Positions 1 through 64,000 of a stretch of 64,000 bases of DNA are shown here, in pieces. The notes under the pieces are model-generated. The model had not been told where the DNA came from. It saw only the letters and a program-made list of their open reading frames with translations, and did no database searches. Source of the stretch: Labilibaculum antarcticum (GTDB lineage: Bacteria; Bacteroidota; Bacteroidia; Bacteroidales; Marinifilaceae); NCBI RefSeq assembly GCF_002356295.1, contig NZ_AP018042.1, positions 3,628,361-3,692,360 on the forward strand, written 5' to 3'. Each line of letters opens with the position of its first letter. Within the stretch, counting starts at the first letter, position 1. Position numbers and translations under genes: made by a program.

Positions 1-1503
1 GTCTCTTGTGTCGTTGTATTTCTTGAATAGATATTCTATTTTATCCTGATATTTTTTGTCATTTATCAGATTGTATCTTTCATCTTCTTTCTCATTGTTG
101 TTTAAATCAAACAGAGCAATTGGAGTTCTTATTTTATCGGTTTTGTCTTTTTTGTCCATTTGAATGATCAATTTCCAACCTTCGTCGATTATAATAACCT
201 CTTTATGAGAACCTCCTTGAACCATTAAGAAAGGGTGTGTTTTGGCTCCTTTTGTATTTTGTAACACAGGAAGTAGATTGTATGAATCCATTGCTACATC
301 TGCGCTAATATTTTGATCTGTAATTGCAGCTAATGTAGCCATAATGTCAAGACCTAGAATTGGTTGCTCTGTACTTTGCTTGGCCTTAATTTCTTTTGGC
401 CAAGTCACAATAAAAGGCACGCGATGTCCTCCTTCATAAGGATCGTTTTTGCAACCTCTGTAAATGTCGCTTGGTTCATGATGAGAATTCCAAGTGTCTC
501 CATCTACATGTAATCCACCATTATCAGAAGTGAAAATTAATACGGTATTTTCATAGATGCCTTGTTCTTTTAATTCATCCACAATCATTCCCACTTGCAC
601 ATCCAACTCCTTAATCATATCCATATGTCTTGATGGAGTGGTACCTGCTATTTTCACGCCATTTAATTCCTTTGCTGCAGAATGTGGTGTATGAACGGCC
701 TGTGAACAGTAATACATAAAGAATGGTTCTTTTTTATTGGCATGACCTTTAATGTAATCGACAGCTTTGTTTACCAATAAAGGACCAATTTTTCTTGGTT
801 CCCAATTGGAATCGCCCAGGCCTTCTTTTTTATCCAATTCAAGATCTAAAGAAGCCATGTATTCTTGATCAATTATAGCAATTTTAGACTCCTTTGTTAA
901 TGGAAACCATTTGTCATTTTCGTAGGCTGCATAAGGAACATTCTGAATTCCAGAAGGCAAATTAAAGCTATAGTCAAACCCATTTTGGTTCGGACCGCTA
1001 GCTACTATTCTAGTAATGTCTACTTCGTCTTCAATTTTCTTTTTTTTGTTCGGAACATACTCAACATTTGGATTGTCTTTTCTGTTGAATGTAGTTCCCA
1101 AATGCCATTTGCCCAAAAAAGCTGTTTGATAATCAGCTTGTTTCATTAATCGGCCCAAAGTTAATTGGTCTGGTTTAATTACTGACTTGGAGTAACCACC
1201 CCAAACACCCCAGGGAAGGGTACTTCGGTAGCAACTGTTTCCTGTCATAATAGCATAACGAGATGTTGCGCACAAGGCTGCTGGTGCATGAGCATTGGTG
1301 AATTTCATTCCTGAATTCGCCAATTTGTCAATATTTGGCGTTTCCAAAATGATTTGATTCGTATGCATGCGACGATAGTTAGAAACGTCGCCTACGCCCA
1401 GATCATCTGCTAATATCACAATGACATTGGGACGCTTGTCTGCAAAACTATTACTCCAAGCAAAGATTGAAAGTAGGAAGGCAATAAATATTTTTTTAAG
1501 CAT
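1..1503 (-). CDS. Sulfatase, formylglycine-dependent (3' end beyond window)
   Basis: Translating the minus strand from the ATG at 1503 gives an open frame to the window edge, about 500 codons with no stop, so the C-terminus is missing. It starts with a Sec signal peptide (MLKKIFIAFLLSIFAWSNSFA), followed by the family metal-binding start RPNVIVILADDLG. The active-site motif is C78-A-T-S-R, where C78 would be converted to formylglycine; the usual Pro at position 3 is Thr. GKWHLG and the metal-site segment FTSDNGG are also present. The gene begins 24 bases after the next sulfatase stops, so it is the last visible gene of a three-sulfatase leftward operon. It probably removes sulfate esters from an extracellular glycan in the periplasm. 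The sulfatase subfamily cannot be assigned by eye. Confidence 0.93.
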   Translation of the reverse strand, partial: MLKKIFIAFLLSIFAWSNSFADKRPNVIVILADDLGVGDVSNYRRMHTNQIILETPNIDKLANSGMKFTNAHAPAALCATSRYAIMTGNSCYRSTLPWGVWGGYSKSVIKPDQLTLGRLMKQADYQTAFLGKWHLGTTFNRKDNPNVEYVPNKKKKIEDEVDITRIVASGPNQNGFDYSFNLPSGIQNVPYAAYENDKWFPLTKESKIAIIDQEYMASLDLELDKKEGLGDSNWEPRKIGPLLVNKAVDYIKGHANKKEPFFMYYCSQAVHTPHSAAKELNGVKIAGTTPSRHMDMIKELDVQVGMIVDELKEQGIYENTVLIFTSDNGGLHVDGDTWNSHHEPSDIYRGCKNDPYEGGHRVPFIVTWPKEIKAKQSTEQPILGLDIMATLAAITDQNISADVAMDSYNLLPVLQNTKGAKTHPFLMVQGGSHKEVIIIDEGWKLIIQMDKKDKTDKIRTPIALFDLNNNEKEDERYNLINDKKYQDKIEYLFKKYNDTRD

Positions 1504-1527
1504 GATTTATCGATTTACGATCTGTAA

Positions 1528-3348
1528 TTATTTTATTCTTTTGATATAGACGTAGAATGCTGAAAAGTCAATTCCTTCGCTATTGGTGAACAAAGCTTCT
1601 AAATGCTGACGTCCTTTTGAAAGGTATGCTTTGAAACTGACTTTTTTTTGAGTCATGTCAACTTCTTTTACTTGGTGGATTCCTTCAATATCAAGTGTCG
1701 CTTTTTTCAAATGGATAAAAATGCCGGCAGGTTTAATTTCAGTCCAATTGGTTTTAACGCCTTGTTGTGGAACGATATCTTTAAACGCTAAGCCTGATTC
1801 ACGAGGCCATCTGGTTAATGAAATTTCATATTCACCTTCTTCTTGAACATCAATCATCCAATAACCTTTGGCTAAAGCTGGTTTCTTTCCTGAAAAAGGA
1901 TCGCGGATATAAGATTGATTCCAAGCATTTGCCGTGAAGGTATGCAAATCGTGAACTGTAATTGTAGATTCTTCATTTTCAGAAGTTCCAATTTTATAAG
2001 CTTCGTAATGTCCAAAGTCACGAGATGTGTAGGTCCACCATTTTTCGTAAGCATCTCTCATTTCTTCCACTTTCTCAGGATGTTGAGAAGCAATATCTTT
2101 ATCTTGTCCTGGATCGTTTTTGATGTTGTACAATTCCTTACCATCAATTAGTCGCCACTCATCATCCATTACAGAGCACATTCTCCATTTTTCTGGTTGT
2201 TGCAGTCTGTTGTTGTCAACAACACAATAACGATGAGGTAATTTGTCTACTTGTTTTGTAATTACTGGGGCTAAGTCGATTCCATCTTGAGCAGGACCAT
2301 CCACTTTTCCTAAATTACATAGGTCCATAAGAGTTGGAAGGATGTCGAAGTTCATAGTTAGTTGATCAATTTCTCGACCTCCAGTTAGTTTGCCATCTTT
2401 CCAGCGAATAAAGAAAGGAGTACGGTGACCACCTTCATATTGTGATCCTTTGTGGCCTTTCATTCCTGCATTGAAACCTTTTTCGTTACCTGGTTTTCCA
2501 GTATGTCCAGCTGCAGTTCCATTATCAGTCGTGAAGATTAGAATTGTATTGTCTTTCAAACCAAGTTCTTCCAACTTTTTATCGAGGATTCCCATATTGT
2601 CATCAATGTTGGTAATCATACCATAAAAAGCTTTTTGTTTTTCTGTGATGGAGGTTTCATATTTGTAAATATCGTAGTATTTTTTCTCTACATTATAGGG
2701 TCCGTGAGGTGCATTTGTGGATAAGTAAACAAAGAATGGCTCATCTTTTTTGCGTTCGATAAAATCCATTGCTTCTGAAAAGAAAACATCGGTACAGTAT
2801 CCTTTAAATTTTTCTGGCGTTCCATTGCGAAAATAAGTATCATCGAAATAGTCATTATTCCAATAATCAGGTGTTTGACTAACTCCACCACCACCAAGGG
2901 AAACTGTTTCATCAAAACCTCTGTCTTGAGGTAGGTAAGGATAAGAATCGCCCAAGTGCCATTTCCCGAACATGGCTGTAGAATAACCATTCTCTTTGAA
3001 TACCTGTGGCATAATTACAAATTTTTCTCTGAGAATATTACATCCTCCAATAGTATGCCAAACACCTGCCCGGTTTCCATCGGCACCAGTCATTAAACCG
3101 GAACGGCTTGGAGCACAGGTTGTACCGCAATGGTAATTGGATAAACGCACACCATTGTCGTGCATTTTATCCATATTAGGAGTTTTTATTATTTTATTAC
3201 CGTGAGCAGCAACGTCACCGTATCCTTGATCATCTGTTAGGATAAGGATAACATTGGGTTTTTTACTGTTCTGTGCTTTTGTAGTGATGTTTCCTATACA
3301 AAGAGCTATTGTAGCTGCTGTGTATACAAGTTTCTTTAGAAATGACAT
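1528..3348 (-). CDS. Sulfatase with extra C-terminal domain
   Basis: A 606-residue secreted sulfatase. The signal peptide spans about residues 1-25 and is followed by the metal-binding segment PNVILILTDDQGYGD. The formylglycine motif is canonical, C78-A-P-S-R, and GKWHLGD and FTTDNGT supply further conserved active-site residues. The catalytic alpha/beta domain ends near residue 450. Residues about 460-606 form an extra region that looks like an all-beta domain, possibly glycan-binding; this is inferred from sequence character only. It sits between two other sulfatases with gaps of 24 and 29 bases, so the three are probably co-transcribed leftward. Substrate is unknown, but the context of GH28 and GH29 enzymes points to a sulfated uronate- and fucose-containing polysaccharide. 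Confidence 0.94.
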   Translation of the reverse strand: MSFLKKLVYTAATIALCIGNITTKAQNSKKPNVILILTDDQGYGDVAAHGNKIIKTPNMDKMHDNGVRLSNYHCGTTCAPSRSGLMTGADGNRAGVWHTIGGCNILREKFVIMPQVFKENGYSTAMFGKWHLGDSYPYLPQDRGFDETVSLGGGGVSQTPDYWNNDYFDDTYFRNGTPEKFKGYCTDVFFSEAMDFIERKKDEPFFVYLSTNAPHGPYNVEKKYYDIYKYETSITEKQKAFYGMITNIDDNMGILDKKLEELGLKDNTILIFTTDNGTAAGHTGKPGNEKGFNAGMKGHKGSQYEGGHRTPFFIRWKDGKLTGGREIDQLTMNFDILPTLMDLCNLGKVDGPAQDGIDLAPVITKQVDKLPHRYCVVDNNRLQQPEKWRMCSVMDDEWRLIDGKELYNIKNDPGQDKDIASQHPEKVEEMRDAYEKWWTYTSRDFGHYEAYKIGTSENEESTITVHDLHTFTANAWNQSYIRDPFSGKKPALAKGYWMIDVQEEGEYEISLTRWPRESGLAFKDIVPQQGVKTNWTEIKPAGIFIHLKKATLDIEGIHQVKEVDMTQKKVSFKAYLSKGRQHLEALFTNSEGIDFSAFYVYIKRIK

Positions 3349-3377
3349 GTTTTATTGTTTATGGTTCTGTTTATTTC

Positions 3378-4920
3378 TTAATTTCTTTTCAAAGCTTCCT
3401 GCTTGAGTACCTCTTCGTAATTTCCAGTTAAATGAGGTTTTTTATCAATAGCTTTGGCATGACGATCGAAAAGGATAGAGTATTTTTGGTAATCGTTGTA
3501 GTCAAGCGCATTGTTTACCATTTGTTTGTATTGTTCGTCGTACAACTTGCGCATTTCAACTAATTTCTTTTTGTATTCAGGATTTTTCGCATAGTTATTC
3601 ATTTCCAATCGATCTTTTCCAATGTTGAAAAGTTCTTGCGGTAGATTTCATTCTTTCATCGGAATATTGCCAGTAGATGTATTTCCAATCTTTTGAAACC
3701 ACCGACATGGCTTGAATTTCATCATTTCCCCACATGTTGGTTAAGGCAATGACTTCACGCTTAATCCCCTCTGGCTTTTCAATAAGAGGCAAAAGATTCA
3801 CGCCATCCATATTTTTAGGAATATCTATAGCTGCATAGCTTAAAATGGTGGGTGCGATATCGATATTTGCAGTTACTGTTTCGCGTTTTAATCCTCTTTT
3901 AGCTTTTGGAGCCCATGGATCGTAAATAATAAATGGCGATTTGGAAGCTTCTTCGTAAGGAAGTACTTTCCCTGCTAGGTTATGAGCACCACAGCTATAT
4001 CCATTATCACCAGTAAATATGATGATGGTGTTTTCATCCATTCCTTGTTCTTTCAGCGATTTGCGAATCATGCCTATTGCATAATCAACACCATAAATTA
4101 ACTGGTTGTATTTTGTAATAGCTTCTTGATAAGATTCTTCTGATTCTCTCCAGAAGTTATAAGCATTGTATTGGCGACCAGATTTAGCCTGTGCTGAAAG
4201 GTGTTTGGCATTTTTAGCGCCATAGTTAGCTGGTTTTTTGTATTTTTCACCTTCATATATGTGGTCGAAATACTTATCGGGAGTAAAAGGTAGGTGAGGA
4301 GCTTTAAAACTGATAGACATACAAAATGGTTTGCCCGATTTTTTAGCTTCTTTAATAAAATCATTAGCCCAAGCACCATATGCTCGGGTACTGTGAGGAT
4401 ATTTTTCAGCATATTTAGCAATGCCAGGATTTTTAGCTGTTTTGTATAGGGTTTGACCAGGACCGCCAGCCCACATGTCAAAGTAACCGACAGGCAGTTT
4501 ATCTTTAATTTTATCCGTTTCGGTTGTATCCATTTCAAAACCGACTTTTCCGGCAAAGCCAGTGAAATATCCTGCTTCTTGCAACAATACAGGATAACTC
4601 TTATCTAATTTTTCAGGTTTCAAATCTCCATGCATGAAATTGCATCCAGTTTTATATTCATACATTCCTGTTAGAATATTTACTCGATTAGCCATACAAA
4701 TAGAAGTTGTATTGTAATGATTTAAGAACATTACACCATCACTAGCTAATTTGTCCATGTTCGGAGTTACAACTTGATCATTTCCGTAGCAACCTGTAGC
4801 AATACTTGTTTGATCATCGGAAAGCAAGAAGATGATATTTGGCTTTTCCTGAGCGTTTAAATAGGTAGTACTTGCAAGAAAACCAAGAATAGCAATTAGT
4901 ATTAATTTGAATTGTATCAT
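3378..4920 (-). pseudogene. Sulfatase gene split by a +1 frameshift
   Basis: The first reading frame gives a normal sulfatase: signal peptide from the ATG at 4920 (a TTG at 4935 also lies in frame but is less likely), KPNIIFLLSDDQ, a formylglycine motif C-M-A-N-R (Cys 80 counted from the TTG, 75 from the ATG), and FTGDNGY. It ends early near 3595 after an unrelated tail. The expected C-terminus (ELFNIGKDRLEMNNYAKNPE and onward) continues in another frame down to 3378. One extra A in the stretch around 3636-3642 explains the shift; removing it restores ...STAELFNIGKDRLE. The C-terminal 80 or so residues are therefore lost in translation. Everything else looks well preserved, so this is either a recent mutation or a base-calling error. 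It is the first gene of the leftward sulfatase operon. Confidence 0.88.
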
Positions 4921-4975
4921 TATATTGTATCTCAATGAAAGATTCTCTTTGGCTTTTATTATCGGCTAATAATTC

Positions 4976-4983
4976 CAAATATA
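4976..4983 (-). promoter_or_regulatory. Putative Bacteroidota -7 promoter box
   Basis: On the minus strand the sequence reads TATATTTG, an exact match to the Bacteroidota -7 consensus TAnnTTTG. It lies about 55 bases upstream of the ATG at 4920, a plausible distance for the leftward sulfatase operon. No clear -33 TTG element is seen at the ideal spacing. The site overlaps a short direct repeat (CGGTA / CCGATA). Confidence 0.45.
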
Positions 4984-5202
4984 CCGACTACTTGTTAATG
5001 AATTCATAATGTAGGCCTCTACAAATACTCTACGCAGAGCTTAATTTGATCTTTTTAATTTCGCAATTGAAACCCCTTGCGCGTGATTGTAATTGTTTGT
5101 GTGTTAGTGTTTTGCGGCTTACTTATTGGCGTATGCCCCCTTTTTGTAAGATATTTTAACACCTGTATTTTTTTTCTTGTGGTTTGAAAAAGGAGGATAA
5201 AA
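4984..5202. other. Intergenic region between sulfatase operon and regulator gene
   Basis: No coding potential is visible. The stretch probably carries control sequences of the leftward sulfatase operon. A C-rich motif (TATGCCCCC followed by T-run) near 5130 loosely resembles the TTACCCC repeats found upstream of the rightward operon at 12064-12092, but the match is too weak to call an operator. Confidence 0.5.
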
Positions 5203-5240
5203 TAAAGTCCCTTACTCTATAAACAGAGTAAGGGACTTTA
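5203..5240. terminator. Perfect 16-bp hairpin, likely bidirectional terminator
   Basis: Arms 5203-5218 (TAAAGTCCCTTACTCT) and 5225-5240 are exact reverse complements with a six-base loop. On the minus strand the hairpin is followed by a T-rich tract (TTATTTTATCC). It lies just beyond the stop codon of the leftward regulator gene, which it should terminate. Confidence 0.85.
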
Positions 5241-5276
5241 ATATTTTCACTTTAAGAATGTAAGGCCTAAAATTAT

Positions 5277-6491
5277 CTACTCGTTAAAATCAGCGCAAAA
5301 TACTGATTGGTTATTAGCCGATGTAAGGTGAATGTAGTCAACGGATCCGCTACCGTGGAATAACAGGGTGGTTCCAATGATTTTACCAATAGATTTTTGG
5401 TAATTATCCGAAAAGACAATGGAATCATTCGCAGTAACTACTATGGTTTTGTTTTCATTTACAATAGTAACATTCATCCAATTGTTTTGATTCATTACAA
5501 AGCGACTTAAATCTTCACTTCTGCCATCTCCCGATTTTTCGCCTATTATGTATTCACCATAAGTACTACAGCCTTCATTTACAAACTTAAAAAGAACGCT
5601 GCCATCTGTACCTGTTATGCTGAGATAAACAGAAAAGCATCTAATTGCCGGCCAAAAAGAACGGTTTTTGAATTTGGTTTTGTACTGGAATGAATCTCCG
5701 GAGAAATTGGTCGATTGAAAATTATCCAAACGTACCTCAACTATTTTAGATGTGTCGATACCCAGAGAATTAAGGTGCTTTGGAGTCGCATGAAAAATTC
5801 CATTTTTCTGATTTTGTGATAATGGAATCGGGTAGTATCGGCCATCTTGATCCTCTTTAAAGTAATGGGACATAGCTAGCCAACCCTCAGTTGGGGCAAT
5901 TATTTTAACATGCTCCGATTTTTTTTGCTTTCCGGATAGAAGAACGGCTTCAAAATATCCTGGATAAGCGTAAAAATGGGATATTTGTTTTTGATCTTTT
6001 ATCGGAATTCTTTTTGTTTTGTCTCCAAAGTCGATACTTGCAGTATCCTGTCCTTTGGGGATTGTAAATTCAAAAAAAGCAGTGGTTGGGCATTTTCCTT
6101 CCAGTTTAAGTAATTTTAATTTGCCCATACTTGCTTCCTGCTTGGGCACTTGATTTTGCTTATTCGAAAGTATAAAAAGGGTACCGATTATAATTGCTAT
6201 AAAAGGAAGAGCTACGTAAAGCCATTTTAAATTTAGGGTTTTGGAAACTTCTTGATAGTCGGCGTAATCTATCAGTGCGCCTATCGTGCTTTCCTGTGGA
6301 GAATAGCTGTCGCTGGTTTTTACTTTTTTAAATAATCGCTTAAGGGTAGCAACACTAATAAGAACTTTGGTTTTTTGGTGAATTCGAAAACTTAAGTCTT
6401 CAAAATCTTTATTTTTCCAAGATTGACTTTTCCCTTTATTGAACTTCTTTTCAACAGATTTAAGGATTTTAGGATGTTGATTTTTGTTCAT
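5277..6491 (-). CDS. Single-pass membrane protein with N-terminal HTH-like cytoplasmic domain and extracytoplasmic lectin-like C-terminus
   Basis: A 404-residue protein without a signal peptide. Residues 1-88 are basic and contain a helix-turn-helix-like segment (VLISVATLKRLFKKV, then a second helix block ending in YADYQEVSK), similar in style to the small DNA-binding modules of Bacteroidota membrane regulators. A single hydrophobic helix spans about 90-109. Residues about 120-210 resemble a PKD-like beta-sandwich (FEFTIPKGQDTASIDFGD, FYAYPGYFEAVLL). The rest, about 225-404, looks like a concanavalin-type jelly roll. This predicts an inside-N, outside-C sensor that could bind glycan fragments and control transcription, probably of the neighbouring sulfatase genes. 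Its terminator at 5203-5240 separates it from them. The DNA-binding role is inferred. Confidence 0.75.
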   Translation of the reverse strand: MNKNQHPKILKSVEKKFNKGKSQSWKNKDFEDLSFRIHQKTKVLISVATLKRLFKKVKTSDSYSPQESTIGALIDYADYQEVSKTLNLKWLYVALPFIAIIIGTLFILSNKQNQVPKQEASMGKLKLLKLEGKCPTTAFFEFTIPKGQDTASIDFGDKTKRIPIKDQKQISHFYAYPGYFEAVLLSGKQKKSEHVKIIAPTEGWLAMSHYFKEDQDGRYYPIPLSQNQKNGIFHATPKHLNSLGIDTSKIVEVRLDNFQSTNFSGDSFQYKTKFKNRSFWPAIRCFSVYLSITGTDGSVLFKFVNEGCSTYGEYIIGEKSGDGRSEDLSRFVMNQNNWMNVTIVNENKTIVVTANDSIVFSDNYQKSIGKIIGTTLLFHGSGSVDYIHLTSANNQSVFCADFNE

Positions 6492-6674
6492 GGGTCAATT
6501 TGAAATTTTGAGTTATGCTTTTAAGTTACTGTAGGTTATTCGGTTAGCTTGTTCTCTTGTTTGGGCTACTGTTGAATAAGCGAATATGGAAATATTTTGT
6601 CAGTAATCCATAGATTTACTTTTAAAAGTGATTGTAACCAGAGGGAATTAATTGTAAAGAGAGATAGATTAGAA

Positions 6675-7844
6675 ATGAACGGGAGAAGAAATATCATTAA
6701 CGCATTTAAGTTGTTTGCCTTTTCGATGGCAATCGTTCTTGTGTTTTTGTGCGATTTTGTAAATGCGCAAAGTCCGTTTCTTGATCAATCCATTTTCGAG
6801 GATGGAACTTCTGTTAAAGTGGATTTTGAAACTGATGATTTTCAGGAAATTAAAGACTCAGTTTATTTGTTTTTTGATCGGGATAGGATGCCGGTATTTT
6901 ATTTTCAGAAGCTGTTTACTCCTGTGTGTGATGATACGGTTTGCAAACCAGTTACCATCACTTTAATATGGAATTTGTTAGGGAACTATAAGAATTATAG
7001 GGTAGACGCTAATAAATTGCTCAGCAAACGGGATCATACAAATTTCTCTGATGAGGATTACGAAAAATTGCATCAAGTATTATCTAATGAATACTCTGTA
7101 TTAAAATCGTTTAGTAAGGAAAATCTATCATCCTTGCATCAGAAAAAGAAAGAAGGAGCTTATGATGAGGTAGATGCAGTCTCAGGTGCAACGCCTAAAA
7201 AAATTAAAAATGATGTTGTTGAAGGTGCTTTGTATACCTGCTATACGTTATGGTTTTACAGTCATGGTCTTATAAAGGAGCAATTGCTAAATTATACCGA
7301 TTCGAAGCTTTTTAATGAGCAATTGTTGCATGAAATGTTGCTTTCGAACAAAATGAAGGAGTTTGATTTTGCACTAAATAAGTTGGTTGATTTTAGTGTT
7401 GATGTATATCAAGATGATCTAATTCAGATTCTTAGTGTTGGTAACTCTTTTATTACTGATCGCATTAGTAAAGCTTTGCCAGTAAAGCTAATAAGGGACA
7501 ATGGTTTTGTAGAAGACTTGTGGAATTTGTATGGGAATTTACATTATCAATCGCAAGTTTTGGTTTTGGAGCAATTGAAGAAAAATCATCAACTTGATTC
7601 CAAGCTATTAAATAAGATGATTTCATATTCTTTTGAAGCAAATGAAAGTCAATATGTACTATTCCTTAAAATCTTCTTGAATCAGCAATTGATTAGTGAA
7701 AATCAAGTGAAATTGATAGTGAAATCAGCGAAAGCGAGAAGGGGAAAGTTAAGTGGAGAGTCGATACGATCTCTTGATGTAAATGCTGGCGATGAAAAAA
7801 TGATTTCGATACAGAATAAAATACTTCAATTATTAAAAATATAA
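6675..7844 (+). CDS. Secreted protein of unknown function with SGAT motif
   Basis: The start is taken at the ATG at 6675, because it is followed at once by a signal peptide (MNGRRNIINAFKLFAFSMAI and onward, ending ...VNAQ); an in-frame TTG at 6597 is less likely. The mature protein is about 360 residues. Its middle contains VDAVSGATPKKIKNDVV (SGAT at residues 170-173), which resembles the FMN-attachment motif of FMN-binding domains such as those of RnfG and NqrC. The C-terminal half is helical and may be a HEAT-like repeat. The gene ends three bases before the start of the FAD oxidoreductase gene, so the two are surely co-transcribed and may act together. I do not recognise the family, and the redox role is a guess based on the motif and neighbour. 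Confidence 0.8.
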   Translation: MNGRRNIINAFKLFAFSMAIVLVFLCDFVNAQSPFLDQSIFEDGTSVKVDFETDDFQEIKDSVYLFFDRDRMPVFYFQKLFTPVCDDTVCKPVTITLIWNLLGNYKNYRVDANKLLSKRDHTNFSDEDYEKLHQVLSNEYSVLKSFSKENLSSLHQKKKEGAYDEVDAVSGATPKKIKNDVVEGALYTCYTLWFYSHGLIKEQLLNYTDSKLFNEQLLHEMLLSNKMKEFDFALNKLVDFSVDVYQDDLIQILSVGNSFITDRISKALPVKLIRDNGFVEDLWNLYGNLHYQSQVLVLEQLKKNHQLDSKLLNKMISYSFEANESQYVLFLKIFLNQQLISENQVKLIVKSAKARRGKLSGESIRSLDVNAGDEKMISIQNKILQLLKI

Positions 7845-7847
7845 ACA

Positions 7848-9671
7848 ATGAAAAGAGCTATGGTTTTTAAACGTTGCAAATTTTGGATGATAACCAATTT
7901 GGTTTTATTACTTCTTTTTGGTCCTGCTTTACAGGCGCAAAATCACTATTTGTTAGAGGCTGAGTCTTTTACCACAAGTGGAGGATGGAAGGTTGATCAG
8001 CAATATTTTGATATTATGGGATCCTCTTATTTGTTGGCTCATGGAATGGGTGAGGCTGTTGAAGATGCTATAACGACTATTGACTTACCTGCAAAAGGGA
8101 AATATCATGTTTGGGTTCGTACCAAAGATTGGGCTCCGTTTCCTGTTGGACCTGGCAAATTTAAGCTGAATATTGGTGCGGATTACAGCAAAGAGTTTGG
8201 TTCATCGGGTGAAAAAGGCTGGAAATGGTACTATGGAGATCAAGTGGATATTAAAGATCCGGCAAAGCTTAAAGTTGTGTTGAATGATTTGACTGGATTT
8301 GATGGTCGGTGTGATGCCATTTATTTAACTACAAATAAAAAGGATGTGCCACCAAATGAATTGGTTGAAATGCATGAGTGGCGGAAAAAATTATTGAATT
8401 TAACGGATACACCTAAAACAGCTGGAACTTATGATTTAGTAGTTGTTGGTGGTGGTATTTCTGGTATTTGTGCTGCAGTGTCGGCTGCTCGACAGGGAGT
8501 TACGGTTGCGTTAATTCAGAATCGTCCTGTCTTGGGGGGAAATAATAGTTCTGAAATTAGAGTGCATTTAATGGGCGAACTTAGTCAAGGAAATGATTAT
8601 CCTGTTTTGGGAAGGATTGTACGTGAATTGGATAATGGAGATCCTCATAATGCGAATAAAGATGGCAAATTGTATGGCGATAAGCGAAAATTGAGCGTTG
8701 TTGAAATGGAACCGAATATCGATTTGTTTCTAAATATGCATGCTTATGATGTTGAAATGGATGGTGATAAAATAAAAGCGGTTATTGCCAGACATATTTC
8801 TACCAATCAGGAACTGCGATTTGAAGGTGAGTTATTTGCAGATTGCACGGGCGATGGAACAATAGGTTATGTTGCTGGAGCAGAATATAGAATTGGCCGA
8901 GAAAGTAAAGCGCAAACGAACGAATCTTTAGCTCCTGATAAAGCGGATGGATTTGTGATGGGAACTTCCAATCTTTGGCATTCTTCTTTAGAAGATGAAA
9001 AATCGGTTTTTCCTGAAACACCTTGGGCTCTGCAATTTTCGGAGGCTTACTATTTAGATTCTCCAACATCGGAATGGTATTGGGAAACTGGGTTTTCAAA
9101 TTTTGATCCTATTTTAGAAGCGGAAGAAATTCGCGATCATAACTTTAGAGCTGTTTATGGTAATTGGGCATTTTTGAAAAATCAGAAATCAGAAAAATAC
9201 AGCAATTACAAGTTAGATTGGCTTGGTTATATTGGCGGGAAGCGTGAGTCGCGCCGACTTTTAGGAGATTATATTCTTAGTGAAATGGATTGTGATGGTA
9301 CAATTCCAACTCAAGCTGATGCATTTGTAACGGCTACATGGACTATCGATTTGCACTTTCCGGAACCTGAAAATCATAAATATTTTGAGGGACAGGAATT
9401 TTTGACTGCAACACAACACACAAGGGTAAAGCCATATCAAATTCCATATCGTTGTTTGTATTCGAAGAACATTAGCAACCTTTTTATGGCTGGCAGAGAT
9501 TTAAGTGCAACCCACGTTGCTTTTGGTTCAACCAGAGTAATGCGAACCAATGGTATGATGGGCGAATTAGTGGGTATTGCTGCAGCTATGGCAATAAAAA
9601 ACAATACCAATCCTAGGGGTATTTATGAAAAACACATAGAGGATTTACGGATTTATTTGTTGGGTAAATAA
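7848..9671 (+). CDS. Secreted FAD-dependent oxidoreductase with N-terminal beta-sandwich domain
   Basis: 607 residues. A signal peptide covers about 1-31. Residues about 35-170 look like a galactose-binding-type beta-sandwich (LLEAESFTTSGGWKV, KYHVWVRTKDW). From residue 196 comes a classical Rossmann FAD-binding fingerprint, YDLVVVGGGISGICAAVSA, followed by GGNNSSEIRVH. This matches the FAD_oxidored family often found next to sulfatases and glycoside hydrolases in Bacteroidota. The C-terminal motif NLFMAGRDLSATHVAFGSTR completes the FAD domain. It is probably periplasmic and may oxidise or reduce sugars of the target polysaccharide; the substrate is unknown. It follows the SGAT-motif gene with a three-base gap and is closed by a terminator at 9704-9744. 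Confidence 0.9.
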   Translation: MKRAMVFKRCKFWMITNLVLLLLFGPALQAQNHYLLEAESFTTSGGWKVDQQYFDIMGSSYLLAHGMGEAVEDAITTIDLPAKGKYHVWVRTKDWAPFPVGPGKFKLNIGADYSKEFGSSGEKGWKWYYGDQVDIKDPAKLKVVLNDLTGFDGRCDAIYLTTNKKDVPPNELVEMHEWRKKLLNLTDTPKTAGTYDLVVVGGGISGICAAVSAARQGVTVALIQNRPVLGGNNSSEIRVHLMGELSQGNDYPVLGRIVRELDNGDPHNANKDGKLYGDKRKLSVVEMEPNIDLFLNMHAYDVEMDGDKIKAVIARHISTNQELRFEGELFADCTGDGTIGYVAGAEYRIGRESKAQTNESLAPDKADGFVMGTSNLWHSSLEDEKSVFPETPWALQFSEAYYLDSPTSEWYWETGFSNFDPILEAEEIRDHNFRAVYGNWAFLKNQKSEKYSNYKLDWLGYIGGKRESRRLLGDYILSEMDCDGTIPTQADAFVTATWTIDLHFPEPENHKYFEGQEFLTATQHTRVKPYQIPYRCLYSKNISNLFMAGRDLSATHVAFGSTRVMRTNGMMGELVGIAAAMAIKNNTNPRGIYEKHIEDLRIYLLGK

Positions 9672-9703
9672 CAAAGGCAAAATATTTGCAAGTGATTTTT
9701 TTT

Positions 9704-9744
9704 AGCAGCAGTTTTAGCCTATTAATTGGCTGAAAACTGCTGCT
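9704..9744 (+). terminator. Rho-independent terminator after FAD oxidoreductase
   Basis: AGCAGCAGTTTTAGCC and its reverse complement (with one bulged base) form a 16-bp stem around an eight-base loop, followed by TTT. It ends the two-gene unit 6675-9671. Confidence 0.8.
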
Positions 9745-9887
9745 TTTGTGTTGTGTGTATCTTAATGTGTAATAATAATCTTGTCTTGTTTTGTAGCTTA
9801 TGTTGAAAGACTAAATTGTTTTTTGTTAATTTGTATATCGCAATAATCAATACAAAATCCGGAAATCATTATACACAAAGGTCTTTC

Positions 9888-11969
9888 ATGAAAATCTGGT
9901 CTGCTTTTCTCTTCATATTTTTTATTCTTACTGATATTTATGCACAATCTTACGAGAAAGGTTTATTCTTCTCAGATGATTTAAGTGTGTTAGCACAGCA
10001 ATCTGAAGTGAATTTGGAAGCTTTCTTGCAAGATGAAGTTCGAGCTGAAGTTGCTAGGTTTAAAGAGAGTAAAGATGTATTTGGAGTGGCTAATCAGAGA
10101 GATACAGCGATAACTGTGGCTTTTTGGTTTAAACCTAAAAATATTGATATTCATCCAGGGACCCTTATTGGTGAAGATTCCGTTTTTTATTTTCGTTACC
10201 TGCCCAATCGGGGAATTCAATTTAATCATTACTTAAAACAAGACTTGAATACTGCAGGTGTGTTAACTAATGATGAGTGGCAACACCTTGGCTTTAGTTT
10301 GCAAAAAGATGGGCGTTTAGCTATTTACCTGAATGGGGAGAGTATCTTGAATGATCAGATTTCTCCTTTGTGGTGGCAAAAAAAAGGAAAAATTGTTGTT
10401 GGTAAAGACAGGTACAATGTTGATGCAGAAGGATGCATTGATGACCTGAAAATATGGAATCGTGCTCTGTCCCCTGCCGAAATGAAGAAGGTGTTTCGAG
10501 AGACCAGATTGATACCAGATTTGTCCTACAAGTTGGAATCTTATATGCCTCTGAAAGGTGATTTTTCAGACTTAGCAAAGAATCCTAAAAAGTTGGTGGA
10601 GAGTTCGCATGTGAAATTTGTGACTGATAGTTTAAAAGGACTTGTTGCAGATTTTCAGAATAAAGATTCTCGTATTGAAACATCAGGATTTTCATTTGAT
10701 AATCAATTAACAATTGCAGTTTGGGCAAAACCTACTGATAAAGATTGGGTGATGGCTCTTGCGGGGAATCGCGATTTTAGTATGCGATATATCATTAATC
10801 AAGGTCGTTTGTGGTTTAATATTCCAATGGTGTATAGCTGTCAGGCAGATAAACGAATTGGTTATCCTCAAGAATGGGTGCATTTGGCTATTGCCGTAAA
10901 TTACAATCACAAAATAGAATTCTTCATCAATGGACAATTGGTCGATAGTAAAAGTATTTCTGGAAAAGCGGGTAGGGAAGAATCTCTAATGATAGGGCAG
11001 AGCATTTGGAAGAATACGTTTAATGGACAATTATCGCAGTTTGCTATTTGGGACCGGGCTCTTTCCGAGTTTGAAATTAAGGAGGTATATAATGGGAAAC
11101 TGGATGTGGCTCTTCGATCAAGCTCCCAAAATTCCTATTCAACTTATATCGCAGTTATTGCAATTGTCTTACTTTTTGTGATTTTCTTTTTGTGGAAACT
11201 AACACAAAATAGATTAAAAAAGCTTCGTGATGAACCTCAAAATGAAGATGCCGGTCACAATATTCCACAAAAAAATGCATTCTGTTTTTTCGAGACATTT
11301 CAAGCTTTTGATAGGAAAGGAACAAATATATCTCATGACTTTACGCCGACCTTAATTCGCTTGTTTGCCTTGATTCTGTTATATCCTAGAATTTATAATC
11401 GAAAAATTAGTTCGCAGGAACTATCGGATATCCTTTGGGAAAATGATGATGTGGCACAAAAGAAAAACAACAGAGGTACAAATGTTCACCGTCTGCGAAC
11501 TTTGTTTAAGCAGTTTGATGGATTATCTCTTGTTTATAGCAACAAAGAATGGGAGATTGATATTCCTGATCATGTGTTTGTTGATCTCTTTTATTTGAAA
11601 GATAATTTACCTGTAAAGGGGTTTGATTTTCCTTTTAAAAGTATGCACTTATGTAAGCCATTGAAAAATGAGTGTTTTGATTCAATCGTTCGGTTAATTA
11701 ACGATCAGTATATTGATCTGCTAAAGAGTTATTGTTGCATTGCTTTTTCTCAGAAAGAGTGGAAGCCTTTGGAAAAGTTTGCCTCACTTTGGATTTCGAT
11801 AGATCCTCTAACCGAGGAGGCTCTTAGTTATTTGGTAACAGCTCTTGTTAACAGCCAGCAAAAGCAAAAGGCATTGAATACTTATAACCGTTTTGCGACC
11901 AACTACAAGAGTATGCTTAATGAAGATTTCAAACTAAGTTTTGAGCTTTGTATTTTGCCTAATTCGTAA
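9888..11969 (+). CDS. Membrane-anchored one-component regulator: two LamG-like domains, TM helix, SARP-like DNA-binding and TPR region
   Basis: The ATG at 9888 is preferred over an upstream in-frame start at 9816 because a signal peptide begins there (MKIWSAFLFIFFILTDIYAQ). The 693-residue protein has two concanavalin/LamG-like domains outside the membrane (about residues 60-205 and 245-400, each ending with DDLKIWNRALSPAEMKKVF or SQFAIWDRALSEFEIKEVY). One transmembrane helix follows at about 418-438. The cytoplasmic tail carries a winged-helix region like OmpR/SARP proteins (about 465-560, with SSQELSDILWEND and RGTNVHRLRTLFKQFDG) and a TPR/BTAD-like C-terminus. This architecture predicts direct coupling of glycan sensing to transcription, without a phosphorelay. 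It lies directly upstream of the GH28/sulfatase operon, its likely target. Confidence 0.85.
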   Translation: MKIWSAFLFIFFILTDIYAQSYEKGLFFSDDLSVLAQQSEVNLEAFLQDEVRAEVARFKESKDVFGVANQRDTAITVAFWFKPKNIDIHPGTLIGEDSVFYFRYLPNRGIQFNHYLKQDLNTAGVLTNDEWQHLGFSLQKDGRLAIYLNGESILNDQISPLWWQKKGKIVVGKDRYNVDAEGCIDDLKIWNRALSPAEMKKVFRETRLIPDLSYKLESYMPLKGDFSDLAKNPKKLVESSHVKFVTDSLKGLVADFQNKDSRIETSGFSFDNQLTIAVWAKPTDKDWVMALAGNRDFSMRYIINQGRLWFNIPMVYSCQADKRIGYPQEWVHLAIAVNYNHKIEFFINGQLVDSKSISGKAGREESLMIGQSIWKNTFNGQLSQFAIWDRALSEFEIKEVYNGKLDVALRSSSQNSYSTYIAVIAIVLLFVIFFLWKLTQNRLKKLRDEPQNEDAGHNIPQKNAFCFFETFQAFDRKGTNISHDFTPTLIRLFALILLYPRIYNRKISSQELSDILWENDDVAQKKNNRGTNVHRLRTLFKQFDGLSLVYSNKEWEIDIPDHVFVDLFYLKDNLPVKGFDFPFKSMHLCKPLKNECFDSIVRLINDQYIDLLKSYCCIAFSQKEWKPLEKFASLWISIDPLTEEALSYLVTALVNSQQKQKALNTYNRFATNYKSMLNEDFKLSFELCILPNS

Positions 11970-12063
11970 GCGATAAGCTACGAATATTGTTCCTATTCTT
12001 GTTCTCTCCCAACACAATTCGGATTTCAGTAAAATCTTATTAAATAGAGGGGTGTTCTGTATT

Positions 12064-12092
12064 TTACCCCATTTATTACCCCCTCATTACCC
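12064..12092 (+). promoter_or_regulatory. Three phased TTACCC direct repeats, putative operator
   Basis: TTACCCC starts at 12064 and 12076, and TTACCC at 12087, giving spacings of 12 and 11 bases, about one helical turn. They lie about 100 bases before the first gene of the rightward GH28 operon and just after the gene for the SARP-like regulator. SARP-type regulators are known to bind heptamer direct repeats with an 11-base period, so this is a good candidate binding site. The pairing of this site with that regulator is inference. Confidence 0.6.
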
Positions 12093-12190
12093 TTTTTTGG
12101 AACCTTATACTTTTTTAATTTGTAATTGAACATTTCAGCCTGTTATAAATTGAATTGGGTATTGGTTTTATTCGTTAATCTATTTAAGAT

Positions 12191-13615
12191 ATGAAAAAGG
12201 GAAAATTAAATCTTCTGAATGGTAAGAGAATTGCAAGTCGCCTAAGTTTTGTGCTTGTATTGTTAGGCCTGTTTACAGTACAAGCTTTCTCAAAAAATTA
12301 CAATGTTATTGATTTTGGTGCCAAAGCGGATGGTATTACTAAAGATACCAAAGCAGTGCAGTCGGCAATTAATGCTTGCACTGAAAATGGAGGCGGAACT
12401 GTTCTTATTCCTGGTGGGAAAACTGTTGTGATAGGAACGATTTACTTGAAGGATTTTGTCACACTGCATGTTGAAAATGGTGCGGTATTATTGGGCAGTC
12501 CTGATATTTCCGACTACGCGAATGATACCCACAAAAACATGTATAAGAATGAGCCACATATGGATAAGTGCCTTATTTTCGCGAAGGATGTTAAGTCGTT
12601 TGCCATTGAAGGTTATGGTACAATTGACGGAAATGGTCATCAGAAATTTTTTAATGGAAAGACAGGGCGTCCAATGATGATGCGCTTTTTGAACTGTTCC
12701 GATATTCATATGAATAACATTACACTTGTTAATCCGGCCGCCTGGACATCAGCTTGGTTGTATTGTAATGAAATAAGTATAAATGGGATTCGTATTCATA
12801 GTCGTTCGAATAATAATGGCGATGGTCTCGATTTTGATGGTTGTACCAATGTGCGAGTAAGTAATTGTTCGTTTGATAATAGCGATGATTCTATTTGTTT
12901 GCAATCATCATCGAAAGACAAACCTTGTAAAGATGTAGTGATTTCAAATTGTATTTTCGAGACCAAATGGGGCGGTATGCGAATCGGATTAATGTCGCAA
13001 GGAGATTTTGAGTCTGTAACTGTTACCAATTGCACCTTTAAAAATATTCAAGATTCAGGCTTGAAAATTCAAATGAATGAAGGTGGAGCCATGAAAAATA
13101 TGACTTTCTCGAATTTGGTGATGAAAAATGTACCGCGCCCAATTTTTATGACTTTCTGCCAGCAACGTGCGGGTGACAATACGCCTGAAGAAATGTTTCC
13201 AATGAAAGAAATGAAGAATTTCACATTTCAAAATATCATTGTAGACAATACAGAATTGGATAAGAATTCAGCATTTCTATTCTCTGGATTACTAGGTCAT
13301 AATATCGAGAACATCATTCTTAAGGACATACAGTTTTTTGTTTCTGGTGGCGGAACCAAAGAAGATGCAACGAAAACTGATTTGAATGAATACACATTAG
13401 AAACTCTAAAAGGATGGTGGCCTGAATTTAGTCTCGTTGGCACTTTGCCAGCATCGGGTGTTTACATGCGACATATGGAAAATGTATTTATCGAAAATTT
13501 TCATTTAACCGTTGTTGGTGACGATGCTCGTAAGCCAATCATACTGAATGATGTGACCAATGGCAATGTGGAGAAGTTTTATTTGAATGGGAAGAAGATA
13601 AATTATAAGAACTAA
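12191..13615 (+). CDS. Glycoside hydrolase family 28 (polygalacturonase-like)
   Basis: 474 residues with an N-terminal secretion signal (about 1-35). The mature part starts with NYNVIDFGAKADGITKDTKA, the standard opening of GH28 right-handed beta-helix enzymes. Catalytic-region motifs are present in order: N-N-N-G-D-G (207-212, in place of NTDG), S-D-D (231-233) and G-G-M-R-I-G (261-266, in place of RIK). GH28 enzymes hydrolyse galacturonic-acid linkages in pectin-type polymers, and relatives act on other uronates. It is the first gene of a six-gene rightward operon that alternates glycosidases and sulfatases, so its substrate is probably a sulfated uronate-containing glycan. The exact linkage is not predictable. 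Confidence 0.9.
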   Translation: MKKGKLNLLNGKRIASRLSFVLVLLGLFTVQAFSKNYNVIDFGAKADGITKDTKAVQSAINACTENGGGTVLIPGGKTVVIGTIYLKDFVTLHVENGAVLLGSPDISDYANDTHKNMYKNEPHMDKCLIFAKDVKSFAIEGYGTIDGNGHQKFFNGKTGRPMMMRFLNCSDIHMNNITLVNPAAWTSAWLYCNEISINGIRIHSRSNNNGDGLDFDGCTNVRVSNCSFDNSDDSICLQSSSKDKPCKDVVISNCIFETKWGGMRIGLMSQGDFESVTVTNCTFKNIQDSGLKIQMNEGGAMKNMTFSNLVMKNVPRPIFMTFCQQRAGDNTPEEMFPMKEMKNFTFQNIIVDNTELDKNSAFLFSGLLGHNIENIILKDIQFFVSGGGTKEDATKTDLNEYTLETLKGWWPEFSLVGTLPASGVYMRHMENVFIENFHLTVVGDDARKPIILNDVTNGNVEKFYLNGKKINYKN

Positions 13616-13647
13616 TAGCATTTTCAACTTTTATAAACTATAAAACC

Positions 13648-15609
13648 ATGCTCTTTTCAAAACAGATTCTTATATGTCTAGGTCTATTTACAGCAATTGC
13701 CGTAAATGCTCAAACTGATCGTGTTGAGGCTGAAAGGCCAAACTTTGTTGTGATTTTTGCGGATGACTTGGGCTATTCAGATTTGGGTTGTTATGGAGGT
13801 GAAATTAAAACTCCAAACATCGACTGTTTGGCATATAATGGATTGAGGTTTTCCAATTTTATGACAGGTTCAAAATGCGCTCCTTCAAGAGCTTCCTTAT
13901 TAACTGGCTTATATCCAATCGAAACTGGCTGTGTGGGACCTCCTACACAAATGGAAAATGGAATTACCATTGCCGAATTACTAAAACGAGCTGGATACAG
14001 AACATTGATGTCTGGAAAATGGCATGCAAAAGAGAATCCTGTGAAGCGTGGTTTCGATCATTTCTTTGGAGTGACTAATGGTGCTTTTAACTATTTTAAA
14101 CCTGGACTGAAGCAAATATATATGGAAGATGAAAAAATATTTTCACCATATAAACCTGAAAATAAGGATCAGTTTTATACTACAGATGCTTTTACGGATA
14201 AAGCTGTCAAATACTTAGATGATTATAAAAATGATGATGATCCATTTTTCTTGTATGTCGCCTACAATGCTCCGCACTGGCCACTTCAGGCTTGGCCTGA
14301 AGATATAGAGAAATACAAAGGGAAGTATTTAAAAGGATGGGATCAAATTCGGAATGAAAGGTATGAGCGACAAAAAGAGATGGGGATTGTTCCAAAAGAA
14401 TGGTCGCTGCCAATGCGAGATACACTCGTACAGGCATGGGAAGATTACCAAAATAAGGATGCCGCTGATTTAACGATGGCGACCTATGCCGCAATGATAG
14501 ATCGCCTGGATCAGAATGTGGGACGCATATTGGCAAAGCTGAAAGAAACCGGAAAGGATAAAAATACAATTGTAATTTTTTTATCGGACAATGGTGCTTG
14601 CGCTGAAGGACACATGTGGGATGGAAAGGATGCCAAAACAAAACCCGGAGGAAAAACTTCACAAGCTAAACTTGGCGTTGAATGGGCACATGCATCTAAT
14701 ACGCCATTTCGGAAATACAAACGTTCAACATTTAATGGCGGTCAATTGAGTCCATTTATTATTTATTGGCCTGAACATATCTCTGATAAAGGGAAGATTG
14801 TAAGTGATAAAGGAAACATAGCCGACCTGATGCCTACATTCGCGGAACTTGCAGGAATCAAATATCCGGAAGGGGAAGTTTTAAAAGTAAAAGATGAATC
14901 TTCTCTTAAATCAGAATGGATAATTCAACCACTTTCGGGCAAGAGCTTGCTTCCGATAATTAGAAATACCGATAGAACACAACGCGAGCATTTCTTCGGT
15001 TATTTTCAAGGAGCTAGAATGATGATCTCGGATGATTGGAAAATTGTTTCGGATGGTGGAGATGCTGCAATACTTCATTTATACAATTATCCATGGGAAT
15101 TGTACGATTTAAAGAACGATGGAACGGAAACGAAAGATTTAGCAGGTGAATATCCCAATAGGGTAGATTCTTTGGATAGAATTTATCGAAACTGGATTGA
15201 TGAGACGGATCATCTTACAGGAATAAAACAGCACGAATATTTTCAACCTCGTTACACAAAAGAACAAAGGGAGGTAGCAACGAAAATGGAATCAGATTCC
15301 ATATTGAAGAAACTTCTTGAAGACAGACGAAGCATTGGTTTATCTATTGTAGAAATTCTCAAGCAACAACATGTAAAAATGAAAACGACTTTAGGGATGG
15401 AAAAAACACCAATGTCTTATTTTGGGTTTGTTGAAAGTGGTCGTAAATACAAAGACTCCAATAAGGAATTAGCAAGCCTTTATTCAGATTGGGATAAAAA
15501 TAAAAAGCTTTCTCGTCAACACTGTACAAATGCTGGATCAATATGTCTGGAAGTTTGGAATATTCAGGAACGAATTCGAGTAAAAACATCATCTATTGAA
15601 GTAAACTAA
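13648..15609 (+). CDS. Sulfatase, formylglycine-dependent
   Basis: 653 residues, longer than most sulfatases of this cluster. The signal peptide (1-21) is followed by PNFVVIFADDLGYSDLGCYG. The formylglycine motif is C77-A-P-S-R, with SGKWHAKENPVKRGFDHFFG supplying the second conserved block and FLSDNGAC a metal-site segment. An insertion between about residues 215 and 265 and a helical tail after residue 560 make up the extra length. It starts 32 bases after the GH28 gene and ends 13 bases before the GH29 gene, fitting one transcript. The general fold resembles arylsulfatase A/B-like S1 enzymes. The sulfated position removed is unknown. Confidence 0.93.
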   Translation: MLFSKQILICLGLFTAIAVNAQTDRVEAERPNFVVIFADDLGYSDLGCYGGEIKTPNIDCLAYNGLRFSNFMTGSKCAPSRASLLTGLYPIETGCVGPPTQMENGITIAELLKRAGYRTLMSGKWHAKENPVKRGFDHFFGVTNGAFNYFKPGLKQIYMEDEKIFSPYKPENKDQFYTTDAFTDKAVKYLDDYKNDDDPFFLYVAYNAPHWPLQAWPEDIEKYKGKYLKGWDQIRNERYERQKEMGIVPKEWSLPMRDTLVQAWEDYQNKDAADLTMATYAAMIDRLDQNVGRILAKLKETGKDKNTIVIFLSDNGACAEGHMWDGKDAKTKPGGKTSQAKLGVEWAHASNTPFRKYKRSTFNGGQLSPFIIYWPEHISDKGKIVSDKGNIADLMPTFAELAGIKYPEGEVLKVKDESSLKSEWIIQPLSGKSLLPIIRNTDRTQREHFFGYFQGARMMISDDWKIVSDGGDAAILHLYNYPWELYDLKNDGTETKDLAGEYPNRVDSLDRIYRNWIDETDHLTGIKQHEYFQPRYTKEQREVATKMESDSILKKLLEDRRSIGLSIVEILKQQHVKMKTTLGMEKTPMSYFGFVESGRKYKDSNKELASLYSDWDKNKKLSRQHCTNAGSICLEVWNIQERIRVKTSSIEVN

Positions 15610-15622
15610 ATAGTAGCTCAAA

Positions 15623-17020
15623 ATGAAAAAGATCACAATCCCCGTATTATTACTAATGGTAGCTGTGCTAATTTCTTGCAGTCAGAAGACAACTGAAAAA
15701 AAGCAGAAAAGCTTTGAAAACAATTGGGCATCGCTTCGAAATCATCAAACGCCGGAATGGTTAGCTGATGCAAAGTTTGGAATTTATTGCCACTGGGGAA
15801 TTCAAACGCTTTCTTACCAAAAAGAAAACGAGAATCTCTCGAAGGATGAATTGATTCCCTTGTTTAAAGGTGAAAAATTCGATGGTGATGAATGGGCTAA
15901 AATGTTTGAAACAGCTGGGGCAAAGTTTGGCGGTGTTATTGGTTGGCACGGAAGTGATTACAAGCATTGGGATAGTCAGTATTCAGATTATAATTCTTTT
16001 AAAATGAGTCCTCATATTGATATTGTTGGCGAGGTATCAAAGGCTGTAAAGAAACGAGGCATGAAATTTTTAGTTTCTTATCATTCTATTAAAGATGCTG
16101 ATTGGATTGATTATGCAAAAGAGGGAGTTGATAAGTATGATCCGGATATTTTTTGGGTAGATGCGAGTTTTGGAGGAACCAAAGGTGCGAATCATGAAAA
16201 AACCTTACGGAAATCGAAATACATTGGAGAATCAGAGAAGCCAAGTCAAGTTTTTAATGAGAAATATCAGCGTAGCTTTATTACCTATTTTTATAACAAA
16301 GCAATAGAACGCGAGAAGGCAGTTGAGTTCGTGTATAAATCGAATGATATTCCACCCTGTGTTGGAATGCGCGATTTTGAAAACGGCATTCTAAACGAAA
16401 CATCATATGATGTTTGGATGACGGATATGGATATGAGCCTTCCTCCTGATTGGGCTACTCATGGTTGGTTTTATCGGGAAGGTGTACCTCTTCGATCGGC
16501 AAATACAATGGTTGATATGTTGATGGATGTAGTCAGTAAAAATGGGGTTTTACTTTTGAATATTCCTCCATTGGCGGATGGAAGCTTTCCTAAAGAAGTA
16601 AGAGATAATCTCACAAAAATGGGCGATTGGTTGAAGAAGAATGGCGAAGCCGTTTACAATACATCTCCTTGGTTTATTTATGGGGAAGGACCAACTGAAA
16701 TTCCTGAAGGAAATTATACTTTTCATCACAACAATCACTTTGGACAGATTTCATATTCGAAAGAGGATATCCGATTTACGGTAAATGGTGATTATTTATA
16801 TGCAACATGTTTGGGTAAACCCGATGGAAACTTAATGATTAAAGCATTGAATTCGGCATTTAAACTTCGTAAAGGTGATATCCGTTCTGTAGAGCATTTG
16901 GGATCAGGGAAATCGGTAGAATTCGATCATAACGAAAAGGGTTTAGACTTAAAACTCGATAATATTGCTCTGGACGAGATGGCTAATGCCTTTAAAATTG
17001 AACTGAATTTTGATTTGTAA
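15623..17020 (+). CDS. Alpha-L-fucosidase, GH29, lipoprotein
   Basis: 465 residues with a type II lipoprotein signal: hydrophobic stretch then L-I-S-C19, so it is likely anchored to a membrane. The catalytic domain begins with TPEWLADAKFGIYCHWGIQT, the GH29 hallmark. DIFWVDASFGG contains the likely nucleophile Asp, in the place of the usual WFDG, and SPHIDIVGEVSKAVKKRG and VSKNGVLLLNIPPLADG are further family blocks. A beta-sandwich C-terminal domain ends the protein. GH29 removes terminal alpha-L-fucose. The gene is separated by about 10 bases from each neighbour sulfatase. A leftover C-terminus of a different GH29 lies downstream at 18598-18747. Confidence 0.9.
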   Translation: MKKITIPVLLLMVAVLISCSQKTTEKKQKSFENNWASLRNHQTPEWLADAKFGIYCHWGIQTLSYQKENENLSKDELIPLFKGEKFDGDEWAKMFETAGAKFGGVIGWHGSDYKHWDSQYSDYNSFKMSPHIDIVGEVSKAVKKRGMKFLVSYHSIKDADWIDYAKEGVDKYDPDIFWVDASFGGTKGANHEKTLRKSKYIGESEKPSQVFNEKYQRSFITYFYNKAIEREKAVEFVYKSNDIPPCVGMRDFENGILNETSYDVWMTDMDMSLPPDWATHGWFYREGVPLRSANTMVDMLMDVVSKNGVLLLNIPPLADGSFPKEVRDNLTKMGDWLKKNGEAVYNTSPWFIYGEGPTEIPEGNYTFHHNNHFGQISYSKEDIRFTVNGDYLYATCLGKPDGNLMIKALNSAFKLRKGDIRSVEHLGSGKSVEFDHNEKGLDLKLDNIALDEMANAFKIELNFDL

Positions 17021-17030
17021 TATCTAATAA

Positions 17031-18590
17031 ATGAGACAATTGAAAGTATATTTTTTTGTGGCCTTATTCCTTGCGATCCATCTGTGCAGTAATGCTGGGA
17101 ATAAGAAGCGGCCTAATGTTTTATTTGCGATAAGCGATGATCAAACATTTGCTCACACTGGTTTTGCCGGATGCACTTTTGTAAATACACCTGCCTTTGA
17201 TAGAATAGCTGGCGAGGGAATCTATTTTTCCAATTGTTACGCTGGTTCACCAGGCTGTGCTCCGTCACGTAGTTCGATCGTCACAGGTCGATATCCGTGG
17301 CAAAATGAGCAATCTGGGCAACACGCTTCATCCTGGATGAAAAAGTATGTGCCTTTTGTGGATGAATTAGCTGATAACGGTTATGCTGTTGGCCGAACAG
17401 GAAAAGGAGTTGATCCTTTTCGGTATGCTCTGAGTGCAAAAGATTCGCTTTGGCGAGTGGGTAATGCCGGAGGAACTCTGCATAGTGAGATTTCTTACGA
17501 TGAATCTGATGACGAGCGTTTTGCAACCGGCATAAAAAACATGAACTATTTCGAAGATTTCAAATATTTTTTGGATTCGGTGAGGCAGGATAAACCTTTT
17601 TTCTTTTGGTATGGAGCCAAAGAACCACATCGAGGGTATGAAAAGGGATCTTGGAAGCAGAGAGGCAAAAAACTAACGGATGTTCAAGTGCCTAAGTTTT
17701 TGCCTGATAATGAAATAATTCGTGGGGATTTGTTGGATTATGCGGTTGAAATTGAATGGTTTGATCTGCATTTGCAACGCATGTTAGAACATCTGGAAAA
17801 GATTGGAGAATTGGAAAATACCATTGTGATTGTAACCTCTGATAATGGAATGCCATTTCCTAGAGCGAAAGCAAATTGTTATGAATATGGTGCTCATGTC
17901 CCGTTGGCCATTCGTTATCCGAAAGACTTTCCAGGGAATCGGGTTGTGAATGCTCCTGCAAGCTTTATCAACCTTGCACCTACCATTTTGGAGATGTGCC
18001 AAACCGATGCCAAAAACATGCAGGCAATAACGGGTAAAAGCATGGTGAAACTGTTAGAAAACAAGAGAAAGGCGAATGAAAATACCGCTGTGTTTTCTGG
18101 AAGAGAACGTCATACATCAGCACGTTATCAAAATTGGGGTTACCCTCAAAGAGTGATTCGAAAAGGGGATTACTTATTGGTTTGGAATGTAAAACCCGAA
18201 CGTTGGCCTGCTGGAGCTCCACAAACCTACGATACTAAGGATACGACTCAATTGAAGGAAATGTATCAGGGAACTGTTTTTGCAGATATCGATGGATCAC
18301 CTTCAAAATCATTTTTATTGAATGAAATTGCAAGTGGTGAGACAAATTCATTTTTCAGATTGGCTTGTGAGAAACGTGATGAATTTGAATTGTTTGACCT
18401 TTCAGTAGATGAATCGAGCGTTTTGAATATTATCGATAACGAGGCTAATAAAGAAATTGCCGATCAATTAAAAAGAGAACTCATCCGCGAATTGGTTCGG
18501 ACAAATGATCCTCGGGTAGTTGGCCCGGACAAGGAGATTTTTGACAGCTACAAACGCTATAGTAAGATTAGGAAATTTCCCAGACCGTAA
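17031..18590 (+). CDS. Sulfatase, N-sulfoglucosamine sulfohydrolase-like subfamily
   Basis: 519 residues with a signal peptide (about 1-22). Metal-binding RPNVLFAISDDQTFAHTGF and a canonical formylglycine motif C76-A-P-S-R are present, followed by SSIVTGRYPWQNE. The pattern DDQTFAHTG...CAPSRSSIVTGR...GRTGKG resembles the S1_8-type sulfatases that include heparan N-sulfatases, but in algal-glycan clusters such enzymes act on other sugars. VTSDNGMPFPRAKAN is the second metal-site block. It follows the GH29 gene by 10 bases. Its stop at 18590 abuts a GH29 remnant, which suggests a deletion placed its end next to foreign-frame sequence. Confidence 0.92.
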   Translation: MRQLKVYFFVALFLAIHLCSNAGNKKRPNVLFAISDDQTFAHTGFAGCTFVNTPAFDRIAGEGIYFSNCYAGSPGCAPSRSSIVTGRYPWQNEQSGQHASSWMKKYVPFVDELADNGYAVGRTGKGVDPFRYALSAKDSLWRVGNAGGTLHSEISYDESDDERFATGIKNMNYFEDFKYFLDSVRQDKPFFFWYGAKEPHRGYEKGSWKQRGKKLTDVQVPKFLPDNEIIRGDLLDYAVEIEWFDLHLQRMLEHLEKIGELENTIVIVTSDNGMPFPRAKANCYEYGAHVPLAIRYPKDFPGNRVVNAPASFINLAPTILEMCQTDAKNMQAITGKSMVKLLENKRKANENTAVFSGRERHTSARYQNWGYPQRVIRKGDYLLVWNVKPERWPAGAPQTYDTKDTTQLKEMYQGTVFADIDGSPSKSFLLNEIASGETNSFFRLACEKRDEFELFDLSVDESSVLNIIDNEANKEIADQLKRELIRELVRTNDPRVVGPDKEIFDSYKRYSKIRKFPRP

Positions 18591-18597
18591 TAATAGA

Positions 18598-18747
18598 AGT
18601 AAAAATGTAATCCTGATCGGTTCTGATGAAAAGATTGAATGGGAGCAAACAGGAGGGGAGCTAACAGTTACTTTTCCAAAGGAAAAACCTTGCGATTTTG
18701 CTTATTGTTTGAAAATTAAGAGAAAAAAAATATTGAAAATTAAATAA
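18598..18747 (+). pseudogene. Orphan C-terminal remnant of a second GH29 alpha-L-fucosidase
   Basis: This 49-codon frame reads SKNVILIGSDEKIEWEQTGG and continues with GELTVTFPKEKPCDFAYCLKI. The combination of V-L-L-G-S, a K-x-W-x-Q-T turn, and a final P-x-x-x-P-C-D-x-A-Y-x-L-K-I strand is the usual last segment of GH29 fucosidases. No catalytic domain precedes it; the sulfatase gene occupies the upstream sequence in another frame. It is not a duplicate of the end of the GH29 at 15623-17020, which differs in sequence. The best explanation is deletion of most of a second fucosidase gene between the sulfatase and the following GH28. The stop is two bases before the next gene's ATG. Confidence 0.72.
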
Positions 18748-18749
18748 GA

Positions 18750-20192
18750 ATGAAAATGTTCAAAAATAAATTGCAAGGCTTTAGTATTGTGGGAGTTGTT
18801 TTGATTGTGTTGTTGATAGGATGCACAAAAAAAACGGTTTGGGATATCCGCGATTTTGGCGCTGTTAATGATAATACAACGATTAACACCTCTTTTATTC
18901 AGAATGCCATTGACGAATGCAGTAAAGCTGGCGGAGGTATAGTTTTGATTAGTGATGGAAAGTATATTTCAGGAACCATTCTTCTGAAGGATAATGTCAA
19001 CTTGAAAATTGCAGAAGGGGCTCAACTGTTAGGGAGTGCAAATCCAAAGGATTATCAAACCATTGATCCTTTTACCGATGCAGTAGGACAACAACGAGGG
19101 AAATGTTTGGTTGGTGCTTTAAACGCCAAGAATATTGCAATTAGCGGCAAGGGAATTATTGATGGTAGAGGTCATCTTTTCAAGACTGCTGAGTTGGCTA
19201 AAACAATGAAAAAAATGGGTGTAGACAAAAGCAGATTGAAGGAGTTTGCAAATAATCGTCCCTTTTTGGTTCGTTTTGTTAAATCTTCACGAATTACGGT
19301 TACTGAGATTTTCTTAAGACAATCAGCAGCCTGGACTCTTCATTTATTTCAATGCGAGCAAATTAAAATTGATGGCATTGATATATACAACCATGCTCAT
19401 AAAAATAATGATGGAATCGATATGGACTCAAGCAAGGATGCAGTAATTACAAATTGTAATATAGATACTGGTGATGATGCAATCTGCTTTAAAACAACCA
19501 GTCCGATTGCGACCGAAAATATTACAGTTAGCGATTGTCGTTTGAAAAGTGATTGGGGAACCATCAAGTTTGGAACCGAATCCATGGGCGATTTTCGCAA
19601 TATCACGATAAAAAATTGTTACATCCACGAGACTCGCGGTGGCGGAATTAAAATTTTAAGTGTAGATGGTTCTAATATCAGTAATATTAGAATTGACAGT
19701 ATTCAGATGGAGAAAGTGGATATGCCAATTTTTATTCGATTGGGTGAACGACTTCGTACCTATCGCGATGCTCCAAAGCAAAAGGTTGGAAGCATTACGG
19801 ATGTGTTTATCAGTAATGTGGATGCTACCACATGGAATTTGGAAGAATCGAGAGTTTCTCCTCCTTCGGGAATTTTAATGACAGGCACAGCAAACCATAA
19901 AATTGGAACTGTGAAATTGGAGAATATTCATATTCATTTGCCTGGTGGCGGATTAAAGGAACACAGCCAGGTGATTGTGCCTGAGGCTGAAACGAAGTAT
20001 CCTGAATTTAGTTTTTTTGGTGTGCTTCCTAGTTATGGTATCATGGGGCGCCACATCCAATCTCTTCAAGCAAAAAATCTACAAATAAATATAGAAACAA
20101 AAGATTTTAGAAAGCCTGTGTTGATGGAAGATGTGGTAAATCAGGATGTGGAAAATGTCAAAATTAATGGTGAAAAGTATCAAATTCAATAA
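18750..20192 (+). CDS. Glycoside hydrolase family 28, lipoprotein
   Basis: 480 residues with a lipobox L-L-I-G-C25, so probably an anchored lipoprotein, unlike the first GH28 of the operon. The mature part opens with VWDIRDFGAVNDNTTINTSF. The catalytic signatures are N-N-D-G (219-222), G-D-D (241-243) and T-I-K-F-G (271-275), corresponding to NTDG, DD and RIK of polygalacturonases. A short insertion at about 145-168 is absent from the first GH28. The beta-helix repeats continue to near the end. Two different GH28 enzymes in one operon suggest that two distinct uronate linkages are cleaved, possibly after desulfation by the neighbouring sulfatases. Confidence 0.9.
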   Translation: MKMFKNKLQGFSIVGVVLIVLLIGCTKKTVWDIRDFGAVNDNTTINTSFIQNAIDECSKAGGGIVLISDGKYISGTILLKDNVNLKIAEGAQLLGSANPKDYQTIDPFTDAVGQQRGKCLVGALNAKNIAISGKGIIDGRGHLFKTAELAKTMKKMGVDKSRLKEFANNRPFLVRFVKSSRITVTEIFLRQSAAWTLHLFQCEQIKIDGIDIYNHAHKNNDGIDMDSSKDAVITNCNIDTGDDAICFKTTSPIATENITVSDCRLKSDWGTIKFGTESMGDFRNITIKNCYIHETRGGGIKILSVDGSNISNIRIDSIQMEKVDMPIFIRLGERLRTYRDAPKQKVGSITDVFISNVDATTWNLEESRVSPPSGILMTGTANHKIGTVKLENIHIHLPGGGLKEHSQVIVPEAETKYPEFSFFGVLPSYGIMGRHIQSLQAKNLQINIETKDFRKPVLMEDVVNQDVENVKINGEKYQIQ

Positions 20193-20211
20193 CAGAATAA
20201 ATAGAAAACTT

Positions 20212-21774
20212 ATGTGTTGTAAATTGAAAAGTATCAGTGCTTTGCTTCTAGTAATGAGCTTGTTTGTGTTTTCGAATGCGAAACTTGTTGCTGCAAAGAA
20301 GACCAAAAAACAAAATGTATTACTCATTTTTACTGATGATCATCGGTATTCGGGTGTTCATGCATTGGGAAAACAAGATGTGAAAACACCAAATATTGAT
20401 GCTTTGGCTGATAATGGGATTGTATTCACAAATACTTATTTGATGGGCGCTTTTTCTGGAGCGACCTGTATGCCAAGTCGTGCCATGTTACTGACTGGGC
20501 GTCAGTTGTTCAGGTTAAAAGGTCAAGGACGCGAGATTCCTGAAGATCAAACTACAATTGGCGAGACATTTAAACAGGCTGGTTACAATACCAACATGGT
20601 TGGGAAATGGCATCAGGATACCAAATCCTTGGTACGATCGTTCGATTCCGGTTCTACAGTTATGGGAATTGGTGTTTACCTAACTGATCACTATCGTATG
20701 CCTCTGTGGGATTGGGATAAGGAAGGAACTTTCGACAAAAAAGATGCTTACTTGTTGGAGTATGATGAAAATGGGAAAACGGTTCGCCGGGCAATCACTA
20801 AAGATGATAAAAGAGGCCCAATAGGTACCGAGAAAACAGCACCACATACTTCCGAAATTTTTGCTGATAACGCGATAAACTACATCAAGGATTATAAGGA
20901 GAAAGATCCATTCTTTATGTATTTGGCTTTTCATGCGCCACACGATCCTCGTCAGGCACCCAAAAAATATCGCGATATGTATCCAGCTGACAGCATTCAG
21001 TTGACTCCGTCGTATATGCCTCAACACCCATTTGATAACGGCCACATGGTTTTACGCGATGAAGCATTGGCTCCATGGCCAAGAACAGCAGAGATTGCAC
21101 GTCAGCAATTGGCAGATTATTATGCGATTATTACCCATTTGGATGCTCAGATTGGACGCGTAATTGCGTCACTGAAAGAAAGCGGACAATATGAGAATAC
21201 ATTAATTGTTTTTGCAGGAGATAGTGGATTGGCTGTTGGTTGTCATGGTTTAATGGGAAAACAAAGTGTTTACGATGAGGATGGCATTCATGTTCCGTTT
21301 ATAATTTCAGGTGCTAATGTGGCCGATAAAGGGAAACGAATTGATGCTCTAAGTTATACGTTCGATATTTTTCCAACTATTTGTGATCTAACAGGTTTGT
21401 CCATTCCTGAATCTGTTGATGGCAAAAGTTTAGTGCCGGTTATTAAGGAAGAAAAAGAGCAAATCAGAGATTATACCTACCATGCATACCGTCAGCATCA
21501 AAGAGCTTATCGTAAAGGAGATTACAAGCTGATTGAGTTTGTACGAGCTAAAGATTACGATAGAAAGTCAAAAAGCGAGATTGTATCGGGTTCAAGAGTT
21601 ACGCTATTGTTCAATTACAAGAAGGATCCTTGGGAAACAACTAACTTGGCTTTTCTGCCAGAATACAAAGAAGTGTTGGAAGGAATGCAGAAAGAAATGA
21701 AAGAAAAGGCTGTTGAATTAGGCGATTATAAAGAACACGTTGATTATGCCTATGATTTTTGGGATTTTTATTAA
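20212..21774 (+). CDS. Sulfatase, formylglycine-dependent
   Basis: The ATG at 20212 is preferred because a signal peptide follows directly (MCCKLKSISALLLVMSLFVF); the longer open frame from 20146 would overlap the GH28 gene. The resulting 520-residue protein has QNVLLIFTDDHRYSGVHALG and the formylglycine motif C86-M-P-S-R, then GKWHQD and FAGDSGLAVGCHG. It is the last gene of the six-gene operon, followed by a clear terminator at 21798-21836. The CMPSR variant with the GDSGLAVG block recalls sulfatases from fucoidan- and ulvan-type clusters, but I cannot assign the subfamily with certainty. Confidence 0.92.
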   Translation: MCCKLKSISALLLVMSLFVFSNAKLVAAKKTKKQNVLLIFTDDHRYSGVHALGKQDVKTPNIDALADNGIVFTNTYLMGAFSGATCMPSRAMLLTGRQLFRLKGQGREIPEDQTTIGETFKQAGYNTNMVGKWHQDTKSLVRSFDSGSTVMGIGVYLTDHYRMPLWDWDKEGTFDKKDAYLLEYDENGKTVRRAITKDDKRGPIGTEKTAPHTSEIFADNAINYIKDYKEKDPFFMYLAFHAPHDPRQAPKKYRDMYPADSIQLTPSYMPQHPFDNGHMVLRDEALAPWPRTAEIARQQLADYYAIITHLDAQIGRVIASLKESGQYENTLIVFAGDSGLAVGCHGLMGKQSVYDEDGIHVPFIISGANVADKGKRIDALSYTFDIFPTICDLTGLSIPESVDGKSLVPVIKEEKEQIRDYTYHAYRQHQRAYRKGDYKLIEFVRAKDYDRKSKSEIVSGSRVTLLFNYKKDPWETTNLAFLPEYKEVLEGMQKEMKEKAVELGDYKEHVDYAYDFWDFY

Positions 21775-21797
21775 TCAAGACATTGAATAACTGAAAG

Positions 21798-21836
21798 CTG
21801 CGCTTGATCTTTTTGTAGATTGAGCGCAGTTTTTTT
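21798..21836 (+). terminator. Terminator of the GH28/sulfatase operon
   Basis: Stem of 13 pairs (CTGCGCTTGATCT at 21798-21810 with 21817-21829, two G-U pairs) around a six-base loop, followed by seven T residues. It separates the operon from the convergent MFS gene. Confidence 0.85.
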
Positions 21837-23016
21837 ATTTCTCCACTTTTATCATAAAAAACACACTAATTCCACCCAGTACAAAGAAGATTCCACCCGC
21901 CAGCATCAAAGCAGATGAAAGGTTGAAATGATCGGTGTACCAACCCAAAAATGGACCAATAATGGCAAAACAAATTCGAATGATAAAATTTCGAACGGAA
22001 AGAACCGTTGCCCTCATTTCCGATTCTGTAATTTGATTGATGTAATTTTTTAAAACAGGAGTTGCAATTCCACGCACAAAATAGAAAAAGAAAAGTACGC
22101 CAACGCCAATCAAAGAATTAAACCATCCCGTTAAAATAAAGCCAGCCGATACTCCTATCACAATAAAAATTGAAGTTCCTTTTTTTCCAAAAAAGCCTTC
22201 CACTTTATGTGCCGAAAGGGCTGTAATGCCAACCGTTAGGTTCAAAAGCGTCCAGATTACACCAATGGTACTAACTTCCATATCTAAATCACGCAAGTAA
22301 GGCTGAATAAACCATGCCAGTGTTAGTGTTGCGCATCCAATTACAGAGGACAACACAATGTTCCAACGTAATTTGGCATTGTCCCAAAGCGAGAATTTCA
22401 CAATACTTAGAATATGATTAAATCCAACTTTTAATTTTATGGAATTCTGATTAGGATCGACTAATAGGATGGAAGCAGGAATGGCTATGAATGCAATAAA
22501 TGATTGGAAGATGAAGGGTGTTCGTAAGCTAATTAAAGCCAAACTACCTCCTGCAATTCCTGCTAGAGCTTCAGCGAAATTTCCAACAGACATCACTCTG
22601 CTTTCCTGCTTTAGATATTCCTTTTCCTTACCCATTTTCAAAAGACTATCATATAGCATTGCAGAATCGGAACCAGATATAAAACTACTGCCAATTCCAA
22701 GTATTAATTCGGCGATTAGAAAGCCCGAGAAACCAGAGCTGAAAGAATAAACAACAAAACCCAAACAACCTAGAATCGAACCTAAAATCAATGATTTTTT
22801 TCTGCCCCAAACATCGGCAATGTATCCCGAAGGAATTTCCAAGGCTACCACTGCCACAGAATAAATCCCCTTTAAAGTAAGCACATCCTGCATGCTCAAA
22901 CCATTCTCCTGATAAAAAAGAACAATAATGGGCATGGTTAGCATGAACCACTTGGCAATTTTAATCAAATACAGTTTGGAAATATTTCCGGAAATTGATC
23001 TTGTCATCGCTTTCAT
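21835..23016 (-). CDS. MFS transporter
   Basis: 393 residues with about 12 hydrophobic segments. The loop after TM2 carries the MFS motif A variant GYIADVWGRKKSLILGS. This is a typical major facilitator of the drug/sugar exporter type, located in the inner membrane. It points leftward, convergent with the polysaccharide operon, and shares the terminator region at 21798-21836. Its substrate cannot be read from the sequence. Because of its position it might export or import products of glycan breakdown, but it might equally be unrelated. The 298-base gap to the next gene at 23315 shows no further features. Confidence 0.87.
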   Translation of the reverse strand: MKAMTRSISGNISKLYLIKIAKWFMLTMPIIVLFYQENGLSMQDVLTLKGIYSVAVVALEIPSGYIADVWGRKKSLILGSILGCLGFVVYSFSSGFSGFLIAELILGIGSSFISGSDSAMLYDSLLKMGKEKEYLKQESRVMSVGNFAEALAGIAGGSLALISLRTPFIFQSFIAFIAIPASILLVDPNQNSIKLKVGFNHILSIVKFSLWDNAKLRWNIVLSSVIGCATLTLAWFIQPYLRDLDMEVSTIGVIWTLLNLTVGITALSAHKVEGFFGKKGTSIFIVIGVSAGFILTGWFNSLIGVGVLFFFYFVRGIATPVLKNYINQITESEMRATVLSVRNFIIRICFAIIGPFLGWYTDHFNLSSALMLAGGIFFVLGGISVFFMIKVEK

Positions 23017-23314
23017 TTGAGTTGCAAAGATACTCGCAGAATTGAATTAGAAAAGCCTTTCTTTGCGATTGTTTAGGCCTGTTTGAATTCTGGTGTGGGA
23101 AAGATTGAATGGCTTTAGTGTTCATATAGAGTATTATATGTCTTGATGCAACTCATATGTCCTTTTTTTTGGCATTCAATCAAGCTATTCGTAAATCTGA
23201 ATAAAATGGTGATGGTGGCGAAGATATTTTGTGTAAATTAGAAGAAGTGGTGTTGGTTATGTGGGCTGTAGTATAATAGACGAGAGAGGTTATCAAATCT
23301 AAAACACTTGAACT

Positions 23315-25129
23315 ATGGGAATGACATTAATCGAGAAGATTTTAGCAAATCACTCCAAAGAGAGTGTTGTAAAACCTGGCGATATTGTTGATATCGAAAT
23401 TGACATTCGTGCTGCCCGCGATTTTGGTGGGGCCAATGTGGTTAAAAATATCCAGGAGCATAATTTGAAGATTGCCGATCCGAAAAAAACTTATTTTACA
23501 TTTGATTGTAATCCGACTGGTTCGGATCAAAAATATGCTGTAAATCAGCAAATCTGCAGATTGTTTGCACGAGATAATGGTGTAAAAGTATTCGATATCA
23601 ATATCGGTATTGGAACTCATGTCTTACTGGAACAAGGCCTTGCTTACTCAGGAATAACAGCTGTAACTACAGATTCTCATGCTAATATTTTGGGTGCTGT
23701 TGGAGCATTCGGACAAGGCATGGGCGATAAAGATATTGCAGCAGCCATTCACAATGGGAAAATTTGGTTCAAAGTTCCTAAAACCGTAAAAATAAATTTA
23801 AATGGAAAGCGTCCAGAGGGGATTTATGCCAAGGATATCGTTTTGGGCTTACTGAACCAGTTTGGTGCTAATTCATTACTCGGTTATTCAGTTGAAATTT
23901 ATGGCGAGGAAGTAGATCATCTTACTCTTGATGAAAGAATCACAATTTCATCGATGGCGACGGAAATGGGATGCATCATCATTTTATTTACGCCTAATGA
24001 AGCCATTATGGAATACTCTGAGTATCGCAGTGGAAAGAAACTGGATGTGGTGCGAGCTGATTTTGATGCTGAGTACGATCAGGTGTTTGAAATAGATTTT
24101 GAAAAGTTTGTTCCCCGGGTTTCTTTGCCGGGCGAGCCTCATAATACCGTTCCGGTTAGAAAAGCCAAAGGGGTGAAGATCGATTCTGCTTTTATTGGAA
24201 GTTGCACCAACGGGCGAATGGAAGATTTTCGAATTGCTGCGGGTATCCTAAAAGGGAAAAAGGTGGCTCCGGGTGTCGTTTTTAAAATTGTTCCTGCAAC
24301 CGATGAGATTTGGAATGAATGTTTAAAAGAAGGTATTATTAATATTTTTAAAGAAGCAGGAGCTATGGTTTCTAACGCCGGATGCGCCGGATGCGCTGCA
24401 GGTCAGGTTGGACAAAATGGAGTTGGGGAAGTGACCATTAGCACCGGGAATCGGAACTTTCCTGGCAAACAGGGGAAAGGCAAAGTTTATTTGGCTTCAC
24501 CTGCTACAGTGGCCGCTTCGGCTATTGCCGGTTGCATTGTTCCACACGATGAAATTCCAGAGCTTCCCGTTACATTTGGTACCGGAAAAGCAAAACAAAA
24601 AGAGGTGGGTGCAATGGTTCATTCAGGTGCTGAGTTGCGCGATAAGCCTAAAAGAATTGAAGGGCGTGTGTGGTACATTCCAATTGATAATATCGATACA
24701 GATATGATTTTCCATAATCGCTATCTATCCATTACGGAGATGAAGGAGATGGGACAATATACTTTCGATAATTTGGAAGGATACGAAGAATTCGCACGAA
24801 AAGCCATGCCCGGAGATATTGTGATTACGCACAAAAATTTTGGAAGTGGTAGTTCTCGTCAACAGGCAGTTGATTGTTTTAAAGCATTGGGAATTCAAGC
24901 TATTGTTGCCGAATCTTACGGGGCAATTTACGAGCGGAATGCCATTAATGCAGCTTTTCCAATCGTGACTTGTAACGTGATTTCAAAACTGAATTTAACC
25001 GATGGAGATACGGTTCGTTTGAATTTAGAAACAGGTGAAATTACCAATATATCTAAAAACATCTCGGTACAGGGAGAACGTTTCTCTGAAGTTCAACTAG
25101 AGATTTATCAAAACGGTGGTTTGTTTTAG
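23315..25129 (+). CDS. Aconitase-family hydro-lyase, fused large and small subunits
   Basis: 604 residues. Residues 1 to about 425 correspond to the [4Fe-4S] large subunit of isopropylmalate isomerase/homoaconitase-type enzymes. Cluster ligands are C297 (in GSCTNGR), C357 and C360 (in GCAGC). Residues about 445-604 are the swivelling small subunit with DNIDTDMIFHNRY and KNFGSGSSRQQA, the substrate-binding GSGSSR loop. In most bacteria these are two proteins (LeuC and LeuD); here they are one chain. No leuA, leuB or other leucine genes are nearby, so the substrate is open: isopropylmalate, methylmalate or homocitrate-like acids are all possible. A second paralogue follows at 25250. Confidence 0.88.
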   Translation: MGMTLIEKILANHSKESVVKPGDIVDIEIDIRAARDFGGANVVKNIQEHNLKIADPKKTYFTFDCNPTGSDQKYAVNQQICRLFARDNGVKVFDINIGIGTHVLLEQGLAYSGITAVTTDSHANILGAVGAFGQGMGDKDIAAAIHNGKIWFKVPKTVKINLNGKRPEGIYAKDIVLGLLNQFGANSLLGYSVEIYGEEVDHLTLDERITISSMATEMGCIIILFTPNEAIMEYSEYRSGKKLDVVRADFDAEYDQVFEIDFEKFVPRVSLPGEPHNTVPVRKAKGVKIDSAFIGSCTNGRMEDFRIAAGILKGKKVAPGVVFKIVPATDEIWNECLKEGIINIFKEAGAMVSNAGCAGCAAGQVGQNGVGEVTISTGNRNFPGKQGKGKVYLASPATVAASAIAGCIVPHDEIPELPVTFGTGKAKQKEVGAMVHSGAELRDKPKRIEGRVWYIPIDNIDTDMIFHNRYLSITEMKEMGQYTFDNLEGYEEFARKAMPGDIVITHKNFGSGSSRQQAVDCFKALGIQAIVAESYGAIYERNAINAAFPIVTCNVISKLNLTDGDTVRLNLETGEITNISKNISVQGERFSEVQLEIYQNGGLF

Positions 25130-25137
25130 GAAATTTT

Positions 25138-25230
25138 ACCACAAAGGAGACTCTAAATACTTCGCAAAATTACACAAAGGATTTTTTTTACTTTGTGTTC
25201 TTCGTGATATCCTTCGTTTACCTTAGTGGT
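25138..25230. repeat. Inverted CACAAAG-type intergenic repeat
   Basis: Outer arms ACCACAAAGG (25138) and CCTTAGTGGT (25221-25230) pair with one mismatch. Inner arms ACACAAAG (25172-25179) and CTTTGTGT (25191-25198) pair perfectly. This composition is typical of the CACAAAG/CTTTGTG intergenic elements found dispersed in many environmental genomes. It fills the gap between the two hydro-lyase genes. Confidence 0.6.
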
Positions 25231-25249
25231 TAAGAAATACATAACGATC

Positions 25250-27031
25250 ATGCAAAATTTTACTTTCGTTGAAAAAGTATTGTGGGCAAAATGTGGAAGC
25301 ATTGTTTTTAAAACTCCAGACATTGTCTTGACACACGACAATACAGTTAGTATCAAAAAGACATTTGAAAATATGGGTGGCGAAAAGGTGAAAAATCCTG
25401 ATCAGCTATTGGTTGTATTGGATCACAATGCACCGCCAACCAACGCTAAATTAGCTACCGATTATCAAACGGTTCGGGAATTGGTGCAGGAGCAGGGAAT
25501 CAAGAAATTTTACGATGCAGGCTCAGGTATCTGTCATCAAATCATGTCTTATCATGCCAAACCGGGAATGATAATCGTGGGTAGCGATAGCCATACTTGC
25601 ACGGCAGGTGCATTTAATGCTCTGGCTGTGGGTATCGACCGTACTGAGGCTGCCGGATTGTGGAAAAGGAGCGAAACATGGTTTCGTGTGCCCGAGTCCA
25701 TTAAAATCACTTTAAATGGACAATTGCCAGAAGGCGTTTATGCCAAAGATCTTTCTTTATGGATTATTGGAATGATTGGTTCGGCAGGGGCCAACTACAT
25801 GTCTATTGAATATCATGGCGACGGAGTGAAGAATTTGTCCATTTCTGAGCGCATGACATTGGCAAATCTGGCTTCTGAAATGGGAGCCAAAAATGCCGTT
25901 TTTCCTCCCGATCAGGTTTTGGAAGCGTTTTATGGAGAGAAAGTAAAAGGCATTTGGGCGGATGAAGGAGCACGATATTTTAAAGAATACGAAATTGATT
26001 TAAGCGATCTAGTTCCACTGGTTGCCGCACCGCATCATGTCGATAACGTAAAAAGCATAGCCGAAGTAAAAGGCGTGAAGCTAAATCAGGGCTTAATAGG
26101 AACCTGTACCAACGGGCGATTGGAGGATTTGCGAATTGCAGCCAAGATATTAGATGGAAAACAAGTTGCTGCAGGATTTCAGTTGTTGGTGGCTCCAGCT
26201 TCCAAAGAAATTTATCTGGATGCGATAAAAGAGGGCATTATCACCAAATTGATGAAAGCCGGTGCTACCATTTTGGGTTCTTCCTGCGGTCCGTGTTTGG
26301 GTACCGGACAAGGAATTCCTGCTGATGGATTTACGGTGATCTCAACAGCAAACCGAAATTTTTTAGGTCGAATGGGCAATAAAAATGCTCAAATATATCT
26401 TGCTTCCCCAGCAACTGTTGCCTGTTCTGCACTTACGGGTGAAATAACAGATCCAAGAACAGATGCTTCCTATCAGATAAAATTTCCATTTCAAAAAGAA
26501 CAAAATGCCACAATTCTGATTCAGGAATCGGACAATCGAAAATCAAATGGTGTTTGGGATTACTCCGATGTTGATCATTTAAACACCGACCAGATGTTTG
26601 CAGGAAACTTAACCTACGAAGTTTTGAGTTCCGATCCGGCAGGAATTCACCCCCATTTGTTCAAAGGATTTGATGATTCTTTTGCTGGTAGAGTGGAGGA
26701 AGGTGATATTTTGATTGGCGGGGAAAATTTTGGTTGCGGAAGTTCCCGCGAGCATCCGGCGGTTGGTTTGGCACATGCCGGTGTACGTGCTGTTGTCGTA
26801 AAATCGGTAAACCGGATATTTTATCGGTCAGCAATAAATCAGGGATTATTACTCATTGTAAGCAGAGAAATTGTCGGTTCTTACCAAAAAAATGATGTGC
26901 TTACGCTTGATTTTCAGGAAGGAGTCGTTCATATTGGCGAAAAACGATTCGAAATACCCGCTTTGCCCGATAAACTGCAACAAATAATTAAATCCAAAGG
27001 CCTTGTAAACTGGGTAAGAACTGTGATTTAA
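25250..27031 (+). CDS. Aconitase-family hydro-lyase, fused large and small subunits (second paralogue)
   Basis: The ATG at 25250 (MQNFTFVEKVLWAKCG) is chosen because the nearby in-frame start at 25226 lies within the upstream repeat. 593 residues. The large domain has VGSDSHTCTAGAFNALAVGI and cluster Cys C286 (GTCTNGR), C346 and C349 (SSCGPCLGTG). The small domain begins near residue 430 (DHLNTDQMFAGNLTYEV) and carries GGENFGCGSSREHPAVGL. CGPC and the ENFGCGSSREH loop are closer to typical LeuC/LeuD or homoaconitase than the first paralogue. The two genes are probably co-transcribed and may catalyse related steps of branched-chain or 2-oxoacid elongation. Substrates are not determinable here. 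Confidence 0.88.
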   Translation: MQNFTFVEKVLWAKCGSIVFKTPDIVLTHDNTVSIKKTFENMGGEKVKNPDQLLVVLDHNAPPTNAKLATDYQTVRELVQEQGIKKFYDAGSGICHQIMSYHAKPGMIIVGSDSHTCTAGAFNALAVGIDRTEAAGLWKRSETWFRVPESIKITLNGQLPEGVYAKDLSLWIIGMIGSAGANYMSIEYHGDGVKNLSISERMTLANLASEMGAKNAVFPPDQVLEAFYGEKVKGIWADEGARYFKEYEIDLSDLVPLVAAPHHVDNVKSIAEVKGVKLNQGLIGTCTNGRLEDLRIAAKILDGKQVAAGFQLLVAPASKEIYLDAIKEGIITKLMKAGATILGSSCGPCLGTGQGIPADGFTVISTANRNFLGRMGNKNAQIYLASPATVACSALTGEITDPRTDASYQIKFPFQKEQNATILIQESDNRKSNGVWDYSDVDHLNTDQMFAGNLTYEVLSSDPAGIHPHLFKGFDDSFAGRVEEGDILIGGENFGCGSSREHPAVGLAHAGVRAVVVKSVNRIFYRSAINQGLLLIVSREIVGSYQKNDVLTLDFQEGVVHIGEKRFEIPALPDKLQQIIKSKGLVNWVRTVI

Positions 27032-27132
27032 GCTCTTACTTGCTGGGAGGTGATTTTTACTGAAAAAAAACAAGGAAATACTTGTTTGGGAAGGCAATAA
27101 ATCCCTATATTTGCATCGCCTTTTAAAGGAAT

Positions 27133-27207
27133 GGTCCAGTAGCTCAGTTGGATTAGAGCAATAGCCTTCTAAGCTATAGGTCCCAGGTTCGAGCCCTGGC
27201 TGGATCA
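27133..27207 (+). tRNA. tRNA-Arg(TCT), copy 1
   Basis: The acceptor arms GGTCCAG and CTGGATC pair over seven positions (one G-T). The D-arm (AGCTCAGTTGGATTAGAGCA), anticodon loop CTTCTAA with anticodon TCT, and T-loop GGTTCGAGCC are all normal. Discriminator base A; CCA is not encoded. Confidence 0.96.
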
Positions 27208-27255
27208 CTCATTTTTTTAAAGGCAAAAGAAAAAAAAAAGAAAAAAAACAAGGAC

Positions 27256-27330
27256 GGTCCAGTAGCTCAGTTGGATTAGAGCAATAGCCTTCTAAGCTAT
27301 AGGTCCCAGGTTCGAGCCCTGGCTGGATCA
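27256..27330 (+). tRNA. tRNA-Arg(TCT), copy 2
   Basis: The sequence is identical to the copy at 27133-27207 over all 75 bases, 48 bases downstream. Anticodon TCT. The pair is followed by a terminator at 27333. Confidence 0.96.
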
Positions 27331-27332
27331 CT

Positions 27333-27363
27333 AAAAGGATAACAGAAATGTTATCCTTTTTTT
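27333..27363 (+). terminator. Terminator after tRNA-Arg pair
   Basis: AAAAGGATAACA (27333-27344), loop GAAA, and the exact complement at 27349-27360, continuing into TTT. A clean rho-independent terminator for the tRNA transcript. Confidence 0.9.
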
Positions 27364-27402
27364 GTGCCCTAATGTTCCTTATCACCTTCTGAAATCCTTC
27401 CC

Positions 27403-27595
27403 TCCAAGCCTGCCAATTACAAATTTATAGAAGCCGATGTCGCTGATTTGCAATCAGGGATTCATGAGTTTCGAATTTCCAATTCGATTGTAAAGGAAAT
27501 ACGGATTTAAAATCCTTAACTCCTTACCTGTAAATTACAAATTCACAAGAGCTGCTGTCCCTGATTTGCGAGTTAGGAATTTTTAATTCTATTTA
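27403..27595. repeat. Interspersed repeat, copy A (two sub-units)
   Basis: Contains GATTTGCAATCAGGGATTCA, then AATCCTTAACTCCTTACCTG and AATTACAAATTCACAAGAG before GCTGTCC. The same blocks recur at 41688-41822, 42948-43060 and 44046-44115. This copy contains one and a half units. No reading frame is conserved between copies, so it is a noncoding or fossil element. Confidence 0.7.
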
Positions 27596-27709
27596 AATTT
27601 AACCTTCCATTATATTTTACTTAAATAATTTTCTATTTCATGTTGAAATGTTAAATTTGTTTCTCAGTATGTTACAGTATGATAAAAAGAATAGAATACA
27701 ATATTGAAA

Positions 27710-27760
27710 ATGAAAAGTGATATGGATGCTCTCAGACAAAAAATGATAGAGCAAGATTAA
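27710..27760 (+). pseudogene. Last 16 codons of a tyrosine recombinase
   Basis: MKSDMDALRQKMIEQD-stop. It matches the end of the larger recombinase remnant at 29689-29738 (MKSDMNALRLRMIEQV-stop) at most positions. Only the tail remains here, so a longer integrase gene was lost. Confidence 0.65.
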
Positions 27761-28368
27761 AACAAAAAATAATTATTGTCATAGTTTAAGTCCCTCCAGA
27801 ACTTATATTTGCGTAAGTATGTGTTTTTGAGCGTGTTGATGGTTTTTGTGAATATACACTAAGTCTACGCCCCGTTGGTTTTTAGGACGTTAATGTTCCG
27901 TGGGTGTGTCGTCGTGCCGCTTGTACTGCAGGTCTGTTGTTTATAGTTTTGATATTCAAATCTCACTTCTGCATCCAGCCGAGCCAAACCGCGGCATGCA
28001 ATATGATCTGTTATTAAGAAGTACAGTATTCCAAAATTTGAGCAGTCATGTCATGTACAAAAGTTACTCCTAGGATAATGGCTATTTTTAAAGATCGATA
28101 TTCTTTATACCTTGACTTTTAACCTGTAATCAGAAATCCTACCACAATGAAAATGACCCGAAGGCATAAGCATTGTATTTACAGAGATTAGTGGTATAAA
28201 ATATATCTGGTATACGATATTTACTTTCATATTCCACATAGAAATTTTGATCAGAAAGGGCGGATAATCAACCGCCCTTTAGTATAAATTATTAATATAG
28301 AAACAAGTACTGTTACTAGCCTTTAATAGTCAGTATTTTGACATCCTAAATAAAAGACATATCAAAGG
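27761..28368. other. Gene-free stretch with a GC-richer segment
   Basis: No coding frame is supported. From about 27840 to 28010 the base composition rises in GC against its AT-rich surroundings and includes blocks such as AGTCTACGCCCCGTTGG, TGTCGTCGTGCCGCTTG and AACCGCGGCATGCAATATG. These look like parts of a structured or recombination-related element, but I cannot name it. Confidence 0.45.
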
Positions 28369-28749
28369 TTATTTAGTATATATCATTTTTACAATAAGTT
28401 TCCCATCTGGTGTCCAAAGCTTAGTCTCTCTCCAAAGACCAGATCCATACTTCTCTTTAACAGCTTTATCAGGTATATAACAATGTCCATCTGGAAGTAT
28501 AAAAACAAGAGTTAGCATATGAGGTAATCCATCCTTAAACTGCGTCGTAGTTGAATTTTCTGTAGAAGGAATATTCAACATACCACCTTCACAGTCAGTA
28601 ATATACAAATTCCAAGTTCCTTTGATAACTTCAACGACAACACCTTTCTCACCATTTGGCGGAGCTGATAATGCTGTGAATGGACTAAATAGGAAACTTA
28701 AAAACACCAATACAACAAAACCGCTAATAATTTTTGCTACCTTTTTCAT
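28369..28749 (-). CDS. Small secreted protein of unknown function
   Basis: 126 residues with a clear signal peptide (hydrophobic 11-28, ending TALSA). The mature part of about 98 residues looks like a beta-rich domain and contains two Cys (in ITDCEGG and DGHCYIP) that could form a disulfide. There is no match to a family that I know. It stands alone in the mobile-DNA region between recombinase remnants, which suggests acquired cargo. Codon use looks normal, and the intact signal peptide supports that it is a real gene. Confidence 0.65.
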   Translation of the reverse strand: MKKVAKIISGFVVLVFLSFLFSPFTALSAPPNGEKGVVVEVIKGTWNLYITDCEGGMLNIPSTENSTTTQFKDGLPHMLTLVFILPDGHCYIPDKAVKEKYGSGLWRETKLWTPDGKLIVKMIYTK

Positions 28750-29438
28750 GATAATTGAATTTTAGTTAAATATTAAATTAACTGATTAAAAACAATGCAA
28801 TTGGTAGAATTTCAGAAAGTATAAGTTATAAACTTAAGACACCTAACACAAATATCATCACGTTATTAATCGCATTGTTTTTACAAACAACATGAAAGAG
28901 AATTGTAAAAATTTTGGATTGTTTTATCCCAAATACTGAATATAATTGATGTAACATCTTATATATTTCTTTAAGTATATCAGATTGTACATAACTAGTA
29001 TAGTAATGGTTTTTGATAAAGTTTTTAACCACTACAACAAGGCCATTACAAAAGCTAAATAAACTTAAACAATAAATATTACATCTACAGAATAGATCAT
29101 GGAAATTTTCACAAATTTATAATTTTGAATCATCCATTGGGTAGATTCTTTTTAACAGATAAATCGGGTTGTATAAAGCAGAATACATAACAGTAGAACT
29201 ATTGTAAAGGGTACTTAAGAGGTATTTATCTAGCTAACCAGATAAAGAAATCAGAAAAGAACAAGATGTTTTTCAGGTAATAGTCCCAACAGAGCCCAAC
29301 TTAAAACTTTCAACCTGTTTATTATTATTATTGTTTTACTGAATTTTTCCTTAGGTGAATATACCCTTATTTGTCCCCTGCATTAATAATTCATTGATTA
29401 TTTTAGAAGCTTCGATTATTCTTTAGAAGAAAATTTAA
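28750..29438. other. AT-rich intergenic stretch
   Basis: I see no supported gene, repeat or RNA. A 68-codon minus-strand frame at 28826-29032 has no recognisable features and was not called. Confidence 0.5.
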
Positions 29439-29738
29439 ATAATAAACCGCTACAACCTTGGTAAGCGATTACTACCCGTAAAAACGAACCAAAAGACTGA
29501 TGAGTATTTAAAGGAAATTGTAACGCTCTGCGAGATTGAAGAAAACTTAACTTTTCATATGGCTCGACACACATTTGCAACCACAATTACCTTGAGTAAT
29601 AATGTGCTGATTGAGACCGTTAGCAAAATGCTAGGACACTCCGATTTGAAAACGACCCAAATATACGCTAAGGTTGTTGATGAGAAAATGAAGAGCGATA
29701 TGAATGCTCTCAGGCTAAGAATGATAGAACAGGTTTAA
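29439..29738 (+). pseudogene. C-terminal fragment of a tyrosine recombinase/integrase
   Basis: About 99 codons open to a TAA at 29736-29738. The frame contains the family blocks LLPVKTNQKTDEYLKEI, the catalytic H-x-x-R in FHMARHTFATT, KMLGHSDLKTT with the catalytic His, and the nucleophile Tyr in QIYAKVVDEK. The first catalytic Arg and the N-terminal DNA-binding domains are missing; a stop lies just upstream at 29436. It is a 5'-truncated integrase, probably inactive. The related tail at 27710-27760 and the tandem tRNA-Arg genes suggest repeated insertion and loss of an integrative element here. Confidence 0.85.
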
Positions 29739-30192
29739 GAGTGTATTGTGAGAGTCAGTCTTACTTGAACAATAGTTCTGAGATTAAAGATGTTTTTTTT
29801 ATGGGTACAATTTAAAAGGTTGTACTAATTTACTTCAATTAACTTTTGCGGATTAATGATAATCTCTAGGAAGCTTAAATGAAATTTAACGGGATCTCAT
29901 TTCATAAGCTATGAAATCAATTATTGCATTTTGGGTTAGATTATTCGCCTTATAGCTAAATTAGTGATTTGGCAGTGCTTGCCTTTTTTTAACTAAGCCA
30001 TTTCTATTGTACTTTATTAATTCTGTGATAAATTATTTGACTTCAAAATAGTATATGAATATCCTAATAGCTTTGCAAGTTAAAAATCAAATAATAGTGT
30101 AAATAGAATATAACTCGTAAGGGGCAGGTTTATTAATAAAAGATATAATAAATTTGCTTCTAGGAAATTCCCTATCCCTTTCGAGTAGATAT
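29739..30192. other. Intergenic stretch without recognisable content
   Basis: AT-rich sequence between the integrase fragment and the small membrane-protein gene. I see no frame, repeat or RNA that I can support. Confidence 0.5.
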
Positions 30193-30253
30193 ATTCTAAA
30201 AGTTCATAGAACTTTTAGAATGGCAGGATGATACTTTATCTTCTTGCCATTCT
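30193..30253 (-). terminator. Two adjoining hairpins downstream of the small membrane-protein gene
   Basis: Hairpin 1 pairs 30193-30205 (ATTCTAAAAGTTC) perfectly with 30209-30221. Hairpin 2 pairs 30217-30225 (AGAATGGCA) with 30245-30253. They share bases 30217-30221. On the minus strand hairpin 2 comes first, right after the stop of the 30262-30486 gene, so it likely ends that transcript. Confidence 0.55.
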
Positions 30254-30261
30254 AATAAAAA

Positions 30262-30486
30262 TTATAACTTATTAATTGAGATATAATATTTCCTCATTAA
30301 GACATAAACAAGAATCAATCCTAAAAATGGAAATAGTATTAAGATTAGAGAGTATATTAATTTATGAGATACATCCATGGATGATTTCCATACTTTAATA
30401 AATGCATATGCATATATTACTATACAAAGAATAAGCATTAGTCCTATAAATAATTGAAATTTTCCTGGAATTCCTAAGAGTATCAT
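30262..30486 (-). CDS. Small two-helix membrane protein, PLDc_N-like
   Basis: Start chosen at the ATG at 30486 (MILLGIPGKFQLF), because upstream codons overlap the preceding gene. The 74-residue protein has two hydrophobic helices, and the second has LILFPFLGLILVYVLMRKYY, resembling the PLDc_N (phospholipase D N-terminal) small-membrane-protein pattern of FP-x-x-G. It follows the lipoprotein gene with a gap of about 14 bases, so the two likely form one leftward operon. Such proteins are often linked to bacteriocin immunity or signalling, but no such role is shown here. Confidence 0.65.
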   Translation of the reverse strand: MILLGIPGKFQLFIGLMLILCIVIYAYAFIKVWKSSMDVSHKLIYSLILILFPFLGLILVYVLMRKYYISINKL

Positions 30487-30500
30487 AATTTTAAGTTTTA

Positions 30501-31055
30501 TTACCAACAATGAGTCGCTTCATCTGCACCTTCAGAATCGATACAGTCTTTATACATTTTAAGAGTATGTGCGGTAGCGCATGTAAAAACACCAGCTTTA
30601 GTTGGTTTATCTGCACATTTCTTCAAGCCGTCAATAAATTCATCTGAAGTCATTTTTGTCTTATCTCCTGGAGTTTTGCTTCCTATTTCTTCATGCACAT
30701 ACTGTAAGGGAGTTAATCCCAAAACTATTAATTCATTGCTATACATTTTAGATAAATTGTCGTATAATTTTTTATCTATAATTGCATAATGTAAATTTCC
30801 TTCAAGATCTAAATTTAAAGTAATGTTCCCTTTTCCATATTTTTCAGATTCAAAAGATTCAGTAGTTTCTCCAGTAATAACAAATTCATCTTCCGAACAT
30901 TCATACATCTGATTATTAAATAGAGTTACATTGTCACCATCTACGGATACACTAATAGTTTCTTTTTCCGGCTCTTCCATTTTATTTTCATCACAAGAGT
31001 AAAACGAAGCCACTACAAGTAATGAAGCTACAAAAAAATAATTTTTAAAATTCAT
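30501..31055 (-). CDS. Lipoprotein of unknown function
   Basis: The ATG at 31055 is chosen because it gives a classical lipoprotein signal (MNFKNYFFVASLLVVASFYSC, in which C21 is the lipid-modified Cys); the open frame upstream to 31196 is not needed. The 184-residue protein has an acidic linker and then a beta-rich part (DGDNVTLFNNQMYECSEDEF) with several Cys, ending in ATHCW. I do not recognise a family. It is co-transcribed with the downstream small membrane protein and sits within the mobile-DNA region, so it may be acquired cargo. Confidence 0.7.
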   Translation of the reverse strand: MNFKNYFFVASLLVVASFYSCDENKMEEPEKETISVSVDGDNVTLFNNQMYECSEDEFVITGETTESFESEKYGKGNITLNLDLEGNLHYAIIDKKLYDNLSKMYSNELIVLGLTPLQYVHEEIGSKTPGDKTKMTSDEFIDGLKKCADKPTKAGVFTCATAHTLKMYKDCIDSEGADEATHCW

Positions 31056-31466
31056 AATGTTTAAATTAAAAGTTAGTAGTATCCCTTTATTCTCATTTAT
31101 CAAAAAAGGTAACCCTAATAATATCATATTATAAAGCATAAGCTTGTGTTTTGTTATTTGATAATATATGTTTTCAAAAGATATGAAGCAAGTCAAGAAA
31201 ATTCTTAGTTACACCATCTTTTTTTGATCTTGGCAAATTACATCACTTCAAGATATATTTTTCCCTTAAGAAGCATTTCAAAAATAAATGAATCTTACTT
31301 GCTAAGTATAAAAACAAAGTTGATAAAGTGGAGCTAACAAAAGGGGAAGTGCTTGTATATGAAAGAGATAAAGTATTTTAACTAGGCGAGGAGATGCATT
31401 TAAAGCTTTAAAATTTAAGGCTAAGTTCTAAAATAAATATGTGTTTTTTTTGCAAAAAGGAAAACT
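31056..31466. other. Intergenic stretch without recognisable content
   Basis: AT-rich sequence upstream of the lipoprotein gene; it should hold that gene's promoter but no clear consensus was found. Confidence 0.45.
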
Positions 31467-31619
31467 ATGATTCCATCAGATTTTAGAGATTATTTTTTGA
31501 ATAGCAATACCATTGTACAACAAGAAATTGTAAATGCCTTATTGTGAATATCTGCCTCTGAATCACAGCTAGAAGAAGATAAAGAACGAAAAGCAGTTAC
31601 GTGTCCACATTGTAAATAA
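31467..31619 (+). pseudogene. N-terminal fragment of IS1595/ISXO2-type transposase
   Basis: ATG at 31467 opens MIPSDFRDYFLNSNTIVQQE, then hits an in-frame TGA at 31545. The same frame continues ASESQLEEDKERKAVTCPHC before TAA at 31617. FRDYFL near the start and a CPHC zinc-ribbon half are typical of the N-terminus of IS1595-family transposases. The catalytic domain is absent. This is a decayed insertion sequence end. Confidence 0.65.
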
Positions 31620-31796
31620 TCTAATACACATCAATCATGATCTTCCCCACATCTTAAAGTATCTAATACTCATCAATAATCATTAGCTCTACATCACTAA
31701 TTAGGAATACATGATTGATGGGGAAGGGATGACTGATGATGTGGAGGTGTTGAAATAGGATGTGGCGGATGTAGGGTATGATGTGGGTTCTTTAGC
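31620..31796. repeat. Low-complexity GATGTGG/CATCAAT-rich stretch
   Basis: Short imperfect repeats dominate: ACATCAATCATGATCTTCCC near 31630 and, in the opposite sense, GATTGATGGGGAAGGG near 31712, followed by GATGTGG repeated at about 31738, 31762, 31780 and 31800. It looks like a degenerate direct/inverted repeat array at the border of the transposase remnant. Confidence 0.45.
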
Positions 31797-32132
31797 TTAA
31801 GATGTGGGGGTATCGGAATCGTGAGTGGACTTATCCATCTTGCAATTTTTTCGATATTCCTGTTGTTTTTCTCTCCTGTACTTGCTCGAGTAGGACTTGG
31901 CAATATCAGCATCATCACGAAAGGCGAATTGTCCGTACGAACGTATTTCATCAACACATTCTTTTAGTAAGGTAAATGCCTTATTTCGGATTGTTAATTG
32001 ATCATCTTCAAAATACATTCGTCCGTTAATTTGGCCTCGAAGCGCAGCCATTCGTTCAGATTCTTCTGCTGCTCGATCGAGCAAAGAAAGATCGAAGTTG
32101 ATCGCAAGCAAAAGTCTGTAAGACGCACTCAA
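31797..32132 (-). CDS. Conserved protein of unknown function, possibly 5'-truncated
   Basis: 111 residues starting from a TTG at 32132; no ATG with a good context exists and an in-frame stop lies three codons upstream. Residues up to about 95 are mostly helical and include ESERMAALRGQINGRMYFED, LLKECVDEIRSYGQFAF and YSSKYRREKQQEYRK, which have the look of a conserved family of unknown role linked to mobile elements. The gene starts immediately after the ZIP transporter stop, so the natural 5' end may have been lost during a rearrangement. The tail (after residue 98) runs into the low-complexity stretch. Confidence 0.55.
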   Translation of the reverse strand: MSASYRLLLAINFDLSLLDRAAEESERMAALRGQINGRMYFEDDQLTIRNKAFTLLKECVDEIRSYGQFAFRDDADIAKSYSSKYRREKQQEYRKNCKMDKSTHDSDTPTS

Positions 32133-32138
32133 GGATTT

Positions 32139-32870
32139 TTATATTAATCCTAATAAAACAACAAATAATACTCCAGTAATTAATGAAAAAATCGTTTTGT
32201 GATCAGTGTTTTTACAACATGAAGAGGGTATTATTTCATCTGCCGTTATGTAAATCATTAGTCCTGCGGTTGCACCAACAATAAATCCTATAAAATCATT
32301 TGAAATATATTGGTATAGTTGATTAGCAAATAAGAAACCTATAAGGATTGGTATCGCTGTTGTAGAAGAAACTAAGAATGATTTTAGTCTTTTTTTAGAG
32401 ACTTGATAATAAGGTGCTGAAGTGCAAATCCCCTCAGGAATATTATGTACAGCTATTGCTAGAGCAACAGTTATGCTAACTTTAACTCCTGATACAGCAC
32501 CAACTGCAATTGCCATGCCTTCAGGGAAATTATGTAAAAAAATTCCAATCAATAAATAAAATGCTGTTTTCTTAAGGCTTTTACCCTGTTTTTTCTGACT
32601 CAATCCAGGATGGATATGGGGAATGATTCTGTCTACCCCAAACATCAGTAATGAACCAGAAATAATTCCTCCCACTGCAACCCAAATAGAAGAAAAATGA
32701 ATGCTTTCAGGAATTAACTCTAAAAAAGAAATGGCTAGCATTACTCCTCCTGCAAAAGCAAGCATGTTATATATAAATCTTTCTGAGGGTTTTATAAGAA
32801 CTCCCAATAAAGATCCTAAAATTGGACCTAAAACAGAGATTACTACAATTACTAATAAAGAATTTTCCAT
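32139..32870 (-). CDS. ZIP-family divalent metal transporter
   Basis: 243 residues with about eight hydrophobic helices. TM4 carries H-N-F-P-E-G-M-A and TM5 carries H-N-I-P-E-G, the binuclear metal-binding motifs of ZIP proteins, and a His/Pro-rich cytoplasmic loop (IIPHIHPGLSQKK) is present. It should import zinc, iron or similar ions across the inner membrane. It appears complete and monocistronic; a short remnant gene follows it at once. Length and motifs fit bacterial ZupT/GufA-type proteins. Confidence 0.9.
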   Translation of the reverse strand: MENSLLVIVVISVLGPILGSLLGVLIKPSERFIYNMLAFAGGVMLAISFLELIPESIHFSSIWVAVGGIISGSLLMFGVDRIIPHIHPGLSQKKQGKSLKKTAFYLLIGIFLHNFPEGMAIAVGAVSGVKVSITVALAIAVHNIPEGICTSAPYYQVSKKRLKSFLVSSTTAIPILIGFLFANQLYQYISNDFIGFIVGATAGLMIYITADEIIPSSCCKNTDHKTIFSLITGVLFVVLLGLI

Positions 32871-33227
32871 GTCTACTTTTTTTTAAAATATTTACTGAAA
32901 TAACTTCCTGAAAAACTCTCGCGCCGATTGGGCTGACGAAGGTGCTCTTGCAATTAGACATGTTATCTGCTGGCTTAATTTTCACTTTTCTTTTTGACCC
33001 AGAATTGATCGTTCCATTCTTATGCCATATTTTTTGAATGTTCCTTTTAATTTTTTCTGACGTCTTAAATAATCTTTTATATTATCGATGTTCCCTTAAA
33101 ATTCTTTTGATTAACTTATTCTTACTGTCTTATTTTGGGAAAATAAAAGATTCCTCTAAAATCAAAATGTTGTTTTGTTCTTTCGTATTTATTTAGGACA
33201 AGTTTGTCCTACTTATTGTCAAAAAAA
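32871..33227. other. Intergenic stretch between ZIP and Rrf2 genes
   Basis: No gene is seen. It should hold the ZIP promoter on its left side. The sequence GGACAAGTTTGTCC near 33197-33210 is a perfect 14-base palindrome, and GGACAAAAATGTCC at 33709-33722, on the other side of the Rrf2 gene, is nearly the same; both could be Rrf2-family operator sites. Confidence 0.5.
33197..33210. promoter_or_regulatory. Palindrome GGACAAGTTTGTCC, candidate operator
   Basis: A 14-base palindrome (GGACAA / TTGTCC with central GT) downstream of the Rrf2 stop codon. The near copy GGACAAAAATGTCC lies about 47 bases upstream of the Rrf2 start at 33709-33722. The shared GGACA(A)...TGTCC core suggests a common regulator, perhaps the Rrf2 protein itself. 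Confidence 0.45.
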
Positions 33228-33662
33228 TTATCGTTTCAAAAAAGCTATCCCCTTGTGCAATCCGTTCGCTAATTCTTCAATAGCAGTAGTTTTCAACATT
33301 ACCTTCAAGTCGTCTCTGATGGCTTTGAATTGAAAATGGATAGGACAGGGTTTTCGCTCATTGCATTGCGGTAATCCAAGACCACATCCGTTGTATATTT
33401 TATCGCCATCAATAGCTTCTACAATATGAAAAAGCATGATTTTGGCTTGCATATCTTTAGGTATCTCATAACCTCCAGTTGATCCTTTTGATGAAACGAT
33501 GATATTATTTTTAGCTAAAGACTGTAATATCTTAGCTGTAAATGCAAGGGGAGAATCAATGGCTTTGGCAATAGCCACCAAACTCACTCGTTCGCCTTTT
33601 TGCGATTGATGAGAAATATAAATGCTTGCTTTTATTCCGTATTCACACGCTTTCGAAAACAT
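33228..33662 (-). CDS. Rrf2-family transcriptional regulator, probably Fe-S
   Basis: 144 residues. An N-terminal winged helix (MFSKACEYGIKASIYIS, then KGSTGGYEIPKD) is followed by a Cys cluster C-G-L-G-L-P-Q-C-N-E-R-K-P-C, giving a C-x6-C-x5-C pattern near that of NsrR and IscR, which hold an Fe-S cluster. P-C-P-I-H-F-Q-F-K-A-I-R-D is a family-typical continuation. It lies near the quinol nitric oxide reductase gene (34196-36442), so an NO-sensing, NsrR-like role is likely but inferred. Candidate operator palindromes flank it at 33197-33210 and 33709-33722. Confidence 0.88.
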   Translation of the reverse strand: MFSKACEYGIKASIYISHQSQKGERVSLVAIAKAIDSPLAFTAKILQSLAKNNIIVSSKGSTGGYEIPKDMQAKIMLFHIVEAIDGDKIYNGCGLGLPQCNERKPCPIHFQFKAIRDDLKVMLKTTAIEELANGLHKGIAFLKR

Positions 33663-33708
33663 AAAATCTTTGTTTTTTTTACAAAGATAAGAGATTCTGA
33701 GTAATACC

Positions 33709-33722
33709 GGACAAAAATGTCC
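33709..33722. promoter_or_regulatory. Near-palindrome GGACAAAAATGTCC upstream of Rrf2 gene
   Basis: GGACA and TGTCC are perfect arms. It lies about 47 bases upstream of the Rrf2 start codon and resembles the palindrome at 33197-33210. It is a candidate autoregulatory site. Confidence 0.5.
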
Positions 33723-34138
33723 GAATTAAAAAAAGAGAAGATTGTTAGTTAATGATAATACCTGACCGAATAAGAAAATTGAGGAAGCGGATGTTGTTCT
33801 GACGAGCAAGATCAGATAAGCAGAAAAAAGCAAAATACGACCTTTCGATTTGCCATTTAATTTGGGGAATCGGAGGATAAAGATGTTGGAAATATCCATT
33901 GTTATTTACCAATGGGACAGAAATAAATATTAGCCCTCACATTTAAAAAAAAATATTGAAGGAAAACTTAACTGTTATAACTCCTAAAACGCTACCAAAA
34001 CTATAAAATCTCGTTTTGAATTCACTTGATGATTTGGATAAAGGTGGTTTTGGAACAAGTTCCCCTAAGACATTGGTTCTCGGGGACAAGCTATCATATG
34101 AACTGATGGTCCACAATGAATACTAGGATAGCTTGTAA
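33723..34138. other. Intergenic stretch between Rrf2 and NO reductase genes
   Basis: No supported frame. It contains an imperfect long-loop inverted repeat ACAAGCTATC / GATAGCTTGT (34086-34095 with 34127-34136) next to the hairpin at 34139-34172. Confidence 0.45.
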
Positions 34139-34172
34139 GTATATAACTATTGGCAATCCAATAGCTATATAC
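34139..34172 (-). terminator. Hairpin downstream of NO reductase gene
   Basis: A 15-base stem with one mismatch (GTATATAACTATTGG at 34139-34153 with 34158-34172), loop CAAT, 24 bases beyond the stop codon. There is no T-run after it on the minus strand, so termination strength is uncertain. Confidence 0.5.
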
Positions 34173-34195
34173 ATTCCAAACTAAAAACTTATACT

Positions 34196-36442
34196 TTATT
34201 TTTTATACGACCAACCAAACTTCAATCCGAATACGAAGTAGGTTAAGGTGATCGATCCAATTGCAAAAATGGTATCACCTATAGAGCGTAGCCATTTAAA
34301 AACAATCAGGTAATCTTGTTGCATGAATTCAGGAGAGCGGGCAAACCACATTCCTGTATCAACACTAGCTATTGTTTGTGCTAAGCCTACTGGTAATAAG
34401 CTGACAACTGACATAAGCATTAACCCAATATTTAATGACCAGAAAGAGAATTTGATGATTCCTTCCTGCCATTGCCCTGCTCTGGACAAACCTTTAACAA
34501 CAAATAGTAGGAGTCCGATTCCCAACATACCATAAACACCAAACAGTGCAGTATGTGCATGTACTGCAGTCGTATTTAGTCCTTGCATATAGTAAAGGGC
34601 AATAGGAGGATTTATCATGAACCCGAATACGCCTGCTCCCAGCAGATTCCAAAATGATACTGAAATAAAAAAGTATATCGGCCATTTGTAATTAATGGTC
34701 CATTCTGTTGCTTGCATCACCCTGTAATTGTGAAACGCTTCATAACCCATAAATATCAAGGGTACTACTTCTAATGCGCTAAAAGTGGCACCAATAGCCA
34801 GAACAGACGTTGGAGTACCTGTAAAATACAGGTGATGAAAGGTTCCAAGAATTCCTCCAGTTAGGAATATAGTTGCAGAGGCCACACAAGCGAAAGTTGC
34901 CGTTTGAATGTTTAATATTTTCATTCTTACAAATAAGAACGCAATAACGACTGTAGCAAATACCTCAAAAAATCCTTCTACCCATAAATGAACTACCCAC
35001 CATCTAAAATATTCAATAATGGATAGGTGAGTGTGTTGTCCCCAGGTTAAGCCAGCACCATACAATAAAGCAATGGCTACCGACGAAATAACGAAAAGAA
35101 TCAAAAGATTTTTATCCTTTAAATTACGTTTTAAAGCTGGCCTTAATGCACGTACCATTAAAAGCAACCATAATAATAGACCCACGAAGAGATAAATTTG
35201 CCAGAATCTTCCCAGATCCACATATTCAAGACCTTGATGACCAAACCAAAAATTGGTTGTCAAATCAAGCATTTGCATAATTCCCAATAATTCCCCTATG
35301 AGTGATCCAACTACAATAGCCAATAACGAATAGAATAAGAAATTGACACCCAATTTTTGATATTTAGGTTCGACACCTGAAACAGCCGGAGCTATGTACA
35401 GCCCAGTAGCCAACCATGAGGTCGCAATCCAAAACAAAGCAATCTGAACGTGCCAAGTTCGGGTAACAGTATAAGGAAGAATCTCGGATAAAGGAATTCC
35501 GAAGAAAGCTTGGCCTTCAACTCCATAATGAGCAGTAATCACGCCTAATACCACTTGAGCTAAAATCAAGAGGGAAACAATCCAAAAATATTTTAAGGTT
35601 GCCTTCATTGAAGGCGTTGAACTCAATCCCATTAGTGGATCGACGGCAGGAAGATGGGCTTCATCAATCTCTTCTTCTCTGTTTTTAGCATGATAAAAGG
35701 CTAATACCCCGATTCCCATAAGTAACATTAATATACTGAAACCAGTCCATAAAATTAGGGTTCCTGCAGGAGTATTCCCTATTAGCTTTTCAGGAGGCCA
35801 GTTATTGGTATAGGTTATATCGGCTTCTGGCCTTTCTGTTACACATGCCCATGAGGTCCAAAAGAAAAAGGCATTCAATTGGTATAACTTTTCCTTACCT
35901 GTCAATGTATTTTTCTTCATTGCATACTGTTCTCGCAATGTCGTAAAATCAGGATCATCAGAAAAAAGACTAGAATAGTGGGCAATATTATCCTGAATGG
36001 CTTGTAATCGAACCGCAGAAATAGTTATTGCCCCAGAAGTTTCATCGTAAGTGTTTTCACGAATTTCATCTTGCAGTCTAGATTTTAAAACAGCTTGCTG
36101 TTCATTATTTAAATTTTCGAAATTACTTTCGTAATCTCGATTCGACCAAGTGTCTAAAATAAAAACAGCCTCTCGGTGGATCCAATCGGCATTCCAGTCA
36201 GGAGCAACATAAGCGCCATGTCCCCAGATGCTTCCGAGCTCCTGTCCACCAGTTGATAGCCAGATGCGCTGACCATCTTGTATATCCTCTTTGGTAAAAA
36301 TAGTATTGCCATCAGCATCAACTACTTTTTCCGGTATGGGGGGTGCTTCTCTATATATTTCGACACCAAGATATCCCAATATGGCAAATGAAATAGTTAC
36401 CACAAGGATAAAATAAATCCAGAGTCTTCTCATTTTTCCCAT
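34196..36442 (-). CDS. norB: Quinol-dependent nitric oxide reductase (qNOR)
   Basis: 748 residues, the usual size for single-chain qNOR. After an N-terminal TM, a periplasmic domain contains DIQDGQRIWLSTGGQELGSI and WGHGAYVAPDWNADWIHRE, hallmarks of qNOR. It continues into a 12-helix heme-copper-oxidase-like core, with TRTWHVQIALFWIATSW and a later GTFHHLYFTG segment supplying heme/Fe ligand His residues. It reduces NO to N2O with quinol electrons in the inner membrane, either for detoxification or for partial denitrification. No other denitrification gene is in the window. The nearby Rrf2 regulator likely controls it. A palindrome at 36478-36494 lies 36 bases upstream of the start. Confidence 0.96.
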   Translation of the reverse strand: MGKMRRLWIYFILVVTISFAILGYLGVEIYREAPPIPEKVVDADGNTIFTKEDIQDGQRIWLSTGGQELGSIWGHGAYVAPDWNADWIHREAVFILDTWSNRDYESNFENLNNEQQAVLKSRLQDEIRENTYDETSGAITISAVRLQAIQDNIAHYSSLFSDDPDFTTLREQYAMKKNTLTGKEKLYQLNAFFFWTSWACVTERPEADITYTNNWPPEKLIGNTPAGTLILWTGFSILMLLMGIGVLAFYHAKNREEEIDEAHLPAVDPLMGLSSTPSMKATLKYFWIVSLLILAQVVLGVITAHYGVEGQAFFGIPLSEILPYTVTRTWHVQIALFWIATSWLATGLYIAPAVSGVEPKYQKLGVNFLFYSLLAIVVGSLIGELLGIMQMLDLTTNFWFGHQGLEYVDLGRFWQIYLFVGLLLWLLLMVRALRPALKRNLKDKNLLILFVISSVAIALLYGAGLTWGQHTHLSIIEYFRWWVVHLWVEGFFEVFATVVIAFLFVRMKILNIQTATFACVASATIFLTGGILGTFHHLYFTGTPTSVLAIGATFSALEVVPLIFMGYEAFHNYRVMQATEWTINYKWPIYFFISVSFWNLLGAGVFGFMINPPIALYYMQGLNTTAVHAHTALFGVYGMLGIGLLLFVVKGLSRAGQWQEGIIKFSFWSLNIGLMLMSVVSLLPVGLAQTIASVDTGMWFARSPEFMQQDYLIVFKWLRSIGDTIFAIGSITLTYFVFGLKFGWSYKK

Positions 36443-36477
36443 AGCTTCATTTTTTTAATGTGTTTATTGGAAATAAA

Positions 36478-36494
36478 ACATAATATAATTATGT
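36478..36494 (-). promoter_or_regulatory. Inverted repeat upstream of NO reductase gene, putative operator
   Basis: ACATAAT, spacer ATA, ATTATGT: a perfect seven-base inverted repeat 36 bases upstream of the NO reductase start codon. Position and symmetry fit a repressor site overlapping the promoter. Its regulator is unknown, and the sequence differs from the palindromes near the Rrf2 gene. Confidence 0.5.
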
Positions 36495-36915
36495 GGTTCT
36501 CTAAGGAGGTGCATTGCGTTTACTTTCTTTACATATCAAGCTTTCTTATAGGGATGATCTTCAGAGAATAATTAGTAGCCCAGTATTGAAATTGCGTTAT
36601 CTTCTTCTATCAGTCCTTTTTAATATTCCCTGTATTTAATTGGTCCATTTTAAGAAATTCCCATTGTTTACTTTTTGTTGACACATTCTCCAAAGGCATT
36701 CTGTATTTGTAATAATCTATCTTTGTGTCTGATAATTAAGTTGTTAATATACGACTTATTTCGATATATTGTGTTCTGTTTTTTAGAGCCTGCCATAATT
36801 TCTGATTTATCCAATTTGAGACTCTATTAAATTCACTAAGAAATTTTTTGTCCTACATTTTAGTACTAAAAACAGCGATTTTAATACCTGTCTTATTATT
36901 TATTACTTTTTAAAA
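36495..36915. other. Intergenic stretch upstream of NO reductase gene
   Basis: No supported gene or repeat. It lies between the NO reductase promoter region and the decayed NADH dehydrogenase. Confidence 0.45.
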
Positions 36916-37885
36916 TCAATCTAGCGCAGCATCCTTTGTAACATAGGACCATGCCCAGTTGGTAAATATGATTGGCTTATTTCTTAGACTTAATATGAGT
37001 ATCAGGTGCAGGAGCATCCATGCCAACCAAGCCATAAATCCTTTAAACTGGGCAAATTGAAAATCTACGACTGCCTTATTTCTTGCAAGGGTCGCCATCG
37101 AGCCTAAATCTTTATAGATATAATCTATGGTATTCTTCCCGAGCTCTATCTTCTTAAGATTTGTAGCTTGATTAATTTGCTACACAGGCAACCTGTGGAT
37201 ACCCCTTTGAATGATTAGGCGTTTTCATATAAGCCAGATCACCAATTGCAAATACATTATTAGTTTCCTCAACCTTATTAATCCTGTTGCCTTTATGCGG
37301 CTCCCGAAGGTGATATTTTGTTCAGGAATTCCAAGAACTTTATTTGCAATAATTCGGGCTGCCCAAATTACTGTTTTGGTTTTTATTATTTCTCCATCGT
37401 AGTCCTTCACGAAGGTTTCAGTTCGCAGATCAATTCGCATTTCTCTTAGGTAATTACCCGGTGCGGTATTAGCATAATCACTTATCTAATTTAAGGTATG
37501 CTTACTGCCTTAGTTGTTTTTAAGGTAAGCGCGTGTTGATTTATGTTGTCATTTCCAAAAAAAAATGCTTTTACATCCCATTGCCAAAACCAGATAATCG
37601 TAATCAAAAGGACCAATGTCTAAATGGACTTTGCTGTCAGCAACATCTACTTTTTGTAGTTTGCTCAACCTAATTTGTATGTTTTTTATTCCGGAACACA
37701 TGACGTAAAGGAAAGGATGCGCTGGAAGGCTCCAATTGGGAAGTAGCGACCTGATAAAGTAGAGGTTGAAGTTGATGATGGTTTATCTTATCGACCAGCA
37801 ATATATCAAATAGTCGATCATCCAATCTTCGGGCTAATTGAATCTCCGCAAATCACCTCCAACAATAATTATTTTCTTCTTTATC
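36916..37885 (-). pseudogene. ndh: Type II NADH dehydrogenase (NDH-2), heavily decayed
   Basis: Pieces of one NDH-2-like protein can be read on the minus strand in shifting frames and in the right order. First an N-terminal FAD motif (KKIIIVGG, then FAEIQLARRLDDRLFDILLV, NHHQLQPLLYQVATSQLEPS). Then VHLDIGPFDYDYLVLAMGCK. Then FVKDYDGEIIKTKTVIWAAR. Then NVFAIGDLAYMKTPN. Last a C-terminus with IYKDLGSMATLARNKAVVDF and FMAWLAWMLLHLILILSLRN. Many frameshifts and stops separate them, so no functional enzyme is made. NDH-2 normally feeds electrons from NADH to quinone; its loss beside a quinol-consuming NO reductase gene is notable. Confidence 0.9.
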
Positions 37886-38022
37886 ACTTTCTCTTATCGT
37901 TTTAGTAAACTCTATTTTAATCGTAACCAGTAGTGTATTTATTTGGTGGTAATTTAGGGTTGAAGCTCTCCGCTGAAAAATGAACAGCAGAAAGCTTCGA
38001 TGAACATTAAATAAAAACGAAC

Positions 38023-38356
38023 CTAAAACTTACTCTTAATCATCGTAAGTACCATCTTAGATTGCTCTACAGCCTTCAGCATGTGGAACATTTCCCGGCA
38101 TCACAATAGTCTCTCCCGCATCCAGAATATTTGAATTTCCATCGATGATGATTTCAGCTTTTCCATCCACTATGTATACTACTGCATCATAGGGAGTGGT
38201 ATATTCTGCTAGAGCCTCCCCTTTATCAAAGGCAAATAACGAAATATTCCCTGTCTCCTTTTTTATAATATTCTTACTGACGATTGCTTTAGAGGCATAA
38301 TCGATATCCTGATTAAAAGAGAATTTCTTTCCTTTTTCAAATTCATTAATCCCCAT
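38023..38356 (-). pseudogene. Cupin-domain protein with C-terminal frameshift
   Basis: From the ATG at 38356 the frame encodes a small cupin (YDAVVYIVDGKAEIIIDGNS, TIVMPGNVPHA) but then runs out of register and stops at 38057. The expected end, KAVEQSKMVLTMIKSKF, is readable in the next frame down to a stop at 38023. A two-base loss or one-base gain near 38077-38080 explains it. About 20 C-terminal residues are altered, so the protein may still fold. It follows an intact cupin gene by 20 bases and probably shares its transcript. Confidence 0.75.
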
Positions 38357-38376
38357 TTTCTTTTGTTTTAATAGTT

Positions 38377-38709
38377 TCAGCCCTGAGTATTAGTAGGGTT
38401 TGGTGTTTTTACTACCAACACCCTAAAATTATTTTCACTTTCATTATAGAGGTAATGCGGAATATCTTTAGGGCTATCCACAATATCGTCTACCGAAACG
38501 GTCTTTTTTTCTTCTCCCACCTCAACAATGCCTGTACCTTCAACAACGTAAAAGAATACATTAACTGGCGTTTTATGTGGTTTTAACTTTTCTCCGGGTT
38601 TTAAAAGCAAATGAATCACTTGTACATCATCATTTTCATGAATCTTTCGTACATCAACTCCATGCGGATTTTTCTTTGTCTGAACATCCTTATAATTCGT
38701 AATTTTCAT
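38377..38709 (-). CDS. Cupin-domain protein
   Basis: 110 residues forming a single small cupin barrel: VQVIHLLLKPGEKLKPHKTP, then FYVVEGTGIVEVGEE and DIVDSPKDIPHYLYNE. The two His in KPHKTP and IPHYL are candidate metal ligands. Such stand-alone cupins have varied roles, and none can be assigned. It lies in a leftward group: DUF6448 protein, this cupin, then the frameshifted cupin, with gaps of 29 and 20 bases, suggesting one operon downstream of the direct-repeat control site at 39491-39549. Confidence 0.85.
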   Translation of the reverse strand: MKITNYKDVQTKKNPHGVDVRKIHENDDVQVIHLLLKPGEKLKPHKTPVNVFFYVVEGTGIVEVGEEKKTVSVDDIVDSPKDIPHYLYNESENNFRVLVVKTPNPTNTQG

Positions 38710-38738
38710 GATCTTCTTTTTTGAATTCTTATCATTTT

Positions 38739-39383
38739 TTAATGCTGATGTGCTCCGTGACCGTTTTTAATAATTCCAGATATCCCTTCCAGTGTATGGG
38801 TATAATCAACGTAAGCCACAACGTAAGCTCTTCCTTTTTCTAGAGATTCATTTTTAACCAGATTTAGTTTTTGCACCTTCTCGTATTTTTCACGCACGAC
38901 TTTCTCAATGTGAGCTGTAAATTTTGTTGCCAGTTCATCCACACTTTGGCTTTCAATTGACTTATCAGCCATTTTTACAATAGGGGAGGCACTGCCCGCA
39001 GGCTTTATTCCTGTATAACCCATTCCTTCAGTTGCTCGATGCAATCTAACAAGGGTTTCGAAAAAATGTTGCTCTACAATTGTATAAGTCTCTTTGTCCC
39101 CATTTTTTAGTTTATAGGTTTTCTGGAACAAAGAAGTAACCTCAGATTCGTCTGCTTCACTTACCCATTTTAGGATAAGATTTACATTATTCGTTTCAAG
39201 TGCCTGACTGGCGACTTTAATAACAGGGCCATCATAGGAGTCACAATGTGCAAATGTATTTTGTGCTGAGAAGAAAAGGACTGAAAAAAGAAGGAGGGTA
39301 ATAACTTTTACGTTTAAAATACGAGTTCCCTTTTTCTGACTTTTTGAGAAATTTGATTTTTGTGTTGTAATTTGTAAGTTCAT
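38739..39383 (-). CDS. DUF6448-family secreted protein
   Basis: The ATG at 39383 is preferred (MNLQITTQKSNFSKSQKKGT, followed by a hydrophobic segment ending NTFAHCDSYDG); the open frame further upstream to 39479 reaches into the control region. The 214-residue product has a signal-like segment (about 25-45), and the mature part opens with HCDSYDGPVIKVASQAL and contains QHFFETLVRLHRATEGMGYTG, which match DUF6448 as I remember it. The C-terminus is His-rich (HGAHQH) and may bind metal. Function of the family is unknown. It heads the leftward cupin operon. Confidence 0.82.
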   Translation of the reverse strand: MNLQITTQKSNFSKSQKKGTRILNVKVITLLLFSVLFFSAQNTFAHCDSYDGPVIKVASQALETNNVNLILKWVSEADESEVTSLFQKTYKLKNGDKETYTIVEQHFFETLVRLHRATEGMGYTGIKPAGSASPIVKMADKSIESQSVDELATKFTAHIEKVVREKYEKVQKLNLVKNESLEKGRAYVVAYVDYTHTLEGISGIIKNGHGAHQH

Positions 39384-39490
39384 TTGTCTGATTTTTAGTA
39401 AAACATTTATAATTACTTTTTTGGAATCACTCATTGGTGACTGATTTCTTGAGCAAATATATTGTGCCAATACAGACAAATCGTTTTACC

Positions 39491-39549
39491 TTATAAAGTG
39501 AGACCTGTTTGAAGACCTTAAACAGGGATACTTTATAAAGTGAGACTTG
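39491..39549. promoter_or_regulatory. Direct repeat pair TTATAAAGTGAGACYTG, candidate operator
   Basis: The 17-base motif is at 39491-39507 and again at 39533-39549 with one difference (C/T). The 42-base spacing is four helical turns. It lies between the AraC-type regulator gene (stop at 39569) and the DUF6448 gene start. The best reading is a binding site for that regulator controlling the cupin/DUF6448 operon. Confidence 0.6.
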
Positions 39550-39568
39550 AGAAATAGGTGGAACGAAC

Positions 39569-40705
39569 TTATTCAGGCTTGAGACCTGACTTGAACTGAG
39601 AGGGAGTTTGGTTGGTAACCTTTTTAAAAATACGGTTGAAAGCCGATTTCGAATTAAAGCCCGAATCTAAAGCTATACCTAATAAAGAGAAGCTTTCGTA
39701 TTTTGGATTCTGAATTCTAGCTTTAACCTCTTCAACCCTGAAATGGTTGATGTATTCAAAGAAATTCTGACTAAACTTTTCATTTATAATCTGCGATAAA
39801 TGATGTGAGGTGATATGTATTTGCGAAGCTAGCTGTGGGAGTGTTAATCCTGGGTCCATATAGGGTTTTTCAGTAATCATAAATTCGCTGAGTTGCCCGG
39901 CATATTTATCTGCTTCGTCTTCTTTTAATGTGGAGCCTGAATATTTGGTTTTTTCCTCAGTAATTAATCTTTGTTCTAATTTATCATCATACCCAAAAAT
40001 CACTTTCTGTTTCAGCCCAAAATAACCTATAAGAATTACAAATAACGATAAAGCCAGAAATAAACTATCAGTACAGAAAACCATTGAAAAGTAGTTGAAT
40101 ACATGGTGGATTATAGTAATAAAAATCAGAATTGTCCATCCAATTCCAAAAACAGTTACTAGTTTTCGTAGCCATTCAAGATTGATCTCTTCAGTAGAGG
40201 AAAAGTTGTTGAATATGTTAATATCATGCTTCCTAAATTGTTTCAGGGTAAGCGCGAAGTAAAAGGGGCCCGATAATGCTGTAAGGATAAGGAAAAATAC
40301 AAATAGCAAAGGGGGATGAATATATGAATGGACACGTTCTATCCTTAATTCATGGGCAGTGTCAGGAAAAAATGAAACAACAAACAGGTAAAGATTAAAT
40401 GCCAAAAACGGAATAAGGTGGAGTAGGTTTTTTCTGTTAAATATTTTCTTATGTGAAACTAAACGAGAAGCATAAATAAACAAGAAAGGGCCGTGAAGAA
40501 GGAATAAGGAGATAAGGCTTATCGAAAGCAAATGAAAGTGAGTAAATAAACTGTGAGAATAAAAGGAATATACACCAATAAAGAGACCCAAATAGCTAAG
40601 CCAAGTTATCAGGATATTATCATGTATTCCTCGGGATCTCTTTTGAAAAAGCAGTAGCGCAAAGAAAAAGGCATTAAAAGCAGCGATGTAAAAAATGAAT
40701 TTCAT
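39569..40705 (-). CDS. Membrane-bound AraC-type transcriptional regulator
   Basis: 378 residues. The N-terminal two-thirds hold about seven hydrophobic helices (1-235), and the C-terminal 100 residues form an AraC double HTH: LTLPQLASQIHITSHHLSQI, then the second HTH with LLGIALDSGFNSKSAFNRIF and KKVTNQTPSQFK. This is a Bacteroidota membrane-anchored AraC pattern. The signal sensed is unknown. It is transcribed toward the DUF6448/cupin group and may bind the direct repeats at 39491-39549. Confidence 0.9.
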   Translation of the reverse strand: MKFIFYIAAFNAFFFALLLFQKRSRGIHDNILITWLSYLGLFIGVYSFYSHSLFTHFHLLSISLISLFLLHGPFLFIYASRLVSHKKIFNRKNLLHLIPFLAFNLYLFVVSFFPDTAHELRIERVHSYIHPPLLFVFFLILTALSGPFYFALTLKQFRKHDINIFNNFSSTEEINLEWLRKLVTVFGIGWTILIFITIIHHVFNYFSMVFCTDSLFLALSLFVILIGYFGLKQKVIFGYDDKLEQRLITEEKTKYSGSTLKEDEADKYAGQLSEFMITEKPYMDPGLTLPQLASQIHITSHHLSQIINEKFSQNFFEYINHFRVEEVKARIQNPKYESFSLLGIALDSGFNSKSAFNRIFKKVTNQTPSQFKSGLKPE

Positions 40706-40918
40706 TGATATTGCTTAAGTCCTGATAAATTAAATCACAATTTTATTTATTATCTAATTTTGAGTTTTGCGCAGGAATTAAAATACAGTATATCCTAATA
40801 CTCCTCTACTTTAAACACAGAAAACACGGGTCTTGCAGTACAGCTAAAATTTCTTTCCATAAGAAATAATTAAACCGTCCAATACAAAATTAAGAATTCG
40901 CAAATTTAATAAAATAAA

Positions 40919-41100
40919 CGGAAAGCCTTCAAAAGGAGCTATTGAGAGCCATAGATTAATGGGGCGGATACGCGAAATACATACGAAAAGTAAAGGCACT
41001 TACGGTAGTCCCCTGATTACGGGATAATTAAAAGTTAATTATGTTCATGTTTCGCCACCCCATGATGCCAGGATAAATAAGACGGCTAATTTAGGAAATG
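40919..41100 (+). pseudogene. IS3-family transposase (OrfB) fragment
   Basis: After a frameshifted start (ESLQKELLRAID), the frame from 40959 reads MGRIREIHTKSKGTYGSPLI and, past a stop, LKVNYVHVSPPHDARINKTA. The I-R-E-I-H-x-x-S-K-G-T-Y-G-S-P-x-I-T block is the HTH_21 part of IS150/IS3-group OrfB. No catalytic DDE core remains. It is a decayed insertion-sequence piece. Confidence 0.75.
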
Positions 41101-41399
41101 GAATAATTCAATGGGTAATTGCTGGCAAAAGCCCCTAATACGGATTGAATTGCGGGCATCTGAGAAATTGCATTAACCATGTCCTTGGTTGTACTTGTAC
41201 TGGCCTCCGCAATATCTCTGGTGTGTTTGTCCTTTAGGTCGCTTATTTTATCGTTTAGCTTTTCAATCGTGAATTCAGGCTTTAGATTCGTGTCCTCCAA
41301 AGCTCTGATCTTATCCCCGTACTCGCTTCTTTGGTTTAGGATGGTATTAAAATGTTCCCGTTCAACGGTTTGTAATTCTGCCGAAGTAGTTTGGTTCAT
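41091..41399 (-). CDS. Small coiled-coil protein of unknown function
   Basis: 102 residues, mostly helical with heptad-like spacing (EREHFNTILNQRSEYGDKIR, then EFTIEKLNDKISDLKDKH), followed by a hydrophobic-containing tail after residue 80. There is no signal peptide or known domain. It starts directly after the stop of the frameshifted zinc-ribbon gene (TAA then ATG), so the two form a translationally coupled pair. Its downstream end overlaps the IS3 remnant by about 10 bases, and the natural C-terminus may have been replaced. Mobile-element origin is likely but unproven. Confidence 0.55.
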   Translation of the reverse strand: MNQTTSAELQTVEREHFNTILNQRSEYGDKIRALEDTNLKPEFTIEKLNDKISDLKDKHTRDIAEASTSTTKDMVNAISQMPAIQSVLGAFASNYPLNYSIS

Positions 41400-41571
41400 T
41401 TACTGATTTTCCCTGCTATCTATATCGATGAGTGGATAAGTACCATCCAGTTCATCCAGATGTTTTTCAGTGGTTCTCATTTTATATGCCTTGTTTCTAC
41501 AGGCAGAGGAACAATAGCGACTGTAAGACCACTTTCCTCTTATTGGTTCATTTGCATACTTCACATTTCAT
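41400..41571 (-). pseudogene. Zinc-ribbon protein with one-base frameshift
   Basis: ATG at 41571 starts MKCEVCK and then meets TGA at 41548. Dropping one T restores MKCEVCKEPIRGKWSYSRYC and continues SSACRNKAYKMR to a stop at 41400. Four Cys in C-x2-C...C-x3-C arrangement give a small zinc-ribbon. The intact product would be about 56 residues. It is coupled to the coiled-coil gene at 41091-41399. Confidence 0.65.
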
Positions 41572-41687
41572 TTTCTGGTTTTTTTAATTTGTTGATTTTT
41601 TCAAATTTTTACAATTTGTTATCGGGTTTGCTGTGTTTGAAAATTCCTGCTTGATCAGTCATTAAATCTTGTATCCTTTAGTCGTCT

Positions 41688-41822
41688 AATACCGCTATCC
41701 CTGATTTGCAATCAGGGATTCACGAGTTTAGAATTTTTAATTCGTTTGTCTTAGTAATTTGAATTGTAAATCCTTAACTCCAGACCTGTAAATTACAAAT
41801 TTACAGGAGCCGCTGTCCTTTC
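41688..41822. repeat. Interspersed repeat, copy B
   Basis: Best-preserved copy: GATTTGCAATCAGGGATTCA, GAGTTTAGAATTTTTAATTC, AAATCCTTAACTCCAGACCT, then AATTACAAATTTACAGGAG and CCGCTGTCC. Copies A, C and D share the same blocks in the same order with 10-25% differences by eye. Confidence 0.7.
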
Positions 41823-41896
41823 TTTTTGCCCTAAAAAATCTAAATTCTTGTCATACTTCCTACCTTTATAACAATTGTAAGAATAAAGGAAAGAAT

Positions 41897-41947
41897 ATGA
41901 AACGACCATGTGAAAAGTATTACACACAGGAGAATGAGTGTAATTAG
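41897..41947 (+). CDS. Mini-ORF 1, possible leader peptide
   Basis: 16 codons: MKRPCEKYYTQENECN. It is the first of two tandem mini-ORFs before the EFR1 flavoprotein gene. The next copy begins 89 bases later with MKRPC encoded by partly different synonymous codons (CGA/CGT, TGT/TGC). It may be a leader peptide or a fossil duplication of the gene start. Confidence 0.45.
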   Translation: MKRPCEKYYTQENECN

Positions 41948-41985
41948 GGAGTTCCATATGGTAAATGAAAATAAATTACACTCAT

Positions 41986-42057
41986 ATGAAACGTCCATGC
42001 CAAAGTGATTTTGACACACAGAGCGATGATTATTCCAGCATGGTAAGTTCCATATAG
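41986..42057 (+). CDS. Mini-ORF 2, possible leader peptide
   Basis: 23 codons: MKRPCQSDFDTQSDDYSSMV and SSI. The sequence before its ATG and after its stop (GTTCCATATRG) also repeats. It stops 25 bases before the EFR1 flavoprotein ATG at 42083, itself preceded by a similar ATTATATGAAAC context. Confidence 0.45.
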   Translation: MKRPCQSDFDTQSDDYSSMVSSI

Positions 42058-42082
42058 CAACTAAAAAGCAAATTATAATTAT

Positions 42083-42880
42083 ATGAAACTATCAACAGTC
42101 AATTTAATCTACTTTTCCCCAACAGGAACAAGTGAAAAAATAGTAAAAGCGATAGGACAAGAATTAGGTGCTAAGCAAATAAACGAGTTTGATATAACAC
42201 CTTTGGCTTTTGCTTCATCAGAAAATCTGAAAATTGAGAGCGAGCTTTCAATAATTGCTATTCCTGTATATGGAGGACGTGTGCCGGAACAAGCTTTGGA
42301 AAACTTAAAGAAATTCGAAGTTAAAAATGCACCTGTGGTTTTAGTGGCTGTTTATGGAAACAGAGATTTCGATGATGCCTTACTTGAATTAAAAGATTTC
42401 GTATTAGAAATAGGATTTACACCTTTTGCAGCCGCTGCATTTATCGGAGAGCATTCATTTTCGATAGATAGTAAACCAATTGCTAAAAATCGTCCGGATA
42501 ATCCTGATTTGCTAAAGGCAAAGCAATTTGGAGAAGAGCTGTTGCTTAAAATACAAGATGGAGAAGTAAATGGTTTTAAAGTTTGTGATGTTCCCGGAAA
42601 TATTCCTTACAAGGCGAAAGGGAAAATGCCTGATATAGCTCCAACGACTAAGGAAGAACTTTGTGATTTGTGTGGTATTTGCGCCGACGTATGTCCGGTA
42701 GATGTTATTGTAGTTGCCGATAAGGTTGTTACTAATGCGGAAGCTTGTATTCGTTGTTGTGCTTGTATAAAGGCTTGTCCTAAGGGTGCTCGTGTTTTTG
42801 ATATTCCGTTGATTGATGGCATAAGAGATAAGCTCTTTGCAAATTGTTCGGAACGTAAAGAGCCCGAGTTTTTTATTTAA
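42083..42880 (+). CDS. EFR1-family flavodoxin/ferredoxin fusion protein
   Basis: 265 residues. The N-terminal flavodoxin-like domain carries the FMN-phosphate loop S-P-T-G-T-S-E-K and the aromatic/Gly loop VYGGRVPEQALENL. The C-terminus has two 4Fe-4S motifs, CDLCGICADVCP and CIRCCACIKACP. This matches the EFR1 ferredoxin-flavodoxin family common in anaerobic or microaerobic Bacteroidota, which probably shuttles electrons between flavin and Fe-S partners in the cytoplasm. It is monocistronic, with two mini-ORFs ahead of it that may act in regulation. Partner enzymes are not nearby. Confidence 0.9.
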   Translation: MKLSTVNLIYFSPTGTSEKIVKAIGQELGAKQINEFDITPLAFASSENLKIESELSIIAIPVYGGRVPEQALENLKKFEVKNAPVVLVAVYGNRDFDDALLELKDFVLEIGFTPFAAAAFIGEHSFSIDSKPIAKNRPDNPDLLKAKQFGEELLLKIQDGEVNGFKVCDVPGNIPYKAKGKMPDIAPTTKEELCDLCGICADVCPVDVIVVADKVVTNAEACIRCCACIKACPKGARVFDIPLIDGIRDKLFANCSERKEPEFFI

Positions 42881-42947
42881 AAGAGTTCAGGAAAAAAATA
42901 GAGGGATGGCAGATTTGCTGTCCTTTTTTTGTTTCTTAATGCTACCC

Positions 42948-43060
42948 CCTGACTTGTAATAAGCGATTTACAAGTTTGGAATTTTCAATTCTGTTTTTTC
43001 TGCGGATTACAAATCCTTAACTTCTTACCTATAAATTTGCAATCAAAGGTTTTGTGAATC
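42948..43060. repeat. Interspersed repeat, copy C
   Basis: Contains CTGACTTGTAATAAGCGATT, GAATTTTCAATTCTG, ATTACAAATCCTTAACTTCT and TACCTATAAATTTGCAA. More diverged than copy B but in the same block order. Confidence 0.6.
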
Positions 43061-43079
43061 TTGCTATTTAAGCAAAAAA

Positions 43080-43104
43080 AAAGATCGTCTGCATGACGAT
43101 CTTT
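43080..43104 (-). terminator. Terminator of the 43128-43838 gene
   Basis: AAAGATCGTC and GACGATCTTT with loop TGCAT. Read on the minus strand the hairpin is followed by a run of T residues (complement of 43072-43079), a good rho-independent terminator. Confidence 0.85.
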
Positions 43105-43127
43105 CTGTTATTAGTAATTTTATGTGA

Positions 43128-43838
43128 TTAAAAATCCTTAAGTATTTGGATTCTTTTTAATTCTTTTATACGCTCACTATAATCAATTCTTGCAATTTTA
43201 TTAAGCTCGTTAAAAATTTCATTATTTTCATCCAGATCCCAATCAATGTAGTTTTCATCATTATCAAACAAAACTCTAATTTTTTTTATAGAGTTTGAAT
43301 TGCTCTTGATTATAGTTTCTAATTCGGAATTTACAATTGGGATATTTATTAATACTCTAACATCCTTCTGAGCAATTTTATGATTGTGCATGTACTTGCT
43401 CTCGATCCAAGCATTATCTGAATAATAGTATAGTTTATGTCTTCTGATATTAACGACCTTGTTATTACCTAATTTTAATAAAATATCAGATGTGTTTTGG
43501 AATGGTAGATGGAATCCAATTTTATTTTCTAACTCAGAAGTTGAGATTTCAAACTCAATTTGCAACGAACAAACAGAATTACTATTGATTGTAGACCATG
43601 GCTCCGGGTTCAAAAAATATTGATGATTCCATTTCTCCTTGGTGATGAGCATTGTACTATTGAAATGATGAAAATTGATATTGTTACCACCAATCCGTCC
43701 AATTGAAATAGTTAGTTTTTTTGTGCTTAAAACATTATTATTCAGCGTTATTTTTTCGGAATATGAGTTTTCCGAAAATGAGAACAATAGTAAGAATAGA
43801 GTTAAAAATCTTAAGAATGAAGTCGAGTAGCTGGGCAT
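43128..43838 (-). CDS. Secreted protein of unknown function
   Basis: 236 residues with a signal peptide (about 1-27, ending SENSYS). The mature part looks beta-rich (KLTISIGRIGGNNINFHHF, CSLQIEFEISTSELENKIGF), ending with a helical, charged tail (NEIFNELNKIARIDYSERIK). I do not recognise a family. It is monocistronic, followed by a clear terminator and flanked by repeats C and D, so it may have been carried in by mobile DNA. Confidence 0.7.
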   Translation of the reverse strand: MPSYSTSFLRFLTLFLLLFSFSENSYSEKITLNNNVLSTKKLTISIGRIGGNNINFHHFNSTMLITKEKWNHQYFLNPEPWSTINSNSVCSLQIEFEISTSELENKIGFHLPFQNTSDILLKLGNNKVVNIRRHKLYYYSDNAWIESKYMHNHKIAQKDVRVLINIPIVNSELETIIKSNSNSIKKIRVLFDNDENYIDWDLDENNEIFNELNKIARIDYSERIKELKRIQILKDF

Positions 43839-44045
43839 GAGTTTTGTTCGTTACATATACGGCATGCAAAAGTATAATTTTTAATGTTAAAATAGCAGTT
43901 CTTTTATAAGAAATGTATTTAAAATAATTCGATGTTTACTCCTGTTGTGACAGCGATAGTTGATGAGTCTTTTGATTACAAGTACAGTTTTGCCTGCAAT
44001 TATGCTGCTGAAAAGGGGCTTCTTGATGTGATATAGGTTCAACCC
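43839..44045. other. Intergenic stretch before repeat copy D
   Basis: Contains the promoter region of the leftward secreted-protein gene; no further features are seen. Confidence 0.4.
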
Positions 44046-44115
44046 CGGATTACAAATCCTTAACTCCCTACCTGCAAATTAAAAATTCATAGGAGCTGCT
44101 ATTCTTGATTTCGTG
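44046..44115. repeat. Interspersed repeat, copy D (half unit)
   Basis: GGATTACAAATCCTTAACTC, then CCTACCTGCAAATTAAAAAT and TCATAGGAGCTGCTAT. Only the second half of the unit is present. It shares the AAATCCTTAACT and AGGAGCNGCT blocks with copies A and B. Confidence 0.6.
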
Positions 44116-44227
44116 TGATGTTAAAATTTCAATCTAGATGTTTAAGCTATCCTTAAAAACGATAACTTCGATTTTGAATAAGGATAATTCAAAATCAAAG
44201 AGTAGGTATTAATTTAATTTTAAAAAT

Positions 44228-45185
44228 ATGATGCTGCCAATTCTGTTAATAGTAGTGGGCTTTGTTTTGCTGATTAAAGGTGCAGACTGGATGGTTAGCG
44301 GATCATCAGCTTTGGCTAAAAAGAATAATATTTCGAACATTGCTATTGGCCTTACAATTGTGGCTTTTGGTACCTCTGCACCCGAATTGGTGGTGAATTC
44401 ATTTGCCTCCTTTCATGGGCATTCCGACATTGTGTTTGGCAATGTAATTGGAAGTAATAATTTTAACTTGTTCATTATTCTTGGAATTGTTAGGACTTAT
44501 TTCTCCAATCGTTGTGCAGTCGAATACTGTTTGGAAAGAGATTCCGCTCTCCCTTTTTGCCGTTCTAATTTTATATCTGCTTAGCAATAGCTTCTTTTTT
44601 CAGGATAGTTCGGTCCTCGGCCGACTCGATGGACTTGTATTAATTGTGATGTTTGGGCTTTTCTTGTTTTACGTTTACAGACAATTAAAAACAGAAACTC
44701 TTGTGCCTGAAATCGCAACAATACCAATGTCAACTCTTAAAATTTGGAGTTTTATTATTCTGGGTTTATCAGGTTTGATATTGGGAGGTAAGCTGGTTGT
44801 CGATAATGCTGTTGAGGTAGCCTCAAGTATGGGTGTAAGTGAAAAAATTATTGGCTTAACGATTGTTGCGGCCGGAACATCATTACCCGAACTGGTAACC
44901 TCGGTGGTGGCAGTTGTACGAAAGAATAATGACATTGCAATCGGGAATATTATTGGTTCAAATATCTTCAACATTTTCTTGATTCTATCTGTAAGCTCGT
45001 TTATTAGACCCATTGAGTTCGCATCTATATTTAATATCGATATTTATATTTTGGCAGGAGGTACTATATTCTTATTTATTGCCATGTTTACAGGAGTAAA
45101 GAAGAAACTGGATAGATGGGAAGCGGCACTTCTCCTAATCAGTTATTTGGCTTACACGACTTATTTAATTGCTAAAGAGGTGTAG
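44228..45185 (+). pseudogene. yrbG: Calcium/sodium antiporter (CaCA family) with one-base frameshift
   Basis: The first frame (from ATG 44228) gives the N-terminal half, with the alpha-1 repeat GLTIVAFGTSAPELVVNSFA and GNVIGSNNFNLF. It goes out of frame near 44492, and the rest (GLISPIVVQSN, then alpha-2 repeat GLTIVAAGTSLPELVTSVVA and GNIIGSNIFN) continues in the next frame to 45185. A single extra A at about 44492 explains the shift; deleting it gives ILGIVGLISPIVVQ. The total of about 318 residues matches the normal YrbG length. As written, no full antiporter is made; sequencing error is possible. Confidence 0.88.
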
Positions 45186-45289
45186 GCTTTGTAGGTGATT
45201 CTACCTCCGTTTTTTATTGCTTAATTGTAATGTGAAATTAATTAAGATTGGTAGGTTGTAGATTAATATTGTCCTGTTTATTTTTTGTA

Positions 45290-45510
45290 TTGGGCTATCC
45301 GCCCAAACCCGACTTCATTTTTTGTCTTGATACAAAAAACGGAAGCAAAAAAATCAAGGCTACATTTTAAAAAACTTCCTTATTTACCTCAAGCTTAAGT
45401 GCGGCCGGGTGATCTTCGAACAACCCCGATAGCTATCGGGGCTCAGCTTCCCGGTCTTACTAAATCCTAGAGGCAAAACAAAAACTCTTTAAAATAGATG
45501 CCAATCAACC
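45290..45510. repeat. Bacteroidota-type interspersed repeat with palindrome
   Basis: Holds a near-palindrome TTTTTTGTCTTGATACAAAA at about 45330, a GC-rich hairpin zone, and the perfect 18-base palindrome CCCCGATAGCTATCGGGG at 45424-45441. Such CCGATAGCTATCGG palindromes are highly over-represented in many Bacteroidota genomes. No gene is present in this 462-base gap. Confidence 0.6.
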
Positions 45511-45647
45511 TGTAATTTAAATAATACCCTTTTAAAAAAGACATACACTATCAATAACGTCTAAATGAATAAAATAAAAGCTATTCTTTAAAACATTTAG
45601 GACGCGATTGGTTGTAGATCAAAAATAGAAACCTTATATACACCCCA

Positions 45648-46232
45648 ATGAGAATCCTTTTATACATACTGATCTTCTGTCTTCTCTCAATTACTTGTAA
45701 GGCCCAAAACTTATCTGAGCACCTTTCTGTAGAGGCAATAAAACTAACCGCACAAGAGGTGATTTACGATCCATCTTACTTTTCTATAGCTTATCCCAAT
45801 GGAGATGTGCCTGCTGACAGAGGTGTGTGTACTGATGTGGTAATTAGAGCCTATCGCAAATTGGGAATCGATTTACAGAAGGAGGTTCATGAGGATATGC
45901 AAGCTAATTTTGCTTCGTATCCGGTTATTTGGGGCTTGAAACATACCGATAAAAATATTGATCACCGACGAGTACTCAATTTAATGAAGTTTTTTGAACG
46001 TCACGGACAGCTAAAACCGATGAGCCAAAACCCTGCAGATTATATGCCTGGTGATGTTGTGTGCTGGAATTTAGGCGGTGCAATTACACATATTGGTATC
46101 GTAATTAGTAAAAAATCAAGAGATGGAAAACGTTTCTTGATTGTCCACAATATTGGTGCGGGGCAGGTGATTGAAGATTGCTTGTTCGATTTTACCATCA
46201 TTGGGCATTATACGTATTCCGGATCGAAATAA
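45648..46232 (+). CDS. DUF1287-domain protein, secreted
   Basis: 194 residues. A signal peptide (about 1-19, ending CKAQ) is followed by a DUF1287 domain, with VPADRGVCTDVVIRAYRKLG containing the Cys-like active residue and AITHIGIVISKK and IVHNIGAG supplying two His blocks. DUF1287 belongs to the NlpC/P60-like papain-fold group, so a cell-wall-peptide hydrolase role in the periplasm is plausible. No operon partner is evident. The complete length and motif order suggest a functional gene. Confidence 0.87.
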   Translation: MRILLYILIFCLLSITCKAQNLSEHLSVEAIKLTAQEVIYDPSYFSIAYPNGDVPADRGVCTDVVIRAYRKLGIDLQKEVHEDMQANFASYPVIWGLKHTDKNIDHRRVLNLMKFFERHGQLKPMSQNPADYMPGDVVCWNLGGAITHIGIVISKKSRDGKRFLIVHNIGAGQVIEDCLFDFTIIGHYTYSGSK

Positions 46233-46404
46233 ATGCCTGTTGTTTTTCTTGTTTAGTTACAGAAATGGAGCCTAAAAGCTTTTTTATTCTCCTGAGATAC
46301 TTAGATATCCTGGCGGCAATGCACCTAAGAGCTTCTTTTGTAATGTTTTAAAGTAAAATTGAATCGATACTATTGGTGATTTACATTTTAAATGTTAAAA
46401 AAAG

Positions 46405-46418
46405 TGAACGTTCATTCA
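46405..46418. promoter_or_regulatory. TetR-type operator, site 1
   Basis: Core TGAACGTTCATTCA lies within a larger inverted repeat (AAAGTGAA, six bases, TTCACTTT; 46401-46422). A matching core, TGAACATTCATTAA, occurs at 48174-48187 upstream of the CurA-like gene. Both lie in the same group as a TetR gene, their likely regulator. Confidence 0.7.
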
Positions 46419-46437
46419 CTTTGTGATTTATTTGTCT

Positions 46438-46445
46438 TATATTTG
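46438..46445 (+). promoter_or_regulatory. Putative -7 promoter box of the DoxX-TetR operon
   Basis: TATATTTG matches the Bacteroidota -7 consensus. It lies about 41 bases upstream of the ATG at 46486 and just after operator site 1, so bound TetR could block it. Because it lies inside the longer open frame from 46423, it supports the 46486 start. Confidence 0.5.
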
Positions 46446-46485
46446 TTTTATTAAAGTCGAGAAAGTTAAAAACAGATTTAATAAG

Positions 46486-46872
46486 ATGAAGAATATTTCA
46501 AGTAAAATATGGACAGGCGTTAGAATTCTATTTGCCATTTTCATGATAATGGGAGGAGTTCAACACTTCTTAAAACCAGATTTTTATCTGCCGTTTGTAC
46601 CGGCCTTTTTACCTTTTCCAATAGCAATTATTTATTTATCAGGACTTGTGGAGATTGGTTTAGGATTGATTCTTGTTTATAAAAAGTATGCAAGAATAGC
46701 GGCATTGGGTATTTTCATTTTAATGATATTGTTTTTGCCTATTCATGTTTGGGATGTGTTTTCTGATGCACCGGCAATTGGGAGTCACAAGGCAGCATTA
46801 ATCCGATTGCCATTTCAGTTTCTTTTTATGGCAATAGCCTGGAAGATTAAACAAGTTTCAGAAAAATTTTAG
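46486..46872 (+). CDS. DoxX-family membrane protein
   Basis: Start at 46486 (MKNISSKIWTGVRILFAIFM) is preferred over 46423 because the promoter box lies upstream of it. 128 residues with about four TM helices and the DoxX-like block GVQHFLKPDFYLPFVPAFLP and YLSGLVEIGLGLIL. DoxX-like proteins are small membrane proteins, sometimes linked to quinone or thiosulfate redox or to oxidative stress. It begins the TetR-controlled group and is followed by the TetR gene after 18 bases. Confidence 0.85.
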   Translation: MKNISSKIWTGVRILFAIFMIMGGVQHFLKPDFYLPFVPAFLPFPIAIIYLSGLVEIGLGLILVYKKYARIAALGIFILMILFLPIHVWDVFSDAPAIGSHKAALIRLPFQFLFMAIAWKIKQVSEKF

Positions 46873-46890
46873 TAGTAATAGAACAGCACT

Positions 46891-47469
46891 ATGGCGATAA
46901 GAAAAAAAAGTAAGGAGAAGCGGAATGCATTGTTAGAGGCTACTTTAAGTTTGGTGAACAACAATGGTTTTCACGATGCTCCGATGTCTAAAATAGCAAA
47001 GATGGCGAATGTGTCACCGGCAACTATTTATATTTATTTTGAGAACAAACAGGATCTGATTAACCAGTTATATCTGGAATTGAAAATATCATATACAGAA
47101 CAGGCTTTTAAGGATTATTCCGAAAATATGCCGGTAAAAAAAGCCTTTGAGTTGATCTGGTACAACATTGCTGATTATAAATTAAAACAAGTTGATGAGG
47201 CTTGGTTTTTATCACAATGCGATAATACTACCATGATTGATGAGGCTGGCAGACAGGAAGGTTTGAAACATTTACAGCCCTTGTTGGATTTATGGGAAAG
47301 GGGTCAGAAGGAAGGCATCATTAAAGATGTTTCACCCTACATACTCTATGCTTATGCCATCAATCCATTGGCTTTTTTAATGAATATGCAAAAGCACGGC
47401 CTTTACCAAATAAATCAAGACAGTTTAGAACAAGCTTTTCAGGCAGCATGGGATAGCATTCGAATATAA
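46891..47469 (+). CDS. TetR-family transcriptional regulator
   Basis: 192 residues. The N-terminal TetR HTH spans residues about 10-55 (ALLEATLSLVNNNGFHDAPM, then MSKIAKMANVSPATIYIYFE with NKQDLINQLY). The C-terminal ligand-binding domain is less conserved. It probably represses its own group through the operators at 46405-46418 and 48174-48187. The inducer is unknown; genes in the group (CurA-like enone reductase, DJ-1/PfpI protein) suggest reactive aldehydes or electrophiles. Confidence 0.93.
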   Translation: MAIRKKSKEKRNALLEATLSLVNNNGFHDAPMSKIAKMANVSPATIYIYFENKQDLINQLYLELKISYTEQAFKDYSENMPVKKAFELIWYNIADYKLKQVDEAWFLSQCDNTTMIDEAGRQEGLKHLQPLLDLWERGQKEGIIKDVSPYILYAYAINPLAFLMNMQKHGLYQINQDSLEQAFQAAWDSIRI

Positions 47470-47476
47470 TAGAGTT

Positions 47477-48139
47477 ATGGGAAAGACAGCAATCATATTA
47501 GGAGCAAGCGGATTAACAGGGAAACTTCTGTTGAATCGGCTTTTAGAAGATGAAACATATGTAAGAGTGAAAATTTTCACCCGCAGAAGCTTAGGTCTGG
47601 TTCATCCTAAGTTAAAAGAGTTCATTGGAGATCTGCTTAGTTTGGAAGAATTTAAGAAGGATTTTACCGGAGATGAAGTATTTTGTTGTATTGGAACTAC
47701 GGCTAAGAAAACGAAGGATAAGGTCCTTTACAGGAAGATTGATTTTGGTATTCCTGCTACAGCGGCAAGTTTGGCTAAGGCAAATGGGATTAAAAGTTTC
47801 CTTGTAATTTCTGCTTTAGGAGCAAATTCAGAGAGCAATGTCTTCTACAATAAAACAAAAGGAGAAATGGAGCAGGCAGTTCTTAGTCAGGGGATTGCAA
47901 ATACTTATATCTTAAGACCTTCTCTAATTAATGGAAAAAGAGATGAAGATCGATTGGGTGAAAAAATTGGAGCCATTCTCATGAAAGTGTTAAGTCCCTT
48001 TTTATTGGGGAAATGGAAAATGTATCGGGCGATTAAGGCAGAGACAATTGCAAATGCATTACACGCTTTGGCTCAGGCAAAACCAGATTATAAAATAATT
48101 GAATCAGACAAAATACAAGAGGTTGGGGCCTATCTTTAA
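47477..48139 (+). CDS. Rossmann-fold NAD(P)-binding protein (NmrA/HTATIP2-like)
   Basis: 220 residues starting MGKTAIILGASGLTGKLLLN, an atypical-SDR glycine-rich fingerprint (G-A-S-G-L-T-G). GDEVFCCIGTTAKKTKDKV and YRKIDFGIPATAASLAKANG are typical of the HTATIP2/TIP30-like NAD(P)-binding family. No clear catalytic YxxxK is needed for this group. It follows the TetR gene by seven bases, so it belongs to the same transcript. It may bind NADPH in redox signalling or detoxification. Confidence 0.87.
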   Translation: MGKTAIILGASGLTGKLLLNRLLEDETYVRVKIFTRRSLGLVHPKLKEFIGDLLSLEEFKKDFTGDEVFCCIGTTAKKTKDKVLYRKIDFGIPATAASLAKANGIKSFLVISALGANSESNVFYNKTKGEMEQAVLSQGIANTYILRPSLINGKRDEDRLGEKIGAILMKVLSPFLLGKWKMYRAIKAETIANALHALAQAKPDYKIIESDKIQEVGAYL

Positions 48140-48173
48140 GAGATAGATCCGTTTTTTTATCCTCGAAAGAGAA

Positions 48174-48187
48174 TGAACATTCATTAA
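48174..48187. promoter_or_regulatory. TetR-type operator, site 2
   Basis: TGAACATTCATTAA matches 12 of 14 bases with site 1. It lies 28 bases upstream of the CurA-like gene start, so this gene may have its own TetR-repressed promoter. Confidence 0.65.
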
Positions 48188-48214
48188 TAAAACAATAATA
48201 AATTTTGATTAGAT

Positions 48215-49207
48215 ATGAAAACAATACAATTAAATAGCAGACCAGTAGGTGTACCAAAATTATCCGATTTTAAATTTGTGACTGAACAGCAAGTGCAGAT
48301 TACGGACGGAGAAATGCTTTTAAAAGCAACACATATTTCTGTCGATCCTTACTTAAGAGGTCGAATGATGGAAGGCAAATCGTATATCGAGCCTTTTGAG
48401 TTGAATAAAGCAATTACTTCGGGCATGATTGCCGAAGTAACTGAATCAAAATTGGCTGGTTTTAGCAAAGGTGATTTTGTATCAGGCATGCTGGAATGGA
48501 AAGAGGTTCAGGTATCAAAAGGCGAAGGCTTAGTAAAGATAGATGCGAAGAAAGCACCATTATCTTCTTACTTGGGAGTTTTGGGTATGACAGGTTTAAC
48601 GGCTTATTTCGGATTGCTGGAAATCGGTAAGCCTAAAGCAGGAGAGACCGTTGTAGTTTCCGGAGCAGCAGGAGCTGTAGGAAGCATTGTGGGACAAATT
48701 GCAAAGATCATGGGCTGTCGTGTGGTTGGTATCGCCGGGAGTGATGAGAAAGTTGAGCAGCTGGTTTCGGAATTTGGTTTTGATGCTGCAATTAATTACA
48801 ATACTGCCGGGAGTATGGCAGAGGCAATAGCAGAGGCTTGTCCTGATGGCGTAGATGTTTATTTCGACAATGTAGGCGGCGAAATATCTGATGGTGTGAT
48901 GATGAATTTGAATCGTTTTGCACGAATCAGTGTTTGTGGTGCAATATCCATGTACAATGCCACCAGTGTGCCCATGGGACCAAGAGTGCAGCCATTTCTA
49001 ATTAAGAACTCGGTGCTGATGCAAGGATTTATTATTTTCAATTATGTTGAAAGATGGGGCGAAGCGACTCCTCAATTGGCCAAATGGTTACAGGAAGGTA
49101 AATTAAAATCTACTGAAACAATTGTTGAAGGATTTGAGAATACTCCGCAGGCTTTTATCGATCTTTTCGAAGGAAAGAACAAGGGTAAAATGATAGTGGA
49201 AGTTTAA
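48215..49207 (+). CDS. NADP-dependent 2-alkenal/curcumin reductase-like oxidoreductase (MDR family)
   Basis: 330 residues, zinc-independent MDR fold. The N-terminal part has THISVDPYLRGRMMEGKSYI, typical of CurA and PTGR1-like enzymes. The NADP-binding block AGETVVVSGAAGAVGSIVGQ and GCRVVGIAGSDEKVEQLVSE follow, then DGVDVYFDNVGGEISDGVM. It should reduce alpha,beta-unsaturated carbonyls with NADPH in the cytoplasm. It is preceded by a TetR-type operator at 48174-48187 and followed 48 bases later by a DJ-1/PfpI protein, fitting a response to reactive electrophiles. Confidence 0.93.
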   Translation: MKTIQLNSRPVGVPKLSDFKFVTEQQVQITDGEMLLKATHISVDPYLRGRMMEGKSYIEPFELNKAITSGMIAEVTESKLAGFSKGDFVSGMLEWKEVQVSKGEGLVKIDAKKAPLSSYLGVLGMTGLTAYFGLLEIGKPKAGETVVVSGAAGAVGSIVGQIAKIMGCRVVGIAGSDEKVEQLVSEFGFDAAINYNTAGSMAEAIAEACPDGVDVYFDNVGGEISDGVMMNLNRFARISVCGAISMYNATSVPMGPRVQPFLIKNSVLMQGFIIFNYVERWGEATPQLAKWLQEGKLKSTETIVEGFENTPQAFIDLFEGKNKGKMIVEV

Positions 49208-49255
49208 TAGTAAGAAAGAATATTTACAAATAATAAACATTTAAAATTTAAAGAT

Positions 49256-49960
49256 ATGTCTATAACAGCAGGTACTTTGAAAATATTATTCGTGTTAACA
49301 TCTCATTCTCAAATGGGAGATACAGGACACAAAACAGGATTTTGGGTAGAAGAATTCGCAAATCCATATTACACATTAGTTGATCAGGGAGTTGATGTTA
49401 CTATCGCAACACCAAAAGGAGGAGTCGCACCGGTTGATCCTACTTCTGACTTGCCTCAAAATGCTACTGAGGATACAGAGCGTTTTAATAAGGATAAGGC
49501 AGTTCAGAAAAAGATTAATGAAACCATTGCTTTGGCAGATATCAATTTTGAAGATTACGATGCGGTATTCTATCCTGGCGGACATGGTCCTCTTTGGGAT
49601 TTGGCGGAAGATGCAACTTCAGCGAAATTAATTGAGGATTTTAATGCGGCTAAGAAACCAATTGCTTTTGTTTGTCATGCACCTGCAGCCTTGCAGCACG
49701 TGAAAAATGCAAAAGGAGAATTCTTGGTGAAAGGCAAAAAAGTGACTGGATTTACCAATGAAGAAGAGGAGGCTGTTCAGTTGACCAATGTGGTACCTTT
49801 CTTAGTGGAGGATATGCTAAAAGAGAAGGGTGGAATTTACAGTAAAGGTGACAATTGGGCTGCTTATGCGGTTGAAGATGGTAATTTAATTACAGGTCAG
49901 AATCCTGCATCATCAGCACTTGTAGCTGAAATGTTATTGAAAATGCTTCAAAAGAAGTAA
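49256..49960 (+). CDS. DJ-1/PfpI-family protein (class I glutamine amidotransferase-like)
   Basis: 234 residues. The nucleophile Cys lies in FVCHAPAAL (C140) on the elbow typical of Hsp31/GLXIII-type DJ-1 proteins. YDAVFYPGGHGPLWDLAEDA supplies the conserved Gly-His block, and the opening LFVLTSHSQMGDTGHKTGFW resembles Hsp31-like members that act on methylglyoxal. It is probably cytoplasmic, with a role in glyoxal detoxification or protein repair, consistent with its enone-reductase neighbour. A hairpin at 49984-50024 ends the group. Confidence 0.92.
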   Translation: MSITAGTLKILFVLTSHSQMGDTGHKTGFWVEEFANPYYTLVDQGVDVTIATPKGGVAPVDPTSDLPQNATEDTERFNKDKAVQKKINETIALADINFEDYDAVFYPGGHGPLWDLAEDATSAKLIEDFNAAKKPIAFVCHAPAALQHVKNAKGEFLVKGKKVTGFTNEEEEAVQLTNVVPFLVEDMLKEKGGIYSKGDNWAAYAVEDGNLITGQNPASSALVAEMLLKMLQKK

Positions 49961-49983
49961 TTTAAACTTAGTATTGAATAAGT

Positions 49984-50024
49984 AAAGAGCCATTGAGTGA
50001 ATTCATTTCATTTGGTGGCTCTTT
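49984..50024 (+). terminator. Hairpin after DJ-1/PfpI gene
   Basis: AAAGAGCCA (49984-49992) and TGGCTCTTT (50016-50024) are exact complements with a loop of 23 bases, followed by a CT-rich tail. A probable but weak terminator. Confidence 0.6.
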
Positions 50025-50027
50025 CTC

Positions 50028-50056
50028 TTTGAAATGAATTCTTCTCACTACCTTTG
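50028..50056 (+). promoter_or_regulatory. Promoter of the SANT-like gene
   Basis: TTTG at 50028-50031 and TACCTTTG at 50049-50056 match the Bacteroidota -33 and -7 elements with a spacer of 17. The start of the gene at 50091 is 35 bases downstream. Because the promoter lies inside the longer open frame from 50034, it decides the start in favour of 50091. Confidence 0.65.
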
Positions 50057-50090
50057 CAACGAAAATAGTAATATCAAACAATTTATAGCC

Positions 50091-50321
50091 ATGGACCAAG
50101 ATGATTTCGATGCCATCAAGAAAATCAAAAAAGAAAATAAGCAAGCCTACAATCCGTGGTCAAGAAAAGATGATGATGAGTTGATTAACCTGTTTTTTGA
50201 TGGAGTGGCAGTTGGTGAAATGGCAATTAAACTAAAACGCACTAAAGGAGCGATTCGAGCAAGAATCCGAAAAATGGAGCTGATACATATTAAGAAAAAA
50301 GACTCTCCATCCGCTAAATAA
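50091..50321 (+). CDS. Small SANT/Myb-like DNA-binding protein
   Basis: 76 residues from the ATG at 50091 (MDQDDFDAIKKIKKENKQAY). Residues about 22-62 form a tri-helical SANT/Myb-like unit: PWSRKDDDELINLFFDGVAV, then EMAIKLKRTKGAIRARIRKM. The pattern of W near the first helix and RTKGAIRARI as recognition helix suggests DNA binding. It is rich in Lys and ends with a basic tail. Function unknown; its own promoter at 50028-50056 suggests independent expression. Confidence 0.82.
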   Translation: MDQDDFDAIKKIKKENKQAYNPWSRKDDDELINLFFDGVAVGEMAIKLKRTKGAIRARIRKMELIHIKKKDSPSAK

Positions 50322-50406
50322 GCAGGTTTCCGATACAGAATATTTGTTTTAGATGTATCTGATAGTTTGCAGGGGCTCAGTCTTGATAATCAGGTATTTT
50401 ACTCTT

Positions 50407-50440
50407 TTTGCTGTTAATCCAAACTATTAGACTATCTTTG
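50407..50440 (+). promoter_or_regulatory. Promoter of the DEAD-box helicase gene
   Basis: TTTG at 50407-50410 and TATCTTTG at 50433-50440 match the Bacteroidota -33/-7 elements with a 22-base spacer. The start codon at 50463 is 22 bases downstream. Confidence 0.65.
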
Positions 50441-50462
50441 CGGATCAAAATTAAGAACATTT

Positions 50463-51824
50463 ATGACATTTGATAAATTAGAGATTATAGAGCCCATTCT
50501 AAAAGCGATTGGGGCTAAAGGTTATACACATCCCACTCCAATTCAGGAGAAATCAATACCAATTTTACTTCGAAAAAGAGATTTATTAGGTTGTGCACAA
50601 ACAGGAACTGGTAAGACAGCAGCGTTTGCAATTCCAATTTTGCAGCACATTTTTAATGATGCAACACCGGAAAAAGGTCGTCGCAGAATTAAAGCTCTTG
50701 TAGTAACTCCAACACGTGAGTTGGCTATTCAGATTAAGGATAATTTTTCAGAGTATGGAAAGTATACAGGAATTAAAAATACAGTAATTTTTGGAGGGGT
50801 AAAACAGGGCGCTCAAACCAAGGCTTTAAATGCTGGCGTTGATGTGTTGGTTGCGACTCCAGGTAGATTGCTGGACTTAATAGGGCAAGGCTATGTCTCA
50901 TTAAGAGACGTTAAATATTTCGTTTTAGATGAAGCAGATCAGATGCTCGATATGGGATTTATCCACGACATTAGAAAAGTCATCGATATGTTGCCTAAAC
51001 GAAGACAATCATTGTTCTTTTCTGCAACAATGCCACAAAGTATTGTAACTCTTGCAGGTAAAATTTTAGGTAATCCTGATAAAGTAACAATAAAACCAGA
51101 GCAGACTACAGCTGAGAAGGTTGGACAATCTCTTTACTATGTGAGCAAAAAAGCAAAACCAAAATTGCTTGCTTTTCTGTTGAAAACGGAAGATGTAGAA
51201 TCTACATTGGTGTTTTCGAGAACAAAACACGGAGCTGATAAGGTTGTTAAAGGATTGATTAAAGTAGGTATTCAGGCGGAAGCAATTCATGGGAATAAAT
51301 CTCAGAATGCAAGACAGCTTGCTTTAAGTAATTTTAAAGCTGGCTCAACGAAAGTGCTTGTTGCTACAGACATAGCGGCACGAGGAATTGATGTTTCAGA
51401 ATTGTCATTGGTGGTAAATTACGATTTGCCAAATATTCCAGAAACTTACGTTCATCGTATCGGAAGAACTGGTCGTGCAAGTGCCAGTGGTAATGCCATT
51501 TCTTTTTGTGATACAGAAGAAAGACCATATTTGAAGGATATCCAGAAGTTAATTAAGCAAGATATTGACGTGGTTAAGGATCATCCATTTCTTCCGGGTG
51601 GAGTTGAGGATAATGCAGTTGAGGATGTAAAACCAGATAAAAGAAGGCAACAGCCTAGGTCATCTAAATCTTCAAATTCTTCAAGATCGTCTAATCCTTC
51701 AAGATCATCGAATTCTTCAAAGTCTTCAAGAACGCCAAATTCTTCGAATTCTTCGAAACCGTCATATTCGGGAAACAAAGAATGGAGACGTGGTAATACT
51801 GCTTCCAAGAAACGAACTGAGTAA
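50463..51824 (+). CDS. DEAD-box RNA helicase (RhlE-like)
   Basis: 453 residues. All helicase motifs are present: Q motif (HPTPIQEKSIP), AQTGTGKT, PTRELAIQI, DEAD, SAT, and HRIGRTGR. The C-terminal tail (about 385-453) is a low-complexity S/K/R/N/P region, SKSSNSSRSSNPSRSSNSSK, probably a flexible RNA-binding arm, encoded by repeated TCT/TCA/TCG-type codons. It unwinds short RNA duplexes, for example in ribosome assembly or cold adaptation. It has its own promoter (50407-50440) and terminator (51861-51895). Confidence 0.96.
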   Translation: MTFDKLEIIEPILKAIGAKGYTHPTPIQEKSIPILLRKRDLLGCAQTGTGKTAAFAIPILQHIFNDATPEKGRRRIKALVVTPTRELAIQIKDNFSEYGKYTGIKNTVIFGGVKQGAQTKALNAGVDVLVATPGRLLDLIGQGYVSLRDVKYFVLDEADQMLDMGFIHDIRKVIDMLPKRRQSLFFSATMPQSIVTLAGKILGNPDKVTIKPEQTTAEKVGQSLYYVSKKAKPKLLAFLLKTEDVESTLVFSRTKHGADKVVKGLIKVGIQAEAIHGNKSQNARQLALSNFKAGSTKVLVATDIAARGIDVSELSLVVNYDLPNIPETYVHRIGRTGRASASGNAISFCDTEERPYLKDIQKLIKQDIDVVKDHPFLPGGVEDNAVEDVKPDKRRQQPRSSKSSNSSRSSNPSRSSNSSKSSRTPNSSNSSKPSYSGNKEWRRGNTASKKRTE

Positions 51825-51860
51825 GAAAGAGGAATAGAAGTAAATTCTAAAATATATATA

Positions 51861-51895
51861 AAGTCGAAAAGGATATTCTTTTTCGGCTTTTTTTA
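51861..51895 (+). terminator. Terminator of DEAD-box helicase gene
   Basis: Twelve-pair stem (AAGTCGAAAAGG with CTTTTTCGGCTT, two G-T pairs), loop ATATT, followed by a run of T. Confidence 0.9.
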
Positions 51896-52000
51896 TTCAG
51901 GGAATATTAAAATAATCAGTAATTATGATTGTTTATATACTTTGATAAATCAATTCTTATCTTTACCATTATGCGACTTTACTAATCCACACGATATAAA

Positions 52001-55000
52001 ATGAGAAAAAGTTTCTACCTCCTGCTATCGCTGGCCATATTGATTCCTGCGATGTTTTCTTGTAAAGATAAAAAGAGTGTAAAACAGAAAGTTGATCCTG
52101 GTTTTGGGCAATATATTTCAGCTTTTACTTCCGGTGTTGTATCTGCAGAATCCGTAATTCAAATTCGTCTGGTAAATGATTACGATAAAAAAATTGAATC
52201 GGGTCAGGAGTTGGAAGAGGGAATTGTAAGCATTACACCTTCGATAAAAGGGAAAGTATATTGGAAAGATCCTCGGTGCTTCGAATTTCGCCCTGAAAGC
52301 CGAATGAAATCAGGTACACAATACCTGGTAAATGTAAAATTATCAGAATTGATGGAGGTGCCTTCTGAATTTGCGAATCTGAGATTTAATTTCCAAACCA
52401 TAAAACAAAGCTTTGCTCTTACCGGAGAAGGATTGCAATCTTACGATAAAACAAATATGCTTTATCAGAAATACAAAGGATATATTACTACTGCCGATGT
52501 AATTTTTGATGATGAGATAGAATCCGTTTTGACAGCAAGCTTGAATTCGCAGAAAAAAAATATTGAATGGATGCATTCCGCTGATGGGAAACAACACCAT
52601 TTTGTTGTTGATAGCTTGAAACGAGAAGAGGAGAAAGGTGAATTAAATTTAGAGTGGAATGGATCTTCAATTGGTGTGGATGAGAAAGGAGATAAAGAGG
52701 TGGAAATTCCGGCATTGAATGTTTTTAAGGTGATGAGCGCTAAGGTAATTCAGCAACCAGAACAATATTTGTCGATTCGTTTCTCCGATCCTTTGCAAAA
52801 GGATCAAGAATTGAATGGATTAATTCGTATTGAAGGGGTTTCTTCTTTGAAATTTATAGTGGAAGGGAATGAAGTCAGAGTTTATCCCAGTTATCGTTTA
52901 TCTGGAACTAAAACGGTTCGTTTCGAAGAAGGAATTAAAAACGCAATGGAATACGCTTTGACGGAAAGCAAAAAAATGGAACTCACTTTTGAGGACATCA
53001 AACCAGCTGTTCGTTTAATAGGAAAGGGTGTTATTTCTCCTTCATCGCAAGGATTGATTTTACCCTTTGAAGCGGTTAGTTTAAAAGCTGTTGATTTACG
53101 GGTTGTCGAAATATTCGAGAACAATGTACATCAGTTTTTGCAGGATAATAGAATGGGCGAATCGGATAATATCAAAAGAGTAGCTCGGTTAATTTTGCAA
53201 AAAAAGATTGATTTAGGAACCAATCGTGCCGTTGATTTGAGGAAATGGAATGCCTATACTTTGGATATTTCAAATTATATTGATGTGAAGCCTGGATCGA
53301 TTTACAGACTAGAATTGCGCTTTAGAAAAGAATATGCAATGTATGCATGTGGTTCAGAAGAGCAAGCTGAAGATCAATTAATTAATATGGATGATTTGGT
53401 TGCTGAACAGCAGTGGGAAAATGAAATGAATGAATGGGATAATCCAGGATGGTATCAGTCATACTATTATCCTTCCGGATATACTTGGAGAGAAGAAGAT
53501 AATCCATGTCATGTATCATATTATTATAGTGGGCGTTTTGTGAGTCGAAATATATTTGCTTCCGACTTGGGAATTATTGCCAAAGGAGGAAATGATAATT
53601 CAATCACATTTGCTGTTTCCAATTTGATTACTGCAGAGCCTGAAGCTTCTGTTGAGCTGGAAGTGTATAACTACCAAAATCAATTAATGGCAAGAAGTAA
53701 AACGGATAAAGATGGCTTGACTAAGGTTCAATTGAATCGGAAACCATTTCTATTGGTTGCTAAAAAAGGAAATCAGCGTGCTTATCTGCGTTTGGATGAT
53801 GGTTCGTCGCTTTCGCTAAGTAATTTTGATGTTGGCGGACAAGTCGTTCAAAAAGGAATAAAGGGGTATTTGTATGGTGAACGTGGTGTGTGGCGTCCAG
53901 GGGATAATCTATACCTGACTTTTGTATTGGAAGATTCGGAGAATCTATTGCCCGATAACCATCCCGTTGTTTTTGAATTGATTAATCCTCAAGGAAAAAC
54001 GGTAACTCAAAAAGTGAGTACAGGAGGAGTAAAAGGCTTTTATTCTTTTGTTACACCAACCAACTCCGAAGCACCAACCGGTAATTGGTTAGCAAGAATA
54101 AAAGTGGGTGGTGCAACTTTTACTAAAACGATTAAAATTGAAACCGTTAAACCAAACAGACTGAAAATTAAACTCGATTTTGAATCAGAAGTTTTAAAGT
54201 CTTCTTTAGCGAATCAAAAAGCAAATTTGGAAGTGAAATGGCTTCACGGAGCTATTGCCCGCGATTTAAAATCAAACATTAGCTTGCGATTGACTCCTAC
54301 TAAAACCTCATTTGATAAATATACGCGATATACTTTTGATGATCCTTCGAAAGAGTTTTATGCCGATGAACAAATTATTTTTGATGGAAAGGTAGATCAG
54401 GATGGAAAGGCAGTGGTTGATTTGAATTTGAAAGGAAATAAATCGGCTCCTGGAATGTTGAATGCCAATTTTATAACCCGCGTATTTGAAAAGGGTGGTG
54501 ATTTTAGTATCGATATGCAAAGAGTAAAGTTTGCTCCTTATCAATCTTTTGTAGGTATTAAAATGCCGGAATCGGAGAGGGGTTGGTATTTAACGGATAC
54601 AGATCATGAAGTGGAAATTGCTACGGTAAATTCCGATGGAGTACCTGTTGACCGAAAAGAACTGGAAGTAAAGGTGTATAAGATTGATTGGCGATGGTGG
54701 TGGGATGCCGGTGAGGAAAATTTGGCTTCCTATATTAGTCGTTCTTCAACAAGAATCGTATCTCATAAAAAGCTGAGCACAAAGCAAGGTAAAGCAACCT
54801 TTAAGCTCAATATAGAATACAACGACTGGAATGATTACGGACGTTATTTAATTCGGGTTACCGACCCTGTAAGTGGTCACTCAACTGGCGAAACAGCGTA
54901 TTTTTCGAAATGGTATGGTCGCACACCTGAGGGGATGCCCGGCAATGCAAGCATGCTTTCTTTTACTTCTGATAAAGATAAATATCAGGTAGGCGAAAAG

Positions 55001-57565
55001 GCAACAGTAACAATCCCTTCTTCAAAATCAGGAAAGGCTTTGGTAAGTATCGAAACTGGAGCAAAGGTTTTGCAGGCTTTCTGGGTAGATACAAAATTGA
55101 AGGAATCAGAATTTTCCTTTGATATTACTCCGGAAATGGCTCCCAACGCATACGTGAGTGTGACTTTGATTCAGCCTCATGCACAAACAGAGAATGATTT
55201 GCCAATTCGGATGTATGGTGTTATTCCAATTTTGGTTGAAGATCCAAACACTCGCTTGAGTCCGGTAATTAAAATGCCTGATGTATTGGAACCTGAGAAA
55301 GAATTTGAGGTGACAGTATCGGAAAAAGATGGGAAAGCAATGACCTATACTTTGGCTGTGGTTGATGATGGCTTGCTTGATTTGACTCGTTTTAAAACAC
55401 CAAATCCTTGGAATACTTTTTATGCAAGAGAAGCTCTTGGCGTGAAAACATGGGATATGTACGATTTTGTAATGGGTGCATTTGGCGCCAGATTGGAAAA
55501 AGCATTTGCAATTGGTGGTGATGAGGATGCGGGAAATAAGAAACAAGCCAAAGCCAATCGTTTTAAGCCTGTAGTGATGTTCTACGGTCCATATACATTG
55601 CATGCCGGTGATAGTAAATTGCACAAAATAACAATGCCTAATTACGTTGGATCTGTTCGTACTATGGTGGTTGCAGGAGATAATGGAGCTTATGGTTCTG
55701 CTGAAAAAACGAGTCCGGTTCGCAAGCCTTTAATGATATTGGCAACCTTACCAAGAGTGCTTGGTCCAGCTGAATCGGTAAAATTACCGGTCACTGTTTT
55801 TGCTATGGATCCTAAAATTAAGAATGTTAAGGTAAGAATTGAACCTAATGAATTTTTGATCAGCGAAAGTGGTCTTGAAAAGAGCCTTGTTTTTAAGGAA
55901 ACAGGAGAGCAGGTAATTGATTTTGATCTGAAAGTAGCTTCCAAATTGGGAATTGCCAAAGTAAAAGTTTTTGCTGAAAGTGGAAATGTAAAAACGACTT
56001 ACGAGATAGAATTGGATGTGCGGAATCCAAATCCTCGCGTTGTAAATGTAAACGACACCCTTTTAGAAGCAGGTGAAAGCTGGGCGGATTTATTGAATCT
56101 TCCTGGAATGAAAGGAACTAATAAAGGTATTTTGGAATTATCAAGCATTCCACCAATCGATTTTGGTCGTCGCTTAGAGTATCTTATCGGATATCCTCAC
56201 GGATGTATTGAGCAGACAACTTCATCGGTTTTTCCTCAGTTGTTTTTGGGTAAAGTGGTGACTTTGGATGCGGATAAAAAGGTTCGGATCACTAAAAATG
56301 TTGAGGCTGGCTTAAATAGATTATTGAGTTTTCAAATGGCTAACGGCGGATTTAGCTACTGGCCGGGAGGAGATTATGGTAGCGATTGGGGAACTAGTTA
56401 TGCTGGCCATTTTATGTTGAAGGCTGAGGAATTGGGATATACTTTACCTATTGGTTTGAAATCGGCATGGTTGCGATATCAAAAATCTGAAGCTAAAAGC
56501 TGGGAGAGCTCTTCTTATCGTAATGGTGTTTACTATTCTCGTCATGATTTGTTGCAGGCATATCGATTATTCACTCTTGCCGAAGCAGAGGTTCCTGATT
56601 TGGCCTCGATGAATAGAATGAGAGAACAAAACAAACTGTCTCCAGAAGCTAAATGGAGATTGGCTGCAGCTTATCGTTTAATTGGTCAAACTGAAGTTGC
56701 CGAGAAGCTGATTGAAAATTTGGGATTAGAAGTGGAAGCTTATCGTGAACATTCAGGCTCTTTTGGTTCTGATACCCGCGATAGGGCTATGATTCTGGAA
56801 ACATTAAGTTTGCTTAATAAAAGAACAGAGGCTTTCCCATTGGTACAAAAATTATCAGCTGAATTATCAAGTAATTCATGGATGAGTACACAAACAACAG
56901 CCTTTTGTTTAATCGGAATGGCTGAGTTTGCGGGTCGCGGTGATTCGAAAGAATTAAATATTTCCTATTCCTTAAACGGTGGAGAAACAGAGGAATTGTC
57001 GAGCAATAACCCGATTATTCAAATTCCTTTGGATTTAAGTTCTGGCAAGCCTAAAGTAAAGGTAAATAACCTTTCTGATGGTGTTCTTTATGCGCGGGTA
57101 AGCATAAGTGGAATTCCGGAGACGGGAGATCAGACCTCAGCCGAAAAGAATCTGAAAATGAAGATTACTTACAAAGACATGCAGGGAAATTCAATTGATG
57201 TGAAGAGCTTGCAACAGGGAACTGATTTTAAAGTGGATGTTAGAATTGAAAATCCAGGTGTGATGGAGAATTATGAGCAAATGGCTTTAACCCAGATATT
57301 CCCATCGGGTTGGGAAATTGTAAATACTCGTTTCGGTGATGTTGATGATGTCGTAAAATCTGATGTGCCGACTTATCAGGATATCCGTGATGATCGTGTG
57401 TATACCTATTTCGATTTGGATCGAAACAAGAGCAAGACTTTCTCGATTACTATGAATGCTGCCTATGTTGGGAAATATTACCTGCCAACGGTAAACTGTG
57501 AAGCCATGTACGATGATCGTATCCATGCCCGCAAACCGGGGCGATGGGTTGAAGTTGTGAAATAG
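52001..57565 (+). CDS. Bacterial alpha-2-macroglobulin, lipoprotein
   Basis: 1854 residues, close to the usual size or larger. The lipoprotein signal ends MFSC, so it is membrane-anchored. A string of macroglobulin beta-domains fills the N-terminal two-thirds, with AYLRLDDGSSLSLSNFDVGG and GYLYGERGVWRPGDNLYLTF typical of the family. The thioester motif is C1402-I-E-Q1405, in YPHGCIEQTTSS, which should trap attacking proteases. The next helical alpha-domain follows (SYWPGGDYGSDWGTSYAGHF). The gene is followed after 90 bases by a PBP1C gene, the same pairing as in E. coli (yfhM-pbpC). It probably protects the cell against host or competitor proteases. Confidence 0.95.
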   Translation: MRKSFYLLLSLAILIPAMFSCKDKKSVKQKVDPGFGQYISAFTSGVVSAESVIQIRLVNDYDKKIESGQELEEGIVSITPSIKGKVYWKDPRCFEFRPESRMKSGTQYLVNVKLSELMEVPSEFANLRFNFQTIKQSFALTGEGLQSYDKTNMLYQKYKGYITTADVIFDDEIESVLTASLNSQKKNIEWMHSADGKQHHFVVDSLKREEEKGELNLEWNGSSIGVDEKGDKEVEIPALNVFKVMSAKVIQQPEQYLSIRFSDPLQKDQELNGLIRIEGVSSLKFIVEGNEVRVYPSYRLSGTKTVRFEEGIKNAMEYALTESKKMELTFEDIKPAVRLIGKGVISPSSQGLILPFEAVSLKAVDLRVVEIFENNVHQFLQDNRMGESDNIKRVARLILQKKIDLGTNRAVDLRKWNAYTLDISNYIDVKPGSIYRLELRFRKEYAMYACGSEEQAEDQLINMDDLVAEQQWENEMNEWDNPGWYQSYYYPSGYTWREEDNPCHVSYYYSGRFVSRNIFASDLGIIAKGGNDNSITFAVSNLITAEPEASVELEVYNYQNQLMARSKTDKDGLTKVQLNRKPFLLVAKKGNQRAYLRLDDGSSLSLSNFDVGGQVVQKGIKGYLYGERGVWRPGDNLYLTFVLEDSENLLPDNHPVVFELINPQGKTVTQKVSTGGVKGFYSFVTPTNSEAPTGNWLARIKVGGATFTKTIKIETVKPNRLKIKLDFESEVLKSSLANQKANLEVKWLHGAIARDLKSNISLRLTPTKTSFDKYTRYTFDDPSKEFYADEQIIFDGKVDQDGKAVVDLNLKGNKSAPGMLNANFITRVFEKGGDFSIDMQRVKFAPYQSFVGIKMPESERGWYLTDTDHEVEIATVNSDGVPVDRKELEVKVYKIDWRWWWDAGEENLASYISRSSTRIVSHKKLSTKQGKATFKLNIEYNDWNDYGRYLIRVTDPVSGHSTGETAYFSKWYGRTPEGMPGNASMLSFTSDKDKYQVGEKATVTIPSSKSGKALVSIETGAKVLQAFWVDTKLKESEFSFDITPEMAPNAYVSVTLIQPHAQTENDLPIRMYGVIPILVEDPNTRLSPVIKMPDVLEPEKEFEVTVSEKDGKAMTYTLAVVDDGLLDLTRFKTPNPWNTFYAREALGVKTWDMYDFVMGAFGARLEKAFAIGGDEDAGNKKQAKANRFKPVVMFYGPYTLHAGDSKLHKITMPNYVGSVRTMVVAGDNGAYGSAEKTSPVRKPLMILATLPRVLGPAESVKLPVTVFAMDPKIKNVKVRIEPNEFLISESGLEKSLVFKETGEQVIDFDLKVASKLGIAKVKVFAESGNVKTTYEIELDVRNPNPRVVNVNDTLLEAGESWADLLNLPGMKGTNKGILELSSIPPIDFGRRLEYLIGYPHGCIEQTTSSVFPQLFLGKVVTLDADKKVRITKNVEAGLNRLLSFQMANGGFSYWPGGDYGSDWGTSYAGHFMLKAEELGYTLPIGLKSAWLRYQKSEAKSWESSSYRNGVYYSRHDLLQAYRLFTLAEAEVPDLASMNRMREQNKLSPEAKWRLAAAYRLIGQTEVAEKLIENLGLEVEAYREHSGSFGSDTRDRAMILETLSLLNKRTEAFPLVQKLSAELSSNSWMSTQTTAFCLIGMAEFAGRGDSKELNISYSLNGGETEELSSNNPIIQIPLDLSSGKPKVKVNNLSDGVLYARVSISGIPETGDQTSAEKNLKMKITYKDMQGNSIDVKSLQQGTDFKVDVRIENPGVMENYEQMALTQIFPSGWEIVNTRFGDVDDVVKSDVPTYQDIRDDRVYTYFDLDRNKSKTFSITMNAAYVGKYYLPTVNCEAMYDDRIHARKPGRWVEVVK

Positions 57566-57578
57566 GATGAAATTAATA

Positions 57579-57607
57579 ACCTGTCAGAGTCTGAAAGACC
57601 TGACAGC
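57579..57607. repeat. Short inverted CTGTCAG/CTGACAG repeat
   Basis: CTGTCAG (57581-57587) and CTGACAG (57600-57606) flank AGTCTGAAAGAC, itself partly palindromic. It lies in the 90-base gap between the macroglobulin and PBP1C genes. CTGTCAG-type palindromes of this form are common in Bacteroidota intergenic regions. It might act as a weak attenuator between the two genes. Confidence 0.5.
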
Positions 57608-57655
57608 GTTATTGTGTGAAATACAGTAAATCCGAAAGGATATTTTCTTTTGTAA

Positions 57656-60049
57656 ATGATCATACCGAAAATAAAATATTGCCAATCTAAAAAATGCCGC
57701 ATAATCATGTTGGCATTTTTGTTGTGGGGAATCAGTTTCTGGTTTTCTCTGCCGTCTGAACTGTTTCAAGACCCAACATCTACAATTCTTTTTAGCCGGG
57801 AAGGAAAGTTGCTTGGTGCGCGAATTGCCACTGATGGTCAATGGCGATTTCCGGAATCGGAACTGGTACCCGAAAAATTTGAGAAGTCTCTTTTGGCTTT
57901 TGAGGATCAGTATTTTTATTATCACCCCGGAGTGAATCCGGTTTCGTTGGGAAGAGCTTTTCTTCTAAATATAAAGGCTGGTCATGTGGTGAGTGGAGGC
58001 AGTACGCTAAGCATGCAGTTGATTCGCATTTCCAGAAAAGGAAAGAGTAGAAACTATTATCAGAAATTGATTGAGCTAATAAAATCGATTCGCTTAGAGT
58101 TGGGATATTCTAAAAAAGAGATTCTTGCTTTGTATGCTTCTCATGCTCCTTTTGGTGGGAATGTTGTTGGATTGGAAGCAGCTTCCTGGCGTTTTTTCGG
58201 AAGGAATGCAGGTGATTTATCATGGGCCGAAGCAGCCACTTTAGCTGTATTGCCGAATGCTCCCGCATTAATTTATCCGGGAAGAAACAGTAAAAAGCTT
58301 CGTGATAAACGCAATCGCCTTTTAGATCGATTAGTGGAACGAGAGATTATCGATTCTACGACTTGTGAATTGGCAAAATTGGAAGTCCTTCCATCTAAAA
58401 TTCATGCTTTGCCGATGTTGGCTCCTCATTTATTGGATCAGGCAAATATTGAGTTTACTGGAGAACGAATTACGAGCTCGCTAAATGATCGACTTCAATT
58501 GCAGGTTAATGGGCTTGTTCGAAAATACCAGCGAAATTTTGAGGCCAATGAGATTCATAATATGGCCGTTTTGGTTTTAGATGTGGAAACGGGTCAGAGC
58601 CTTGCATATGTTGGGAATACAGCTAAATTTGATGAGGAAAATAATGGGAATCAGGTTGATGTTATTCGTGCAGCGCGAAGCACAGGCAGCGTTTTAAAAC
58701 CATTTTTGTTTGCCAGCATGTTGAAAAGTGGTGAAATTCTTCCCAACACACTTGTTCCTGATATTCCAACGCAGATAGCAGGCTATTCACCAAAGAATTT
58801 TAATCTTCGTTACGATGGTGCAGTTCCTGCCCATAAGGCTCTGTCGCGCTCTTTAAATGTGCCAGCGGTTCGCATGTTGCGCGATTACGGAGTTGAGCCT
58901 TTTCACCATATGCTTAAAAAATTGGGACTCACTACACTCAATCGACCATCAGGACATTATGGTTTGTCATTAATATTAGGTGGCGCTGAAGGTACATTGT
59001 GGGATTTATGTGGGATGTATTCAGGTTTAGCGAGAACTTTGAAGCATTACAATCAATATAATAAAACCTATTTTCCGAATGATATTCGGGAACCTGCTTA
59101 TCGACTTCAGGATTCTGTGGAAAAAGGGAAGGCAGAATCTCAATCAAGATTAAGTGCAGCTTCCATTTATCAAACATTCGAAGCTTTATTGGAAGTGAAC
59201 AGACCAAATGGCGAAAGTGGGTGGAAATCTTTTTCTTCATCACGAAAAGTGGCTTGGAAAACAGGGACCAGCTTTGGTTTTCGCGATGCCTGGGCTATTG
59301 GAACTACACCAAAATACGTAGTAGGCGTATGGGTAGGAAATGCGGATGGAGTTGGCCGACCAGGGTTAACAGGCGTAAGTGCTGCAGCACCGGTTATGTT
59401 TGATGTCTTCAATTTGTTGCCATCGGGTTCTTGGTTTGATATTCCTTTCGAGGAAATGGAAGAGATTCCTGTTTGCAGGCAAAGTGGTTATAGAGCTGGA
59501 CGATGGTGTGAGATTGTTGATACGATGTTGGTTTGTAAAACTGGTTTAGCGACCAAGTCCTGTCCTTATCATAGGCTCGTGCATTTAGATGCCAGTAAGC
59601 GGTATCAGGTGAATTCTGAATGCGAGAAAGTGAGTAACATGCAACATGTAAATTGGTTTGTGTTACCACCCGCAATGGAATGGTATTATAAAAAAAGGAA
59701 TGCCTTGTATCGTCCCTTACCACCCTTTCGGGATGATTGTTCCGGGGTTCAAAATCACAAAGTAATGGAGCTAATTTATCCGAAAGGCAACGATCAGATT
59801 TTTGTTCCCGTAGATTTGGATGGAATTCGCGGGAAAGTTGTTTTCGAAATGGCTCATCATGATCCCGAAGCAGAAGTTTTCTGGCATCTCGATGGCGATT
59901 TTATAGGGACAACGGTTCTTCTGCATCAGAAGGAATTAAGTCCCGATGAAGGAGAACACCTGCTTAGCTTGGTTGACAATCATGGCAATACATTGTATAA
60001 AAAGTTTACTATTGTAGGGAAAAAGGAGAATGAAATTGATTACTACTAA
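57656..60049 (+). CDS. pbpC: Penicillin-binding protein 1C
   Basis: 797 residues. The N-terminal TM (about 15-32) is followed by a glycosyltransferase domain (catalytic E83 in LLAFEDQYFYYHPG; GGSTLSMQLIR) and a transpeptidase domain with the active-site motif S345-V-L-K (in STGSVLKPFLFA), SLNVPAVRML and KTGTSFGFRDAWA. The C-terminal BiPBP_C-type beta-domain follows (about 690-797). It builds peptidoglycan at the inner membrane. The alpha-2-macroglobulin gene lies just upstream, as in many Gram-negative genomes, which suggests that PBP1C repairs the wall when the macroglobulin traps a protease. No oddity is seen. Confidence 0.95.
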   Translation: MIIPKIKYCQSKKCRIIMLAFLLWGISFWFSLPSELFQDPTSTILFSREGKLLGARIATDGQWRFPESELVPEKFEKSLLAFEDQYFYYHPGVNPVSLGRAFLLNIKAGHVVSGGSTLSMQLIRISRKGKSRNYYQKLIELIKSIRLELGYSKKEILALYASHAPFGGNVVGLEAASWRFFGRNAGDLSWAEAATLAVLPNAPALIYPGRNSKKLRDKRNRLLDRLVEREIIDSTTCELAKLEVLPSKIHALPMLAPHLLDQANIEFTGERITSSLNDRLQLQVNGLVRKYQRNFEANEIHNMAVLVLDVETGQSLAYVGNTAKFDEENNGNQVDVIRAARSTGSVLKPFLFASMLKSGEILPNTLVPDIPTQIAGYSPKNFNLRYDGAVPAHKALSRSLNVPAVRMLRDYGVEPFHHMLKKLGLTTLNRPSGHYGLSLILGGAEGTLWDLCGMYSGLARTLKHYNQYNKTYFPNDIREPAYRLQDSVEKGKAESQSRLSAASIYQTFEALLEVNRPNGESGWKSFSSSRKVAWKTGTSFGFRDAWAIGTTPKYVVGVWVGNADGVGRPGLTGVSAAAPVMFDVFNLLPSGSWFDIPFEEMEEIPVCRQSGYRAGRWCEIVDTMLVCKTGLATKSCPYHRLVHLDASKRYQVNSECEKVSNMQHVNWFVLPPAMEWYYKKRNALYRPLPPFRDDCSGVQNHKVMELIYPKGNDQIFVPVDLDGIRGKVVFEMAHHDPEAEVFWHLDGDFIGTTVLLHQKELSPDEGEHLLSLVDNHGNTLYKKFTIVGKKENEIDYY

Positions 60050-60158
60050 AAGGAATGAAATCGTCATCAATTCAGGATGTTGAATAGTATATTGCTCTTT
60101 TTTAAGCGTTAAATTTTAAGTAAATTGCAAACCGAAATTTACTTAACACAAATTATTA

Positions 60159-61217
60159 ATGCTTCTTCTGATATTTTATTTATTTCTTGCACTTGTTGTA
60201 TCCTTTCTTTGTTCGGTAATGGAATCCGTTTTGTTATCAACGCCTCTTTCATTTTTAAATGTTCTAAAAAAAAATGGAGATAAAAGAGCGATCTCATTTT
60301 TAAAACTCAAACACAATATCGATCGACCTTTGTCGGCAATCTTATCTTTAAACACAGTTGCTCATACAATTGGAGCGGCTGGTGTTGGCGCACAGGCTAC
60401 AAAATTATTTGGCGAGCTTTATTTTGGATTGGTATCCGCAGTTTTAACCTTGCTAATTCTCATTTTTTCAGAAATAATACCGAAAACCATAGGAGCAAGA
60501 TATTGGCGAAGTCTAGCCATGAATTCAGGACTTATAATGAATGCAATGGTGTTTATAACTTACCCTTTGGTTATTTTAACGGGTTATATTACGAAATTAT
60601 TTTCTCCAAAAGATAAAACGATGTCGGTTAGCAGAGAAGAGTTATCGGCAATGGCACATATTGGAACAAAGGAAGGTGCCTTGGAGGAAAATGAGAACAA
60701 GATAATTCAGAATTTAATTCGCCTTAAAACGGTTAGTGTCAATGAGATTATGACCCCAAGAGTTGTGGTTTGTGTTGCCAATGAGGAAATGAGTCTTAAC
60801 GAATTTCTTCATCAAAAGGAGTTTCTATACTATTCAAGAATTCCTGTTTTCTCTCAAAGGAACGATAACATTACGGGATATGTGTTCAGACAATCTGTTT
60901 TTGAATATCTGGCCGAAGGCAAAAGTAGTTTGAAATTGAAGGATATCAAGAGGACGATAGTTGTAGTCCCAAAGTTTCAAACTCTGCTTAAAGCGTGGGA
61001 AAATTTATTGGATAAAAAGGAGCAAATAGCTTTGGTTGTAGATGAATATGGAGGAATGGATGGTATTGTGAGTATGGAAGATATTATAGAAACACTTTTA
61101 GGATTTGAAATAGTTGACGAGCGGGATAAAATTGTTGATATGCAACAATTCGCAAGAGAGAGGTGGAATGAGCGAAAAGCGAAGTATAATATTTTCGATG
61201 AGTCGGAAGATTCGTAA
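60159..61217 (+). CDS. CNNM/CorC-type membrane protein (DUF21 and CBS pair)
   Basis: 352 residues. The DUF21 transmembrane domain spans about residues 1-150 (LLSTPLSFLNVLKKNGDKRA; SEIIPKTIGARYWRSLAMNS). A CBS pair follows (about 200-325) with IMTPRVVVCVANEEMSLNEF and EYGGMDGIVSMEDIIETLLG. This is the hemolysin C/CorC/CNNM family of putative magnesium or cobalt efflux proteins. It lacks the usual C-terminal CorC_HlyC transporter-associated domain, being shorter than many relatives (about 430 residues). It sits on the + strand, 109 bases after pbpC, and is probably independent. Confidence 0.92.
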   Translation: MLLLIFYLFLALVVSFLCSVMESVLLSTPLSFLNVLKKNGDKRAISFLKLKHNIDRPLSAILSLNTVAHTIGAAGVGAQATKLFGELYFGLVSAVLTLLILIFSEIIPKTIGARYWRSLAMNSGLIMNAMVFITYPLVILTGYITKLFSPKDKTMSVSREELSAMAHIGTKEGALEENENKIIQNLIRLKTVSVNEIMTPRVVVCVANEEMSLNEFLHQKEFLYYSRIPVFSQRNDNITGYVFRQSVFEYLAEGKSSLKLKDIKRTIVVVPKFQTLLKAWENLLDKKEQIALVVDEYGGMDGIVSMEDIIETLLGFEIVDERDKIVDMQQFARERWNERKAKYNIFDESEDS

Positions 61218-61330
61218 AATCCTTTCATACGATGTAACAAAAATAAAAATGTATTTGTCTATATTGTTGATGATATTATTTTTACTGTTTGTCCTATAAC
61301 TTGTATGAAAAACCAATACAAATACTACTG

Positions 61331-62662
61331 ATGTCAAAACTTAAATTTGAATATAAAATTCTCATCGCATATTTGTTAGTGGGTGGGATGTGGATTTCAT
61401 TTTCAGACCTATTGGTGCAGAATATAGTTTCTGACCCTAATTATCTTACTCAGGTGCAAACCTATAAAGGTTGGTTCTATGTTTTGGTGACTGGGATTTT
61501 GTTTTACCTTTTACTAAAGAAGCATTTGATTAAAATTCGAAATGCAGAAAAGAAAGCAAGAGAGAGTGATCACTTGAAAACTGCTTTTTTACAGAATATA
61601 TCGCATGAAATAAGAACACCTATGAATGGAATTGTAGGTTTTGCAGGTCTTTTAAAAGAAAATGATCTTACCCAAGATGAAAAGGATATGTATCTTGATA
61701 TCATTACTAAAAGTTCGGATCAATTACTTAACGTAGTTAATGATGTGTTAGATGTTTCGTTAATAGATTCGGGAAATGTGATCATTAATAAGACTCAATT
61801 TAATCTTAATGAATTCATGAATCAGATTTATTCTGTTCATGGCACAATTCTAAGTAAAGATATTTCTCTTCAATTAAATAATACCCTTTCTGGTTTAGAT
61901 TATATTGTTTTCACAGATAAAATTAAGCTGGGACAAATTTTTGATAATTTAATTAGTAACGCAATAAAATATACTCCAAAAGGATTGATTGAGTTTGGCT
62001 GTGAGATGAAGGAAGATCAATTGCTCTTTTTTGTAAAGGATTCAGGAATTGGAATTGCTCCGAAATATCATGAGAAAATTTTTGATCGTTTTCACAGAGC
62101 TGAAGTGGAGACGACTAAAACCATTGGCGGTGCAGGCTTAGGTTTGGCAATATGCAAAGGTAATGTTGAATTATTAGGGGGTGAAATTTGGGTGGAATCT
62201 AATCTTGGGGATGGATCTAAATTCTATTTTACAATGCCCGGCGAATTTGTGATATCGGAAATTAAAGAAGAGCAAAAAGAAAAATTTAAGACTGCTTTAA
62301 AGCCTGGTTGTTTGCTTGTTGCAGAAGATGAAGAATTGAATTTTAGTTATATATCAAGAATTCTGAAAGATGCGGGTATTGACTTTTTAAGAGCTGAAAA
62401 TGGACAGGAAGCCGTGGATATTTGTAGAAATAACGCAAATGTGAAAATGGTTTTGATGGATGTTAAAATGCCAATACTGAATGGTTACGAGGCTGTTAGA
62501 ATGATTCGGGAATCTCAGAATGACATTCCTATTATTGCTCAGACAGCTTTTGCAATTGGAAATGAAAAAAAGAAGGCTTTGGATGTTGGGTGTAATGATT
62601 ACATCGCAAAACCTTTTAAGAGGGGTGAACTGCTGGACAAGATTAGACAAAATCTAAGGTGA
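61331..62662 (+). CDS. Hybrid sensor histidine kinase/response regulator
   Basis: Start at 61331 (MSKLKFEYKILIAYLLVGGM) is preferred over 61289 because TM1 starts here and the earlier part overlaps no other signal. The 443-residue protein has two TM helices (about 9-25 and 48-68), a HisKA domain with phospho-acceptor H92 (SHEIRTPMNG), an HATPase domain (FDNLISNAIKYTPKG; GAGLGLAIC), and a C-terminal receiver with D377 (VLMDVKMP). There is almost no sensor region between the TMs, about 22 residues, so it may sense the membrane itself or a partner protein. No cognate regulator is nearby. Confidence 0.93.
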   Translation: MSKLKFEYKILIAYLLVGGMWISFSDLLVQNIVSDPNYLTQVQTYKGWFYVLVTGILFYLLLKKHLIKIRNAEKKARESDHLKTAFLQNISHEIRTPMNGIVGFAGLLKENDLTQDEKDMYLDIITKSSDQLLNVVNDVLDVSLIDSGNVIINKTQFNLNEFMNQIYSVHGTILSKDISLQLNNTLSGLDYIVFTDKIKLGQIFDNLISNAIKYTPKGLIEFGCEMKEDQLLFFVKDSGIGIAPKYHEKIFDRFHRAEVETTKTIGGAGLGLAICKGNVELLGGEIWVESNLGDGSKFYFTMPGEFVISEIKEEQKEKFKTALKPGCLLVAEDEELNFSYISRILKDAGIDFLRAENGQEAVDICRNNANVKMVLMDVKMPILNGYEAVRMIRESQNDIPIIAQTAFAIGNEKKKALDVGCNDYIAKPFKRGELLDKIRQNLR

Positions 62663-62681
62663 TTACTGACCTCTTTTCTAT

Positions 62682-63398
62682 CTATAAATCCAATTGTATT
62701 CCGATTAAAAAGCGAGGCATAAATTTCGGTTGGTCGACAGCTTTGTCAGCATCTTTATATCTAAACTTGGTATCTGTCTCGTTATCAGTTCTTGCATTTA
62801 CATTATCATTATCTGGATAGTAGGATGTATCATGTCCTTGTAGTTTTGCAGATAGATAATAATCTAATCCTCCAATAATTAGTAATTGAAGTCCGTCAGA
62901 AATTTTATAATGGCTTTCAAAACCACCACCAAGTCCAAATTGTGAACTTGTAACATCAAAATCTTCATTACCTCCAATGTATTTAAAATTACTTCGGAAT
63001 TTTGAATATCGAGGGCCAATGAACCAGTAGGAAGATGAATTCCCCATTAATGTCATCGGTTTTAGAAAATCAATTCGTAAATCTAAACTGCGTCCTTTTT
63101 CCTCAGGTACTCCATTGGTTGCATTGTTTATGAATATTCTACGAGCATCGGCCGAATTGCCTGGATTTAACCAGGTATAGCCAACTCCAAGGCGAATATC
63201 GAAGGGCAAGTCTGTTGATAGTTCATGAAGAACAAGATTTGCACCTAGGTTAACTCCTCTGTTTAGTCCTGCAGTAAATTGAAAATCAGTTTTTTGTTTG
63301 AATTTTGATTGTTCTTGAGCTTTTGTTTGCAATGCATTTGTAAATAGTAATGTGAGTAGCAAAGCCCATGAGTATTTTCTGAAATTTTTTTGTTGCAT
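62682..63398 (-). CDS. Outer-membrane beta-barrel protein, probable
   Basis: 238 residues. The signal peptide (about 1-27, ending TKAQ) is followed by alternating hydrophobic/polar strands ending with PRFLIGIQLDL, the pattern of a small outer-membrane barrel. Tandem strands such as FDIRLGVGYTWLNPG and SYWFIGPRYSKFRSNFKYIG recall OprF- or porin-like Bacteroidota barrels. Function unknown. It is convergent with the histidine kinase gene (gap of 19 bases) and divergent from the glutaminase gene. Confidence 0.8.
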   Translation of the reverse strand: MQQKNFRKYSWALLLTLLFTNALQTKAQEQSKFKQKTDFQFTAGLNRGVNLGANLVLHELSTDLPFDIRLGVGYTWLNPGNSADARRIFINNATNGVPEEKGRSLDLRIDFLKPMTLMGNSSSYWFIGPRYSKFRSNFKYIGGNEDFDVTSSQFGLGGGFESHYKISDGLQLLIIGGLDYYLSAKLQGHDTSYYPDNDNVNARTDNETDTKFRYKDADKAVDQPKFMPRFLIGIQLDL

Positions 63399-63666
63399 AG
63401 TTAATTATTGGATAAGTTATTTTCGATTATAACGTCCATCCTTTTTTTATATTGCATGAAAAAATCACACAAAAGTGTGTTGTTCTGATAAATAGCTCAT
63501 GTATAGCGATAAAGAGATCTGATAATCTGCTAAAAAATTTTAAACAGGAAATAATAAAAAGTTCTATTTTGATTGGTGTGATAGATAGTCCGGATTAGTT
63601 TATTTTTGATTTAATAGGATTTTACAGTTCAAAATGTAACTTTAAGTCAACTTAATCAAGCTATTT

Positions 63667-64000
63667 ATGAACTATCAAAAGATATTTACAGAAGTATTGA
63701 AAAAGATGGATGGATATAAGGATTCAGGGAGTCCTGCATCCTATATTCCCGAACTTCGAGATGTAGATCCAAGTAAATTTGGAGTTCATTTGATCACAAA
63801 TAAGAATAAAAATTACAGTATTGGTGATTCTGAAGAAAAGTTCTCCATTCAAAGTATTTCAAAAGTGCTGTCGTTGGTGATGGCGTATAAATTAATAGAT
63901 GAGGATTTGTGGAAAAGAGTGGGAGTTGAACCATCTGGCACTCCTTTTAATTCATTGATTCAGTTGGAGTATGATCAGGGGATTCCTCGTAATCCTTTTA
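63667..64000 (+). CDS. glsA: Glutaminase (5' part; continues beyond window)
   Basis: ATG at 63667 opens MNYQKIFTEVLKKMDGYKDS, followed by YIPELRDVDPSKFGVHLITN and KFSIQSISKVLSLVMAYKLI. The block F-S-I-Q-S-I-S-K holds the catalytic Ser/Lys pair of serine-dependent glutaminase A. The visible 111 codons cover the N-terminal third; the rest lies past 64000. It converts glutamine to glutamate and ammonia in the cytoplasm. It is divergent from the outer-membrane barrel gene across a gap of about 270 bases. Confidence 0.93.
   Translation, partial: MNYQKIFTEVLKKMDGYKDSGSPASYIPELRDVDPSKFGVHLITNKNKNYSIGDSEEKFSIQSISKVLSLVMAYKLIDEDLWKRVGVEPSGTPFNSLIQLEYDQGIPRNPF

Follow-up and report, generated by a model that had tools for sequence, protein, structure and literature searches.

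A putative membrane-anchored regulator with a predicted SARP fold and a phased TTACCC array beside a GH28/sulfatase gene cluster of Labilibaculum antarcticum

For polysaccharide loci, three Bacteroidetes-specific regulator types are distinguished by Ravcheev et al., namely, SusR-like, HTCS, and ECF-sigma (PMC3878776). None of the SARPs that we found described has a membrane anchor; they are activators, chiefly of actinomycete antibiotic genes. SARPs as a rule activate (PMC10972967, PMC10936776). They recognize direct repeats with a spacing of 11 or 22 bp (PMC10936776), some of their sites have three heptamers, and 11-bp units are termed classical (PMC10972967). In the AfsR complex, two SARP protomers lie side by side on two direct repeats, one per repeat, where they contact sigma region 4 and activate (PMC10936776).

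We analyzed a stretch of 64,000 nucleotides of the L. antarcticum genome (here called the window), in which a gene for a predicted SARP-fold membrane protein lies ahead of genes for GH28 family enzymes, sulfatases, and an alpha-L-fucosidase. We consider it likely that this protein is a one-component, membrane-tethered activator in which glycan sensing by LamG domains is passed through a transmembrane (TM) helix to a SARP domain that, on a TTACCC array, turns on the GH28/sulfatase/fucosidase operon.

A membrane protein with a predicted SARP domain

The features of the regulator, with window coordinates, are as follows.

9888..11969, + strand: LamG-LamG-TM-SARP membrane regulator (open reading frame with ATG start, 693 amino acids)
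9888..9947, + strand: predicted signal peptide, residues ~1-20 (on the basis of the hydrophobic N terminus)
10095..10508, + strand: LamG-like domain 1, residues ~70-207 (limits from the strands of a low-confidence full-length model)
10668..11078, + strand: LamG-like domain 2, residues 261-397 (best stretch of Pfam Laminin_G_3)
11136..11207, + strand: TM helix, residues ~417-440 (hydropathy; model helix 417-446)
11274..11567, + strand: predicted OmpR-type winged helix of the SARP domain, residues ~463-560 (AlphaFold2 model and Foldseek)
11577..11957, + strand: predicted BTAD/TPR-like helical half of the SARP domain, residues ~564-690 (Pfam, AlphaFold2 model, and Foldseek)

An alternative TTG start at 9816 would give a protein of 717 amino acids. 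The Pfam scan assigned two stretches to Laminin_G_3 (E value, 9.6e-40). Weak matches to Pentaxin and Toxin_R_bind_N coincided with the second LamG domain; we read them as the jelly-roll fold that these families have in common with LamG. Apart from its hydrophobic N terminus, the protein has one strong hydrophobic segment (residues ~417 to 440; hydropathy peak of 2.75 over 19 residues from 421), with K/R residues next to it, suggesting that the N-terminal part is periplasmic and the C terminus cytoplasmic. Neither a histidine kinase nor a receiver or AraC domain was detected in the Pfam and NCBIfam scans. The preliminary description of this locus, which saw a phosphorelay-free single chain in which a pair of LamG domains is joined through a TM helix to a SARP-like C terminus, is thus borne out by the domain scans, hydropathy, and the AlphaFold2 model. 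The orthologue from Labilibaculum filiforme (Bacteroidota, Marinifilaceae) is 79% identical at the protein level.

While the full-length model was poor (pLDDT of 60), the C-terminal domain, modeled with AlphaFold2 from an alignment of 27 family sequences, reached a mean pLDDT of 89 and a pTM of 0.73. This model contains, in order, two strands, three helices, two strands, and a helical array. A Foldseek search of the PDB returned only six chains at an E value of ≤0.001, all of them EmbR (2fez, 2ff4) or AfsR complexes (8hvr, 8k60), with E values from 6e-6 to 9e-5. The domain is therefore predicted to adopt the SARP fold, with an OmpR-type winged helix followed by an all-helical BTA domain; a fold unrelated to that proposed in the preliminary description was not seen. 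The motif AKNNRGVNIxKLR, a consensus of the 27-sequence alignment, is strongly conserved and maps to helix 3 of the model, which we take for the putative recognition helix.

By sequence alone, the link to SARPs is weak. The BTAD match of the regulator (residues 607 to 671) had an E value of 0.0031 and a score of 20.5 bits, compared to the Pfam curated cut-off of 22.1, and Trans_reg_C was not reported for the window protein in the Pfam scan. Within the family, at an E value of ≤0.1, BTAD matched 7 of the 27 members (best, 1.2e-5) and Trans_reg_C matched 6 (best, 0.015). A profile search of PDB sequences did not find SARPs, its top match being a designed TPR (3.1e-4). Because its BTAD score lies under the curated cut-off, we file the window protein, on the strength of its model, as a SARP-fold relative and not as a Pfam-recognized SARP.

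A phased array ahead of the GH28/sulfatase genes

Downstream of the regulator, the window contains the following features.

12064..12092, + strand: candidate operator, three TTACCC repeats (12064, 12076, and 12087) spaced by 12 and 11 bases
12191..13615, + strand: GH28 family enzyme at the head of the putative target operon (Pfam, 6.9e-22)
13648..15609, + strand: sulfatase (Pfam, 1.6e-66)
15623..17020, + strand: alpha-L-fucosidase (Pfam, 3.2e-57)
17031..18590, + strand: sulfatase (Pfam, 9.9e-33)
18750..20192, + strand: GH28 family enzyme (Pfam, 1.7e-22)
20146..21774, + strand: sulfatase (Pfam, 2.6e-54)

The array begins 94 bases after the stop codon of the regulator and ends 97 bases ahead of the GH28 start, and its three repeats lie where the preliminary description had placed them. 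The 11-base period invoked there needs qualification: the repeats are indeed phased direct repeats, but the period is 11 or 12 and not strictly 11. Repeats bound by SARPs would be expected to overlap the -35 region, with the 3' repeat 8 bp from the -10; Bacteroidota promoters, with their -33/-7 boxes, differ. The genes from 12191 to 21774 presumably form one operon. Because its enzymes are GH28 family members, an alpha-L-fucosidase, and sulfatases, the target glycan may be sulfated, fucose bearing, and pectin-like. The last GH28 and sulfatase reading frames overlap by 47 bases (20146 to 20192), provided that the sulfatase does start at the ATG listed for it. On the other side, two same-strand genes precede the regulator (6675 to 9671), one encoding a protein without a Pfam match above cut-off and the other an FAD-dependent oxidoreductase (Pfam, 1.2e-71). 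Since neither had a BLASTP match (E value of ≤1e-3) among the open reading frames of two related loci (L034 and L036), the upstream side probably does not belong to the conserved unit.

The phased TTACCC triple occurs once in the window and in none of 100 shuffles. Lone TTACCC words are present at chance frequency (27 versus 24.4 expected), so that only the phased triple, and not the word itself, is unusual. As the triple pattern was chosen post hoc, the independent tests are the conservation of the array and the family-wide scans described below. The L. filiforme locus (L034) has an identical 29-base array. The regulator orthologue of G014 is 61% identical, and its locus keeps 25 of the 29 bases, against a flank identity of 53 to 57% (51 of 97 and 55 of 96). 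The repeats also recur in a genome of another family of the same class (G733), where TTACCC repeats spaced by 12 and 12 bp lie between the gene for a 32%-identical LamG-LamG-SARP protein and that for a sulfatase; an alginate lyase gene lies upstream of this regulator. The expectation that the repeats stand before orthologous operons therefore holds in L034, G014, and G733, so that, the predicted C-terminal fold also being as expected, neither of the two outcomes named in the preliminary description as refuting it was observed. By eye, an ATTTG just 3' of the array is conserved in three loci.

We then searched 16 whole genomes for exact matches to TTACCC-N5-7-TTACCC-N5-7-TTACCC, using the reversed pattern as a control. 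The four genomes found with a LamG-LamG-SARP gene (G000, G003, G014, and G733) each gave one match, located beside this gene. Among the other 12, only G536 matched, with two overlapping hits in a tandem repeat within an open reading frame, and the reversed pattern was absent from all 16. When up to two mismatches were allowed at fixed spacings of 12 and 11, each of the four genomes still contained a single place matching the forward triple, while the reversed control gave one match in G000 and three in G003. A wider regulon, looked for with this LamG-type triple (exact and with up to two mismatches), thus came down to a single place per genome in the four genomes.

The repeat inside the G536 reading frame has the same pattern and would be in line with the triple being a chance or microsatellite repeat, the regulator acting elsewhere. 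This is very improbable: the array is an island of conservation, it is present in one copy beside the gene in all four genomes, and distant relatives show the same phasing. A microsatellite origin was rejected on the grounds of island conservation and of the single copy per genome beside the gene.

Regulators and arrays across the family

Searches gave matches in 28 of 96 near relatives at an E value of ≤0.01. Across the phylum, 19 of 395 genomes matched at an E value of ≤1e-5 (17 of 171 by genus), 8 of these 19 with weak matches only (E values of 1e-12 to 6e-7). Within the class, 7 of 395 genomes matched at an E value of ≤1e-10; one distant family had matches in 16 of its 80 genomes searched, and the family to which G733 belongs had them in 2 of 13. 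The membrane SARP family is widespread but sparse.

For the comparisons below, the loci fetched with their flanks, together with the window, provided 50 regulators, which fell into 34 clusters at 50% identity; the 8 weak-match genomes, G832, G646, G496, and a few lesser places were left out of this set, and two predicted open reading frames in family loci contain X. Whole-protein Pfam scans of 13 relatives, the window protein excluded, identified LamG sensors in 4 (L138, L081, L083, and L084) and kelch-type propellers in 7, those of P0002 and L073 only below cut-offs; the sensor was unrecognized in 2 (P0003 and L076). A TM-like segment (hydropathy of at least 1.6) precedes the SARP domain in 46 of the 50 regulators. 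Weaker hydropathy peaks (1.3 and 1.5) were seen in L073 and L132. In L071 (6032 to 9573) and L129, a membrane SARP is followed in tandem by a second SARP of ~260 amino acids without a TM segment, with a TTAACCC array between the two (three copies in L071 and five in L129).

Where the TM segment is clear (46 members), 5 to 53 residues by profile limits (median, 25) separate it from the SARP domain. So short a linker could hinder access to DNA from the membrane, a difficulty that would disappear if ligand binding to the LamG domains led to intramembrane proteolysis, freeing the SARP domain to activate the operon from the same operator by another signal step. We regard such a release as rather unlikely, given that nothing points positively to cleavage and that ToxR and CadC are active while membrane tethered.

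To look for arrays irrespective of their sequence, we scanned the flanks of one representative per cluster for three 7-mers with at least 6 of 7 columns identical in all three. With a period of 11 to 12, arrays were detected in 11 of the 34 clusters (mean of 0.16 and maximum of 2 in 25 rounds of shuffling), corresponding to 10 distinct regions because the tandem genes of L071, which belong to two clusters, have one common intergenic region. A period of 12 to 13 gave 8 clusters (with the 12-12 arrays in common), 10 to 11 gave 3, and 20 to 21 gave 4; no more than one cluster scored at any of the remaining periods (6 to 20). Although the scan did not require it, the unit is clearly TTAACCC or TTACCC in 6 of the 11 clusters and close to it in two more (L073 and L134). 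The other three clusters have different units: L003 has ATTAAT, L068 one resembling TTAATA, and L084 ATTACA.

The control column of this first scan includes regions shared with regulators, whereas a second scan, for TTAACCC/TTACCC-type arrays scoring at least 18 of 21, used non-adjacent genes only; its consensus was drawn from the same loci, so that the two scans are not independent. In the downstream, same-orientation placement, such arrays were found in 9 of 34 clusters and in 0 of 281 non-adjacent genes (Fisher P value of 7e-10). Upstream, only 1 cluster scored, through the shared L071 region, and the controls reached 1 of 281 with the four placements summed. Two hundred permuted motif pairs scored 0.16 on average, the top one reaching 8 after its shuffle had regenerated TTAACCC. 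Two further clusters scored 16. Taken together, 16 of the 34 clusters have an array by either scan and 18 have none by both; 7 of the 34 representatives have less than 60 bp of downstream intergenic DNA. Some arrays hold four or five copies. Phased repeats are thus linked to the membrane SARP domain in part of the family, and the proposed class of LamG-SARP proteins with phased repeats turns out to be broader than first described, since distant relatives also carry them.

In other clades, the arrays precede unrelated genes, as might be expected if a different regulator bound the repeats or if the protein repressed its neighbor. We find this quite unlikely. Same-period arrays flank 11 of the 34 family clusters, consensus arrays were absent downstream of the 281 non-adjacent genes in the same orientation, and SARPs are usually activators (PMC10972967, PMC10936776).

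A paralogue in the genome of the window, a kelch-type protein of 842 amino acids, is encoded divergently from a SusC-like gene. Beside it, and before the SusC-like gene, lie three ATTAAT units exactly 11 bp apart (L003, 6459 to 6486), which are kept in relatives; with up to one mismatch, this array occurs at one place per genome in all 11 genomes of the window's family. ATTAAT is its own reverse complement, and the direction of the array can therefore not be read. In G397, a second exact TTAACC triple (L147; G397:C1:2068909-2068938) lies away from any recognized family member.

At seven loci (L069, L070, L072, L125, L126, L127, and L128; 7 of 50 regulators, 2 of 34 clusters), the regulator and a TTAACCC array are followed by a gene for a zinc-ribbon-like microprotein of 38 to 53 amino acids (CPHCGKPISxxALRCKWC type). 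No zinc-ribbon reading frame was present within 800 bp downstream of 349 non-regulator genes, and regulator, operator, and microprotein look like a conserved cassette. The suggestion of a regulator class for polysaccharide loci needs correction here, since the family also extends to other loci, some members preceding a microprotein gene.

Proposed mechanism and comparison with known regulators

In our model, the two periplasmic LamG domains would sense a glycan or glycan fragment, and the signal would pass via the single TM helix to the cytoplasmic SARP domain. By analogy with the AfsR complex, ligand at the LamG domains might place or pair SARP domains on the array, where adjacent protomers would each occupy one of the three TTACCC repeats, at a rate of one per helical turn. 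RNA polymerase would thereby be recruited to the GH28/sulfatase/fucosidase operon, which would be activated rather than repressed.

The protein apparently represents an undescribed class of one-component regulator. In the open-access journal literature searched, we found no account of membrane-bound SARPs in Bacteroidota, and no paper there mentioned AfsR, SARP, and Bacteroidetes together. The locus brings neither a new fold nor a new DNA-recognition principle and belongs to a wider family. On balance, we favor the view that this is an undescribed, phylum-wide Bacteroidota family of membrane-tethered SARPs, in which exchangeable periplasmic LamG or kelch sensors would act on DNA without a phosphorelay, each regulator having a single TTA(A)CCC-type array of its own with three to five phased repeats. 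Such a family would constitute a fourth polysaccharide-locus class besides SusR, HTCS, and ECF-sigma, with side branches controlling zinc-ribbon microproteins. If so, SARP activation would, in this membrane branch with its lectin-like or propeller sensors, be wired directly to an extracytoplasmic signal, and target operons could be assigned in polysaccharide degraders of uncharacterized regulation by reading an operator code in which the repeats lie close to the regulator, at about one per turn.

The nearest known regulator in logic is SusR. SusR-like proteins of Bacteroides are likewise one-component membrane regulators with a periplasmic sensor, encoded beside glycan genes (PMC3878776), but their motifs consist of two boxes 67 or 77 bp apart. 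For a direct comparison, three SusR candidates from three genomes were chosen because they lie in synteny with genes for GH97 and SusC-like proteins (and, in one, GH13), and they are not verified SusR proteins; the one that was scanned had DUF6377 and weak TPR and HTH matches. Aligned with the membrane SARP family by hhalign, the three gave a probability of 0.5% and an E value of 0.11, and homology to SusR was rejected for want of profile similarity to these synteny-picked candidates. At an E value of ≤5, the family profile found, in 9 genomes of the same order, two kinds of match: wHTH-only ones in frames of 233 to 319 amino acids, taken by us for response regulators, and weak helical ones in frames of 421 and 478 amino acids.

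Hybrid two-component systems also link a periplasmic sensor to a DNA-binding domain in a single chain at glycan loci (PMC3878776). Unlike them, the regulator described here lacks histidine kinase, receiver, and AraC domains. With ToxR and CadC it shares a membrane-tethered winged helix and the absence of a phosphorelay, but the order is inverted: these proteins have an N-terminal cytoplasmic winged helix, a C-terminal periplasmic domain, and no BTAD, whereas here the winged helix is C-terminal to the TM helix.

Finally, the protein resembles the SARP activators (AfsR and EmbR; ActII-ORF4, DnrI, and PimR) in its predicted winged helix and BTAD fold and in a candidate operator whose direct repeats follow each other at roughly one helical turn (12 and 11 bp here, with a family peak at 11 to 12). 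It differs from them in the C-terminal position of its SARP domain, which a periplasmic sensor and a TM helix precede, in its Bacteroidota host, in its TTA(A)CCC unit at 11 or 12 bp, and in a sequence that scores under the Pfam cut-off.
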